This document shows, one piece after another, positions 1 to 64,000 of a stretch of DNA of 64,000 nt. The DNA is taken from positions 62,001 to 126,000 of the forward strand of contig JAGYIO010000003.1 in assembly GCA_018402585.1 (NCBI GenBank). Reading direction: 5' to 3'. Below the pieces are notes generated by a model that had not been told where the DNA came from, searched no databases, and saw nothing but the letters and a program-made list of their open reading frames with translations. Position 1 is the first letter of the stretch. Each line of letters starts with the position of its first letter. This DNA is from Chthoniobacterales bacterium. Its GTDB lineage: Bacteria; Verrucomicrobiota; Verrucomicrobiia; Chthoniobacterales; JACTMZ01. The position numbers and the translations under genes were made by a program.

Positions 1-820
1 TATGACCCGACGCGTTGATCGATTTGACCCGCGGCAAACGGAAATCCCAGACGAGATCCGGCGCGCAAAACGGCGCCAGAAAGCCGCCGCTCGCCCCGTC
101 CACATGGATCGGAATATCGAATCCCTGCGCCGCCTGCAGCTCATCGAGTGCGGCACTGACGGCGGTGACCGGTTCGTAATCCCCCGTAAAGGTCACCCCC
201 AAGGTCGGCACGACCCCGATGGTGTTTTCATCGCAGCGCTTCACGACCTCCTCGGGCGACATGATGAGCCGGTCTTTCGTCATCGGGATCTGACGCAATT
301 CCACGTCCCAATACCGCGCGAACTTCTCCCAGCAAATCTGCACCGGTCCGCAAACGAGGTTCGGTTTGTCTGTCAGCTTGCCTGCGGCACGGCGCTTGGC
401 CCGCCAGCGCCACTTCATGGCCATCCCGCCCAGCATGGCCGCCTCGCTCGAGCCAGTCGTCGAGCAGCCGATGGTGTCCGCCGCGGACGGCGCATGCCAA
501 AGGTCGGCCAGCATATGCACGCACCGTTCCTCGAGCGCCGAGGTCTGCGGATACTCATCCTTGTCGACCATATTCTTGTCGAGGCACTCGTTCATTAACT
601 GGTGTACCTCAGGCTCCTCCCACGTCTGGCAAAACGTCGCGAGGTTCTGCCGCGCATTGCCGTCCAACATCAGTTCGTCGTGCACCAGCTGGTAAATTTC
701 CTGGGCCGCCTGCTCCTCGCCAGGGAACTTGAATTTCGCCAGCGCCGTCGCCGCGTCAGGAGCGGCAAAGATTTGGTCGTTTAGGTCGCCAATCAGAGAA
801 CTTTTCGAATGCAAAGGCAT
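1..820 (-). CDS. gadB: Glutamate decarboxylase (PLP-dependent), 3' end truncated by window edge
   Basis: Reverse frame from ATG at 820 reads [30 protein letters not shown]... to ...[38 protein letters not shown], typical of Gad; absent from the ORF track because it runs off the edge. Confidence 0.9.
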
Positions 821-949
821 GGCGGAATACTCGGGAACATTGCTCCGCGAGGCAATAACTGACGTTTTGTTTTCTTTCTTCGTCCGTCACTACCGCTCAT
901 AATGCAGCCTTGCTGACGCCCTCAGGCGTTATTCTTGCTCTCTCTTTCC

Positions 950-2188
950 ATGAAAACAAAACGCGTTCTTATTCTCGGTGGTGGTTTTTCCGGCTTAGCC
1001 TGTGCGCAGAAGTTAACCGACGAACGTTTTGAGGTCACTCTGGTCGACCGCTGGAATCACCACCTCTTCCAAGCGCTGCTCTATCAGGTGGCCACCGCGG
1101 GTCTGACCATGGCTGAAGTGGCGCAACCACTGCGGAGCATCCTCTCCGCGCGCAAAAACGTGACCACTTTGATGGACGAGGTGACCCAGATTGATCTGGG
1201 GGCACGGCAGGTGCACTTGAAGGACCACGTGCTCGATTACGATTACCTGGTCATCGGGCTCGGCGCCAAGACAGGTTATTTCGGCCATCCCGAGTGGGAG
1301 CAACACACGCATGGGCTCAAGAGCCTGAAGGACGCTATGCGGATCCGCCGGGAAGTTCTCTTGGCCTTCGAGCGGGCGGAATCGGCCGCGGACCCGGCGG
1401 AGACAGAGCGCTTGTTGACCATGGTAGTGGTGGGCGGCGGACCGACGGGGGTGGAAATGGCGGGATCGTTGGCCGAGCTATCGCGCCGAGTTCTCAAGAA
1501 TGACTTCCGCCGCATCGACCCCTCGAGCGCTAAAGTGCACCTTATCGAGGCCGGACCAAAACTCTTGCCCATGTTTCCCGACAGCCTGCCCGAGTATACC
1601 CGCGAGCACCTGACCGGCATGGGCGTCCACGTGCATCTGAACTCTCCCGTCGAGGAAGTGGGCCGGGGCTATGTGCAAATGGCTGGTGAGCGCATCGAGT
1701 CCGACATCATCATCTGGGCGGCCGGGGTGGAGGCCAGTGAAGTCACACGCACCCTGGCCGGCATTCCGCTCGACCGCACCGGCCGTATCGAGGTGCTGCC
1801 GGATCTCAGCCTGCCGGGTCATCCCGAAGTTTTCGCGGCCGGCGATCTTGTGGCCTTAACCGACCCGAAGGGCGCGGTCGTACCCGCGGTTTCGCCGGCA
1901 GCCATTCAAATGGGCCAATTCATCGCCAAGCTCGTGACCGCCGAGGCGGAAGCCGGGACCCGTCCGGCCTTTGTTTATTGGGATAAAGGCACCATGGCGA
2001 CGATCGGCCGCAAGGCCGCGGTGGTCAGCTTAGGCCGCTTGCAAATGCGGGGATTCGCTGCCTGGCTCATGTGGCTCTTCGTCCATCTCATTTTCCTCAT
2101 GCACATGAGGAACCGGGTCAACGTCTTCATTCACTGGGTCTGGTCCTACGTCACCTGGCAGCGCGGGGCGCGGATTATTCAGCCGTAG
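950..2188 (+). CDS. ndh: NAD(P)/FAD-dependent oxidoreductase, type II NADH dehydrogenase
   Basis: N-terminal VLILGGGFSGLACAQKL dinucleotide-binding motif, second VVVGGGPTGVEMAGSLAEL motif, VFAAGDLV motif, C-terminal membrane-anchor-like segment. Confidence 0.9.
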   Translation: MKTKRVLILGGGFSGLACAQKLTDERFEVTLVDRWNHHLFQALLYQVATAGLTMAEVAQPLRSILSARKNVTTLMDEVTQIDLGARQVHLKDHVLDYDYLVIGLGAKTGYFGHPEWEQHTHGLKSLKDAMRIRREVLLAFERAESAADPAETERLLTMVVVGGGPTGVEMAGSLAELSRRVLKNDFRRIDPSSAKVHLIEAGPKLLPMFPDSLPEYTREHLTGMGVHVHLNSPVEEVGRGYVQMAGERIESDIIIWAAGVEASEVTRTLAGIPLDRTGRIEVLPDLSLPGHPEVFAAGDLVALTDPKGAVVPAVSPAAIQMGQFIAKLVTAEAEAGTRPAFVYWDKGTMATIGRKAAVVSLGRLQMRGFAAWLMWLFVHLIFLMHMRNRVNVFIHWVWSYVTWQRGARIIQP

Positions 2189-2224
2189 GGCGTGATCATG
2201 CCGCGGCACGGCCTTTTCTGGCCA

Positions 2225-2285
2225 GGGGGCACGGCCGTCCCGGCCGTGTTGTCGTGTCGTGACGGGCGGGACGCCCGTGCCCCCT
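2225..2285. repeat. Intergenic imperfect palindrome (REP-like hairpin)
   Basis: Arms GGGGGCACGGCCGTCCCGGCCGT and ACGGGCGGGACGCCCGTGCCCCC are reverse complements with two mismatches. Confidence 0.6.
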
Positions 2286-2338
2286 GAAAGATCCATCGTC
2301 CGTTGCCCATTCGGTGACGGTGTTGCCGCTTCTACTTT

Positions 2339-4162
2339 CTACAAAATTCCTTCAAACGCACCGCGCTTCGCTTCCAGCTCCTCCCATCGACTGTAAGCCG
2401 CGCGGATTTTCGCTTCGAGTGCGGTCGACTCCGCCTCGATCTTCGGCAGAGCCCCGGGATTGGTGCGGTAGAGTTCCGCGTCCTGCAACTGCGCGGCCAA
2501 TGTGACCTGCTCCGCCTCCCATTGCTCGATCTGCCCGGGGAGTTCTTCCAACTCCCGGCGCTCCCGGTTGAGGAACTTTTCCGCACGTCCCTGGCGTTCC
2601 TTTTTCGGGACGTCCACTTTGGCAGGAGCAGGCGCGGCAGCTGGAGGCACCGCGGCGCCACGGGCGGACCAACGTTGCCAATCGCTGTAGCCCCCATTGA
2701 CCTCCGTAATCTTCCCACCGCCTTCGAAGACCAGCAGACTGGTCACCACCGCATCGAGAAAGGCGCGGTCGTGGGAAACGAGGAGCAGGGTTTGCTCCCA
2801 GCTGACCAGCAACTCCTCGAGCAGCTCGAGCGTTTCGGCATCCAAATCATTGGTCGGCTCATCGAGCACCAGCACGTTGGCCGGTTGCAGAAAAAGGCGG
2901 GCGAGGAGCAGGCGGTTGCGTTCGCCTCCGGAGAGCAACCGCGCCGGCATGCGCACGCGGTCGGAGCGGAAGAGGAAATCACCCAAGTAACTGTGGATGT
3001 TGCGGTCGCGGCCTTGGAAATGCACCGACTGCGAGACGCCGGCCACGTTCTCCGCCACTGTTTTGTCCAAATCGATCTGATCCCGCAGCTGATCCAAATA
3101 CACGACCTGCAAATTGGTCCCCGTGGTCACTTGCCCGGACTGCGGGGCGAGCTGCCCCAAGAGCAATTTGAGCAGGGTGGTCTTCCCGCAACCGTTAGGA
3201 CCCAAAATCCCGATCTTATCCCCGCGGAAAATCTCGGTGGAAAAGTTCTCGACCAGTGGCTCGGGCATTTCCGGGTGTGCGAAGGTGATGCCCTCCGCCC
3301 GCAAAACCCGCTGACCCGACACCGCGCCCGCCTGAATCCCCATCTTGGCCGTTCCCGAGCGCTCGCGGCGGCGGGCCCGTTCGCGGCGCAGGTCAAGCAA
3401 GGCCCGCACCCTGCCCTCGTTGCGGGTGCGGCGTGCTTTGACTCCCTGACGCAACCATGCTTCCTCCTGGGCTAGTTTTTTGTCAAAAGCCTTCCATTGG
3501 ACGGACTCGGCTTCGAGCACCCCGGCTTTGCGTTGCAGGAATGTGTCATAGCCGCAGGCCCAACCGAAAAGCCGTCCGCGATCCAGTTCGACAATCCGGT
3601 TGGCCAGGCGCCGGAGAAAGGTCCGGTCATGCGTAACAAAAAGCAGGCTCATCGGGTGCCTGAGCAGAAAATCCTCCAGCCAGAGGATGGAACTGAGGTC
3701 CAGATGGTTCGTCGGCTCATCGAGCAGGAGCAAATCCGGCTGCCCGGCCAGCGCCCGGGCCAGCAAGACGCGGCGTTTCAGCCCGCCGGAAAGCGAGCCG
3801 AACGCGGCCTCGGGAGGCAATTGCATTTCGGCCAGCAAATCGTCCAGCCGCAGATCGATCTCCCAATCCTCCTCGTGCCGGGTCAGCGAAATCCCGCCCC
3901 GCACCACGGAGAACACCGTGCCCTCCACCCCTTGCGGAACTTCCTGATCCAAGCGGGTCATGACCGCGCCGGGCGCACGAAGAATCTCCCCCGCGCTCGC
4001 CCCCTCTTCCCCGGCGATGAGCCGCATCAGGCTGGTTTTGCCGCAGCCATTACGCCCCAGCAAGGCCACCCGTTCGCCCCGCTCGATCGAAAGATCGGCC
4101 CCGTCGAGGAGGTAATCCCGCCCGTAGTGAAGAGAGACAGAGTTCAACTGCAGCAGAGCCAT
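2339..4162 (-). CDS. ABC-F family ATP-binding protein (Uup/EttA-like)
   Basis: Two Walker A motifs (GRNGCGKTSL, GPNGCGKTTL), LSGG signatures, DEPTNHLD/DEPTNDLD, C-terminal coiled coil. Confidence 0.92.
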   Translation of the reverse strand: MALLQLNSVSLHYGRDYLLDGADLSIERGERVALLGRNGCGKTSLMRLIAGEEGASAGEILRAPGAVMTRLDQEVPQGVEGTVFSVVRGGISLTRHEEDWEIDLRLDDLLAEMQLPPEAAFGSLSGGLKRRVLLARALAGQPDLLLLDEPTNHLDLSSILWLEDFLLRHPMSLLFVTHDRTFLRRLANRIVELDRGRLFGWACGYDTFLQRKAGVLEAESVQWKAFDKKLAQEEAWLRQGVKARRTRNEGRVRALLDLRRERARRRERSGTAKMGIQAGAVSGQRVLRAEGITFAHPEMPEPLVENFSTEIFRGDKIGILGPNGCGKTTLLKLLLGQLAPQSGQVTTGTNLQVVYLDQLRDQIDLDKTVAENVAGVSQSVHFQGRDRNIHSYLGDFLFRSDRVRMPARLLSGGERNRLLLARLFLQPANVLVLDEPTNDLDAETLELLEELLVSWEQTLLLVSHDRAFLDAVVTSLLVFEGGGKITEVNGGYSDWQRWSARGAAVPPAAAPAPAKVDVPKKERQGRAEKFLNRERRELEELPGQIEQWEAEQVTLAAQLQDAELYRTNPGALPKIEAESTALEAKIRAAYSRWEELEAKRGAFEGIL

Positions 4163-4264
4163 GGGCGCGTCACCCTGCCTCAAAAAAACTCCGGCGCAAC
4201 CCCAAAGTCAGGGACAGTCCGACGGGGTCAGCCTTGATTGATTGTGTTGCGCCCGAAAACGAGG

Positions 4265-5476
4265 CTACAAAACGCCCGACTCCGCCTCCGGAGCAAAAGT
4301 GTTCCGCGCGATGCGCGGATAGACCAGCGGGAATTCAAAAGCCGGATGACGCGGTCCCGACCACGGAGCATTGATCGCCGATAGGTGGCTCGTCAAAAAA
4401 TAGGCCGGCTCCACATAGTGACGACGCACGCGGGAGAACGCTTCCCATGCCGCTTGTCTGTCCTCTACCACCTCAATGCCATGGGATACCATGAAATCTA
4501 CAGTCTGATCCCATTCGGCCCGCGTGATACCCGGATCGGGCGCCAGGCCTTCGCCGCGATCGCTGAGCAGACTTTCCTCGATGGCCCACGTCAGCATGGC
4601 GTCCTCAGACGTGCCGCCCGCCGTGCGGGAAATCTCGCTCATTTTTAGGGCGTGGAAAGTGTCCGCCCCTTGGGCCAGGACGCGCACCATGTCCATGTTC
4701 CTTCCGCCTGCGACGGTTGTCAGTTGCAGGGCGGCCGCATCCATCACAGCCAGCAGCGTGACAGTCCAATGCCGGTCACGCACCGGCGAACGGAAATGAT
4801 TGAGCAGCGGATAAATGTATTGGCTGACCCGCATGGCGCAGAGCCAGTCGATAACTTTTTCCACCGCGTCCGGCTGCCAGTTTTCCTGCAAAACACGAAG
4901 GCGCACCAGCATCTCCGGACCCCACGCCGGCTCGCCGCAGGTCATGGCCATCTTGCTCATGCTCGTCTCGCGCGCCGTGTAGGCAGTGTAGAGCGTGAGG
5001 AGGAAACCGATGAAGACGGACACCACCGTTGTCCCGGTGAAGGCCGCGACAAACATGGCGATGTATCCGGGCGCACCCGTGATATCGACCATCCCGAGCG
5101 TGCTCATGCCGGAACCGGCGCGGTAGAAAGCGGCCGTGGGCGAGCAACCCGTCGCGCCGAAAAAGAGAAAGGAAAACGCTGTGACAAAAATGGCGAGGAA
5201 GAGCGTCAGATAGAGCAGCACGGTGGTCGGACCCTGCACGGCGAGGAAACGGTCCAACTGCACATAATTGCGCGCCCGGTGGGCGATGGCGCGGAACAAG
5301 ACGTGACAGGCCCGCGTGACCAAAAGCGCGATTTTCTGGTTGCTCGGACGCGGCACCAACATCACGCCGACCGCGGCCATGATCGCGGCCCAAAGCAGCA
5401 TCAGACCGAGGACCAGCGCGCCCCCGCGCAGGAAGATCATCATCCAGTCCGGTCCGGCGGAGGCGAGCAAGTTCAT
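4265..5476 (-). CDS. Multi-TM membrane protein, ion-channel-like
   Basis: Long ORF, several hydrophobic segments, soluble C-terminal half; no definitive motif. Confidence 0.6.
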   Translation of the reverse strand: MNLLASAGPDWMMIFLRGGALVLGLMLLWAAIMAAVGVMLVPRPSNQKIALLVTRACHVLFRAIAHRARNYVQLDRFLAVQGPTTVLLYLTLFLAIFVTAFSFLFFGATGCSPTAAFYRAGSGMSTLGMVDITGAPGYIAMFVAAFTGTTVVSVFIGFLLTLYTAYTARETSMSKMAMTCGEPAWGPEMLVRLRVLQENWQPDAVEKVIDWLCAMRVSQYIYPLLNHFRSPVRDRHWTVTLLAVMDAAALQLTTVAGGRNMDMVRVLAQGADTFHALKMSEISRTAGGTSEDAMLTWAIEESLLSDRGEGLAPDPGITRAEWDQTVDFMVSHGIEVVEDRQAAWEAFSRVRRHYVEPAYFLTSHLSAINAPWSGPRHPAFEFPLVYPRIARNTFAPEAESGVL

Positions 5477-5479
5477 GAC

Positions 5480-6337
5480 TCAGGGCTTGACCACGGCGAC
5501 CGACGCCGTTTGCCCGATGCGCAACGGCACGGGGGGCTCACCGCTCACCTGCACCCGCACCGGAAAGCGGTTGGGCAGGCGCACCCAGTCGACGGTTTGC
5601 TGGACATCAGGCAGCATCTGGTTGCCGGCGGTGCTCCCGTCCTGCACAAAAATCCCCCACGCCGTGCTGACCACTTTGCCCTCGAACGGCTGGCCGTTGT
5701 GCCCCATGAGCGTGATGCGCACGGTGTCGCCGGGCTGCACGTGGTTGATCTGCGTTTCCTTGAAATACGCCGCCACCCAAAATGTCGAGGTGTCGACCAG
5801 CGCAAGCAATTGCTGCCCGGCCGCGACATAGGTGCCGGGGCTGGTATTGATATTGGTCAGGTAGCCGTCGACCGGGGAGACCACGGTGGAAAACTCCAAG
5901 TTGAGTTCCGCATTGCGCACCGCCGCTTGCGCGGCCTCGACGTCCGCCTTGGCCGCTTCGAAGGCCTGCACCTGATCGTCATACTGTTCGCGGCTGATCA
6001 CATTCTGCTGCAGCAGATCGACCGCCCGTTTGGCATTCGCTTCCAGATCGGCCAGCTTGGCCTCGGTCTGCGCCAATTGGCCCTTCGCCTGCTCCAGCGC
6101 CGCCTCGAACGTGCGCGGGTCGATCCGGAAAAGCAGGTCACCTTTCTTGACTGGTTGGTTGTCCTTGATCGGGATCTCGATGACCGGGCCCGCCACCCGC
6201 GGGGCCACGCCGATGACATTGGCCCGCACGTAGGCATCGCGCGTCCAAGGCTTGGTCAGGTAACGCGAATAGAGGAGTAACGCGGTGACCAAGGCGAGCA
6301 CGACGATGCCCAGGGTGATAAAAATTTTCGGTTTCAG
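5480..6337 (-). CDS. HlyD/EmrA-family periplasmic adaptor subunit
   Basis: N-terminal TM, TRDAYVRANVIGVAPRVAGPVIEIPIKDNQPVKKGDLLFRIDP lipoyl-like domain, alpha-hairpin; start codon ambiguous, possible CTG overlapping the upstream stop. Confidence 0.85.
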   Translation of the reverse strand: MKPKIFITLGIVVLALVTALLLYSRYLTKPWTRDAYVRANVIGVAPRVAGPVIEIPIKDNQPVKKGDLLFRIDPRTFEAALEQAKGQLAQTEAKLADLEANAKRAVDLLQQNVISREQYDDQVQAFEAAKADVEAAQAAVRNAELNLEFSTVVSPVDGYLTNINTSPGTYVAAGQQLLALVDTSTFWVAAYFKETQINHVQPGDTVRITLMGHNGQPFEGKVVSTAWGIFVQDGSTAGNQMLPDVQQTVDWVRLPNRFPVRVQVSGEPPVPLRIGQTASVAVVKP

Positions 6338-6549
6338 GGGGCGAAGAGAAGTCCCAGCACGCTGCCGCAGAGTACAGCCAGCGCAATGAAAAAGAGCGGA
6401 AGATTCCAAATATGGCGGGTCAGGCGAAGTTGCTCGAGAGCACCCATCATGAGCCATGCCAGCAAGAATCCGAGCGCGCCAATGACCATGCCCCAAGGCA
6501 GCATGAAATCACCAAGCACGATTTCGGGAACATGCAGCGAAAAGTCCAT
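6334..6549 (-). CDS. DUF1656-like small inner-membrane protein
   Basis: 71 aa, two hydrophobic segments, next to HlyD and FUSC genes as in AaeX-type systems. Confidence 0.7.
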   Translation of the reverse strand: MDFSLHVPEIVLGDFMLPWGMVIGALGFLLAWLMMGALEQLRLTRHIWNLPLFFIALAVLCGSVLGLLFAP

Positions 6550-6562
6550 AACAAATCAAATC

Positions 6563-8818
6563 GTGTGCAGGTTTTTGCCGTGGACGCAAGCCGCCCCTGA
6601 CCGCACCATCCGCCGCGTGGAACTCGCCGCGCAGCAACTTCTCGCCCAGCGTGTGTGGTCCGCGCTCCATCCGCGCGCGGCGGCTCTCGGATTGCAGATG
6701 GCCCTCGCGGGCATGACGGCCTTCTTTTTCGCCCAGACCCTGCGACTGCAATACCCCTCTTGGTCGGTTTTCACCGTGATCGTGCTCCTGCTCGCGCGCT
6801 ATGTCGGGGCGATCGAGGAAAAGGCCTTTTTGCGGCTCATCGGCACGATTATTGGCGGCGTGCTCGGATACCTCGCGACCGGTGCGTGGCAGCAGTCACC
6901 GCTCCTCTATCTCACCACCACTTTTGTCATCGTGACCGTAAGCATGGCGTTTTTCGGACAGTCCCGCGCGCCCTACGCTTTTTTTCTCACCGGGGTGACT
7001 TTCATCGTGGTGGCGTCCAATGGAATGGCGCATCCGGACGATTCGTGGGCTTACGCCTTGGCCCGCGTCGAGGAGGTCCTCCTCGGTATCGTGGTCAGCA
7101 TCGTCGTGCAAACCACCATATTCCCGAGCTACGCCAACCGCGATTTCCGGCGCATCCTCGGCACGTCCCTCGACGAACTGGCCGTCGCGACCCCGCTCGC
7201 TGCCGCGCGCTTTACCGGGCGGCACCGCGGATTCGCCTCGGCACTGCGTGACTTTCCCCGCTTGGCCTCGCAGATGCGCACTCTGCTGCGCTCCGGCGCA
7301 CGCGAAAGTTCCAGCTTCCGGCGGGAGATCGGGCGCCACGGCAAGACGGTGGACCTCTTCGCTCGGGCCGCGAGCCTCCTCCGGTCGGTCGAACCCCTGC
7401 CGCCTGCCCCCGAACCTTATCGCTCGCGATTGGCGGGAGACGTTTGCCAAGCGGGGGATTTGCTCGCCGTTGGTTGGACGGAATTGCGCAGGAGTGGCCG
7501 CCTCGGGGCTGGTACGAGGACCGCTCTCGACGAGGTGGCGCGCCGCATCGGTGCGGCCATCATCGACCTGCGGGACAATCCCGAGGCGCAAAGCCTCGTC
7601 CCGGCAGAGATTGTCAACGTCTCAGGCCAACTTCTGGCCCTGCAGGAATTGCGGCAAGTCATCCTGAACCTCGACGAGCTTTGGCTTCCCGAGGAGAGCA
7701 AAGCTCGGCGTGAGGAGAAGCTCGCCTTGGCTCCCCCGTGGCCGGACGCGTTCTGGCTGCGCCACGGCATTCGCGCCGGACTGGCCACGGTCACTGCCTT
7801 GGTCATCGAAAATTGGCTCTCGCCGCCGGGAGGAACTTTCATGGTTTTGTGCGCGTTCAACTTCACCGCTCTCAATGCCTTGAGCCCCGAAGGCTCTGGG
7901 GACCGGGGCGCGTTTGACTACGTTGTGCTCTTTACCATCATCATGGCCGCAGCCGCTCTGGCTCTCGTCGCCGGCACACCCTTGATGGCGAGCTATGCCG
8001 TCTTCAATTTGTTCATCGCGACGTGGTTGTTTCTCTTTGGCTATTGGGCGTATGACCGCAACGGGATCACCGTGCCAATGCAAGTATCGTTCCTCACGCT
8101 TGTCTCCATCATCAGCCTGAACGCGCAAGAACCCGTCTCTTTCCAAAGTATCACGGGAACCTTTTTCGGATTGGTCAATGGCTTCCTCATCGCCTCCGTT
8201 TTCCAGCGCCTTCTTTGGCCGGTGTTGCCGCAGCGGCAGTTGCAGCGTGCGGTCCCGGACTATCTCCGCATCGTGGCCTCATGCCTGCCGGCCGGCCTCG
8301 CCAGTTTGCCTCTCTGGCAACGGACTAAAGTGGCTCTCACGCCTTCGCAAGGACGTACCTACATCGCGGCCATGGCCGGTGCTACCTGCCCTGCCGACGA
8401 GCGCGAGCGCTTGGAAAACTATCTTCTTACCCTGCAGCAGTTGGTCGGCGAGGTTCTTCTTTCCGTTGGACGCCTGCTTCCCGCTTGCCCCCCTCCGCTA
8501 GCGGAGGAACTCACTCCGCGCGTGGAAAGCGTTCGTACCATGATCAAATCCGGCTTGTACAAATTGGCTGATGCCTTCGCCCAATCCCGTCCGCCTGCCG
8601 ACCACTCGGCCGAAATTGCCGCCTGCCTCAGCGCCTGGGACGACACTATTGTCGTGATCCGCCGTGTTCTCCGTGAAGTAAACGCCGATGCCATCACCGG
8701 CGTAGAGGTGATGGGGTTTGCCTCCCGCTACCGCACAGCTCTTGTCCTCCTCAACCAGGCCTACGGCGAGGCCCGGCAACTCAAGCTGTCTGACTATCTC
8801 GGCGACGTGGCCTTGTAG
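6563..8818 (+). CDS. FUSC family protein (aromatic-acid exporter AaeB/YccS-like)
   Basis: Two repeats of hydrophobic FUSC-type segments separated by a soluble region; divergent from DUF1656/HlyD genes; start inferred (GTG). Confidence 0.8.
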   Translation: MCRFLPWTQAAPDRTIRRVELAAQQLLAQRVWSALHPRAAALGLQMALAGMTAFFFAQTLRLQYPSWSVFTVIVLLLARYVGAIEEKAFLRLIGTIIGGVLGYLATGAWQQSPLLYLTTTFVIVTVSMAFFGQSRAPYAFFLTGVTFIVVASNGMAHPDDSWAYALARVEEVLLGIVVSIVVQTTIFPSYANRDFRRILGTSLDELAVATPLAAARFTGRHRGFASALRDFPRLASQMRTLLRSGARESSSFRREIGRHGKTVDLFARAASLLRSVEPLPPAPEPYRSRLAGDVCQAGDLLAVGWTELRRSGRLGAGTRTALDEVARRIGAAIIDLRDNPEAQSLVPAEIVNVSGQLLALQELRQVILNLDELWLPEESKARREEKLALAPPWPDAFWLRHGIRAGLATVTALVIENWLSPPGGTFMVLCAFNFTALNALSPEGSGDRGAFDYVVLFTIIMAAAALALVAGTPLMASYAVFNLFIATWLFLFGYWAYDRNGITVPMQVSFLTLVSIISLNAQEPVSFQSITGTFFGLVNGFLIASVFQRLLWPVLPQRQLQRAVPDYLRIVASCLPAGLASLPLWQRTKVALTPSQGRTYIAAMAGATCPADERERLENYLLTLQQLVGEVLLSVGRLLPACPPPLAEELTPRVESVRTMIKSGLYKLADAFAQSRPPADHSAEIAACLSAWDDTIVVIRRVLREVNADAITGVEVMGFASRYRTALVLLNQAYGEARQLKLSDYLGDVAL

Positions 8819-8836
8819 CCACCGGCCGCAATAAAC

Positions 8837-11800
8837 TCAGGCCTCGGTCGCCGCCAATTCCTCCGCTGCCTCATTGCGCGGCGGCGCCTTGGCCGTGGAG
8901 AAGGCACCGGACGAATCGGTGAATTTCACGCTGACCAATTTGCTCACCCCCTGCTCCTCCATCGTCACCCCGTAAAGCACATCGGCCCGCGAGATCGTGC
9001 GCTTGTTGTGCGTGATGACGAGGAACTGGCTCTGTTGCACGAAGCGGTCGAGCATGGCGAGGAAACGGTTGATATTCGACTCGTCGAGCGGTGCATCCAT
9101 TTCATCAAGGATACAAAACGGGCTGGGCTTCACCATGTAGATGGCGAAGAGCAGCGCCACCGCGGTCATGGTGCGCTCACCGCCGGAGAGCAGGGACACG
9201 CTCTGCAACTGTTTGCCCGGCGGCTTGGCCGTGATTTCGATCCCGCTCTCCAACGGATCCTCTTCGTTCATCAGGCCCAAGTCGGCCTTGCCGCCGCCGA
9301 ACAGCTCCTTGAAGGTATCGCGGAAGTTGTCGCGGATCTTGACAAAGGTCTCGGCAAAGAGCGCGGTCGTCGTCGCATTGATTTTCTTGATCACTTCGAG
9401 AAGTTCTTCCTTCGAGTTGGTCAAGTCGGTGAACTGCTCGTCGAGGAAGGTCTGACGGTCGAGCAGGTCGTCGAACTCCTGGATGGCATCGATATTGACC
9501 GGTCCCATCGAATCAAGTTTGTCGCGCAGTTCCGTGACAAATCCCTCGATCTCATTCCAGTCCAGTTCGGCTTCAACGGACTCGACGGCAACTTCGACCG
9601 CCTCTTCGCCAGTCTCGGTTCTGGCCTCCAACGCAGCGACTTCATCGACCTCGGCCCCTTCGGCAGAATCACCAGCGATCGCTTTCACCTTCCGGCGCTT
9701 GCGGTGGTCGCGCACCGCACAGTGCAGCGCGTAAGTGTCGAGCTGAACCTCGACCAGTTCCACGTGATGACGGCGGCGAATGTCCTCCGCGAGATTCTCC
9801 GCCTTGAGCCGCAACTCGGCGGCCCGGACCTCGAACTTGCCCTTCTGCTCCTGCATCTCGCCGTGTGCGCGGCGTTGCTGGCGTAAAGATTCGTCCGCGC
9901 TTTGCACTTCAGCCTGCAGACTGGAGCGCTCCTTTTGCAGTCCGTCGAGCCCGCCTTGCTTCTCGTCGAGTTCGGTTTGGAATGACGCCGCTTCTCTGGC
10001 CAGCGACTCCGTCTGCTCTACGACAAACTTGGTCCGCTCCTCGGCCCCGGCCTTTTCTTGTTCGCGTTGACGGATCGTCTCCTCCAGTTCCTCGATGCGG
10101 CTCACCATGGGGGCACGCTGGGCCTGCAGACTCTCCTCAAGTTGGCGGGCGGCCGCGAGTTGGACCCGAAGTTCGTTAAATTGCTCGGCCGCCGCTTCCT
10201 GCTCGCCCGCTTCACGCTGGGCCTGCTCCATGGCGGCCGCCGACTTGCCATTGGCTTCTTCGACCTGCCCCCGGCACACCGCAATACGGTCCGCCAGTTC
10301 CTGCGTCTTCTGCTTGGCCACTTCGAGCTCTTGCCCGGCACGCTCCTGTTCGCGCGCCAGCGAGGCGGAACGCCCTTCCGCATCGTGCAATTCCTTTTCG
10401 AGCAGGCTGTGATTGGCCCGCAAACCAGCCAACTCGTTTTGCTGGTGGCGCACACCGGCCCGGGCGGCTTCGAGCGCTTCCTTTTTTCCTTCGCGACCGG
10501 TGAGCACGCCGAGGCGCGTGGCTTCGTGGCGCCCCAACTCGGCCTGCACGGCGGCCAGCTTCAGCCCCAGCGAAACGATTTCGTCCCGGCGCTGCAGGGC
10601 GGAGGTCACGCCCTCGCCGGCCCGCCCGCCCGTGACAATGCCCGCGGCGTCAATCAATTCGCCGTGCTGCGTGGCGAAAGCCACGCTCGGATGGCGTCCG
10701 CGCAATTCTGTCGCGTGGTCCAAATTGGTGGCCAGGGCCACGTTATGCAAAATACCGCGCACCAGACGCTGCAGGTCGTCGGCCTCGCAACGGACGCGGT
10801 CAGCAGCCCAACCCAAAGAGCCCCCCGGTGCCGGGCCGGGTTCGGGAAAATGATGGCCATTGGGCGTCACCACACTGGCCCGGCCGAGTTTGTGCTCGTA
10901 GAGCGATTCGAGGATTTCGCGGGCCGGGGTTTTGTCCGTGATGACAATGGTGTCCCCCCGGGAACCAAGCGCCGCTTCGATGGCCGGTAAAAACCCGGAT
11001 TCGACCCGAAGCAGACTGCCGAGCATGCCGCGCACGGCCGGTTTGAAATGATCCGGACGGTCGAGGCCGCGCAATACCGCCTGGGCGCCGGGCGACGCGC
11101 CCTCGCCTTCGAGATTGAGTTGCTCGAGGACCTCGAGGCGGGACTGGATTTGGGCCAGGACGCGTTGCGAGGCGGCCATTTCCTGCTCGATACGCTGACG
11201 CTCGACTTCCCCGCGTTCGACCTCCTCCTCGGCGCGGTCCAGGGCGGTTTCGGCCGCGTGGAGTGCCTCGGTTGCGGTGGCGACTTGACCAGAGGTGTCT
11301 TCCAGCCGTTTGCGCGCGGCGGCCTGACCTTCGAAAATCCGACGACCTTCGTCTTCCAGTCCTTCGATGCGTCCTTGTGTCGCCTCACGGCGCGCCTCGA
11401 GTCCGGCCAATTCCCCCTGCAAACGGAGCGATTCGTTTTCCGCTTTGCTGATTTCGGCGCGGATGGCCTCGAGCGACTGCTGTGATGTTTCCCGGCGCCC
11501 GGCACTCTCACGCAAGCGCGCTTGCAAGGCGTCGAGAGCGGCGGAGCGTTCCGACAATTCGGCGGCAACGCGGATTACTTGCTCGTTGGTGCGGCCCATT
11601 TCCTCGCGCTGCACGCGCTGGCGTTCCCGGGCTGCCGTGGATTCCTGGTCGCAACGCAGGATGTTCTCGCGGAGCTGGTCGCAAATCTCGCTGTTATGCG
11701 CGGCGCGGCTTTGGGCCTGGACCATGCGGTCACGGATCGACTGCATCGACTGGCGAGCGGACTCCACGTGCTGTTCGAGCTCGGTCAAGCGGGTCCGGTG

Positions 11801-12613
11801 CCCGGCCACCGCAGCCTCGCCCTGCTCCAAAGCCAAGACAGTTTCCTGCCAGCGTGACTCGAGCGAGCCGAGTTTCTCCTGCAGTTCGCTTTGCGCCCAG
11901 GCGATCTGGTCGTGCTGACGGCGGACGAAATTGAGTTCGAGAATTTTAAGGTCGGTGGAGAGCGATTGGTAGCGGCGCGCTTTGCCGGCTTGGCGCTGGA
12001 GTGAGCCGATCTGGCGCTTGACCTCGCGCATGATGTCATTGACGCGAACGAGATTGGCCTCGGTGTATTCCAGTTTGCGCAGGGCTTCCTTTTTCTGCGC
12101 CTTGAACTTGGTGATGCCGGCCGCTTCTTCAAACACCGCGCGCCGGTCCTCCGGACGACTGCTCAGGATCAAGTCGATCTTGCCCTGCTCCATGATCGAA
12201 TAACTGCTGCGCCCGATCCCCGTGTCCATGAACAGCTCATGAATGTCGCGCAGACGGCAGGGAGTTTTGTTGAGCAAATACTCCCCTTTGCCGTCGCGGA
12301 AAATGCGGCGCGTCACGCAGACCTCTTCGTAATCCGTGCCCAGATGCTCGGCACATCCACCGAAAGTGAGCGAAACCTCCGCCATGCCCACCGCGGAACG
12401 GGAGTCGGTCCCGCTGAAAATGACGTCTGCCATTTCGCCACCCCGCAAGGCTTTGGCCGATTGCTCACCCAGACACCAGCGGATCGCGTCGAGAATATTC
12501 GACTTGCCGCAACCATTGGGGCCGACCACCGACGTGATGCCCTCGTGAAATTCCAAGTGCGTCTTGTTGACGAAAGACTTAAAACCTATCAGTTCAAGTG
12601 ATTTGAGATACAT
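8837..12613 (-). CDS. smc: Chromosome segregation protein SMC
   Basis: MYLKSLELIGFKSFVNKTHLEF, GPNGCGKSNILDAIRWCLGE Walker A, hinge, LLSGGERTMTAVALLFAIYMVKPSPFCILDEMDAPLDESN. Confidence 0.96.
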   Translation of the reverse strand: MYLKSLELIGFKSFVNKTHLEFHEGITSVVGPNGCGKSNILDAIRWCLGEQSAKALRGGEMADVIFSGTDSRSAVGMAEVSLTFGGCAEHLGTDYEEVCVTRRIFRDGKGEYLLNKTPCRLRDIHELFMDTGIGRSSYSIMEQGKIDLILSSRPEDRRAVFEEAAGITKFKAQKKEALRKLEYTEANLVRVNDIMREVKRQIGSLQRQAGKARRYQSLSTDLKILELNFVRRQHDQIAWAQSELQEKLGSLESRWQETVLALEQGEAAVAGHRTRLTELEQHVESARQSMQSIRDRMVQAQSRAAHNSEICDQLRENILRCDQESTAARERQRVQREEMGRTNEQVIRVAAELSERSAALDALQARLRESAGRRETSQQSLEAIRAEISKAENESLRLQGELAGLEARREATQGRIEGLEDEGRRIFEGQAAARKRLEDTSGQVATATEALHAAETALDRAEEEVERGEVERQRIEQEMAASQRVLAQIQSRLEVLEQLNLEGEGASPGAQAVLRGLDRPDHFKPAVRGMLGSLLRVESGFLPAIEAALGSRGDTIVITDKTPAREILESLYEHKLGRASVVTPNGHHFPEPGPAPGGSLGWAADRVRCEADDLQRLVRGILHNVALATNLDHATELRGRHPSVAFATQHGELIDAAGIVTGGRAGEGVTSALQRRDEIVSLGLKLAAVQAELGRHEATRLGVLTGREGKKEALEAARAGVRHQQNELAGLRANHSLLEKELHDAEGRSASLAREQERAGQELEVAKQKTQELADRIAVCRGQVEEANGKSAAAMEQAQREAGEQEAAAEQFNELRVQLAAARQLEESLQAQRAPMVSRIEELEETIRQREQEKAGAEERTKFVVEQTESLAREAASFQTELDEKQGGLDGLQKERSSLQAEVQSADESLRQQRRAHGEMQEQKGKFEVRAAELRLKAENLAEDIRRRHHVELVEVQLDTYALHCAVRDHRKRRKVKAIAGDSAEGAEVDEVAALEARTETGEEAVEVAVESVEAELDWNEIEGFVTELRDKLDSMGPVNIDAIQEFDDLLDRQTFLDEQFTDLTNSKEELLEVIKKINATTTALFAETFVKIRDNFRDTFKELFGGGKADLGLMNEEDPLESGIEITAKPPGKQLQSVSLLSGGERTMTAVALLFAIYMVKPSPFCILDEMDAPLDESNINRFLAMLDRFVQQSQFLVITHNKRTISRADVLYGVTMEEQGVSKLVSVKFTDSSGAFSTAKAPPRNEAAEELAATEA

Positions 12614-12720
12614 GGGGAAAAAGCTGCAAAATCCATTCTCTAAGCGCCACAAAGGCCCTTGGCAACCCCGTATACCACTAATTGTGGCGTCAAGTCCCAT
12701 CCACCCCCATATTTAGATTT

Positions 12721-14088
12721 ATGCCCGCCAACGAGAATTCCATCTCCTTTTCCGGTAAGACCGATCTCGACCTGCTCTTCGAGTTCCTCCGCTTTCCCAC
12801 CGTCTCGACCAAAGCCGACCATGCGCCCCAGATGCAGGCCTGCGCGCGGTGGCTCCAGGCCCTCCTTCGCCACGGCGGGTTCAAAGCCGAGGTGTGTGAA
12901 ACCGGCGGACACCCCGCCGTCCTGGCCCACGGACCCGAGGCCCCGGGAAAACCCACCGTGCTCATTTACGGGCATTACGACGTCCAGCCGGAGGAACCGC
13001 TCCATCTCTGGACCTCCCCGCCCTTCGAGCCCGCCCTCCGCAACAAGCGCGTCTTTGCCCGCGGATCGACCGACAACAAGGGCCAAATCCTCGCCCATCT
13101 GCTCGGCGCCATCCACCTCCTCCGTGAAGAAGGGGCCCTGCCGGTCAACCTCATCTTCCTCATCGAGGGCGAGGAAGAGACGGGCAGCACGCACTTGGAT
13201 GACTTCATCCGTGCGCGGCGCAACGAACTCCGGTGTGACGTCATCGCCATTTCGGACACCGGTATGGTGGCCGAAGGTTATCCCACCTTGACCCAAAGTC
13301 TCCGCGGCATAGCCGCCATGGAGCTCTTTCTGCGCGGCCCGGCCACCGACTTGCACTCGGGCATTTTCGGCGGAGCGGTGGTCAACCCTGCCGCCGCATT
13401 GGTCAAAATGCTCGCCGCGCTGCACGATGCGCACGGACGCGTTGCTGTGCCCGGTTTTTATGACGATGTCACGGCCATTCCCTCGGCCGAACGCGAAATG
13501 CTCGCCTCACTTCCGATCAGCGAAGCCGACTACCAGCGCGAAACCGGTGTCCTCCTGCTCGGTGGCGAGGCGGGTTACTCCAGCCTCGAGCGCATCGGCA
13601 TCCGCCCCACGGCCGAGATCAATGGGCTGACCAGCGGCTACCAAGGCGAAGGAACCAAGACCGTGCTCCCTTCCACCGCCTCGGCCAAGCTCACCTTCCG
13701 ACTGGTGCCCAACCAGAAACCGGACCGCGTGCTCAACCTGGTCGAAATTCATCTCCAGAATCTCCTCCCGCCCGGCGTCGAAATGGAGATCGTGCGCGGG
13801 CACGGCGGCATGCCCTACGTGCTGGACCTGAAAAGCCCTTGGTGCGGCGCCGCCCGGCGGGCCCTGGAGCAGACCTTCGGTCGAACGCCCGCTCTCATGC
13901 GCGAAGGCGGAAGCATTCCCATCGTGCAAAAGTTCCGCGACCTCCTCGGCTCGGATACGCTCCTCCTCGGCCTCGCCGCCCCCGACTGCAAAGCCCACGC
14001 GCCCGATGAAAATTTTCCGGTCGAAAGTTTCGAGGCCGGCATTCGACTGCACCAGCATTTGCTCCGGGAGCTTGCCGTGCCGGTCTGA
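12721..14088 (+). CDS. M20/M28 family dipeptidase
   Basis: VLIYGHYDVQPEEPLHLWTSPPFEP, RGSTDNKGQILAHL, FLIEGEEETGSTHLDDF metal-binding motifs. Confidence 0.92.
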   Translation: MPANENSISFSGKTDLDLLFEFLRFPTVSTKADHAPQMQACARWLQALLRHGGFKAEVCETGGHPAVLAHGPEAPGKPTVLIYGHYDVQPEEPLHLWTSPPFEPALRNKRVFARGSTDNKGQILAHLLGAIHLLREEGALPVNLIFLIEGEEETGSTHLDDFIRARRNELRCDVIAISDTGMVAEGYPTLTQSLRGIAAMELFLRGPATDLHSGIFGGAVVNPAAALVKMLAALHDAHGRVAVPGFYDDVTAIPSAEREMLASLPISEADYQRETGVLLLGGEAGYSSLERIGIRPTAEINGLTSGYQGEGTKTVLPSTASAKLTFRLVPNQKPDRVLNLVEIHLQNLLPPGVEMEIVRGHGGMPYVLDLKSPWCGAARRALEQTFGRTPALMREGGSIPIVQKFRDLLGSDTLLLGLAAPDCKAHAPDENFPVESFEAGIRLHQHLLRELAVPV

Positions 14089-14093
14089 GGCGA

Positions 14094-16826
14094 TCATTGC
14101 CGCGTGACACGTAGGCGGATCATGCGTGAACCGGCTTCGGTGGGGGTGGATAGGTCGGCCGCCTCCAACACAGCCTCGTTATCCGTCAGCACTTCCAACG
14201 ACGCACCGGACCACGACTCTCCGGCGTCGGGACCGCTCCAGGCTTCAAAGCCGTAAGCAAGGTCCGACACTCCCGGCGACTTGTCGAAGCGAACGATGAA
14301 GCGGCCGGTTTCGCTGTCCCAGCGCGTGATCAAAATGGAGCTTCCGTCCGCAGTGAGCGGGTCGCGTCCCGCGGCATACTCCAGCAGATTAAGGAGTCCG
14401 TCGCCGTCCGGGTCGGCATCTTCCCCGGCGAGTTGCGGGTTCAACCTCTCCTCCACCGACCACCAGCGCTCCGTCCACTCCTGCCAAGTGGACGGTTGGG
14501 CCAGGGTCTCGCTGGCCACACGGATTAACGAATCGGCCCCGTCACCGCGCACGTCCGTGGAGGCCTCCCAAAACATGACGCCGCCCAGCCCCAGATCCCG
14601 CGCATATTCGAGCTTGCGCCGGAGGGCCCGCGGACTGTCATAGCCGATCCACAAATCGCCGTTGTAAAAATAGGAAGCTTCGGCCGCCTCATCCCAGCGT
14701 TCCGCCCCCGGATTGTCCCGCACCAAGGCGGCCACCGTGCGGTAATCGTAGAAGCCGGGTTCGACCGGCAGCGTGCCCGGCCCGAGACCGGACGCAACGC
14801 TAAACGGAACCTGACTCGTCACGCCCTGCCAACCGTAACCGTAAGCGGGAATGCCCAGGGCGATTTTCGCCGCGGGAACGCCCGCTGCGAGATACCCGCG
14901 CACGGCTTCGTCGGTATTGTAGCGAGGATTCGGATCCAGCGCGCTCCGGAACAAAGGCGCATTGTGCCCGGTCTGCGTCGCGATCCACCGGCCGTGGAAA
15001 TCGTAAGTCATCAGATTGATCAAATCGAGCTGCGCGGCCAGCGCAGAAAGATTGATCCGCTCGAATTTGTCGAAACCCGCCGGCATCGCCGCCGTGATCT
15101 CGTAGCGTTTGCCGTCCGCGGCCGATTGCACGTCGAATTCCGCCCGGATGGCCCCCGCGAGCAAGGCATAATTCTCGCCGTCTTCCGGGCGCACGTTGCG
15201 GTTCACATCTGTGGCCACCACGGGGTACTCCCAGTCAAGGTCCACCCCATCGAAGCCATATTGCAAACAGAAGGCCCGGACCGAGGCGGCGAATTTGGCG
15301 CGGGCCGCGGGCGTCGCCGCGACTTCCGAGAAGCGCCCGGAATCGAACCAGCCGCCCACCGCGATGAGTACCCGCAGGTGCGGATGGGCCGCTTTGATCC
15401 GCGCATACGCACCGAAATTTCCGCGCAACGGGGTGTCCCATTTGTCGGGACCGATGGCGCGCTCGAGGTCGGCCCATGGATCGATGATGGCCATTTCACC
15501 CTCCGGCGAGATCCGGGCAAAGGCGTGGATGACATGGGTCAGCCGGTCCGCCGGAAGATGCTCCACTTCGTAGCCCTTTTCGTAAATTCCCCAACTGGGG
15601 AAGTAGGCAACCACACTTTGGCGCAGCGGCGCGCGGGCGGCGGGGGGTATCGCCGGATCACCCGACGGCACCTCGGCCCCGGCCTCGTCGCCTCCGCTGG
15701 AGGTCTCATCGCCATCACTAGGGTCGCCGCCACTGCCCACCTCACCACCGCCGGCGGCGGCCCCATTGACCGTCATATTCTCCGCCCCCGCGGCCGGATC
15801 GCCATTGACCTGCAGACCGAACGTCACGCTGCCGCCCGCGGCAATTTCCCGCGCCCAGGCTTCCGGGATGAAAGTATGCCGTGGGCCGACGCTCTCCGTC
15901 AGGACGGCGCTCCACCAATTGACCAGCTGGCCCTCGAGATCGAGGGAGAGGGTCCACCCATTGACCGCAGTGCTGCCCTGGTTACGGAGGGTCACATTGG
16001 CCACGTAGCCGCCGGTCCAAGAATTCACCACTGTGAAAGTCGCTTCGAGATGACAATCGGTACCGCAGTGGCATTCGTCGAGCGGTTGACCGCAGGGCCC
16101 CGTTGGCTCCGCCGCTTCCTCCGGCTCGGGTTGGTAGACCGTGCCGGGGGTCACGGCCCCACCGCCATGACCGTTGTCCGCGCCGAAAACCACATCACTG
16201 ACCGAAAAAAACACTTCCCCCACGGGATCGATGCGCTGCCAAACAACCAAAATGACATGCCGTCCTTCGCGCTCCGGCAAAACGGTGTCCCAGGCGTAAT
16301 TATTTCCCTGCAAGGCCGCATTCTCCGCCCCCGGCAAAGGCTCAAAATCGGCCCAAGCCAAAGCGGACTCCGGATCCCAATCTGCCTTGGTGATGAAAGC
16401 CCGGAAGTAGCTGGGGGAATGCGGGGTGGTTGCGTGGTAAACCAATCGATACGGCCCGGACTCCACTGCGGTGGCCGCCCAATCAGAGCGGACCAAATCC
16501 AGCCCGGCATACTTGGCCCGGCCACCGCTGGCCAGCTGTGCGTCAGGCACATTGGCCTGCCAGTCATAGTCTGGCAAATTACGCGAGACCTCGTTCCAAT
16601 CGTAAAAGGGCTGGGTCCCATTGACGGCCAGTGCCGCAATCGCCGCGTCGCTTTGCGGGGTCTGTGGGTTATCGAGAAATATCCGGTAAACACGACTCAC
16701 CGGATCGAGCATCGAGCCGTGGGCCCGGGACGACTCCGTGGTGCCGCCGCAAAGAAAGGCCAGGATGAAAAAAGCCGCCGCGCCTTGGTGTAGTGGGAAC
16801 AATCTGGCCAGGTATTTTTTCTTCAT
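14094..16826 (-). CDS. Secreted chitinolytic enzyme: AA10 LPMO + CBM2-like + GH18
   Basis: Signal peptide then ...SRA-HGSMLDPVSRVYRIF (N-terminal His), ATTPHSPSYFRAFITK, QRIDPVGEVFFSVSDVVF (AA10); TVVNSWTGGYVANVTLRNQGSTAVNGWTLSLDL (CBM2); FDGVDLDWEYP (GH18 DxxDxDxE). Confidence 0.9.
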   Translation of the reverse strand: MKKKYLARLFPLHQGAAAFFILAFLCGGTTESSRAHGSMLDPVSRVYRIFLDNPQTPQSDAAIAALAVNGTQPFYDWNEVSRNLPDYDWQANVPDAQLASGGRAKYAGLDLVRSDWAATAVESGPYRLVYHATTPHSPSYFRAFITKADWDPESALAWADFEPLPGAENAALQGNNYAWDTVLPEREGRHVILVVWQRIDPVGEVFFSVSDVVFGADNGHGGGAVTPGTVYQPEPEEAAEPTGPCGQPLDECHCGTDCHLEATFTVVNSWTGGYVANVTLRNQGSTAVNGWTLSLDLEGQLVNWWSAVLTESVGPRHTFIPEAWAREIAAGGSVTFGLQVNGDPAAGAENMTVNGAAAGGGEVGSGGDPSDGDETSSGGDEAGAEVPSGDPAIPPAARAPLRQSVVAYFPSWGIYEKGYEVEHLPADRLTHVIHAFARISPEGEMAIIDPWADLERAIGPDKWDTPLRGNFGAYARIKAAHPHLRVLIAVGGWFDSGRFSEVAATPAARAKFAASVRAFCLQYGFDGVDLDWEYPVVATDVNRNVRPEDGENYALLAGAIRAEFDVQSAADGKRYEITAAMPAGFDKFERINLSALAAQLDLINLMTYDFHGRWIATQTGHNAPLFRSALDPNPRYNTDEAVRGYLAAGVPAAKIALGIPAYGYGWQGVTSQVPFSVASGLGPGTLPVEPGFYDYRTVAALVRDNPGAERWDEAAEASYFYNGDLWIGYDSPRALRRKLEYARDLGLGGVMFWEASTDVRGDGADSLIRVASETLAQPSTWQEWTERWWSVEERLNPQLAGEDADPDGDGLLNLLEYAAGRDPLTADGSSILITRWDSETGRFIVRFDKSPGVSDLAYGFEAWSGPDAGESWSGASLEVLTDNEAVLEAADLSTPTEAGSRMIRLRVTRQ

Positions 16827-17077
16827 AAGGTCCGGACCAAGGTCGGCCCGTAATCATTGACCAAATGACGGCCAAACTGTTCAAACGTTCGTTCGTTTGG
16901 ATTGGGGGTTACGACAAGCCGTGACGGCAACAAGGCCAAACCTCAGCGGTAAGCCTCAACTCCACGGCGTGGTTCCTCTCTCGCCGACGCCGGAGCTCCG
17001 CGCCTCCCCAGAGAGAATCCGGTCGATGGGTTGAAAAACTTGCACCTGACGTTGGGACCATTATGGTGGCAGTTAAC

Positions 17078-17158
17078 GCTCGGGTGGTGAAATGGCAGAC
17101 ACGTACGTTTGAGGGGCGTATGCCGTAAGGCATGGGGGTTCAAGTCCCCCCCCGAGCA
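17078..17158 (+). tRNA. tRNA-Leu (anticodon GAG)
   Basis: GCTCGGG...CCCGAGC acceptor stem, TACGT-TTGAGGG-GCGTA anticodon arm, long variable arm, GGTTCAAGTCC T arm; CCA not encoded. Confidence 0.95.
17139..17158 (+). repeat. Direct repeat copy 1 (putative att, tRNA-Leu 3' end)
   Basis: TTCAAGTCCCCCCCCGAGCA, identical to 20286..20305. Confidence 0.9.
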
Positions 17159-17426
17159 CTTTTTATTTCAGCACGTCCAAACCTCTGTGGATGCAGTATT
17201 GATGGGGGTTCCCGAGGATTTGATGCAGCACTTTTGAGAAGCCTTTTGTTCCCCCTCATACCCGCAAGTCTGTATCAAAAAGTATCAAAAAAAGTCCTTA
17301 TACTCCTCGTCCGTTGTTTAGATTTGCGATGCACGAAACCCGCAAATTCGACCCTCTTACCGATAAACCGCCATCTTCGACTGCAAGCCGCTTCGGCCGA
17401 CGCGGCAGCGCCGATCACCCGCCACC

Positions 17427-17744
17427 TCAGAGCTCCATCGCATACCGCAGCGCCTCGCGGATGGCATCCATGGTCGGCGCGGTGAAGCGGCCGACCGGGC
17501 CTTTCAGCTCGTGGTATTGGATAGCCTGCAAGCCCTGCACATTCGCGTAGCTCTGCTCGCGAAGGAACCTCACTCGCGGCAGCGGCACCTCACAGTCTGA
17601 CTCCCAGTTCTGCGTCGTGATCGGCACGCACAGCGCCAAGGCTCGCGGCGGATCATCGTCGCGCCGGGAGACAACCACGAAAAAGCGCACCTTGCCGGAG
17701 ATGCCGAGATCCACGCGGTAGGCCGCGCCGCGCTCAGGACTCAT
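17427..17744 (-). CDS. MazF/PemK-like type II toxin
   Basis: GAAYRVDLGISGKVRFFVVVSRRDDDPPRALALCVPITTQ...VPLPRVRFLREQSYANVQGLQAIQYHEL resembles PemK/MazF fold. Confidence 0.8.
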   Translation of the reverse strand: MSPERGAAYRVDLGISGKVRFFVVVSRRDDDPPRALALCVPITTQNWESDCEVPLPRVRFLREQSYANVQGLQAIQYHELKGPVGRFTAPTMDAIREALRYAMEL

Positions 17745-17973
17745 AGATAGCGTCTATCGCCGCTTGCCGCCTGGCGCGCGGGAGGAGCAGATCGTCGTTG
17801 TCCTCGCTTTGCAGCGATACGGCGAATGGCAACCCTTTCCGCAACACCACTTGGGAGAAAAACATCCGAATCGCCTCGGTCTGCGATATGCCCAAGCGGC
17901 GCAGGATCGTCTCCGAATCGTGCTTGAGCTTCTCGTCCAATCTGGCCCGAACGACTGCCTCTTTCACTGCCAT
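17734..17973 (-). CDS. RelB/DinJ-like antitoxin
   Basis: VRARLDEKLKHDSETILRRLGISQTEAIRMFFSQVVLRKGLPF ribbon-helix-helix; 11-nt overlap with downstream toxin. Confidence 0.85.
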   Translation of the reverse strand: MAVKEAVVRARLDEKLKHDSETILRRLGISQTEAIRMFFSQVVLRKGLPFAVSLQSEDNDDLLLPRARRQAAIDAIYES

Positions 17974-18002
17974 GGCCCAAAAGTGGCGCTTCCGGGCTAC
18001 AT

Positions 18003-18062
18003 TGTCAACGGCTGTAACGAGCCGCCGAGCGTAGCGAGGTTGGCTGGTCCGGTGTGTTAGGC
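18003..18062 (-). other. attC-like site 1 (partial match)
   Basis: 60 bp; on - strand R'' box GCCTAAC and imperfect R' GTTGACA, inner arms GGACCAGC/GCTCGTT pair with one mismatch and one wobble, CCTCGCTACGCTCGG tip. Confidence 0.45.
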
Positions 18063-18337
18063 CGTTGTGTGTTCATGGGGTGAAACAAACAGTGTCTCGG
18101 TGAGTGGAATGAAGGCGCGCACTCCACACCATCGTCGATCGAAGCTACGACTCGGATTGCGCGCATCGGTGCGTCATCCCAAAAGAACTGCACCTCGACT
18201 TGATAGCGAGTGCCGCTCGCGCCAAACACCTCGCAATTTTCGACATGCTGCGACTCCACGAGTGGAACGAGCTGCGCATGGTCAGTGAAGCGAGCCAACT
18301 GCTCGGTGAGGATTTTATGTGCTTCGGCTTTGTCCAT
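18005..18337 (-). CDS. Hypothetical protein in putative gene cassette
   Basis: ORF starts just downstream of attC2 R' box and ends inside attC1; MDKAEAHKILTEQLARFTDHAQLVPLVESQHVENCEVFGASGTRYQVEVQFFWDDAP. Confidence 0.6.
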   Translation of the reverse strand: MDKAEAHKILTEQLARFTDHAQLVPLVESQHVENCEVFGASGTRYQVEVQFFWDDAPMRAIRVVASIDDGVECAPSFHSPRHCLFHPMNTQRPNTPDQPTSLRSAARYSR

Positions 18338-18349
18338 ACGGATGCATAG

Positions 18350-18462
18350 GCCTAACGTCAAAGGTGACTCACGGCTACCCGTGGCGCGGCTCCTGCCCCG
18401 AGCGAAGCGAGGAAGCAGGAGGCGTGACGCGGGTAGCCGTTGAGTCTACCGCTTTGTTGGGC
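18350..18462 (-). other. attC recombination site (integron cassette) 2
   Basis: On - strand R'' GCCCAAC and R' GTTAGGC boxes flank a hairpin GGT(A)GACTCA(A)CGGCTACCC / GGGTAGCCGTGAGTCACC with two extrahelical bases. Confidence 0.8.
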
Positions 18463-18465
18463 ATT

Positions 18466-19134
18466 TTAGTATCGACCGACTTCTATAGGCGTTTCACCAG
18501 TAATATCAGCCATTCTGCGACTATATCTTTCAAGCTCAGCATTCCTTTGCTCTTCGCTCATTCGCACCGGCGCATAGACAATACTCGGAGCCAGAACATC
18601 GAAGCCTACAAACTCCAGCATGCCTCGATGAATTGGCTTCAAAATGCCAAGAATGTCGCCATTGAAGCCATCTTTGGCGTAGGCCTCGGCAGGACCGCCG
18701 GTTGTTAGAGAGAGAAGCGCCCGCTTCCCTTGAAACACGCCTGTGTCATAAATCCTGCCCCCGCCGTATGTGCGTCCCATCGCAAAGACACGATCGACCC
18801 AACCCTTGAGCACTGCAGGAAGGCCAAACCACCATAACGGGAATTGCCAGATCATCAGATCGCACCACTCAATCTTCTGCATCTCAAGCTCAAGATCTGG
18901 AGAAAAGCCTTGCATTTCTGAGGCGTGCATTTCTTCAATCTGCAACTTGAGGAAATCAGGGTTTTTGACGGTCTGAAAGTTAGCGCGGCTCGATACCGGG
19001 TCAAACGCCATGGCGTGAAGATCGGAGGTTTTCACCTCCCATCCCGCACGAATCAACGCCGTCTGGGCCGTTGAGAACAGGGCATAGTTAAAGCTCTTCG
19101 GTTCCGGATGCCAATATACGATAAGCGCTTTCAT
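18466..19134 (-). CDS. NAD(P)H-dependent oxidoreductase, flavodoxin-like fold (MdaB/NQO-like)
   Basis: MKALIVYWHPEPKSFNYAL, DLMIWQFPLWWFGLPAVLKGWVDRVF, LLSLTTGGPAEAY. Confidence 0.9.
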   Translation of the reverse strand: MKALIVYWHPEPKSFNYALFSTAQTALIRAGWEVKTSDLHAMAFDPVSSRANFQTVKNPDFLKLQIEEMHASEMQGFSPDLELEMQKIEWCDLMIWQFPLWWFGLPAVLKGWVDRVFAMGRTYGGGRIYDTGVFQGKRALLSLTTGGPAEAYAKDGFNGDILGILKPIHRGMLEFVGFDVLAPSIVYAPVRMSEEQRNAELERYSRRMADITGETPIEVGRY

Positions 19135-19182
19135 TTGATTTTCTTCATTGAGGATAGCTCTATTACCATTGTCCCGCCTGAA

Positions 19183-19926
19183 TTACCACGGGAGCACAAA
19201 TGGACCTCCAAACTTGCGCATCTCCGCAAATAATGCGCCTGTGGGACCTCCATCCGGCAATGTCGCCAGATAGACAGCGGTCTCAGCCCCCTCTTCGACG
19301 GTGTAGGGGGCATCCGGGCCTCCAATGTCGGTCTTCATCCATCCCGTCGAGTATGAGTTCACCAGAATATTCGTTCCGCTCTACTCTTTGGCCATGAGCA
19401 GGGCCAGCGCATTCATGACCGCTTTTGAGGCGCGGTAGGAAGGTGCGGCGGGATAGTGGCCGCCCAACATGAGGTTCAGACAAGACATCTCGGTGGAGAC
19501 ATTGACGATTCGTCCGTAGCCATTCCTTTTCATGATCGGGATCAGCGCCTGACTGATGCGGAGCATGCCTGCAGCATTCGTCTTGATGGTATCAAGTAAG
19601 ATTTGCGGTTTGGCGGTGAGAACAGAGCCCTCCTCTTTCGAGTGATAAGGATTCACTCCGGCATTGTTCACCAGGATATCTACCTGACCGTATGTCGCTT
19701 CAATCCAATCCGCGAAGCTATTCACGCTCTCGTCATTGATGATATCGAGTTGCTGCCCGTCTGCTTCCAACCCTAGGGATCTCAACTTTTCTCGGGCTTC
19801 ATTGGCGGCCTTCAAACTCCTTGCGGTGACGACAACCCGCAAATCGGGTTTGTGCGAAAATCTTCGTGCGATTTCAAATCCAAGGCCTTTGTGGCTACCT
19901 GCTATCACTGCGATTTTCTCGTTCAT
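19183..19926 (-). pseudogene. SDR-family oxidoreductase interrupted by one in-frame amber codon
   Basis: MNEKIAVIAGSHKGLGFEIARRF ... NNAG, YRASK; in-frame TAG at 19383..19381, then same-frame SGTNILVNSYSTGWMKTDIGGPDAPYTVEEGAETAVYLATLPDGGPTGALFAEMRKFGGPFVLPW to stop at 19183. Confidence 0.85.
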
Positions 19927-20285
19927 TGTTTGACTTTCTTTCTTCTTGCCCAATGTATAGAACACGACAGTTCGCTAATATTGGGTTTTACGACTGGTCG
20001 CATATTACTTGTAAGTGAGGGGCAGTTGTCGAAAGCTGGGGTTTTGCGGTCCTATGTCATCGGCAGATTTACACCGGGTACGGCTGGGGTCCAAGCCAAC
20101 CTTGCCAACTGCATCGTCTGCCCGGTTCGGCTCCACTCACCGATGCCCTTGCACGAGATTTTCGCAGTGACGCTTGTGCGAGCGCGGGATAAAAACGCGT
20201 TGGTGAGGCAGCATAGGATCAAAACCGTATCAGAAAGCCGAGGCGTGCACTTGCGACAGCCTTTACACTAGTAAACTCTTTACGT

Positions 20286-20305
20286 TTCAAGTCCCCCCCC
20301 GAGCA
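20286..20305 (+). repeat. Direct repeat copy 2 of tRNA-Leu 3' end (putative att)
   Basis: TTCAAGTCCCCCCCCGAGCA identical to 17139..17158. Confidence 0.9.
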
Positions 20306-20428
20306 TTCTTTCTTTTCTTCCCCCGCCCGGTATGACCCGCAGCCAGGCGAGTATAAAGGGCTTCACTCCGGCATCCTCCTCACGCCCTTGATGGGAAGCC
20401 AAGACTTGGAGCGGGCAGGCGTCCGAGC

Positions 20429-21850
20429 TCAAGCCGCCTCTGCGCGCATCTGCTGGAGCTGGCGATGCATTGCCTCGGTCTTGGCTGTATTCAGTGGGTA
20501 GAAAATAATGATCACGCCGTTGAGCAAGGCTAGGGCCCCGGGAATAAGACAAAACATGATCCGGATCCCCATGAGTGATTCAGGGCTCTGCTCCTCATTG
20601 GCGACAAATCCGGAGAACCCGAGGATCCAACCAGACATCGTGCCTCCAATGGTCAGGCCCATCTTTTGCGCGAACATCGCCCCGGAGAAGACCAAACCGG
20701 TGGCTCGGCGACCGAACTTCCATTCCCCGTAGTCCGCCACATCGGTGTAAAGCGCCCAGACCAAGGCAGGGGTCGGTCCGGCCAGCAGGTTGGCGAGCAG
20801 ATTGACCCCGAACATCAGCGCCATTTGATCGGGTGGAATGAAAAAGAAGCCGATGAGGACCATCCCATTGGCCAGAGTAAGGATGGCCAAAGCGTTGCGC
20901 TTGCCCAGGAGGCGACCAAGCAGACCGGAGAAAGCCACCCCAAGGATGAAGGCAAGCATGCCACTAGAGAGGAAGACGGTGACGATATCGAAATTGAGAA
21001 AAAAAGCAGTACCGGCTTGGCCGAGGCTGAAGACCGCCTTCTCGCTGTCTCCCACATAGTATTTGAAATAATGAATGGTCACGGCCCCACGAACCGCCAC
21101 GCTAGCCAGAGTGCAAACCGCGGCCGCCAGCATGATGATCCAAGGCCCGTTGCGGCCCAGTAATTTGAGATCCTCCAAGACGCTCACGTCTTGATCCCCC
21201 TGCGGGGCCACCCGCTCCCGGGTCGTTACGTAGGTCAGGAGAAAGAAAACAATGGAGAGGACTCCAAAGACCGCCATGGTGACTTGAAAACCGAACACCT
21301 CATCGTCACCACCAAAGAATTTGACCAGAGGTCGGACCAGGAGCGAGATGATGAAACCGCCGCCAAATGCGCCGAGAAAGCGGTAGGTGGCCAACGACAT
21401 GCGGTCTTTTTCTTTGGGGGAGATGACCCCCATGAGGGCGGAATAGGGCACATTGATTGCCGTGTAAATCATCTTGAAAGCGATGAAGGTGGTGTAAGCG
21501 TAGATCAGTTTACCCACCTGCCCGAGATCCGGATTGGCAAAAATGGCGTAGCCGAGCAATCCGTAGGGCAGCGCGCACCAAAGGAGAAAGGGACGATATT
21601 TTCCCTGCTTGGTCTGCACCCGGTCAGCCAGAGCGCCCATCATCGGGTCGTTGACCGCGTCCCAAAAGTTCGCAATGAGATACATCGTACCAACCGCCAA
21701 GGGATCGAGGCCGAAGACGTCGGTATAATAATAGAGCAGGAAGAGATTAAAAAATTGAAAGTAGAGATTGGAGGCGAAGTCCCCCGCCCCGTAGCCAATT
21801 TTTTCGGTCAGGCCGAGCTGGTCTGGTCCTTGAGGGGGAATCGTCGTCAT
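20429..21850 (-). CDS. MFS transporter, GPH/MelB-like sugar:cation symporter
   Basis: 12-TM ORF; LTEKIGYGAGDFASNLYFQ..., ANFWDAVNDPMMGALADR..., YRPFLLW. Confidence 0.88.
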   Translation of the reverse strand: MTTIPPQGPDQLGLTEKIGYGAGDFASNLYFQFFNLFLLYYYTDVFGLDPLAVGTMYLIANFWDAVNDPMMGALADRVQTKQGKYRPFLLWCALPYGLLGYAIFANPDLGQVGKLIYAYTTFIAFKMIYTAINVPYSALMGVISPKEKDRMSLATYRFLGAFGGGFIISLLVRPLVKFFGGDDEVFGFQVTMAVFGVLSIVFFLLTYVTTRERVAPQGDQDVSVLEDLKLLGRNGPWIIMLAAAVCTLASVAVRGAVTIHYFKYYVGDSEKAVFSLGQAGTAFFLNFDIVTVFLSSGMLAFILGVAFSGLLGRLLGKRNALAILTLANGMVLIGFFFIPPDQMALMFGVNLLANLLAGPTPALVWALYTDVADYGEWKFGRRATGLVFSGAMFAQKMGLTIGGTMSGWILGFSGFVANEEQSPESLMGIRIMFCLIPGALALLNGVIIIFYPLNTAKTEAMHRQLQQMRAEAA

Positions 21851-22559
21851 GGTTGAGGAGGGAAATAAAACTAGCGGGGGGTGAACCGTCGTTCCAACCT
21901 AAGATACTAAAAGCAAGCGTTTGCTCGGCGAAGTAAAAGAGGGCAATGACCAGGCATTCACCCGCCAAACAGGGGGAACCGAAGCCCAGTTGTTTGACCC
22001 CACGCAGGTAAGGGGCTGCCCACCGACCAGGGGTCAGGATCCCGGACCTGGAGGGGTCGAACCTGCCGACGCGCCTCACGGTGGGTCTGGAACCGGGTTG
22101 TTCAGGTCGCCCAGTCTGTATTTGGTCGAGACTCCGAGCTACCAGGTGTCAAATTTTTAGCCCCTTCCGGCCGTTCTCCTCACCAGCGCAGGCCTCCCCC
22201 ATTCGTGTCGATGCAGGATCCAGCCCGGCCGGATTTACTTGGCCACTTGCGAGGGTGGCAAGATGGCTAGATCAAATGGGGCCGGTGACTTTACCGCTCG
22301 GGATGGTGAGCAAAGGCCGCAAAAAGCCGAGGCTAGCCGGTGGTCTCCGGAGTGTTTCACCGCAGGTCTTTGGTGACTTGCGAGGCCCGATCCGGCACCA
22401 AGCCAGCCGCGCATTGGATGGCCCTGCGCGGCTTGTGGCCCCCGGAGCCCAGCCGGACCACCTTCCGCCCGCGCGAGTACTGCGGCCGGAGAAGTCCGCG
22501 GGAGAAATTGCGGGTATGGGCTAAAGTCCTTGGGCTACGGCGGGCCGTTTCCCAAGCCC

Positions 22560-23516
22560 TTAATACGCGCAATACGTGTCGTGGAAGGCTAAGTCCAACC
22601 TGATCAATTGCTCCTGGACCCGGTCAAGATACTCGTGTAATCCGTGCCGGAAGACGCGGTCGATCGTGGCGTAGTCGAGCTGCGAGCGAAGCAACCCCGA
22701 CAAACGTTCCGGCTCAGTACGAAAAAGACCTTCCTCGGTGCAGGCAATGCGATGGAGAACCTCGTCCAGCCGATCCACGCAGAACCGGACGGAGCGCGGG
22801 AACTCAGCATGGCAAAGGAGGAATTCGGCCACCCCCCATGGTGTCGCGTCACCTGGGCGGATTTTCAGATAAGCCTCCATGCCGCTGCACGAACGCAGGA
22901 CGGACATCCATTGCGAAATGTCAACGTTGCCCCCGACTTGCTCTCCGCTCGGCAGCAAAATGTGGTATTTTAAATCAAGGATGCGCGTGGTGCTATCCGC
23001 CCGTTCGATAAATTTTCCGGCCTGCACAAAGCGCCACGCTTCACTGTGCGTCATGGTCGCATCGGTCACGCCTTGGAAGAGCTGCGAGGCGAAGGTCACC
23101 TTGTCGTAAAACTCGTGGGAATTGGCCCGGAAGTCGCGCGCCGCGGAGCCCTCGCGGAAATAAAGCCAGAGCGCGTTGATTTGCTCCCACATTTCGCTCG
23201 AAATCTGGTCGCGCACGGCCCGCGCATTTTCGCGCGCATAGCTGATGCACGAGCCGATCGAATTCGGATTGCGCGGCTCGAAGGTGACGTAGTCGAGCAG
23301 GGCTGCCGCGGTGAGCTCGCCGTGCAGTTTCTCGAAAAGTGTGGTGTCCTCCAACGTGCTCAGGATCGGAGCCCAGAATTGGCGCTCTGTTTCCACGCCG
23401 CGGCTTTGAAAATCGAGCAGCATCTGCACATTCACATCGAGCAGCCGCGCATTGTTCTCGGCCCGCTCGATGTAGCGGCCCATCCAATAAGTGGACTCTC
23501 CGACCCGGCTCAGCAT
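22560..23516 (-). CDS. Alpha-E domain-containing protein (DUF403)
   Basis: [29 protein letters not shown]; overlaps the upstream ATP-grasp gene. Confidence 0.9.
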
Positions 23517-24970
23517 GGCTCGTGTCCTCCATCCAGCACCCAAGTATCCTTGCTCCCGCCGCCCTGCGAGGAATTGACCACCAGCGAGCCCTCGGGCATG
23601 GCCACGCGGGTCAGTCCGCCTGGAATGATCTGCACCTCCTCGCCGCAGAGAATGAAGGGGCGCAGATCGATATGCCGCCCCTGCATCGAACCCTCGCACC
23701 AAGTGGGGGACCGGGAGAGCGAAATAACCGGCTGGGCCACGAAGTTGCGCGGGTCCGCGGTGATCATGCGGCGGAAATCGGCAATTTCCGCCTTCGTCGC
23801 CCGCGGACCGATGAGCATCCCGTAGCCCCCGCTTTCGTTGGCCGACTTGACCACCAATTTTTCCAGATTTTCCACAATGTATTTCCGGTCAGACTCCAAA
23901 GCGGAAAGAAAGGTCTCCACGTTCGGCAGGATCGCCTCCTCGCCGAGGTAAAATTTGATCATGGCCGGCACGTAGGAATAGACGACCTTGTCATCGGCCA
24001 CGCCGGTGCCGATCGAATTGGCCAGACTCACATTGCCTTTACGGTAAGCCTCGACCAGGCCCGGCACACCGAGGAGGGAATCCGGACGGAAGACCTTTGG
24101 ATCGAGAAAGTCGTCGTCGATCCGCCGATAAATGACGTGCACCGGTTTGAGCCCCTTTGTCGTCTTCATCAAGACACGGTCGTTTTGCACCAAGAGGTCC
24201 GCGCCCGTGACAATCTCGATCCCCATGGACCGGGCGAGAAAAGAGTGCTCGAAATAGGCGGAATTGTAGATCCCCGGAGTGAGCAGCACGGTTGTCGGGT
24301 TGCCTGCCGCGCTGGCCGGTGCGACATGGTGCAGCACGTCGACCAGGTCCTGCGCATAACGGTCGACCGGACGCACCCCGTAGCGGGCGAACAATTGCGG
24401 AAAGACCCGCTTCATGGTCATGCGGCTCTCCAAAACGTAGGCGACGCCGGACGGACAGCGGGCATTGTCCTCCAAGACGAGATAACGCCCCTCGCGATCA
24501 CGGATCAAGTCGGTTCCGCAGACATGGATGTAAATATCCTTCGGCACATTGAAGCCCATAAATTCCGGACGGAAATGCCTCGCGCTGCGGATGGTTTCCC
24601 CCGGAATAACCCCTTCTTTGATGATGCGCTGCCCGTGGTAAATATCATGGAGGAAGGCGTTTAGCGCGGTGAGGCGCTGCTTGAGCCCCCGCTCGATCTG
24701 CCGCCACTCGCCGGCGGGAATGATCCGCGGCACCAGATCGAAGGGAAAAATCCGCTCCGTGCCCTCCTGTTTGTCATTGTAGACCGTAAAGGTGATTCCT
24801 TGGTTCAAATAAGACCGCTCGGCAATTTGCCGCTTGCGATTGAAGTCGTCGGTCGAGAGCGCCTCGGCCCGCTCCTGCAGCATCCGGTAGTGGGGGCGAA
24901 CTTCGCCCGGCGCAGCGAACATTTCATCGTAAAAGTCGCCGGGGTCATAATCGTGGAACAGGGAGGTCAT
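23510..24970 (-). CDS. Circularly permuted ATP-grasp protein (DUF407-type)
   Basis: [73 protein letters not shown]. Confidence 0.92.
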
Positions 24971-25034
24971 AGCGAAGCTCGGAGCATAAAGTTAAAGCAC
25001 AAAATGTGCCATCTCCTCCCGCCTTGGCCTGCGG

Positions 25035-26177
25035 TCAAGGTTTGCGCCCCGTCCGCAGGGCCTCCCGCGCGGCCAGCACCCGGGCGAGCGCCTCGTCGGG
25101 CGACGATCCGAAGGCTGTGAGGTGTCCCATCTTGCGCCCCGCCCTGGGTTCCGTCTTGCCGTAAAGGTGGATCTTCACATCGCCGGAAGCCGCAGCGGCC
25201 GCCCAATCCGGCTCCCCGTCCGCCCACAAGTCCCCAAGCAAATTGGCCATGGCGCAAGGCCGCAGCAATTCGGGCGATCCCAGCGGCAGACCGCAGACCG
25301 CGCGCACCTGCTGTTCGAACTGGCTGGTCACACAGGCATCAATGGAAAAATGGCCGCTGTTGTGCGGACGCGGTGCAAGTTCGTTGACCAGCAACTTGCC
25401 CTCTTCGAGCACGAACATCTCTACGGCCAGGACTCCGACCAGATCGAGACGCTCGGCCATGGCCCGGGCCAACTCCGCGGCACGAACCGCCACCTCCGGC
25501 GCCACGCGGGCCGGCACCACCGTTGTGTCGAGGATGTGGTTGCGGTGGAGGTTCTCACAGACCGGATAGCAGACCGACTGCCCGTCGTCGCCCCGCGCAA
25601 CAACGGCCGATATTTCCATGACAAAGGGCACTTGGGCCTCGAGCACAAACGGTCCCCCCGAGAGGTCGCACCGCCGCGCCTCTTCGTCCGAATTGAGCCG
25701 CCGCTGGCCTTTGCCATCGTAACCGAACGACGCCGTTTTCAAAATAGCCGGATAACCCGTGCGCCTTGCGGCCGCCACCAAGTCCGCGGCCGTGGCGACG
25801 TTCGCCCAGGCCGGCAGAGGAAATCCGCCTGCGGCGAGAAATTCTTTTTCCCGCGCGCGATTCTGCGTGAGGTGCAAAATCCCGCCGCTCGGACGAACCT
25901 CGCAATGCTCGGCGGCCCACTGCACGGTTTGCCGCGGGATGTTTTCAAATTCGAAAGTCAGGACATCCACCCCTCGGGAAAATTCCCGGACCGCCTCCTC
26001 GTCCAGATAGTCACGCGAGACTTCCCGGTCCGCTATCTGCCCGGCCGGCGAATCGGCCTCGGGGACGAACACATTGACGCGGTAACCCATGCTCCGCGCG
26101 GCAAGGATGAACATGCGGCCGAGTTGGCCGCCGCCCATCAACCCGATGCGGCTGCCCGGGGCGAGTGCGGGACTCAT
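25035..26177 (-). CDS. purK: 5-(carboxyamino)imidazole ribonucleotide synthase
   Basis: [30 protein letters not shown]-grasp; 4-nt overlap with purE. Confidence 0.95.
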
Positions 26178-26671
26178 GAGGGCAGCCGGCCCGCCGCCAG
26201 CACGGCTTTGGTCTGGCGCGCGCGGAATTTTTCCAGTGCCCCGCGGACCTGCGCATCTCCAAGCGACAAAATCGCCGCCGCGAGGAGTGCGGCGTTGATC
26301 GCACCCGGTTCGCCGATGGCCAGCGTGCCGACCGGAATGCCGGCGGGCATTTGCGCGATGGAAAGCAGCGAGTCGAGGCCCTTCAATGCGCGGCTCTGGA
26401 CCGGCACGCCAAGCACCGGCAGATCCGTGTGCGCCGCCACCATGCCGGGCAAATGGGCCGCGCCGCCGGCCCCGGCAATAACCACCTGAATGCCGCGTTC
26501 CCGCGCCGCCTTGGCGTAGGAGGCCATGAGATCAGGCGTGCGGTGGGCCGATAAAACGCGCTTTTCATGCGGGATACCCAGCTTGGACAACAAGTCGGCC
26601 GCATGTTTCATCGTCGGCCAATCCGACTTGCTGCCCATAATAATGCCCACGAGAGGTTTCTGCTTTTTCAT
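26174..26671 (-). CDS. purE: 5-(carboxyamino)imidazole ribonucleotide mutase
   Basis: [53 protein letters not shown]. Confidence 0.97.
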
Positions 26672-26841
26672 AACGTTTTCCTGACCGGCCAGTATTGCTT
26701 AAATCATCGCGCTTCGACGGACAAGACTGTCAGCCCCGCGCGCCGCGAAAAAATCCCCGGCCACCGCCCAAAGAGTGCTTTATCGCGGGGGCTCTGCTCA
26801 TTAGGCTCCCGCCCGGGTCGCGGACGACCTTAGAAACGATC

Positions 26842-29800
26842 ATGCCAAAGCCGCCGCAAAAAACCACCGCTCAACCATTCCTCGACGTGGCGGGAAAAAC
26901 CCTGCTCGTGGCCAACCGCAGCGAAATCGCCATCCGTGTTTTCCGGGCCGCCAACGAGTTGCACATGCGGACCATTGCGGTTTACGCGGAGGAGGACCGC
27001 TTCTCCATCCACCGCTTCAAAGCCGACCAAGCCTACGTGGTGGGCCGCGGCAAGGGGCCGGTCGGCGCCTACCTCGACACCGAAAGCATTGTCGGATTGG
27101 CCCGCGACCGTGGGGTCGACATGATCCATCCAGGCTACGGGTTTCTTTCCGAAAACGCCCACTTTGCCCGTGCCTGCGAAAAGGCCGGCATTATCTTTGT
27201 CGGTCCGCGGCCGGAGCTGCTCGATATGATGGGTGACAAAACCGCGGCCCGGGCCCTGGCGATCAAGCTCGGCGTTCCCGTCCTCCCCGGCACGGAAGAA
27301 CCGGTCGACAACCGCGCCGAGGCCATCAAAGTCGCCAAGAAAATCGGTTTCCCGCTCATGATCAAAGCTGCCTTCGGCGGCGGCGGGCGCGGCATGCGCG
27401 TGGTGCGCAAGAAAAATGATCTCGCGGCGCTCCTCGACGAGGCCCGCAACGAAGCCGGACGCGCCTTCGGCAATCCTGCCGTCTTTCTCGAGAAATACAT
27501 CCCGCGGGCCAAGCACATCGAAGTGCAAATCCTCGGTGATGCCCACGGCGGCGTGCTTCACCTGCACGAACGTGACTGCTCGGTGCAGCGACGCCACCAG
27601 AAAGTGGTCGAGGTCGCGCCGTCGATCAATCTGCCGGACGAGGTCCGCGCCGACCTCTGCGACGCGGCGGTCAAAATCGCCCGGGGCATCGGTTACAACA
27701 ACGCAGGCACGGTCGAGTTCCTCTACGACTACGACCGCCACGAGTGGTTCTTCATCGAGATGAACCCGCGCATTCAGGTCGAGCACACCGTGACCGAACA
27801 AATCACCGGTATCGACCTCGTGCGCTCGCAGATTTTGGTTGCAGCAGGCGCGCGCCTGCACGGACCCGAACTCGCCCTGCCCGCGCAGGAAGCCATCCCG
27901 CGCAACGGCTTTGCCGTGCAATGCCGCGTGACCACGGAGGACCCGGCCAATGGTTTCACCCCGAACTACGGGAAGATCGTCACCTACCGCAGTGCCGCCG
28001 GCTTCGGCGTGCGCCTCGACTCGGGCATGGGCACGACCGGCAGCACGATCACGCCGTTCTACGACTCGTTGCTGGTCAAGATCACCACCTCCGGGCAGAC
28101 CTTCCCCGTCGCCCTCGACCGCATGCACCGCGCCCTGCGCGAATTCCGCATCCGCGGCGTGAAGACCAACATGCCTTTCCTCGAGAATGTGGTAACCAAC
28201 CCGGTTTTTCGCTCGGGCCATGCCACCACCACCTTCATCGACAAAACCCCGGCGCTCTTCGAATTCAAACCGCGCCGGGACCGCGCCTCCAAGCTGATGC
28301 AATTCCTCGCCGATGTCTCGATCAACGGAAACACCGAGGCCAAAGGATATCTCCCCACCGGCCGCCTCGCCCCTGCGCCGCTGCCCGGCGTCGACCTGCG
28401 CGTCGACCCGCCGCCCGGCACCCGCCAGCAATTGCTCAAGCTCGGACCCGAAAAGTTTGCCGTGTGGACGCGCAAGCAGAAGCGCGCCCTCTTCACCGAC
28501 ACCACCTTCCGCGACGCCCACCAGTCACTCCTCGCCACACGCGTGCGCACCCATGACATGCTCCTTGTGGCCGACGCCGTGGCCCGCCGCACCCCGCAGC
28601 TCTTCAGCCTCGAGATGTGGGGCGGCGCCACCTTCGACGCCGCCCTGCGCTTCCTGCGCGAAGACCCCTGGGAGCGACTCCGCGCCCTGCGCGAAAAAGT
28701 GCCCAACATCTGCTTCCAGATGCTCTTCCGCGGTTCCAATGCGGTCGGCTACTCGAATTATCCGCCGAAGGTCGTGGCCGGTTTTGTCCGCCACGCGGCG
28801 GAAAGCGGGATGGATATTTTCCGCGTCTTTGATTCGCTCAATGACCTCTCGAATCTGCGCGCGGCGATGGAGGCCGTCCGCCAGACCAGCGCGGTCTGCG
28901 AAGGCACCATTTGTTACACCGGCGACATCCTCGATCCCCGCCGCACCAAGTATGCGCTCAAGTATTACGTGAAGCTGGCCAAGGAACTGGAAAAGATGGG
29001 TGCGCATTTTATCGCCATCAAGGACATGGCCGGCCTCTGCCGCCCGTTCGCGGCCCGCGCCCTGCTCAAAGCCCTCCGGGCCGAAACCGACCTGCCGCTC
29101 CATTTCCACACCCACGACACGAGCGGCGTCAATGCCGCGTCCGTGCTGGCCGCCATCGAATCGGGCGCGGACATCGTCGACTCCGCGATCAGCGCGATGT
29201 CCGGATCGACCTCGCAACCGAATCTCAACAGCCTCGTCGCCGCCCTCCAACACACCCCGCACGACAGCGGTCTCGACCTCGACGCCCTCAACGAGTTCGC
29301 CGACTACTGGGAGCGGGTCCGCACGTTCTACGCCCCTTTCGACACCGCCCCGCGCACCGGCAGTGCCGAAGTCTACCTTCATGAAATGCCCGGCGGACAG
29401 TTCACCAACTTAAAAGAGCAAGCCGCTTCGATGGGCCTCGCCCACCGCTGGCCGGAGATCGCCCGCTGCTACGCCGAGGTCAACCAGCTCTTCGGCGACA
29501 TCGTCAAGGTCACGCCCTCGAGCAAAGTCGTCGGCGACATGGCCCTCTTTCTTTTCACCCGCGGCATCAAACCGGCCGACGTCCCGAACCTCCCTCCCGG
29601 CACACCCTTCCCCGAGTCGGTCAAGGACATGCTAGCCGGCGGACTGGGCGAACCCATCGGGGGATGGCCGAAGGACGTGGTCAAAGCCGTGCTCGGCAAA
29701 ACCAAAGCCAAACCGGCCCGCGCGGCCAAGGTCAGCCTCGAGACGGTGCGCAAGGAGCTGGCCGGCAAACTCAAGCACGCCCCCGACGAGGACGAACTCT

Positions 29801-30318
29801 ACAGCCACCTCATGTATCCGGACGTCTTTGCCACCTTCAACAAATTCGTGCGCGAATATGGAGACGTCAGCGTCCTGCCTACCCCGGCTTTCTTCTACGG
29901 ACTCAAACCCGGCGAGGAGGTCGCGGTTGAAATCGAGCAGGGCAAAACACTCTTCATCAAACTCATCAACATCGGGACAGCCGACAAGGACGGTCACCGC
30001 ATTGTTTTCTTCGAACTCAATGGCATGCCCCGCGAGGTGACGATCACCGACAAGTCACTGCAAACCACGAAGAAAGCCCGCCGCAAAGCCGACGCGTCGA
30101 AACCGCTCGAAATCGGCGCACCCATTCCCGGCATGGTGACCAACCTCGACCACGGCACGGGAGCCAGAGTAGCCAAAGGCGACAAAATCCTCACCATGGA
30201 AGCGATGAAGATGCAGACCACAATCTATGCGCCCTGCGACGGCGCCATCGACGAACTCCTCGTCGCCACCGGCGACGCCGTCGACGCCGGGGATTTACTG
30301 GTCAAGATGCGGGAGTAG
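26842..30318 (+). CDS. pyc: Pyruvate carboxylase (BC, CT and BCCP domains)
   Basis: MPKPPQKTTAQPF...; biotin carboxylase, TFRDAHQSLLATRVRTHDML carboxyltransferase, C-terminal ILTMEAMKMQTTIYAP biotinylation motif. Confidence 0.96.
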   Translation: MPKPPQKTTAQPFLDVAGKTLLVANRSEIAIRVFRAANELHMRTIAVYAEEDRFSIHRFKADQAYVVGRGKGPVGAYLDTESIVGLARDRGVDMIHPGYGFLSENAHFARACEKAGIIFVGPRPELLDMMGDKTAARALAIKLGVPVLPGTEEPVDNRAEAIKVAKKIGFPLMIKAAFGGGGRGMRVVRKKNDLAALLDEARNEAGRAFGNPAVFLEKYIPRAKHIEVQILGDAHGGVLHLHERDCSVQRRHQKVVEVAPSINLPDEVRADLCDAAVKIARGIGYNNAGTVEFLYDYDRHEWFFIEMNPRIQVEHTVTEQITGIDLVRSQILVAAGARLHGPELALPAQEAIPRNGFAVQCRVTTEDPANGFTPNYGKIVTYRSAAGFGVRLDSGMGTTGSTITPFYDSLLVKITTSGQTFPVALDRMHRALREFRIRGVKTNMPFLENVVTNPVFRSGHATTTFIDKTPALFEFKPRRDRASKLMQFLADVSINGNTEAKGYLPTGRLAPAPLPGVDLRVDPPPGTRQQLLKLGPEKFAVWTRKQKRALFTDTTFRDAHQSLLATRVRTHDMLLVADAVARRTPQLFSLEMWGGATFDAALRFLREDPWERLRALREKVPNICFQMLFRGSNAVGYSNYPPKVVAGFVRHAAESGMDIFRVFDSLNDLSNLRAAMEAVRQTSAVCEGTICYTGDILDPRRTKYALKYYVKLAKELEKMGAHFIAIKDMAGLCRPFAARALLKALRAETDLPLHFHTHDTSGVNAASVLAAIESGADIVDSAISAMSGSTSQPNLNSLVAALQHTPHDSGLDLDALNEFADYWERVRTFYAPFDTAPRTGSAEVYLHEMPGGQFTNLKEQAASMGLAHRWPEIARCYAEVNQLFGDIVKVTPSSKVVGDMALFLFTRGIKPADVPNLPPGTPFPESVKDMLAGGLGEPIGGWPKDVVKAVLGKTKAKPARAAKVSLETVRKELAGKLKHAPDEDELYSHLMYPDVFATFNKFVREYGDVSVLPTPAFFYGLKPGEEVAVEIEQGKTLFIKLINIGTADKDGHRIVFFELNGMPREVTITDKSLQTTKKARRKADASKPLEIGAPIPGMVTNLDHGTGARVAKGDKILTMEAMKMQTTIYAPCDGAIDELLVATGDAVDAGDLLVKMRE

Positions 30319-30321
30319 CAA
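30043..30321 (+). repeat. 279-bp direct repeat copy 1 (pyc 3' end)
   Basis: Matches 34080..34358 with two substitutions (30291, 30310); offset 4037 bp. Confidence 0.97.
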
Positions 30322-30413
30322 AGACCTCTTTCTCCGAGAACCGCACCAACTCGCCAACTTTCGATGTGGCGTCGGGAGCAGCCCAAGAAATCTGCCAATT
30401 CCTGCGTGGTCAT
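30322..30413 (-). pseudogene. Excisionase-like HTH fragment
   Basis: Reverse frame reads ...KRVLMTTQELADFLGCSRRHIESW then diverges into sequence at the pyc repeat boundary; resembles the MerR/excisionase-type HTH N-terminus. Confidence 0.5.
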
Positions 30414-30889
30414 CAGCACCCGTTTTTCGGGAGCATCCTGTCGTGTGTGTTCGTGTGTCTTCACACCGTGCCGCACGGTGTCAACGTGCTGACGCGTCAT
30501 GTCACCGCCTGTCGCAGTTCGTGAGTGGAAAACCACGTTTTCCACCTCGTCCAAGCCTCCCTTAAGCAGTTCCTATTTGGAGCGTAGGAGCCTCGTTATC
30601 AGCGTGTTGCTACTGCGCGGTATGGGTGGGTTGCCGGAGCAAAAAAGTGTAAAGCTGAAAAACGTTTCCTCATGGGATTTTATTGGGGAACTCCCTCCCC
30701 TTGGACGTGAACGACTTACATAAAAGATTGCTTATATTGTGCGGTCTTATCCGCGATATTACAAATCACCAAACACGCTCCTAATGGACGACACCAAAAA
30801 TAATCAAAAAACTCCCTTGACTTTCATCGCATCTCAAATATGATAATTCAATTAAGCGTCGCGATTTTATTAAACTGACCTCCGCCGCC

Positions 30890-32728
30890 GTGGTAGGCTC
30901 GCAGTGTTTGGGTTTGATCCGTCTTGTCGCGGCGGCGGGCGAAGCCCAGTTTCGCAAAAACATACTGATCATCATCACCGATCAGGAACGTCCGCCTATG
31001 TGGTTTCCCGACGGGTGGGAAAACAGCAACCTTCCTTCCACCGTCCGGCTCAAGGGCAAAGGGTTGACTTTTAACAGCGCCTTCGCCTGCACGGCGATGT
31101 GTTCCGCGTCGAGGAACTCCCTTTTTACTGGCCTTTTTCCCGCGCAACATCTGTCCACCGATACGCTCACGCAGTATTCGTCTCAGGAACAAATTCGACA
31201 CCAACTCGACCCCACCCTGCCCAATCTGGCCACCTGCCTGAAGGAAGCCGGATACGATGTGATTTATAAAGGGAAATGGCATATGAGCTCCGGGGTGGAA
31301 AGCGCCGATGGAACCGCGATTCCAGACGATATTTCCCGATACGGTTTCGACGGCTGGGACGCGCCCGATGCCGGGGCAGACATCCAACCCTCGACCTTTG
31401 GCGGTGGAAAAGCCGATCACGACCAGCGTTTTGTCAATGACTCCATCTCATTCTTGAATGACCGCCTGGCAAATCCTTCCAGCAAGCCGTTCTGTCTGGT
31501 GGTGTCTCTGGTGAATCCGCACGATGTCCTTGCATATCCGACGAGCTACGATGACATCGGCGATTATCCCGACGATCCCTGGCTGAACCCGACCGTACCA
31601 CCGATTTCCATCCCTTCGACGGCAAACGAAAACTTGCAGCTCAACAAAAAGCCCACCGCGCAAACGGGTGTGCTGCGGGTGATCCAGGCGGGGCTTGGAC
31701 CGCTGGACACACCCCAAAAAAAACTGAACTACCTGAATTTCTACGGTAACCTGATGAAAAAGGTGGACGGGCAGATCGGACAGTTGCTCGGAGTTTTTGA
31801 TGCGGCCGGGGGCGAGAACATGCTTAAGAACACCTTGATTATCCGCACGTCGGACCATGGCGAAATGGGGCTGAGTCATGGCTTGAGGCAAAAAACTTTT
31901 GTTTCCTACGAAGAAACCATCCGGGTGCCGCTCATCTGGTCCAACCCGGAGATGTTTCCCTCACCACGCACTTCGAACGCCATGGTCTCACATGTCGATC
32001 TGCTGCCGACACTCTGTTCGCTCACGGGCGTTCCGAACTGGCAGTCGAAAGGGTTCAAGGGCGTCGATTACAGCTCCTTGATTTGGGATCCCGAAGCGCT
32101 TCCGGTTCAGAACCATGTCCTGTTCACCTTCGATGACATTTACGCCGGCGCGGATATGACGCGGTTTCCAAACGGGGTGGCGAATCCGCCGAACCGAATC
32201 CAGATGATCCGCAGTTCTGAGTTTAAATACGCGCGCTATTATGACCTCGCCGGGGTGCAACCAGATCAGGGCGAATTCTACGATCTCCGTCCCGATGGGG
32301 GAGACTATGACCCGGCTTTTAAACAGCCGCTTGAGATGAATAATCTTTCGGAATGGGCTGCGGCAAATTTCCCAAACCCACCGCTGCTTACGGCTGAACA
32401 GACTGCCGCCCGAACCCAACTGTCGAGCGACCTGGCCGCCGCGGTGGCAACCCGGCTTCAACCCCGTCCCAAAAACGCTCCCCATGGCCCGGACGATCTG
32501 AAAATCGAAGTGGTCCGCTGGACCGATGACTCCGGTCCGCACGCCCAGGTCCAGATCACCTTCCTCTCGCGTTATGGAGAAACGTATCAGATTCAGCAAT
32601 CGCCAGATCTCCTCACATGGGCGAACTTTAGCGACCCGATTCCCGGAAACAACGGACCGGTTTTGCGGCATTACGACATCCTGCTGCCTAAAGCCTTTTA
32701 CCGGCTTCAATGGACCGGCCCGGCATGA
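30890..32728 (+). CDS. Sulfatase, Cys-type (formylglycine-dependent)
   Basis: NILIIITDQERPP, AFACTAMCSASRNSLFTG (C-x-A-x-R at 31100..31114), YKGKWHMS, SDHGEMGLSHGL; upstream same-frame Tat-like signal NSIKRRDFIKLTSAAVVGS. Confidence 0.92.
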   Translation: MVGSQCLGLIRLVAAAGEAQFRKNILIIITDQERPPMWFPDGWENSNLPSTVRLKGKGLTFNSAFACTAMCSASRNSLFTGLFPAQHLSTDTLTQYSSQEQIRHQLDPTLPNLATCLKEAGYDVIYKGKWHMSSGVESADGTAIPDDISRYGFDGWDAPDAGADIQPSTFGGGKADHDQRFVNDSISFLNDRLANPSSKPFCLVVSLVNPHDVLAYPTSYDDIGDYPDDPWLNPTVPPISIPSTANENLQLNKKPTAQTGVLRVIQAGLGPLDTPQKKLNYLNFYGNLMKKVDGQIGQLLGVFDAAGGENMLKNTLIIRTSDHGEMGLSHGLRQKTFVSYEETIRVPLIWSNPEMFPSPRTSNAMVSHVDLLPTLCSLTGVPNWQSKGFKGVDYSSLIWDPEALPVQNHVLFTFDDIYAGADMTRFPNGVANPPNRIQMIRSSEFKYARYYDLAGVQPDQGEFYDLRPDGGDYDPAFKQPLEMNNLSEWAAANFPNPPLLTAEQTAARTQLSSDLAAAVATRLQPRPKNAPHGPDDLKIEVVRWTDDSGPHAQVQITFLSRYGETYQIQQSPDLLTWANFSDPIPGNNGPVLRHYDILLPKAFYRLQWTGPA

Positions 32729-33945
32729 GGTCGGGCCCCGATAATTTTCATGTGATGGCCAAACCTTCCGGCGCCATCTGCAACCTCAACTGCACTTATT
32801 GTTTTTACCTGGAGAAGGAAGCCCTTTTCGACCGCGAATCGAGTTTCCGGATGAGCGATGACGTGCTCGAAGCCTATGTGAGGCAACAGATCGATTCGCA
32901 ACAGGGTTCAGAAGTGCTTTTTGCCTGGCAGGGAGGCGAGCCTACGTTGATGGGATTGGATTTTTTCCAAAAAGCAGTCGCACTCCAGCGAAAACACGCG
33001 GGCGGAAGGACGATCAGAAACGCGTTTCAAACGAACGGCGTTTTGCTCGATGACTGCTGGTGCGAATTCCTGCGGGCCAATGACTTTCTGGTGGGCCTGA
33101 GCATCGACGGTCCGGAGGCGCTTCACGACCTATACCGGGTTGACAAAGGGGGCAAACCGACATTTGCAAAGGTTTTTCGAGGACTGGAGTTTTTAAAAAA
33201 ACACGGGGTTGAATTCAACACGTTGACAGTTGTTCACGAAGGAAATTCGCGTCATCCCCTGGAGGTTTACGAGTTCTTAAAAAGTTCAGGATCGCGCTAC
33301 CTGCAATTCATCCCCCTGGTGGAACCACAGCGGAATCCTTCAAACGATGGCACGGCGGATTCCGTGGTGACCGATGCCAGTGTGCGGGCGGAGGATTACG
33401 GCAATTTTCTTATCTCCGTCTTTGAACATTGGGTTCGAAACGACGTGGGAAAAGTATTCGTTCAAATATTTGACGTGGCGTTGGGGATTTGGATGGGACA
33501 TCCCTCAACCCTCTGTCTTTTCAAAGAAACATGCGGGGATGCCGTGGCTTTGGAGCACAATGGCGACCTCTTTTCCTGCGATCATTTTGTTTATCCCCGA
33601 AACCGGCTGGGAAACATCCTGACCCAAAACCTCGGCGACATGGTCCGTTCCCCGCAACAGCGAACTTTTGGAACCGAAAAACAATCGAGCCTGCCTCAGT
33701 TTTGCCTGGATTGTGACGTCCGTTTTGCTTGCAACGGCGAATGCCCCAAAAACCGCTTGCTCCGAACACCAGACGGGCAGCCAGGACTCAACTATTTATG
33801 TGCGGGTTATAAAAACTTTTTTCACCACGTGAATCCCGCCATGAGAGGGATGGCATGGCTGGCGCTTTCTGGCCGGTCCCCGGCTGAAATAATAAATTTT
33901 TTATCTGGAAATTTCATCTCGCAAAACGCCGGCACCTGTTCCTGA
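32725..33945 (+). CDS. Anaerobic sulfatase-maturating enzyme (radical SAM, SPASM)
   Basis: AKPSGAICNLNCTYCFYLEK (CxxxCxxC), AWQGGEPTLMGLDFF, C-terminal Cys cluster FCLDCDVRFACNGECPKNR; ATGA overlap with sulfatase. Confidence 0.95.
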   Translation: MRSGPDNFHVMAKPSGAICNLNCTYCFYLEKEALFDRESSFRMSDDVLEAYVRQQIDSQQGSEVLFAWQGGEPTLMGLDFFQKAVALQRKHAGGRTIRNAFQTNGVLLDDCWCEFLRANDFLVGLSIDGPEALHDLYRVDKGGKPTFAKVFRGLEFLKKHGVEFNTLTVVHEGNSRHPLEVYEFLKSSGSRYLQFIPLVEPQRNPSNDGTADSVVTDASVRAEDYGNFLISVFEHWVRNDVGKVFVQIFDVALGIWMGHPSTLCLFKETCGDAVALEHNGDLFSCDHFVYPRNRLGNILTQNLGDMVRSPQQRTFGTEKQSSLPQFCLDCDVRFACNGECPKNRLLRTPDGQPGLNYLCAGYKNFFHHVNPAMRGMAWLALSGRSPAEIINFLSGNFISQNAGTCS

Positions 33946-34079
33946 TTCTTCAGATTGTGGCCCTGCCGACTAGGGTGTGCGCCCAAATTGGAGGCAGACC
34001 CCCTCACTCCCAGACGCCCACCCCCCTTTCTGACCGTCCCCGGTGCAGCGGGCGTGAAAGCAAATTCCTAGCAGTCACC

Positions 34080-34358
34080 ATCACCGACAAGTCACTGCAA
34101 ACCACGAAGAAAGCCCGCCGCAAAGCCGACGCGTCGAAACCGCTCGAAATCGGCGCACCCATTCCCGGCATGGTGACCAACCTCGACCACGGCACGGGAG
34201 CCAGAGTAGCCAAAGGCGACAAAATCCTCACCATGGAAGCGATGAAGATGCAGACCACAATCTATGCGCCCTGCGACGGCGCCATCGACGAACTCCTCGT
34301 CGCCACCGGCGACGCCGTCGACGCCGGAGATTTACTGGTCAAGATGAGGGAGTAGCAA
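34080..34358 (+). repeat. 279-bp direct repeat copy 2 (detached pyc BCCP end)
   Basis: Encodes ITDKSLQTTKKARRKADASKPLEIGAPIPGMVTNLDHGTGARVAKGDKILTMEAMKMQTTIYAPCDGAIDELLVATGDAVDAGDLLVKMRE, identical protein to pyc C-terminus. Confidence 0.97.
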
Positions 34359-34405
34359 GGGCCGCCGCTTGGCTGCAACCGCGGCACTCTGCGCCGCCGC
34401 GAAAT

Positions 34406-34993
34406 TCAAGCCGCCTTTCCGATCTCCGTCGCTTCCGTGATCTCCTCGAGCTTCCCGGTCCGCACGTCGTAAAGATACCCGTAAACCGGGATGGATTTCG
34501 GCACGAGCGGATGGTTGCGCACCTTTTTCACGTCATCGATCACCGCCTGGCGGTCGTCGGTGAAGGTCAACCAATCGATCTTCGCCCCCTCCGGCGAACC
34601 CGGCCCCTGACCCACATCGCGCCAGCCGTTTTCGTCGACCACCGCTTGCTCGAGACTTTTGGAGAGCAGGTCAGCCATGACCTCGCTGTTGAACAGCACC
34701 ATGCCGCAATCGGTGTGGTGGATGACGAAAAATTCTTTGGTCCCGAGCAATTTGTAGGAAATGACCAGCGAGCGGATGGCATCGTCACTCGCCCGGCCGC
34801 CGGCATTGCGGATGACGTGGGCGTCTCCCTCGGACAAGCCGGCCAGCTTGGCCGGATCAACCCGCGCGTCCATGCAGGTCAGCACGGCAAAACGCCCCCC
34901 CGGGGGCAGCGGAAGTTTTCCCCTCTCGCCGAACTGGGCGACGTATTCGGCATTGGCTTTCTCGACGCTCTGGACCACGGGTGACTTTTGCAT
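34406..34993 (-). CDS. Beta-class carbonic anhydrase
   Basis: [53 protein letters not shown]. Confidence 0.95.
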
Positions 34994-35129
34994 GACCTCA
35001 AGCTAACTATCTGGGGAGCCTTTGGCGAGCCTGATCAGAGCATTGACTCCACCGCGGAATCCCTAGGCAACTCGCGCTGGTCTTCACGGGCTGCTGGCCT
35101 TCACGGACTAACATTTTGCCACCAAGAGT

Positions 35130-35480
35130 GTGCTCGACCCTGCCGCACTATTCTTCACGTTGGGCTTCGCCGCCCTTGAGCTCAAGAGCGACCTCGAGAT
35201 CCCCCCGCCGCTGCCGAAACTTTTCTCCCTCTAGCTGATCATCGCCGTCGGCTCCACCGACCACACCCAGCTGGCCGCGTCCGGACTCACCCCGACCGTC
35301 CTGCTTTTCATCACCGCAGCCATGTTCCTGGCCCGCAACAACGAGCCCTGTGGCGGCTGCTTGGTGGCCATCATGTCGCTCATGTCGCTCATGGCATCAC
35401 CCGGAAGCACCTTTCCCTGCCGCCTCACCCTTGGCCTCCCTCTTTATTGGGCGGCCACCCGGTGGATGTGGGGACCTTGA
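35130..35480 (+). pseudogene. Relic of SbtA-type sodium/bicarbonate transporter
   Basis: Frame reads VLDPAALFFTLGFAALELKSDLEIPPPLPKLFSL*LIIAVGSTDHTQLAASGLTPTVLLFITAAMFLA...SPGSTFPCRLTLGLPLYWAATRWMWGP; resembles SbtA N- and C-termini, with an in-frame TAG at 35232 and missing middle. Confidence 0.65.
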
Positions 35481-36047
35481 CCTGAGTTGAGGGATGGCGT
35501 GCGTCTTACAGGGGGCCAAGTCGAAACGCGCCGCAGTTCTCGAGGCATTGACCGGCTTCAACCGCCACACCCGCTTGCCAGTACAAAGCCATCGCACGTG
35601 CGGCGGCCGGGGACGGGCGCCTCCCCCCAACCGACTCACTGGAGAACGAGCGTCCGCGCGAGCCTCCGCAGAGCAGCCCCGTTTTTGATCCTCGCAAATG
35701 GGGCCGTGCGCAATTTGCGGGCCTTGCTCACGGTCTGATTGAAGCAGGCGCGGCTGAGCCAGGGGGGCAACCGTCTTGGGGAGTGCAACTTTTCGGGGAG
35801 TTCCGCCGCGTTGCCTGCCTCCACTTTGTCTCCCCGCGCCGACCTCTCTCGAGCCGATCCCACCTACTCTGCGCACCGCAACCGGCAATGCCTCCGCAAG
35901 TATTCTCGGCCACCCACACGGTTTCCTCTGGCTGCCCGCATGGTTCGTCCGCCATGGGGTGTGTCATCCTGTCACAAAAGAAATTGGCATCTGCCCGCAA
36001 TGCGCCACGATGGCACATTTACGCATCCCCGCGCGAGGCCAAACCGT

Positions 36048-36077
36048 TTGACCTAAGTCACTCATTACAGGTTAGAT
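36048..36077 (+). promoter_or_regulatory. Candidate sigma70-type promoter upstream of dnaK
   Basis: TTGACC - 18 bp - TTAGAT. Confidence 0.3.
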
Positions 36078-36081
36078 GTGA

Positions 36082-38100
<2,019 letters not shown>

Positions 38101-38194
38101 CCCGGCCGGATCTTTGAACCCGCGCGGGCGGACGTGTGTCCGCTCGCGCCTTCAACAACCCAAAACCAACCAACGGAGGTAAGAAACCAACAAT

Positions 38195-38488
38195 ATGGCA
38201 GCTAAATTAAAACCGATCGGCGACCGCGTACTCGTTGAGCCGCTCGACGAAAAGGAAACGGTCAAAGGCGGGATCATCATTCCCGACACCGCCAAGGAAA
38301 AACCCCAGGAGGGGAAAATTATCGCCATCGGCACCGGTAAATCGGACGACAAGGGCAAGAAAATCGAGTTTGTCGTCAAAGTCGGCGACAAGGTGCTCTT
38401 CAGCAAATACGGGGGCACCGAAATCAAGGTGGACGACAAGTCCTACCTCATCATGCGCGAGGACGACATCCTCGGCGTCCTCAGCTAA
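38195..38488 (+). CDS. groES: Co-chaperonin GroES
   Basis: [37 protein letters not shown]...ILGVLS. Confidence 0.98.
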
Positions 38489-38518
38489 ACCCTGAATCAC
38501 TTAACACTTAAAACTTAG

Positions 38519-40174
<1,656 letters not shown>

Positions 40175-40198
40175 GTCCCGTCTCAACCCAACTCACCA

Positions 40199-40230
40199 CG
40201 GGGCGGCCAGATGGCCGCCCCGTTTTTTTT
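40199..40230 (+). terminator. Rho-independent terminator after groEL
   Basis: CGGGGCGGCC-AGAT-GGCCGCCCCG followed by TTTTTTTT. Confidence 0.92.
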
Positions 40231-40273
40231 GCCCGCTCTGGACAACCCGGACCGGGGCGGTTACCGAGAAGTC

Positions 40274-41359
40274 ATGCAGCAGGTTGTGGCTCAAACCCGC
40301 TTGGCCTGGGGCATTCTCGCCACCGGGCGGATGGCCGCGAGCTTTGCCCGCGGCTTAGCAGAATCGCAACAGGGTCGCTTGGCCGCCGTGGGCAGCCGCT
40401 CGCGCGCCAACGCGCAACGTTTCGCCCACGACTTCCCCGGACTTCGCGCCCACGCTTCCTACGAGGCGCTACTGGCCGATCCGGGAGTGCAGGCCGTTTA
40501 TATCGCCACCCCTCACCCGCAGCATGTTGAGTGGGCGGTCCGTGCGGCCGTTGCGGGTAAGCACGTGCTCTGCGAAAAACCTGCCGGATTAACCCACGCG
40601 GAGATGGTGATCATGGCCGAAGCCGCCCGTGCGCACTCGGTGCTTTTCATGGAGGCGTTCATGTATCGTTGTCACCCGCAAACCGCGAAGATCGTCGAAA
40701 TGGTAGGCCAAGGCCTGCTCGGCGACGTCAAACTCATCCAAAGCGCCTTCGGGTTCAACGCTCCCTTCGACCCCGGGTCACGACTTTGGTCAAACGCCAC
40801 AGCCGGGGGCGGCATCCTTGACCTCGGTTGTTACCCTGTCTCGATGGCGCGCTTGCTTGCCGGGGCCACGGTCGACGCGCCATTTCTCGATCCGGTCGAG
40901 GTGAGCGGCGCGGGACAGCTCCATGCAAAGACCGGAGTCGATGTGGTGGCCGCAGCCACCCTCCGCTTCCCGACCGGACTGGTTGCGCAAGTGGCGGCCA
41001 GTCTCGGCGTGGAACAGGACAACACGCTGCGCGTCTACGGGACCCAAGGCATGCTGCGCGTTCCCTCCCCCTACCAACCGTCCTGCGGCGGCGAGCCGGC
41101 CAAGTTTTTCCTGCAGCGGTGGGGGCAGGAGGAAGAAATCTCGCTCCTCGCCCCGGGCACGCTTTACGCACTCGAGGCCGACGCTTTTGCCACTGCGGTG
41201 GCCGAGGGGCGCCGCGAAGTGCCGGCCATGACGATAGCCGACTCGCTGGGCAACATGGCCACCCTTGACCGATGGCGTGCCGCCATCGGGCTGATTTACG
41301 AGCAGGAGAAAGTTACACCCCGGCGAACTCCAGCCACTGCGACTTTGCGCAACACGTAG
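40274..41359 (+). CDS. Gfo/Idh/MocA family oxidoreductase
   Basis: WGILATGRMAASFARGLAES, HVLCEKPAGLTHAE, FMEAFMYRCHPQT. Confidence 0.93.
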   Translation: MQQVVAQTRLAWGILATGRMAASFARGLAESQQGRLAAVGSRSRANAQRFAHDFPGLRAHASYEALLADPGVQAVYIATPHPQHVEWAVRAAVAGKHVLCEKPAGLTHAEMVIMAEAARAHSVLFMEAFMYRCHPQTAKIVEMVGQGLLGDVKLIQSAFGFNAPFDPGSRLWSNATAGGGILDLGCYPVSMARLLAGATVDAPFLDPVEVSGAGQLHAKTGVDVVAAATLRFPTGLVAQVAASLGVEQDNTLRVYGTQGMLRVPSPYQPSCGGEPAKFFLQRWGQEEEISLLAPGTLYALEADAFATAVAEGRREVPAMTIADSLGNMATLDRWRAAIGLIYEQEKVTPRRTPATATLRNT

Positions 41360-41631
41360 CCATCTGGAAAACCGGGCCCTGTGCCACCTCTTTGTCGAGC
41401 GTCCGGTATTTGTTCAGAGCTCCAGCCGCAGATCGGCCATCCCGTAGATCTCGACATGACAAATTCCGGGAGTGACGCCCTCCCAGCTTGCACTATGGTG
41501 AAAGAGGGCCGGCGCCCCGACCTGAAAACTGCATGACTGCAGCCCGGAAGGTAGCTTACCCCTCATTTATTGTTGGAATGCCGACCTACTGCGCCAATAC
41601 ACTTCCCTGCCTTGCCCCACTCCGCCCGTCC

Positions 41632-43017
41632 ATGAGTACTCGCCGCGAAACCGACACCATGGGAGCGATCGATGTTCCCTCCGACCGCTACTACGGAGCC
41701 CAGACTGCCCGCTCGCTCCTTCACTTCGACATCGGTGACGACACCAAGCCGCGGGAACTGATCCGCGCTCTCGGTGTCCTCAAAAAAGCCTGCGCTTTGG
41801 TCAACCAGAATCTCGGCAAACTCCCTTCCGAGAAGGCTTCGCTTATTGCCCGGGCCGCCGACGAAGTGATTGCCGGCCAACTCGACGACCATTTCCCTTT
41901 ACGCATCTGGCAAACCGGCTCCGGAACCCAGAGCAACATGAATGCCAACGAGGTCATCTCGAACCGCGCCATTGAACTCGCCGGGGGTGAGATGGGGTCG
42001 AAGTCCCCAGTGCACCCCAACGACCATGTCAATATGTCGCAGTCGTCGAACGACACCTTTCCAACGGCCATGTCCATTGCCGCAGCGGAAGTCGTTGTCC
42101 ACAATCTCCTCCCTGCCGTGCGGGAACTGCGCGACGTTCTCGACGCCAAAGCCACAGTCTTCGCCCGCATTGTCAAAATCGGCCGCACCCATCTCCAAGA
42201 TGCCACACCGATTACCCTCGGGCAGGAATTCTCCGGTTACGTCGCCCTGCTCGAAGCGGATCTCGTCCGCATCGAAGTCACCCTCCCCGGCATCATGTCC
42301 CTGGGGATCGGCGGCACTGCGGTCGGCACCGGACTCAACTCCCACCCGGAATTCGGCGACCGCGCCGCGAAAACTATCGCCGACCTCACCGGACTCCCCT
42401 TCACCTCGAATCCCAACAAATTCGCCGCCCTCTCCGCCCACGACGAATTCGTCTTCGCCTCCGGCGCGCTCAAGACGCTGGCTTGCTCGCTCATGAAAAT
42501 CGCCAACGACGTCCGCTGGCTGGCCAGCGGGCCGCGTTGCGGACTCGGCGAGTTAATCATCCCCGAAAACGAACCCGGCTCGTCCATCATGCCCGGGAAG
42601 GTCAATCCCACCCAGAGCGAAGCCATGACCATGGTCTGCTGCCAAGTCATGGGCAACGACGCCGCCATCGGCTTTGCCGGCTCGCAGGGCAATTTCGAAC
42701 TGAATGTTTTCAAGCCCGTGATCATCCATAACTTCCTGCACAGCGTCCGGCTCCTCTCAGACGCCTGCCGCTCTTTCACCCATCACTGCGCCGCCGGGAT
42801 CGAACCGAACATGGAGCGCATCAATCACTACGTGGAGGACTCCCTTATGCTCGTCACCGCGCTCAACCCGCACATCGGCTACGACAAGGCCGCGCAGATC
42901 GCCAAAAAAGCGCACAAAGAAAAAAGCAGCCTTCGAGCGGCCGCTGTCGCCTCCGGCCACCTCAGCGGCGAGCAATTCGACCAATGGGTCAACGCCGAAG
43001 CCATGACCCGTCCTTGA
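41632..43017 (+). CDS. fumC: Class II fumarate hydratase
   Basis: [58 protein letters not shown]. Confidence 0.97.
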
Positions 43018-43115
43018 CGCTTTGTCTTTCTTTCTTTCAACTCTAAATCCTCAATTGCCTCTGGCTGTCTCCGCTGCGCTACGGCTCTCAACTTAAACTC
43101 AACCAAACTAATCAT

Positions 43116-43598
43116 ATGCTCAACGTAGGATCCACCGCCCCTGACTTCGCCCTTTCCTCGAAAAGTGCCGATGGGCTGAACTTGGTCAAGCTCTCCGACC
43201 ACCAAGGCCAAAACGTCGTTCTACTCTTTTTCCCCATGGTTTACACCAGCGTCTGCACTGATGAATTCTGCGCGGTCTCCAAAAGCTTTTCCGACTTCGC
43301 CGGCGCCACGGTCATCGGCATCAGCGGCGACAACCCGTTCGCCCAAGAAGCCTGGGCGCAGAAAGAAGGCATCACCGTCACTCTGGCCAGCGACTACGAT
43401 CACCAAGTCGCGCAGGCCTACGGCATCGCCTACGCCCAATTTGCTCCGCAACTGAATCTTCCCATGGGCGGCGTGGCCAAGCGCTCCGCCTTCGTCGTGG
43501 ACAAAAACGGCGTCATTCAATACGCCGAATCCCACGACGACCCGCGCCAGTTGCCGGACTTCGACGCGATCAAAGCGAAGCTTGCCGAGTTACCATAA
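43116..43598 (+). CDS. Peroxiredoxin (AhpC/TSA family)
   Basis: GSTAPDFALSS..., LLFFPMVYTSVCTDEFCAVSKSF. Confidence 0.93.
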   Translation: MLNVGSTAPDFALSSKSADGLNLVKLSDHQGQNVVLLFFPMVYTSVCTDEFCAVSKSFSDFAGATVIGISGDNPFAQEAWAQKEGITVTLASDYDHQVAQAYGIAYAQFAPQLNLPMGGVAKRSAFVVDKNGVIQYAESHDDPRQLPDFDAIKAKLAELP

Positions 43599-43874
43599 CC
43601 TCCGGGCTTGTCCATCAGACGGCTCCGCAACGGCTCATAGACCCAGCGCCTGGCGCCGGCAATGACGCAGGTTACGGTCGGCTCCGATCGTTTGGGATGC
43701 GAACATGACTTGGTAGCTTCCGAACCGCACACGGCGAATCCCTGAAAATCGTCGGTCAATGCTCGAAGATCCCCGCGTTCATGCCCCACATCTTTGATTG
43801 CCACGCGCAAGGCGTGGCGCGGTTGCGGCGGCAGCCTGCCTCCACCAAGGTGCGAGCGTAGCTTTCCAAACTCG

Positions 43875-44879
43875 ATGGACTCCCTGACCCAGATCGCCCT
43901 CGGCGCGTCCGTTGCCGCGGCGTGCGTTCGACCTGAGCAGCGGCGCAAGGCCGCGTTGCTCGGCGCAGCGCTTGGAACCCTGCCCGACTTGGACGTCTTC
44001 CTCGACTACGGCGGACCGGTCGAAAATTTCACCATGCACCGCGGGTTCAGCCATTCACTGGTTGTCCTGGCCGCAGTCGGAACCTTGATCTGGTTCGCCC
44101 TGCGGTCTTTCTGGCTGCCGGCGCGCGAGGCACCACGACGATGGTTCGCGGCCATTCTTCTCGCTCTCCTGACCCATCCTCTTCTCGACGCGCACACTGC
44201 TTACGGCACGCAGCTCTTTTGGCCGTCGGGGTCGACCCCGATCTCTTGGGCTACGATCTTCATCATCGACCCGCTTTACACTTTGCCACTGCTGGCCGGG
44301 ATGACCGCTGTTCTGATCAGGCCCGCATCCCGGACTGCAGGACGCTGGCTGATGGTCGGACTGCTGTGGAGCATGCTCTATCTCGGGTGGTCATGGCTCG
44401 CACAGACCATGGTTGCCGCGAATGCCCGTCAGAGTCTCAACGCTCAGGGAGTTGCCGATGCCCGCTTGTTTGTCACCCCCGCACCGCTGACCACACTGCT
44501 TTGGCGCGTGGTCGCCCGCACTGAGGGGGGCTATTACGAAGGCTTAGATTCGGTTGCGGCCGGTGATGGCCCAATCGAATTCACCTTCTATCCCTCGGAT
44601 GACCGTATTCTCGCCGCGGCCCTGCCTCATGCCCCCGCGGCACAAAGGCTGCATTGGTTTGCCGATGGATTTATCGGCGTTTCCGTCCAGGACGAGACGC
44701 TTATCCTGAGCGATCTGCGCATGGGAGAACACCCCGATTATGTCTTCCGCCACGCGGTGGCCCGGTATGGAAATCCCCACTGGCATGGCATCGAGCCGGA
44801 AAGACTGCCCAGCGCCATTCCAATCCGTCAGTTGAAGTTGATCTGGCAACGCATCTGGGATGAATCGCCCGGCCGGTAG
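43875..44879 (+). CDS. Membrane-bound metal-dependent hydrolase (YdjM/YfhO-like)
   Basis: MDSLTQIALGASVAAACV, GTLPDLDVFLDYGGPVENFTMHRGFSHSL, HPLLDAHTAYGTQLFWP. Confidence 0.9.
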   Translation: MDSLTQIALGASVAAACVRPEQRRKAALLGAALGTLPDLDVFLDYGGPVENFTMHRGFSHSLVVLAAVGTLIWFALRSFWLPAREAPRRWFAAILLALLTHPLLDAHTAYGTQLFWPSGSTPISWATIFIIDPLYTLPLLAGMTAVLIRPASRTAGRWLMVGLLWSMLYLGWSWLAQTMVAANARQSLNAQGVADARLFVTPAPLTTLLWRVVARTEGGYYEGLDSVAAGDGPIEFTFYPSDDRILAAALPHAPAAQRLHWFADGFIGVSVQDETLILSDLRMGEHPDYVFRHAVARYGNPHWHGIEPERLPSAIPIRQLKLIWQRIWDESPGR

Positions 44880-44885
44880 CAGGGT

Positions 44886-45767
44886 TCAGCGCTCCTTGCG
44901 GATCCGGCAGGAGACCGCTCCGTGCGGAATTTCCGGCGGTCGCTCGCCATGCTCCATGGAGTATGGCGCGCCAGCAACCGCTTCGCGGCACAGGTTTTGC
45001 AGATCCTTCTTGCCCCACTCGGAATAGTTGCAGGACACCAGCAAACATCCGCCCGGTTCCAGCAACCCGAAGCACTGCGAAACAAGATCGGGCAAATTTT
45101 TCTCGATGCGGAAAACGTTCCCTGCCGCACGTCCAAAAGTCGGCGGGTCGAGCACAATGAGATCGAACTTCTCTCCGCGCTTCACCAAACGAGGCACGAC
45201 CTTGGTGGCATCATCGACCAGAAACCGGTGGCCACCCGCCGGATCGATCCCGTTGGTTTCCAAATTCGCCCGCCCCCGCCCCAGCACGCTCCTGGCCGAG
45301 TCCACGCTGCATGTTTCCGCGCCCGCCGCCGCGGCGCAAACCGTGAAACTGCAAGTGTAGGCAAAAAGGTTGAGCATCCGCTTGGCCCCGAAGGCCGCCA
45401 CCCATTGCCGGTTGGCCCGTTGATCGAGAAAGAGTCCCGACGAATATCCGGCGGCGGGCTCCACGAGGTAGGCTATTCCGTTTTCCCGCACCATGATCTC
45501 GCCGGGATTCTCTCCGGCCAAAAGCATGGCCGGCTTTTGGTCGATCGCTCTTTTCACCAAGACCCGCCCGAGCCATCCGCGCGGCGAGAAGCCGTAGCGC
45601 CCCATGACTTCCTCGCGCAGCCCCTCAACCTGCGGAGGCTCGGCTCCGCTCCAAAGAATCCAGTCCCCGTAGCGATCAAGCCAACCACCTCTCCCATTGG
45701 CCAGGCGATGCGCGTCGGTGCCTTCAGCACCGAACGCTGTCCACTGCTCGGGGGAAATCCAGTCCAT
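44886..45767 (-). CDS. Class I SAM-dependent methyltransferase (RlmI/RlmK-like)
   Basis: YSSGLFLDQRANRQWVAAFGAKRMLNLFAYTCSFTVCAAAAGA, LIVLDPPTFGR. Confidence 0.9.
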   Translation of the reverse strand: MDWISPEQWTAFGAEGTDAHRLANGRGGWLDRYGDWILWSGAEPPQVEGLREEVMGRYGFSPRGWLGRVLVKRAIDQKPAMLLAGENPGEIMVRENGIAYLVEPAAGYSSGLFLDQRANRQWVAAFGAKRMLNLFAYTCSFTVCAAAAGAETCSVDSARSVLGRGRANLETNGIDPAGGHRFLVDDATKVVPRLVKRGEKFDLIVLDPPTFGRAAGNVFRIEKNLPDLVSQCFGLLEPGGCLLVSCNYSEWGKKDLQNLCREAVAGAPYSMEHGERPPEIPHGAVSCRIRKER

Positions 45768-45828
45768 GCGCGGGCAAGATGCATCAGATGGTTTGCCGCG
45801 CCAACCCTTCGCTTGCATCCTGCGGGTC

Positions 45829-46821
45829 ATGTCGCTGCGCCTCCGCTGCTTCTATCACCCGGATTTCTTCCTCCCCCTCCCGCCGGGGCATCCTTTCCCC
45901 ATGGAAAAATTTCCGCAGGCCCGCGACCTGCTGATCGCCGAGAACGCTCCGGTTGAAATCACCGTCACCGCCCCGGCCCCCACCCGCCAGCTCCTCCGCG
46001 TCCACACCAGTGAATACCTTCGCAAACTGGCCCATGGCACCCTCGACCGCACGGAGGTGCACAAGCTCGGACTCCCCTGGCATCCCCGCCTCCTCCACCG
46101 TTCGGCACTCGAGACCGCCGCCACGGTGGCCGCCTGCCATCATGCCCTGTCCCAGGGGATGGCCGCCAACCTGGCCGGAGGCACCCACCACGCCTTTCCT
46201 GACCGTGGCCTCGGCTACTGCGTGCTCAACGACGTCGCGGTCGCCATCCGCGACCTGCACGCAAAAGATGCCTCCCTGCGCATCTTCGTCGCCGACACCG
46301 ACGCCCACCAAGGCAACGGCACCCATGCTATTTTCCGCGACGACCGACGCGTCTTCACTTACTCCATCCACGGCGACCGTAACTACCCCAGCGCGAAAGA
46401 ACCGGGCACTTTGGATGTCGGTCTGGTCCGTGAGGTTTCCGGCCCGGATTACCTTGCCGCGTTGGACGAAACTCTTCCGGCCGCCTTGGACCGTTTTCCC
46501 GCGGACCTCGTTGTCTGGATTTCCGGCGCTGACCCCCACGCAGACGACCGCTTCGGCCAAATGAAGCTCAGCACCGAGCAAATGCTCGAACGCGACCGCT
46601 TGGTCATCCACTGGTCCCGCACCCGCCGCCTCCCCCTGGTCATTCTCTACGGCGGAGGTTACCACCGCGTCCCCGGCATGACCGCCCGCCTCCACGCCAA
46701 CACCATCACCCTCGCCGCCACCCTCTTCAGCTCCGCAGGCAGGAACAAGCGGGCCGTCCGTCCGCCCGCCTCACCACCAACCGGCGCGCCGGGCGTCCCT
46801 CCCTCCCGATCACTGGCATGA
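45829..46821 (+). CDS. Histone deacetylase family protein (AcuC/HDAC-like)
   Basis: LRCFYHPDFFLPLPPGHPFPMEKFPQARDLL, AGGTHHAFPDRGLGYCVLNDVAVAIRDL, FVADTDAHQGNGTHAIF. Confidence 0.93.
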   Translation: MSLRLRCFYHPDFFLPLPPGHPFPMEKFPQARDLLIAENAPVEITVTAPAPTRQLLRVHTSEYLRKLAHGTLDRTEVHKLGLPWHPRLLHRSALETAATVAACHHALSQGMAANLAGGTHHAFPDRGLGYCVLNDVAVAIRDLHAKDASLRIFVADTDAHQGNGTHAIFRDDRRVFTYSIHGDRNYPSAKEPGTLDVGLVREVSGPDYLAALDETLPAALDRFPADLVVWISGADPHADDRFGQMKLSTEQMLERDRLVIHWSRTRRLPLVILYGGGYHRVPGMTARLHANTITLAATLFSSAGRNKRAVRPPASPPTGAPGVPPSRSLA

Positions 46822-47615
46822 AAGTCAACCCTGCGCCTTCAAGCCTCGAGCTCGTGGTGGCCCGCCAGACCGAAGACCTCGCCTGGCTCAAGCGCGTGCC
46901 GGAACAATACAGGATCACGGTCTACGACAAAGGTGACGGTTCAAGTGGAGGGCTGCGGCTGAGCAACGAGGGCCGCGAAGCTCAGACCTACCTGCACCAT
47001 CTCAGCGAGCGCCATGAATCCCTCGCCGCCACGACCGTTTTTGTCCAAGGCCACCCCTTCGACCATGCCCCCGACTTGCACAAAATTCTCCGCGCCCTGG
47101 CCGAAGGCACCTTGGCCCTCGTCGACTTCCACTGGCTCGGCTTCCTCGCCGAGACGGACGACTCGCGCGGCCGTCGCCTTTTTGTTCCTTGGAGCAAAAA
47201 CCCCGACCGTCACGAACTCCAGCTCGACGACTTCCACGCGCAATTATTCGGAGCTCCCGGTCCGGCAACCTATCGCTTTTTCGTCGGCGCCCAATACGCC
47301 GTGACCCGCGCAGCAGCCCAGCGCCGCCCTGCGGAGTTTTATCACCAGGCCCAAGGCCTCGCAACCGGCTTCCCCCACGCCCCGCACTGTTTTGAACGCT
47401 GCTGGGACCGCGTTTTCAAGTCGGACGGAACCGCCGGCCGCCTGCCCCCCGGTCAACCCACCGCCTACTTCAAGCCAATCAAACGCCTCCGTTCGTCCCT
47501 CTCCACCCCGCCGAGCCACACCGCGGACTTCCCTTTTCCCTCCCGCACCCAAAACCGGATCCGAGGGCACTCCCTTGTCCAACCTTGTCCCCGCGCGAAA
47601 ACCGCGCTAATTTGA
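46818..47615 (+). CDS. DUF3431-like glycosyltransferase-type protein
   Basis: LELVVARQTEDLAWLKRVPEQYRITVYDKG...NEGREAQTYLHHL; 4-nt overlap with upstream gene. Confidence 0.75.
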   Translation: MKVNPAPSSLELVVARQTEDLAWLKRVPEQYRITVYDKGDGSSGGLRLSNEGREAQTYLHHLSERHESLAATTVFVQGHPFDHAPDLHKILRALAEGTLALVDFHWLGFLAETDDSRGRRLFVPWSKNPDRHELQLDDFHAQLFGAPGPATYRFFVGAQYAVTRAAAQRRPAEFYHQAQGLATGFPHAPHCFERCWDRVFKSDGTAGRLPPGQPTAYFKPIKRLRSSLSTPPSHTADFPFPSRTQNRIRGHSLVQPCPRAKTALI

Positions 47616-47622
47616 TATTTTC

Positions 47623-48459
47623 GTGATCACGCACCGCACCCCAGAAAATCATGACCCGATCACTTGGGTGGGTCGCGTCCCGGTCTACGCCACGACCATC
47701 ATCGTTGCTCTTTATGTGGTCAGCATGATCGGCGTTGCCGTTACCCTGGCCTCCGGAGCGGAAGGCGTCCTAACCAAGCTCACCTTTGACACCGAATCCG
47801 TGCTTCGCGGGGGCGAAATCTGGCGCTGCCTGACCTACGCCTTCGTCAACCCGCCGGATCCGTGGTTCCTCATCTCGCTGGTCATGCTCTACATTTTCGG
47901 CCGCGACGTGGAGCAATACCTCGGGCGCAAGGTATTCGTCCGTCTTTACCTCGGCTTCCTCCTTCTCGGTCCATCTCTCCTCCTCGCGGCCTCACTCGTC
48001 ACGAGCCAACCCTTTTCCCTCACCCACAGCTGGGCCAACTTCGCCGTCTTCCTTGCCTTTGCCGCCCTTTACCCGGGCGCCCAACTCCTTTTTCAGATCA
48101 CGGCAAAACTTTTTGCCTTGGTCCTGCTCGGGCTCAGCGTTCTGCAACTCCTCGCCAACCAGCAGTGGGCCGAAATGCTCGTGCTCCTCACCACCGCGTC
48201 GCTCGCCTACTTTGCCATCCGGCACGGATCCACGCTCAACCTTGATTTCGTAGCGCGCCTCCGCCCCGCCTCCCCGCGGAACAAGATTCCCCGCTTGCGG
48301 GTGGTCAAGAATCCGGAGAATGAACCACTCGACCCCCACGGCATCATCGACCCGCTCCTCGACAAGATTTCCGAGCACGGCCTGGCCAGCTTGACCCGCC
48401 GCGAACGGGAGCAACTCGAACAAGCCCGTGCCGCTCTGCTCGCCAAGGAGCGGAGCTGA
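47623..48459 (+). CDS. Rhomboid-like membrane protein
   Basis: Multi-TM, GGEIWRCLTYAFVNPPDPWFLISLVMLYIFGRDVEQYLGRKVFVRLYL, soluble C-terminal tail. Confidence 0.75.
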   Translation: MITHRTPENHDPITWVGRVPVYATTIIVALYVVSMIGVAVTLASGAEGVLTKLTFDTESVLRGGEIWRCLTYAFVNPPDPWFLISLVMLYIFGRDVEQYLGRKVFVRLYLGFLLLGPSLLLAASLVTSQPFSLTHSWANFAVFLAFAALYPGAQLLFQITAKLFALVLLGLSVLQLLANQQWAEMLVLLTTASLAYFAIRHGSTLNLDFVARLRPASPRNKIPRLRVVKNPENEPLDPHGIIDPLLDKISEHGLASLTRREREQLEQARAALLAKERS

Positions 48460-48463
48460 GACG

Positions 48464-49165
48464 ATGGACGGCGACCGCTCCATCACTCGCACCGACGGCA
48501 ACGAGCTGCACGACCCGTGCTACGTCAATGCCATGTCGCATTTCTACCGCGGCGAACTTGGCCGCATCATGATCTGGCGTCAGCGCCTCGACATCACCAC
48601 CACTTGGGCGATCACCAGCACGACGACAATCATCACGGTCGCCTTTTCCTTCCGCGACATCCCGCACATCGTCTTCTTCTTCAACTTGGTCATTGTCTGG
48701 ATGATGCTCTGGATTGAGGCTCGACGTTACCGCTTTTATGACGCCTTCCGCGGCCGTGTCCGCATGATCGAGTCCCATTTTCTCGTCGCCACGGTTTCAC
48801 GCAACCCCAACCTTCTCGGCGGCGACTGGCAAAAATTAGTCTGCGAAGACCTCATTCTTCCTTCTTTTAAAATCAGCAAGCTGGAAGCGGTCGGTCGGCG
48901 GCTGAAGCGCAATTACGTCTTTATCATCGCGATCATCATCGTGGCCTGGATGACCAAGATTTTTATGCACGCCCGGCCGCCCATTGAGTCATGGTCGGCC
49001 TTCTACAACGCACTGGCCGTGGGCGAACTTTCCGGCTGGTTGGTCGGCGTCGTCCTCGTCTTCACGATCACGGCAACCACGGCCCTCACCTGGTATGTTT
49101 CGGTCAACAGCGCCGGGGAAATCACCGACCTGCGGGGCAGCCACAAGGAACAATGGCGCATTTGA
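48464..49165 (+). CDS. DUF2270-like membrane protein
   Basis: HFYRGELGRIMIWRQRLDITTTWAITSTTTIITVAFS, WIEARRYRFYDAFRGRVRMIE. Confidence 0.8.
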   Translation: MDGDRSITRTDGNELHDPCYVNAMSHFYRGELGRIMIWRQRLDITTTWAITSTTTIITVAFSFRDIPHIVFFFNLVIVWMMLWIEARRYRFYDAFRGRVRMIESHFLVATVSRNPNLLGGDWQKLVCEDLILPSFKISKLEAVGRRLKRNYVFIIAIIIVAWMTKIFMHARPPIESWSAFYNALAVGELSGWLVGVVLVFTITATTALTWYVSVNSAGEITDLRGSHKEQWRI

Positions 49166-49202
49166 TCCGTTAGTTTCAGGCGCACCTTGCTCCTCACCCC
49201 CG

Positions 49203-50000
49203 ATGTCCGCCCAACTCGAGCTGCTCCCGGCCGAACCCCTCGCCCGCCTCCGCGCCATCGTGAGCCTCCTGCGCTCGCCCGCAGGCTGCCCGTGGGACCG
49301 CGAACAAACCCACCAATCGCTCCGGGCCGGAATCCTCGAAGAAGCCTGCGAAACGATCGATGCCATCAGCAAGGAGGACGACAGCAATCTCTGCGAAGAG
49401 TTGGGCGACTTGCTCCTCCAGGTTATTTTCCACACCGACTTGGCGACCGAACGTGGCGCTTTCACCCTTGAGGATGCGGCCCGGCAGACCTGCGAAAAAC
49501 TCATCCGCCGCCACCCCCATGTCTTTGCCCAGAGTGAAGCCGGTGACACCCGGTCTGTCCTCCGTCAGTGGGAGCAAATCAAACGTGAGGAAAAAGGGGC
49601 CTCAGCTTCCATCATGGCCAATATTCCCCGCGCCCTCCCCGCCCTCCTCCGTGCGGCCAACATCCAGAAGAAGGCCAACCGGGTCGGCTTCGACTGGCCC
49701 GACCGCGCCGGGGTGCTCGAGAAGTTCCGCGAAGAGCTGGCCGAGCTCACGGCTGAACTTGCCTCCGGCGACCCGAAGCGCCTCGCACACGAACTTGGCG
49801 ACCTCCTCTTCACCACGGTCAACTTGGCCCGCAAACTGGGGATCGAGCCCGAACTCGCCCTTGAAGAGGCCAACCAACGCTTCATCGCCCGCTTCCAACA
49901 TATGGAAACATCCTGCGCCGCCAACCAGCAAAAGCTGGAAGAACTGACCTCCAAAGATCTCGACACCCTCTGGCGCGAAGCCAAATCGGCCAACTTGTAG
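49203..50000 (+). CDS. mazG: Nucleoside triphosphate pyrophosphohydrolase
   Basis: LRSPAGCPWDREQTHQSLRAGILEEACETIDAI, CEELGDLLLQVIFHTDLA. Confidence 0.95.
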   Translation: MSAQLELLPAEPLARLRAIVSLLRSPAGCPWDREQTHQSLRAGILEEACETIDAISKEDDSNLCEELGDLLLQVIFHTDLATERGAFTLEDAARQTCEKLIRRHPHVFAQSEAGDTRSVLRQWEQIKREEKGASASIMANIPRALPALLRAANIQKKANRVGFDWPDRAGVLEKFREELAELTAELASGDPKRLAHELGDLLFTTVNLARKLGIEPELALEEANQRFIARFQHMETSCAANQQKLEELTSKDLDTLWREAKSANL

Positions 50001-50030
50001 CCACGGTCGCCGAATCCTGGTCTCCACCCC

Positions 50031-50777
50031 ATGACTCGCCACCATACGATCAACGCGGCGATCTCCGTCCTCCTCGGCGCCACCCTCCTCGCTGGGCTCT
50101 GCTTCACCGTCCTGCAGGCCACGACTTGGGATTGGTCCGGCGTCTGGGCCTACCGCCAAGTCTTCTGGCGCGGATGGCTCAACACCATCTGGATTTCCCT
50201 CGCCGCTCTCGGCCTCAGCGTTCTGCTCGGCCTCCTCGCTGCTCTCGGCCGCCGCGCCCGTTACCCCGCGCTGCGCTGGCTTTCCCTCGGCTACGTCGAA
50301 CTCATCCGCGGCACCCCGCTCCTGGTCCAACTTCTCATTCTTTTCTACGTCGTGGCCGATGCCGTCGGTCTGCAAAACCGCTACGCCGCCGGCATCCTCA
50401 TTCTCTCCGTTTTCAGCGGCGCCTACATCGCCGAAATGATCCGGGGCGGCATCGAGAGCATCAGCAAGTCCCAACTCGAGTCGGCCCGCGCCATCGGCCT
50501 GACCCGCTGGCAAACTTACCGCCACGTCATCTTCCCCCAAGCCATCCGCCACGTCCTTCCGCCGCTGGCCGGCCAAGCCGCTTCGATCATCAAAGACAGC
50601 TCCCTCCTCTCCATTCTCGGCATCGAGGAATTCACCCTCGCCGCCCAGCAAGTGAACAGCGCGACCTACAGCACGCTGGAAAGTTATCTTCCCTTGGCCA
50701 TCGGCTACCTCGCTTTAACTTTACCCGTCTCCCTCCTCGCGCGCCGCCTCGAACACAAATTCCGGTATGAAACGTGA
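50031..50777 (+). CDS. Amino-acid ABC transporter permease (HisM-type)
   Basis: GWLNTIWISLAALGLSVLLG, YVELIRGTPLLVQLLILFYV, EAs-like loop ESARAIGLTRWQTYRHVIFPQAIRHVLPPL. Confidence 0.93.
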   Translation: MTRHHTINAAISVLLGATLLAGLCFTVLQATTWDWSGVWAYRQVFWRGWLNTIWISLAALGLSVLLGLLAALGRRARYPALRWLSLGYVELIRGTPLLVQLLILFYVVADAVGLQNRYAAGILILSVFSGAYIAEMIRGGIESISKSQLESARAIGLTRWQTYRHVIFPQAIRHVLPPLAGQAASIIKDSSLLSILGIEEFTLAAQQVNSATYSTLESYLPLAIGYLALTLPVSLLARRLEHKFRYET

Positions 50778-50876
50778 GCCCCTAGAGGGCGGCCCTTCCC
50801 AGCCGTCGCAACGCAGCAACCGGCGCCTCCCCCGCGGCTCGCAGGGACGCTCGCCCTGCAGTCACCCCGCGACCTC

Positions 50877-51608
50877 GTGAACCTCGCTTTCCACGACCTG
50901 ACCAAGCGCTACGGCGGGCACACCGTGCTCGACGCGATCACCGCGCAGCTTGATTTCCCCCACGTCCTCGCCCTACTCGGACCCTCTGGCGGCGGCAAAT
51001 CCACCCTCCTCCGCGTCATCGGTGGACTCGAATCCCCCGAGGCCGGTTCCCTCACCGTGGACCACCAACCGGTCCCCACCATGCAAAAACCCCTGCGCGT
51101 ATACCGCAGCAAGATCGGCACGGTCTTCCAGTCGTGGAACCTCTTTCCCCACCTCGACGCGCTGGCCAACATTATGTTGCCCCTTACCGCGGTCCACGGG
51201 GTTGAGCCCGAAGCAGCCCGGACGCGATCGCTCGAACTTCTCGAGCGCCTCCACCTTAACGGCCACGCGCACAAACGCCCGGCGGAACTCTCCGGCGGGC
51301 AACGCCAACGGGTCGCCATCGCCCGCGCCGTGGCCATCCGTCCCAAGCTCCTTCTCTTCGACGAGCCCACCTCCGCCCTCGACCCCGAAATGACCGCCGA
51401 GGTTTTGGAAGTCATCGCCGATTTGAAATCCGAAGGCCGTACTTTTGTCCTCGTTACTCATGCCATGAACTTCGCCCGAACTGTCGCGGACCAAGTCGCC
51501 TTCCTCGCCCACGGCCAGATCGTCGAACAAGGCGCCGCCCAAGAATTCTTCGCCGCCCCCCGGACCGAAACCGCTCAACGCTTCCTCGCCAAGGTCTTGA
51601 AGTATTAG
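50877..51608 (+). CDS. Amino-acid ABC transporter ATP-binding protein
   Basis: LLGPSGGGKSTLLRVIGGLE, ELSGGQRQRVAIARA, LLFDEPTSALDPE; GTG start. Confidence 0.95.
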   Translation: MNLAFHDLTKRYGGHTVLDAITAQLDFPHVLALLGPSGGGKSTLLRVIGGLESPEAGSLTVDHQPVPTMQKPLRVYRSKIGTVFQSWNLFPHLDALANIMLPLTAVHGVEPEAARTRSLELLERLHLNGHAHKRPAELSGGQRQRVAIARAVAIRPKLLLFDEPTSALDPEMTAEVLEVIADLKSEGRTFVLVTHAMNFARTVADQVAFLAHGQIVEQGAAQEFFAAPRTETAQRFLAKVLKY

Positions 51609-51652
51609 GCTGGTTCGCGGTGGCCCTAGCACGATGACCAAGCGAATATCGT

Positions 51653-51674
51653 GCCGGGACGGCGCGATCCACCT
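51653..51674 (+). repeat. 22-nt intergenic repeat copy 1
   Basis: GCCGGGACGGCGCGATCCACCT identical to 56680..56701. Confidence 0.8.
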
Positions 51675-51827
51675 TAACCTTAGGTTGCCTCCGCCTCTCC
51701 CCGAGCGGGAGGCTCTCGGAGCTAGAAGCCCGCCGCTGGTCCTCTCATTCGTTTCGGCGCCGAGGTCTGCGGGGCCAGAGCCAACCCTCCCCGAACCGGC
51801 TTTCACCGGCCGCCGCCACTCCCTCCC

Positions 51828-52586
51828 TCACGCCGTCGCCTCAACCGCATTCCGTACACTGGCCAGCGCGTAGTCCCGGTTCATCTTGGCAATAAAGGCC
51901 GCCGGCACACCGGCCGGGCAAACCGCTGCACACTCGTAGAAGTTCGAGCAATTCCCGAAGCCTTCGGCATCCATCTTGGCCACCATGCCGCGCACCCGGC
52001 GGTTGGCTTCCGGTTTGCCTTGGGGCAGCAGGCCGAGGTGCCCGATCTTGGCCGAGACAAACAACATGGCCGACCCATTCGGACAGGCCGCCGCGCAGGC
52101 CCCGCATCCGATGCAGGCCGCGGCGTCCATGGCGTAATCGACCACCGTCTTGGGGATCGGTGTGTCGTTGGCGTCCTGCGCGTTGCCGCAGCGTTCGCTG
52201 ATGAAGCCGCCTGCCGCGATCACCCGGTCGAAAGCCGAGCGGTTGACCACCAGATCTTTGACCACGGGAAAGGCCCCGACCCGGAAGGGCTCGATGTAAA
52301 TCGTGTCCCCATCGCGGAACTTCCGCATGTAAAGTTGGCATGCTGTGCCCCGGCCTGGTCCCTGCGGGATCCCGTTGATGGTCAGACTGCAGGATCCGCA
52401 AATTCCCTCGCGGCAGTCGTGATCAAAGGCCACCGGCACCTCGCCACTTTCGCTCATCCGGTCATTGACAATGTCCAGCATCTCCAAAAACGAGGCTTCC
52501 GAAGGAATGTCGCGAGCGTCCACAGTTTGGAAGTTGCCCTTTGTTTTCCCCTCCGCCTGCCGCCAAATTTTCAGATCAAAGTTCAT
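51828..52586 (-). CDS. sdhB: Succinate dehydrogenase/fumarate reductase iron-sulfur subunit
   Basis: [52 protein letters not shown]. Confidence 0.96.
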
Positions 52587-52622
52587 GGGATGATTGAGGG
52601 ATGAAGGTTGAGGGTTGAGAGA

Positions 52623-52997
52623 CTAGGAACGCAGATAGTTACGCAGGCCACTGAGCATGCGGATGAGCTCTTCCGATTCAGGGTAAAGTTTTTGCAATGC
52701 TTGTTCGTCGAGCAAACCCTGTTTGCGAGCGATAAATCCCTGACTAACCAGTTCATAGAGCGAGCCGACAGCCAGTTCGACGAACCGGGCAAAGTCTTGC
52801 CGCGAGGACCGCGAACTTCCCTCGGCGCTATTGGAAGAAACTGACACAACTGCCCGGCGCATCTGGCTCGTGATGCCAAACCTCTCTTCAGCCGGAAAGG
52901 CCTTGGTGCAGTCGTAAACAAATGCGGCGAAATCGACCGCCCTCCGTCAGACGTCAAGCTTCTCGAAGTTGAACCCTCTTTTCTGTTCTTCAGGCAC
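52623..52997 (-). pseudogene. Four-helix-bundle protein (23S rRNA intervening-sequence-protein family) with in-frame opal codon
   Basis: GTG start; PEEQKRGFNFEKLDV*RRAVDFAAFVYDCTKAFPAEERFGITSQMRRAVVSVSSNSAEGSSRSSRQDFARFVELAVGSLYEL...; TGA at 52949..52947 at the usual W of KLDVW. Confidence 0.85.
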
Positions 52998-53058
52998 TTC
53001 TCCACTCTCCTTGGCGGCTTAATTCTGTGTCTCTCAACTCTCATCCCTCAACTCCCAA

Positions 53059-54984
53059 CTATTTATAACTCCGGGTGGCCAATTCCACGCCATCGTATTC
53101 TAACGGCTCTTTGATCAAGTCCGGCTTGTTTCCCTCGCCGGTATATTGCCAGGCCGAGACGTAAAAGTAATCCTCATCGTTGCGCAGGGCTTCGCCTTCG
53201 GGCGTTTGATATTCGACGCGGAAGTGACCGCCACAGGACTCGTTGCGGTCGAGGGCGTCTTCGCACATCAACTGGCCGAACTCAATAAAGTCCGCCACCC
53301 GGCCGGCCTTTTCCAGCGAGGCATTCAATTCGTCGCCCTCGCCGAGGACACACACGTTGCTCCAGAACTCCTCGCGGATCTGGTCAAACTTCTTGATCGC
53401 CATTTCCAGCCCTTCCTTGCTCCGCGCCATCCCGCACTCGTCCCATAACAGCTTGCCGATCTCTCGGTGGAAACTATCCACCGTGCGGGTTCCTTTGATG
53501 CTCAAGAGGCGTTTGACCCGTTCCTTCACCTCGTCCATGGCCCGCTTGAATTCCGGACGATCGACCCGCGGGCAGGTGCCGCGGACCGGGGCCAAATAGT
53601 TACCGATCGTGTAAGGCAGGACAAAATACCCGTCGGCCAGCCCCTGCATCAAGGCGCTCGCCCCGAGCCGGTTGGCCCCGTGATCGGAGAAATTGGCTTC
53701 ACCGATCACAAAAAGCCCGGGTACGTTGCTTTGCAGCTCGTAGTCCACCCAGAGCCCGCCCATGGTGTAGTGCACCGCGGGATAAATACGCATCGGTGTC
53801 TCATAAGCATTCTCACCCGTGATATTTTTATACATCTCGAAAAGATTTCCGTAACGTTCGCGGATGGTCGGCTCGCCCAGACGTTTGATCGCGTCGGCAA
53901 AGTCCATGTAAACCCCCAACCCGCCCGGACCCACCCCACGCCCCTCATCGCAGACTTCCTTGGCCGAGCGTGAAGAAATGTCGCGCGGCGCCAGGTTCCC
54001 GTAGCTCGGATATTTGCGTTCGAGGAAATAATCGCGGTCGTCCTCCGCGATCTCAACCACTTTTTTCCCGCAGTCCTCCCTGCGCTTGGGCACCCAAATC
54101 CGCCCGTCATTGCGCAGCGATTCGCTCATCAAGGTTAGTTTCGACTGGTATTCGCCGCTCACCGGGATGCAGGTCGGATGGATCTGGGTAAAACACGGAT
54201 TGGCGAAAAGTGCCCCGCGGCGGTAGGCCCGGTAAGTCGCGGTGACATTGCACCCCATCGCATTGGTCGAAAGAAAAAAAGCATTGCCGTAGCCGCCACT
54301 GGCCAGGATCACCGCATCGGCCGCATGAGCCTCGATTTCGCCCGTCACCATGTTGCGGGTGATGATCCCCTTGGCCTGACCATCAACCAGGACCAGATCG
54401 AGCATTTCGTGGCGCGGATGCATTTTCACCGTGCCGGCCGAAATCTGATGACTCAGCTCGGAGTAAACCCCGAGGAGCAACTGCTGCCCGGTCTGTCCCC
54501 GCGCGTAAAAAGTCCGCGAAACCTGCGCCCCGCCGAAGGAGCGGTTGGCCAGCATCCCGCCGTATTCCCGGGCGAAGGGCACGCCCTGCGCCACGCACTG
54601 ATCAATGATGTGCGTGCTGACCTGGGCCAGACGGTAAACATTCGACTCGCGCGAGCGGAAGTCACCGCCCTTGATGGTGTCCATGAACAAACGATCCACG
54701 CTGTCGCCGTCATTCTGGTAATTCTTCGCCGCGTTGATCCCGCCCTGCGCCGCAATGCTGTGTGCCCGGCGCGGGCTGTCTTGGTAACAGAAACATTTCA
54801 CGTTGTAGCCCTGCTCGCCGAAAACGGCCGCCGCCGATCCTCCGGCCAAACCGGTGCCTACGATGATCAGCTCGTAGCGACGCTTGTTGCCCGGACTGAC
54901 CAACTTGCTCGCCGCTTTGAAATTGGCCCATTTGTCGGCCAGGGGACCAGACGGAATTTTCGGGTCAAGGGTCGTGGTGCTCAT
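53059..54984 (-). CDS. sdhA: Succinate dehydrogenase/fumarate reductase flavoprotein subunit
   Basis: [85 protein letters not shown]. Confidence 0.97.
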
Positions 54985-55748
54985 AATTGTGAGGAAGCGC
55001 TTAATTCCGGTGCTACCCGGCGGTCGGCCGGCAGAATTTTCAGAAAACCCGTGACTGAGGCGACCGGAATGCTGGCAAACCCGATGATCAAAGCCCAAGC
55101 CAGGAGCAGCCCGCCCTGCTTGATCAAGCCGAAGGACTTGCGTCCGCTCAGCCCAAAGGTCTGGAAGACACTGGAAATTCCGTGGCTCAAATGCATCCCG
55201 AGCAAAACCAGGCTGACCAGGTAAAATCCGGAGACCAAGGGGTTGTGGAAACTCAAGATGATCATGGCGGCCACATCATGCCGCCCCTGCAAATCGTAAA
55301 GATCGGCGTGGGGGCTGAGGCCCCCGGCAAACTGCAAGACGTGGAAAATGAGGAAACTCAGGACAACCAGCCCGCTCAAAGCCATGGTGCGCACCGCGAG
55401 TGTGCTTTGCACCCGTGCCTTGACCGCATACCGCTGCGGACGGGCCCGGCGGTTGGCAATAATCAAGGACATCGTCGTGCCGATGTGCACGGCGAAAACG
55501 AGCAACAAGCCGCCCCGGGCAATCCACAATAGAACCGGATTGGCGTGCAAGGCTTGGGCATACGCATTGATCCCTTCGCCGAAAGGCCCAATGTAAATGG
55601 TCAGATTTCCGGCCAAGTGCGCGAGCACGAAGAAGATGAGGAGCCCACCCGAAATACCCACAATCCACTTCTTGCCAATCGACGAAACCAGAAAGGCCAA
55701 GAGCGGGTTTGGCTGGCGGGGACCCTTGGAAACAGAAACCACGGACAT
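54981..55748 (-). CDS. sdhC: Succinate dehydrogenase cytochrome b subunit
   Basis: [34 protein letters not shown], heme-ligating His; 4-nt overlap with sdhA. Confidence 0.93.
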
Positions 55749-55867
55749 AAGTAAGCACACTATTAGATAACCTAATAGTTGCAACGCTTAAGATCAGGCC
55801 TTGGATGCCCTTCTTGACCCAAGTCGCCCCTTGCACGACCGGCGCTCGTGGCGTAACCATTTTGACC

Positions 55868-56602
55868 ATGAAAATCCTGCCTCCCCTTGGCTTTGCCTTT
55901 CTGCTCACCACTGCTCTGGTTCTCGCCCGCGGGGGCGGCGGAGGTGGAGGGGGTGGGGATCGCGGCGGCATGGGCGAAGAGGGTTTTCGCGAAGGGGGCA
56001 TGGACGATGCCGGTTTCCGGGACGAGGCCCCGCGCCTGGACGAGGACAGCATGGATACCTCCGGCCGTCAGGACGACGTCAACGTCGAACGCGAGGGCAA
56101 TGATGTGAACGTCGCCCGCACGGGCGATGACAACTACCGCGTGAGCGACGTCAACAGCTCCGCCGAGGTCAATGTCCGGCCCGAAGGCGATGATACCGCC
56201 AACCTCAACGTGCGCACCGCGGACGGACAAGATTACAACACCACGGTGGCCGGCCCCCAAGGTTACCGCGCCGGCTACGTTTGGCAGAACGGCGACTACG
56301 TTGCGGTAGACTGCGATCCGTTTGTCCCCTACGCTGCGCCTTTCGGGGCCTGGGCCGGTTGGAATGTCCTGACCCAGCCCGAATACGTCCAATATCCCGT
56401 CTATTCCACCTTCCCGGTGGAGACCGCCGTGGAAGTCGCTTTGCAGAAACTCGGACTTTACACCGGCCCGATCGACGGCAACGCGACCTCGGTGGCCGGC
56501 GCCATCGAGCAATACCAGAGGCAAACCGAAGTGCCCGTCACCGGCACGATCACCCCCGAACTCCTCACCGCCCTCGGCATCCAAGCGACCTACGCCCAGT
56601 AA
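55868..56602 (+). CDS. Secreted peptidoglycan-binding-domain protein
   Basis: Signal peptide; C-terminal VEVALQKLGLYTGPIDGNATSVAGAIEQYQRQTEVPVTGTITPELLTALG. Confidence 0.8.
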   Translation: MKILPPLGFAFLLTTALVLARGGGGGGGGGDRGGMGEEGFREGGMDDAGFRDEAPRLDEDSMDTSGRQDDVNVEREGNDVNVARTGDDNYRVSDVNSSAEVNVRPEGDDTANLNVRTADGQDYNTTVAGPQGYRAGYVWQNGDYVAVDCDPFVPYAAPFGAWAGWNVLTQPEYVQYPVYSTFPVETAVEVALQKLGLYTGPIDGNATSVAGAIEQYQRQTEVPVTGTITPELLTALGIQATYAQ

Positions 56603-56632
56603 GCAAATCGCGCCATCCCTCACCACGAAGGC

Positions 56633-56701
56633 AGGTGGATCGCGATGTCTCTATGGCGATGATCGCGCTGACTCATCGCGCCGGGACGGCGCGATCCACC
56701 T
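56633..56701. repeat. Intergenic palindrome including 22-nt repeat copy 2
   Basis: AGGTGGATCGCG ... CGCGATCCACCT inverted arms; 56680..56701 identical to 51653..51674. Confidence 0.7.
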
Positions 56702-56822
56702 GGGGTAGCGGCGGCGTCTCTCCGAACGGTGGGCTCTACCAGCCGGAAGCCCCGCCGCCGGCCGTTGGCCCTGCAACTGCCCCCCCCAATGAAAACTGAA
56801 CACTGACCCACTGCACACTTTC

Positions 56823-58118
56823 TTATCCCACTATCCCCGCCACCGCCCCGGTCATAAAGCAGGCCAGACTTGCCCCCAGCAAGGCCTTCCACCCGAACCG
56901 CGCCAACCTCTCCCGCTGCGACGGCGCCAAACCCCCGATCCCGCCGATCTGCACCCCGATCGACACAATGTTGGCAAATCCGGCCAAGGCGTAGGTCAGA
57001 ATCATCAAGTCCCGGGGATGAGCAAAAGCCCCCGTTGCCCTCAGCTCCCCGAGTTTGACAAAGGCCACGAATTCATTGAGCACGGTCCGCTCCCCAAGTA
57101 ATGCTCCCGAGAGGAGCACCGCATCCCCACTGATCCCCATGAGCCAGGCCACCGGCGCGAAAATCATCCCAAGCAGAAAATCGAGCGAGATCCCGTCGAA
57201 AACCCCGCCGCTCCAATTCGCGACCAGCCCATTCAGCCCGGTCACTTCGCCGAGCCATCCCTCGAGCACAAAGTTGACCAGCGCGACCAACGCGGTGAAA
57301 ACCAGGAGCATGGCCCCGACGTTCACGGCCAACTTGACCCCATCCGTCGTCCCCCGGCAAATTGCGTCGAGCAAGTTCACCCCATTGCCCTCCTGCGCGA
57401 GGTGCAGCGACTGATCGACCGGCTCGGTCTGCGGGAGCAGGATCTTTGCGATGAGCAAGGCCGCCGGCACGGTGATGACCGACTTGGTCAGCAGATGCGT
57501 GGCAAAGACCAGTTGCTGCTGCGGATCGGCGCCGCCGAGCAGACTGATGTAGGCGATCATCACCGCCCCCGCCACCGTGGCCATTCCCCCGATCATCACG
57601 CAAAGGATCTCCGACGGCGTCATGCCCGCCAGCCAGGGCCGGATGAGCAACGGAGCTTCGGTCTGGCCGAGAAAGACGTTGGCCGAAGCCGACAAGGTCT
57701 CCGGTCCGCTCAGCCGCATTGTCTTGGAAAACACCCACGCCATCCCGTGCACGATGACCTGCAGGACGCCGAGGTAATAAAGCGCCGCGCTGAAGGCCGA
57801 GAAAAAAACAATCGAGGGCAGCACACTCAGGGCGAAAACCATCCCGTGCGACTCTTCATCGAGCAGGGACCCGAATAAAAACCGCGTCCCCTCCCCGGTG
57901 AATCCGAGCAGTTGCACGAAAAATAGCCCGACCAATTCCACGGCCGAACGCACCAAGGGCACATGCATGACCAGACCGGCGAGGACAAACTGCAGAAGCA
58001 AACCCACCCCGACCACCCGCCAAGGAATGTTCTTCCGGTCGGAGCTGAAAAGGACCGCGATGCCGAGAAAGACCACGATGCCGGCCATCCCGCGCAGTGA
58101 ATCGAAGATCGTTTCCAT
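56823..58118 (-). CDS. Concentrative nucleoside transporter (NupC family)
   Basis: LPSIVFFSAFSAALYYLGVLQ, FLGQTEAPLLIRPWLAGMT, GGMATVAGAVMIAYISLLG. Confidence 0.92.
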   Translation of the reverse strand: METIFDSLRGMAGIVVFLGIAVLFSSDRKNIPWRVVGVGLLLQFVLAGLVMHVPLVRSAVELVGLFFVQLLGFTGEGTRFLFGSLLDEESHGMVFALSVLPSIVFFSAFSAALYYLGVLQVIVHGMAWVFSKTMRLSGPETLSASANVFLGQTEAPLLIRPWLAGMTPSEILCVMIGGMATVAGAVMIAYISLLGGADPQQQLVFATHLLTKSVITVPAALLIAKILLPQTEPVDQSLHLAQEGNGVNLLDAICRGTTDGVKLAVNVGAMLLVFTALVALVNFVLEGWLGEVTGLNGLVANWSGGVFDGISLDFLLGMIFAPVAWLMGISGDAVLLSGALLGERTVLNEFVAFVKLGELRATGAFAHPRDLMILTYALAGFANIVSIGVQIGGIGGLAPSQRERLARFGWKALLGASLACFMTGAVAGIVG

Positions 58119-58155
58119 TGACGGCAAAAGCGGCCCGGACCGCGGCCAGCGCCCC

Positions 58156-59568
58156 TCAATGCATCCCCGAATCCCCCGACAGCGCCTTGGCCATATCGCC
58201 AACCACCGCCTTGGCATCGCCGAAGACCATCAAAGTTTTGTCCATCGTGTAGAGCTCATTGTCGATCCCGGCGAAGCCCGGCTTCATCGAGCGCTTGACC
58301 GCCAAGACCGTCTTGGCCCGGTCCGCCTCGATGATCGGCATCCCGTGGATCGGGGACTTCGGATTATTCTTTGCTGCCGGATTGACCACGTCATTCGCCC
58401 CCAGGACCAAGACGACATCAACCTGCGGCATTTCCGGATTGATCTCGTCCATCTCGATCAGATCATCGTAGGGAATGTCCGCCTCGGCCAGGAGCACATT
58501 CATGTGTCCGGGCATCCGGCCGGCCACCGGGTGGACCGCAAATTTCACCTTGATCCCCCGCTTGATCAACTGGTCATAAAGTTCGCGCACCCGGTGCTGG
58601 GCCTGCGCCACGGCCATGCCATAGCCCGGCACAATGACCACCGAGTCGGCTTGCTCCATGATTTCCGCCGCCTCGGCCGGTGAAGCACTCTTCACTGCGC
58701 CACTTGTCTGGGCCCCGGCCGAATCCTGCACACTGCCGAAGGCGCCGAAGAGCACGTTGGTGAAACTGCGGTTCATCGCCTTGCACATGATGATCGAAAG
58801 AATCAGCCCCGAAGAACCGTCGAGGGCCCCGGCAATGACCAGAATCTGGTTGTCCAAAACGAAGCCCATGGCCACCGCGGAGAGGCCGGCATAAGCATTG
58901 AGCAGGGCAATGACCGTGGGCATGTCCGCCCCGCCAATCGGAATGATCAGCATAATCCCAAAGGCCAGGGAGAAAATGATGAGAAGCGGAAAGAGGAAGG
59001 ACAACTGCGGGTTGATCATGAGGGCGGCCCCACACCCGATGGCCCCGGCCAAAGTGAGGAAGTTGAGCAGGAGTTGCCCGCGGAAGGTGATGGGGCGCCC
59101 GGGAAGAATTTCCTGCAACTTGCCGGCGGCCATCAGGCTGCCCGTGAAGGTGAGGAACCCGAGGATGACCTCGGCCGAAATGGCGAACATGCGGAAAGTG
59201 GTCAGATTCTGCCCGCCTTCATGCAGCCAGAGGTAATACTTGGCCGTCCCGACCAGACCCGCGGCCAAACCGCCAAAGGCATGGGAAAGCGCCGTCCGCT
59301 GCGGCACCGCGGTCAAAGGAACTTTGGAGAGCGGCACCCCGATCAGCCCGCCCAGCATCACCGCCACGGCAATCCACGGCAGGCTGGAGACGGCGACCGC
59401 CGGATTGAGCAGCGTGCCACCCACGCCGAGGACCATAGCCCAGACCCCAGCCCAGACCCCGCGGCGCGCCGACTGCGGCGAGTTCATCCACTTGAGGGAA
59501 AAAATGAACAAAATGCCGGCCACCAAGTAGGCCGACTGGACCAAGACCAGATTCCACTCCGCGCTCAT
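58156..59568 (-). CDS. pntB: NAD(P) transhydrogenase subunit beta
   Basis: IPIGGADMPTVIALLNAYAGLSAVAMGFVLDN, VIVPGYGMAVAQAQHRVRELYDQL. Confidence 0.97.
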   Translation of the reverse strand: MSAEWNLVLVQSAYLVAGILFIFSLKWMNSPQSARRGVWAGVWAMVLGVGGTLLNPAVAVSSLPWIAVAVMLGGLIGVPLSKVPLTAVPQRTALSHAFGGLAAGLVGTAKYYLWLHEGGQNLTTFRMFAISAEVILGFLTFTGSLMAAGKLQEILPGRPITFRGQLLLNFLTLAGAIGCGAALMINPQLSFLFPLLIIFSLAFGIMLIIPIGGADMPTVIALLNAYAGLSAVAMGFVLDNQILVIAGALDGSSGLILSIIMCKAMNRSFTNVLFGAFGSVQDSAGAQTSGAVKSASPAEAAEIMEQADSVVIVPGYGMAVAQAQHRVRELYDQLIKRGIKVKFAVHPVAGRMPGHMNVLLAEADIPYDDLIEMDEINPEMPQVDVVLVLGANDVVNPAAKNNPKSPIHGMPIIEADRAKTVLAVKRSMKPGFAGIDNELYTMDKTLMVFGDAKAVVGDMAKALSGDSGMH

Positions 59569-59912
59569 CAACCCTTCTTCTCCTTTTCCCGGGTTTTGAA
59601 CATCTTGAGCATCCGGTTGGTGATGAGGAAGCCGCTCACGATGTTGACCGAGGCGGCGGCAATCGCGACCAGACCCACCACTGTAATCCACAACGGGTGC
59701 TCGCTGCTCACCTGGGGACCGGCCACCAGGATCGCCCCCACGATGACCACGGCCGAAATGGCATTGGTCAACGACATCAACGGCGTATGGAGCAGACGCG
59801 AGACATTACGGATCACGTCCAAGCCAATGAAGGTGGCCAAGACAAAAATGAAAATGAGCGGAAGGTAAGAGCTCAGAGCAGGTGGCTCGGCAGCGGCAAG
59901 GAGAGGGATCAT
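59568..59912 (-). CDS. pntAB: NAD(P) transhydrogenase alpha subunit, membrane part
   Basis: FVLATFIGLDVIRNVSRLLHTPLMSLTNAISAVVIVGAI. Confidence 0.93.
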   Translation of the reverse strand: MIPLLAAAEPPALSSYLPLIFIFVLATFIGLDVIRNVSRLLHTPLMSLTNAISAVVIVGAILVAGPQVSSEHPLWITVVGLVAIAAASVNIVSGFLITNRMLKMFKTREKEKKG

Positions 59913-59913
59913 C

Positions 59914-61032
59914 TTATGGGGTGGGTTCGCGGAATTGCGGGTGCACGATGGCACCCCCGTGGGTGAGCAGACAGCCGGCCAAAATCTCGTCCTGCGGGTC
60001 GATTTTCAGCGCCTTGGACTCTTTGTCCCAAAGGTGCTCGATCAAGGCCAGGTAGTTGTTTGAAAGCATCTGGCTGGCGTTCACGGCAACCTGATCGGCC
60101 AAGTTCGTCGCCCCGATCAAGAGCGCGCCCCCGACCCGCTTTTCCACTCCCGGCTCGGATCCTTCGACATTGCCGCCGGTGGCCGCCGCCAGGTCGATGA
60201 CCACGCTGCCCGGGCGCATCGCGGTAACCATCGCGGTGGACAGGATGCGCGGCGCCGGCCGGCCGAAGACCTGTGCGGTGGTGATGACCACATCCGACTG
60301 CGCCACTTGTTTGGCCATCACTTCTCGTTGCTTGGCCAACTGTTCCTCGGTCAGCGCTTTGGCGTAGCCTTGGGTTGTTTGTCCGGTTTCACCCAGATCG
60401 ACCTTCACAAATTTCGCCCCCAGACTCAGCACCTGCTCTTCCACCGCCGCCCGCGTGTCGAAGGCTTCCACTTTCGCACCGAGGCGCTTCGCCGTGGCAA
60501 TGGCCTGCAACCCGGCCACTCCCGCACCGACGATGAACACCTTGGCCGCGGCAATCGTGCCCGAGGGGGTCATCATCATGGGAAAAACCCGGTCGAGACG
60601 CTCGGTCGCAAGAATGACCGCCGCATAGCCGGCCAGGCTGGCCTGCGAGCTGAGTACGTCCATCTTCTGGGCGATCGTGGTGCGCGGGATCATTTCCACG
60701 CTGATCACCGAAACACCCGCCGCCGCCAAGGCGGCCACCAGTTCCCGCTCCTGGAAAGGATCAAGGCTGCTCAGATGCACCGCACCGCGCGGGGCCGCAT
60801 CTTGGCCGGTCGGACGATTCACCCGCACGACCAATCCGCAATTTTGCAGTCCCGCCGCCTCGGCCACCAGGCTGGCCCCCTTGGCCGCATAGTCCTCGTC
60901 GCGCCAGCCGAGACGCGTCCCCAACCCGGCCTGAACCGCCACGCTAAGGCCGAGCTGGTGAAGCTTGCCTGCGTTGTCGGGGGAAAGTGCGACCCGCACC
61001 GAATCCGGCTCCCGGGGAAAATATATGGTCAT
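59914..61032 (-). CDS. pntAA: NAD(P) transhydrogenase alpha subunit, NAD-binding part
   Basis: MTIYFPREPDSVRVALSPDNAGKLHQLGLSVAVQAG, VFIVGAGVAGLQAIATAKRLGAKVEAFDTR. Confidence 0.96.
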   Translation of the reverse strand: MTIYFPREPDSVRVALSPDNAGKLHQLGLSVAVQAGLGTRLGWRDEDYAAKGASLVAEAAGLQNCGLVVRVNRPTGQDAAPRGAVHLSSLDPFQERELVAALAAAGVSVISVEMIPRTTIAQKMDVLSSQASLAGYAAVILATERLDRVFPMMMTPSGTIAAAKVFIVGAGVAGLQAIATAKRLGAKVEAFDTRAAVEEQVLSLGAKFVKVDLGETGQTTQGYAKALTEEQLAKQREVMAKQVAQSDVVITTAQVFGRPAPRILSTAMVTAMRPGSVVIDLAAATGGNVEGSEPGVEKRVGGALLIGATNLADQVAVNASQMLSNNYLALIEHLWDKESKALKIDPQDEILAGCLLTHGGAIVHPQFREPTP

Positions 61033-61102
61033 GAAAACAGTGGGTTTATAGGACCCGACCAGATTCGCGGCAACGGCAAACTTTTCCTTTGCCTTGCCGC
61101 GC

Positions 61103-61950
61103 TTACGCCGGCTGACCGAACAGTCCCCGGATGGTCTGACCCGAGGCGCAATCGCGAAAAACCATTTGCCGGCCGGCCGCCCCCGGCTCCGCGCCCTCCG
61201 CGGCCTCGGCGCGCAATGCCGCCGTGCTCGAAACCAGGCCCCCATCTCGCCGCTCTGCTTGAGGACCGGCGGACCGGAGCTCCCGCCGCCCTAACCAGCC
61301 GTGACCGTCAACCAAGTGCGCCCACCCGCTTGATCGCCGTTTACCTCGGTGAACGCGCGGGAGACGATGCCTTCGGTCAGATTGTAAAAACGTCCGCCCC
61401 ACTGCCCGACCACCCGGATGTTCCGCTCTGTCCTGACTCCCCCCGGACAAAGGCAACGCGGTCAAAACCGTCTCGCCCCGGTCGAGGCACAGAATGACCA
61501 CACCACCCTCGCGGTCCGCCGCGAGAATCTCCTCCACCCCAGAGACTGTGCCCTCAAAGGTCATGACCCCAAGTCTCCTGCCGTCTGCTCCTCGAGCACA
61601 TGATGGTTGGTCACCACCTCGCCCGCCGACCCCGCAATCTAGCCGCTGCTCACGGCACTCAAGTCCGATTCACGGCAGTCCGGGCAGAAATAGACCGAGC
61701 CGATACCCGCCACGGCGCGGCAGACCGCTTCCTCATCCTTCGCCCCGGCAAACGGCCCCGCCGGTAAACCCACTATCTTTCCCTCCGCCGCAGCCAGTGA
61801 CCACGTCGCCGGACCTCCCTGCAACCCGGCCACCCCGGACCAGGCCAAGCCGGCGACAAAGCACTGCTCCAGCGCTGCCTCAGCGATCACCGGCGCGGTC
61901 TGCCCCGCGTCCGCCAAAGCAAGCAGGACGAACTAGCGCAGCGTGATGGG
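61103..61950 (-). pseudogene. Degraded trypsin-like serine protease gene
   Basis: Fragments in several frames: QTAPVIAEAALEQCFVAGLAWSGVAGLQ..., VTNHHVLEEQT, EGIVSRAF, GSSG-PPVLKQSGE, GLVSSTAALRAEA; multiple frameshifts/stops. Confidence 0.6.
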
Positions 61951-61996
61951 CCCCTTGCTCTACTTTGTCATAAGCAAACCCACCCCGCCCTGCTCC

Positions 61997-63277
61997 TCAG
62001 CTCCCCGGACGGTGAATGATCTGCTCCCGCTGCAGGGTGACGACCCGCGGCTCCGACCCGTCGGCCGCTTGCACCTGGATCGTGACCGGGGTCTGCGCAT
62101 TTCCTTGGATCAGGCCGACCACATCGCCGATCGACATGCTGCGTGAATTGACCCAGGAACCGCCTTGGTCCGCCACAGCGAGCAAGCGGTCCCCCGAGCG
62201 CAGTTGACCGCTCGCGCTGGCCGGACTGCCCGGGACCAACTCCTGCAGCACCGGCAAACCATCTTCGCCGCGCGACAGACGGGCCCCGATACCCACCGGC
62301 GCCGTGCTCCTGATCCCCTGCTGCGCCGAGGCGCGATCGCTCTCCTGCGGCAGATTGTTCGCCCACTGCATCGCCGCCACGGTATCCTGCGCCGCCCAGT
62401 TGGCCGCGATTTGTCCGGCGGTCCGTTCGCGGATCTGCGCGTCTTCCGGCGGGGCCTGCAGGAAGGCCTGCGCCGCAGACGTCGGGTTCACCTTCACTTC
62501 CTCGGCCAAGACCCGCCCGAGCAACACCGAACGCATCCGCGAGTCCTCGACCTGCCCAGCCCAAACCCGCGCCTCATCCGGAGCGGCCGAGGCCCAACCC
62601 GAGACAAAGCGGGAAAGAAAACGGGCCTGCTGCCAGTCGGCCAGACCATCGCCCATGGCCAAGGCCGTGGTCGGATCGGTCGCGGCCAGCTTCTCCGCCG
62701 CCCGCGCAAGCACCCGGCCCCGCTGTTGGTCGGTCAGAAACTCGTTGGCCAGGGCCGCGGTTTGCACCGGTGTCATTTTGCCTTCGTTCATCAAATAAAG
62801 ACCCAAGGCACCGGCCACCCCGAAGCGACCCACTTCGCCGCGCTGCACCAACTCGGTCACACTCTGGCCCGACCACTCGCCGAGGAGGGCAAGCATCGCC
62901 ATATCGCGGGAGGCCGTATCCGGCAATTCCCGCACCCGGGCCAAGGCCACTTCGGGACCCAGGCCGGCCAGCGGACGGAACATCGCGTTCAGGTAATCCT
63001 CCCGCGCCCGCGGACTTTCCCCTTCGGCCAAGGCCACCTCCGGCCGCGCCGGGCCCGCTCCCGCGCCACCTTTCTTCACGGTCTTCGCCGCCATGCTGGC
63101 AAACCCCCCATCCGGCCCAAGTTCGCCGGTCAGGGCCGCTTGCCCTGTTCTCTCCGCCTCGGTTGGTTCCGCCCCGGCCTCCCGCCCGATCGTGGGTCCC
63201 TGCAACAAGAGCACACCACCAAGAATCGCCGCACCCAGTGCCAAGAGCGCGAGACCAAATTTCAGTGAGCCTGTCAT
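61997..63277 (-). CDS. PDZ-domain-containing hypothetical protein with N-terminal TM
   Basis: C-terminal LPVLQELVPGSPASASGQLRSGDRLLAVADQGG...GDVVGLIQGNAQTPVTIQVQ. Confidence 0.75.
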   Translation of the reverse strand: MTGSLKFGLALLALGAAILGGVLLLQGPTIGREAGAEPTEAERTGQAALTGELGPDGGFASMAAKTVKKGGAGAGPARPEVALAEGESPRAREDYLNAMFRPLAGLGPEVALARVRELPDTASRDMAMLALLGEWSGQSVTELVQRGEVGRFGVAGALGLYLMNEGKMTPVQTAALANEFLTDQQRGRVLARAAEKLAATDPTTALAMGDGLADWQQARFLSRFVSGWASAAPDEARVWAGQVEDSRMRSVLLGRVLAEEVKVNPTSAAQAFLQAPPEDAQIRERTAGQIAANWAAQDTVAAMQWANNLPQESDRASAQQGIRSTAPVGIGARLSRGEDGLPVLQELVPGSPASASGQLRSGDRLLAVADQGGSWVNSRSMSIGDVVGLIQGNAQTPVTIQVQAADGSEPRVVTLQREQIIHRPGS

Positions 63278-63419
63278 GAGAAGATAAAGTTACCCCAAAC
63301 CCGCCGCGATCAAGCACAGAATTTACCCCGCGCGAACCGCAAGCATCATACCGGAGGCCGGGAAAAAGATCTCGGGCCTCGGACCGCGGATGTCCTACCC
63401 CCTTTGTTTTACTCGGCCG

Positions 63420-63689
63420 GTGAAAGCAAATCTCGACCCCAACCCCGACCACAACATCTGGAACAACAACGGCACCTGGTGGCTCCACGCCACCGTGCAC
63501 CATCCGAACCACACCAAGGAACGCGTCCGCGTCTCTCTCGGGACGAAAGACCGCGACGAAGCCCGTGAGCGGCGCGACTTCATCCTTGGTGGGACCAATT
63601 CCATCGTCTCTCGCCTCTCGCGCACACTGGCCAGGCCCGAGATGGCCGGACACGGCTGTCCTCCCGGGCGCTGGAACCCAACCCACTGA
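63420..63689 (+). pseudogene. Fragment resembling N-terminus of a tyrosine-type integrase
   Basis: GTG start, MKANLDPNPDHNIWNNNGTWWLHATVHHPNHTKERVRVSLGTKDRDEARERRDFIL then non-coding; no catalytic domain follows. Confidence 0.4.
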
Positions 63690-63733
63690 TCCTCACGACC
63701 AGCGCCACCACGCTCTCCGCGCGCGCACAAGTT

Positions 63734-63907
63734 CTACTCTTGCGCGGTCGCCGGGTTCCTCGGGGTGTCCTCGTCAGAATCGCTCACCCCATCTTTGACC
63801 TGTTGAAAAACGGTCCGGCCAAGCAAGCTCGAGGCAATTCTGACCGGCGGCGGCGCCGCGCACCCGGTGAGAAACACAATGGATAGGAGGATGAGTGTTT
63901 TTTTCAT
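63734..63907 (-). CDS. Small putative lipoprotein
   Basis: MKKTLILLSIVFLTGCAAPPP lipobox. Confidence 0.6.
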   Translation of the reverse strand: MKKTLILLSIVFLTGCAAPPPVRIASSLLGRTVFQQVKDGVSDSDEDTPRNPATAQE

Positions 63908-64000
63908 AGTTTTTTTGAACCGCGGACCTATGGCCTGCGGAGCGGGGCAGACCATAGGCCAATGCCGAGCTTAACGGAAAGCACTTCCCGCGCCTCTGCC

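Follow-up and report, generated by a model that had tools for sequence, protein, structure and literature searches.

A foreign sulfatase–maturase operon inserted beside an intact pyruvate carboxylase gene in a Chthoniobacterales genome, best explained by homologous recombination

Introduction

The closest described counterparts of the locus analysed here come from Escherichia coli, in which the icd gene is the insertion site of phage 21 and likewise of the prophage e14. Insertion of e14 has duplicated 165 bp of the icd gene end with 12 exchanges, such that an intact gene lies to one side and the displaced 3' end to the other, with the reading frame kept (PMC11148124). Integration of a recircularised fragment by a single crossover (a ‘Campbell’ insertion) has a similar outcome: at lacZ of E. 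coli, a gene-end duplication was detected by PCR in 56 of 60 clones, and in the 14 clones that were sequenced the duplications spanned 109-950 bp (PMC3240628). A third route, homology-facilitated illegitimate recombination, is known from S. pneumoniae, A. baylyi and P. stutzeri, and usually yields a deletion together with a joint of 3-10 bp microhomology (PMC3240628).

Here, we analyse a 64-kb stretch of DNA (‘the window’) in which 3.7-kb of foreign sequence separates pyc, encoding pyruvate carboxylase, from a carbonic anhydrase gene, within a repeat unit of 4037 bp that is bounded by direct copies of the pyc 3' end. As with e14 at icd, a housekeeping gene has taken up DNA at its 3' end, with a displaced gene end lying on the far side and the reading frame kept; e14, however, carries an integrase and its two copies are divergent, whereas the unit described here has no recombinase and its copies share an identical centre of 248 bp. 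The lacZ integrants also have foreign DNA held between direct, partial duplications of a gene end, for which RecA-type recombination suffices, but these were laboratory plasmids with identical alleles, whereas this is a natural case with a donor allele that seems to be divergent. Anchoring of foreign DNA by a single stretch of homology is common to this locus and to homology-facilitated illegitimate recombination, but here we see a duplication and no visible deletion.

Results

Coordinates for the features of the locus are collected in Table 1. An earlier note had reported that the pyc end at 30043-30321 recurs at 34080-34358, with an offset of 4037 bp and only two substitutions, and self-comparison of the window gives the same result; the mismatches, at 30291 (G/A) and 30310 (C/A), are both synonymous. 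The make-up of the repeat needs a small correction, as its coding part amounts to 273 bases (91 codons) and not 276, although the TAG and the three further nucleotides (CAA) stand as described. These 91 codons are the last of the pyc frame, which encodes 1207 amino acids and whose true start may be internal. Searching the genome with the repeat returned two places only, both within one 392-kb contig, the second copy having E = 1.7e-141, which is far beyond chance; the sole further repeat in the window is one of 132 bp at 71%.

Table 1. Features of the pyc-carbonic anhydrase region, in window coordinates
Feature	Position	Strand	Basis
pyc, pyruvate carboxylase, full length and open	26695..30318	+	NCBIfam PRK12999.1 and TIGR01235, above cut-off; ORF list
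Left repeat copy (pyc 3' end, TAG, CAA)	30043..30321	+	Window self-match
HTH_17 (excisionase-like) gene remnant	30322..30430	-	Pfam HTH_17, 19.9 bits, under the 27-bit cut-off; three-frame reading
Conserved ~175-bp terminus of a Verrucomicrobiota mobile-element family, outer end at right	30563..30735	+	89% copy, nhmmer, alignment
Cys-type sulfatase	30859..32728	+	Pfam Sulfatase, 1.3e-43
anSME, anaerobic sulfatase maturase (radical SAM/SPASM)	32710..33945	+	TIGR03942, 509 bits, above cut-off
Right spacer, without match among the sequences compared	33946..34072		Sequence comparison
Right repeat copy, headless pyc end, probably from AGTCACC at 34073	34073..34358	+	Copy alignment and congeners
Carbonic anhydrase, native convergent neighbour of pyc	34406..34993	-	Pfam Pro_CA; adjoins pyc in four congeners

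Homology between the copies probably reaches slightly past 30043-30321 at both sides. The right copy seems to begin with AGTCACC, a sequence found in the pyc of five congeners, where the intact gene of the window reads GGTGACG at the equivalent position; at the 3' side, weak similarity continues to 30326/34363. Aligned across 30036-30326 (291 bases), the copies differ at seven sites (30036, 30039, 30042, 30291, 30310, 30322 and 30324), leaving 248 bp in the centre that are identical. Selective constraint does not account for this clean middle, since 23-34 of the same 248 sites are different in the five congeners tested. Were the differences randomly placed, a clean run of this length would arise with P of about 5e-6 (seven sites, in an alignment extended after the congeners had been seen), with P = 7e-4 if only the four sites in 30039-30318 are used, and with P = 0.03 for the strict repeat alone; the argument from the 5' edge concerns 7 bases, included after the congeners were viewed. 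The base shared by all congeners at 30310 is present in the left copy but not in the right, and the left copy matches congeners G002 and G001 at 30291; across these few sites, the 5' edge has its congener-like bases in the right copy, and the 3' edge has them mostly in the left. The best account of such edge-only differences would be that homologous recombination joined, or homogenised, two pyc alleles that had diverged. The middle may also have been cleaned by subsequent gene conversion between the copies, a process that could yield this pattern after any type of insertion, one mediated by an integrase included.

The headless pyc end lies within an open frame of 132 amino acids (33957-34355) that preserves the biotin-carrier domain with its EAMKM motif; if translated, its product could be biotinylated.

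To check its proposal, the earlier note had suggested looking for relatives with an uninterrupted junction between pyc and carbonic anhydrase, and for further duplications of the pyc end. Such junctions are present in four congeners (G002, G007, G001 and G004; loci L004, L005, L006 and L008), in which pyc runs directly towards the convergent carbonic anhydrase gene across a short intergenic stretch that holds no second pyc end; the 4037-bp unit is therefore an insertion, and no host sequence between the two genes is visibly missing by comparison with these congeners. A carbonic anhydrase gene adjoining pyc was not found in the other congeners, a different gene coming next in L028, and, on the genomes compared, the neighbourhood is a trait of only part of the genus. 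Further duplications were not forthcoming: with the repeated 91 residues as query, and a match taken at E <= 1e-15, 57 of the 213 genomes of the order that were searched gave a match, but only the present one did so twice. The titles and abstracts retrieved in a literature search on pyc as an integration site describe no such site. A tRNA landing site is rejected, as the sole tRNA gene in the window lies at 17078.

The cargo had been described as an HTH fragment, an AT-richer stretch, a sulfatase and its radical-SAM maturase, all of foreign appearance. Pfam, TIGR03942 and GC content bear out this description, and base composition and the distance of the sulfatase relatives confirm the foreign look. 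GC content is about 58-66% in the flanks and 48-58% in the cargo, with the AT-richer stretch at 48%, and GC3 is 0.66 and 0.58 for the two cargo genes, as against 0.76-0.81 in neighbouring genes. The closest sulfatase relatives (54-57% identical) belong to other families of the order and class, with weak relatives only inside the genus. Judged on these features, the cargo is foreign. A search of plasmids gave sulfatase matches of just 29-31% identity. A Cys-type motif, MCSASR, can be read in the sulfatase sequence, which accords with a maturase of the anSME kind, and the two genes overlap by 19 bp. Two of the genomes with these close relatives, both from another family of the class (L103 and L104), have the sulfatase followed by the same maturase, with similarly close spacing, at 55% and 66-67% identity; because these loci keep the gene order, we suggest that the operon travels as a pair. 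Unlike those pairs, the one here adjoins pyc and has a sulfatase start that looks damaged. At 30830-30900, an in-frame Tat-like signal (KRRDFIKLTSAAVVG) precedes the first common start codon (GTG at 30890); the signal has a stop just upstream and no common start codon of its own, and an ATG close by is one base out of frame. Homologues begin normally, with the Tat signal in frame. The start thus looks lost or shifted, and either the gene may be damaged at this point or the assembly may have a base error.

The leftmost 400 bp of the cargo come from a mobile element, of which only an HTH remnant and one terminus remain (30322-30735). The HTH_17 remnant stands tail to tail with pyc and is apparently frameshifted or internally deleted, and the remainder of its element is absent on the pyc side. 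The terminus (30563-30734) matches a second place in the same genome at 89% (G000:C1:383133-383302, equal to L057:9133-9302), beside which an HTH gene in the equivalent place and strand matches PHROG 66, excisionase. Related termini were recovered from further Verrucomicrobiota genomes, spanning several genera, and from a single IMG/VR contig (loci L073, L074, L075, L076, L077, L079, L080, L097 and L102). In an alignment of 16 ends, supplemented by nhmmer, conservation stops near TAATAGATTTCCT, with right flanks that are unrelated in most loci, save that in one family similarity continues for about 40 bp beyond; to the left of the copies are HTH genes and endonuclease-like frames and, at some loci, primase/helicase and exonuclease genes. 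In the window, the outer end of the terminus, at about 30735, faces the sulfatase, and pyc is therefore not the attachment site of that end. We infer that, in a donor, an element of this type had its end upstream of the sulfatase operon, and that it is cut by the joint with pyc.

This terminus group is possibly an undescribed family of elements. Among 388 genomes of the phylum the exact terminus pattern is confined to this genome, and a looser pattern recovers 11 stretches in Verrucomicrobia metagenome-assembled genomes plus one IMG/VR contig. Inverted terminus copies at both ends of a single element were not found in the sequence compared, nor was an integrase in the 23 kb of the IMG/VR contig that carries the terminus. 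The 175-bp stretch shows no sign of a structured RNA (fold z-score 0.03, and no meaningful match in Rfam). It holds repeated TGTAAAG(C/T)TG words, which look like putative arm sites for a recombinase. Beyond the terminus at the second copy (L057:9133-13543, G000:C1) come what by eye is an AbiE-like toxin-antitoxin pair and, 3 kb further on, another sulfatase-maturase gene, with about 68% DNA identity to that of the window; in the viral contig (L102:9257-12334), several defence-like genes (HNH and others, again by eye) lie to the right of the terminus.

Discussion

Synthesis of these observations leads us to a model, which we hold to be somewhat more probable than the opposite, in which RecA-type single-crossover (Campbell) recombination captured a fragment bearing the pyc end of a relative. 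A fragment that combined part of a related pyc 3' end, the broken end of a mobile element and the sulfatase-maturase operon would have entered the cell, circularised (or arrived as a circle) and undergone one crossover within the shared pyc end. Had the donor allele diverged from the resident one, this exchange would leave copies that are reciprocal hybrids, the product being an intact, hybrid pyc at left, the cargo, a headless pyc end at right, and then the native carbonic anhydrase gene. The donor, the circle and the order of events are our reconstruction; no donor or free circle was found, and an exact search of IMG/VR with the left joint (26 bp) returned nothing. The insert would now be immobile, except that the two copies could recombine, which would delete it and restore pyc.

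We favour Campbell capture because four congeners retain the empty site and the insert is flanked by direct copies of the pyc end; because differences between the copies are confined to the edges of a 248-bp identical run; because neither the 4037-bp unit (ORF list, Pfam) nor its surroundings contain a recombinase, the five integrase matches of the genome all lying elsewhere; and because crossovers of recircularised fragments in E. coli gave the same anatomy (PMC3240628). Evidence of cross-species homologous exchange close by also argues for it. Some 3 kb upstream of the repeat, the segment 25000-27000 (purK-purE and the start of pyc) has 96-97% identity to G002 with sharp edges, as against 75-87% just upstream and 85-93% just downstream, and only 72-80% in other congeners, and so looks like a recent cross-species recombination tract. 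The genome has a ComEC homologue, the presence of which alone does not amount to competence.

The earlier note had left the mechanism between an element entering the pyc 3' end and a Campbell-type insertion. Insertion beside an intact pyc holds, and the Campbell form fits better. For the element, the pyc 3' end would have served a tyrosine recombinase as attB, the incoming DNA would have supplied a new gene end, and the recombinase would since have been lost. The duplicated gene end and restored reading frame do have the anatomy of e14 at icd, with an intact gene at one side and the displaced 3' end at the other (PMC11148124), the cargo is foreign, and the excisionase-like HTH remnant directly adjoins the left copy. 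We nonetheless regard an integrative-element remnant as unlikely, given 4037 bp without a recombinase, a pyc end that is not a recurrent landing site among the 57 matching genomes of the order, a terminus whose outer end is directed towards the sulfatase, and copies that are identical over 248 bp where e14 and icd show 12 differences in 165 bp. The core used by integrases is usually far shorter than a repeat of the 279-bp kind. A more specific proposal, that an undescribed integrative element attaches at the pyc 3' end and is represented here by a cargo-bearing remnant without a recombinase, possibly moved by a recombinase from elsewhere, is in our view distinctly improbable.

Linear DNA might instead have joined by homology at one end and by an end-to-end joint at the other (homology-facilitated illegitimate recombination), with the right joint inside pyc, which differs from the Campbell form solely in that no circle is required. 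The presence of one long homologous stretch and one abrupt joint would suit such an event, as would ComEC, but reported products usually have a deletion with short microhomology (PMC3240628), whereas here there is a duplication and no visible loss relative to the congeners, and we consider this route very doubtful. There is but a slim chance that the pyc end was copied, and foreign DNA caught, in a local event, namely a break with staggered ends or a template switch. Copies made in this way would at first be identical, which suits their high identity but not differences restricted to the edges, nor the congener-type bases of the right copy; moreover, no Ku homologue was found in the genome, which is incomplete.

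Slimmer still is the chance of an assembly artefact, in which the pyc loci of two strains were joined in one contig of a metagenome-derived genome. The assembly is a draft (35 contigs, 89.6% complete) and the copies carry different edge alleles, as that would predict, but both copies lie well inside the 392-kb contig, and a collapsed repeat would still need the same two joints, whether inserted or as a free circle; slippage is unlikely because the right joint, from cargo to pyc, offers the assembler no long shared sequence. Transposition does not fit, as transposons are marked by a transposase, terminal inverted repeats and a target duplication that is usually of 2-14 bp, and here the repeat is of 279-bp, no transposase is found among the ORFs and the ends have no inverted repeat.

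We conclude that foreign sulfatase genes have indeed been inserted next to an intact pyc, that homologous recombination is the best explanation, and that the locus clearly exemplifies an already known type of event rather than a new element. If an integrase were to be found for the insert, pyc would be an unusual landing site; as it stands, the locus illustrates that the presence of foreign cargo within a long gene-end repeat does not by itself imply an integrative element. It provides a natural ‘snapshot’ of a Verrucomicrobiota lineage gaining genes for the attack of sulfated compounds, whilst leaving a central metabolic gene undamaged.
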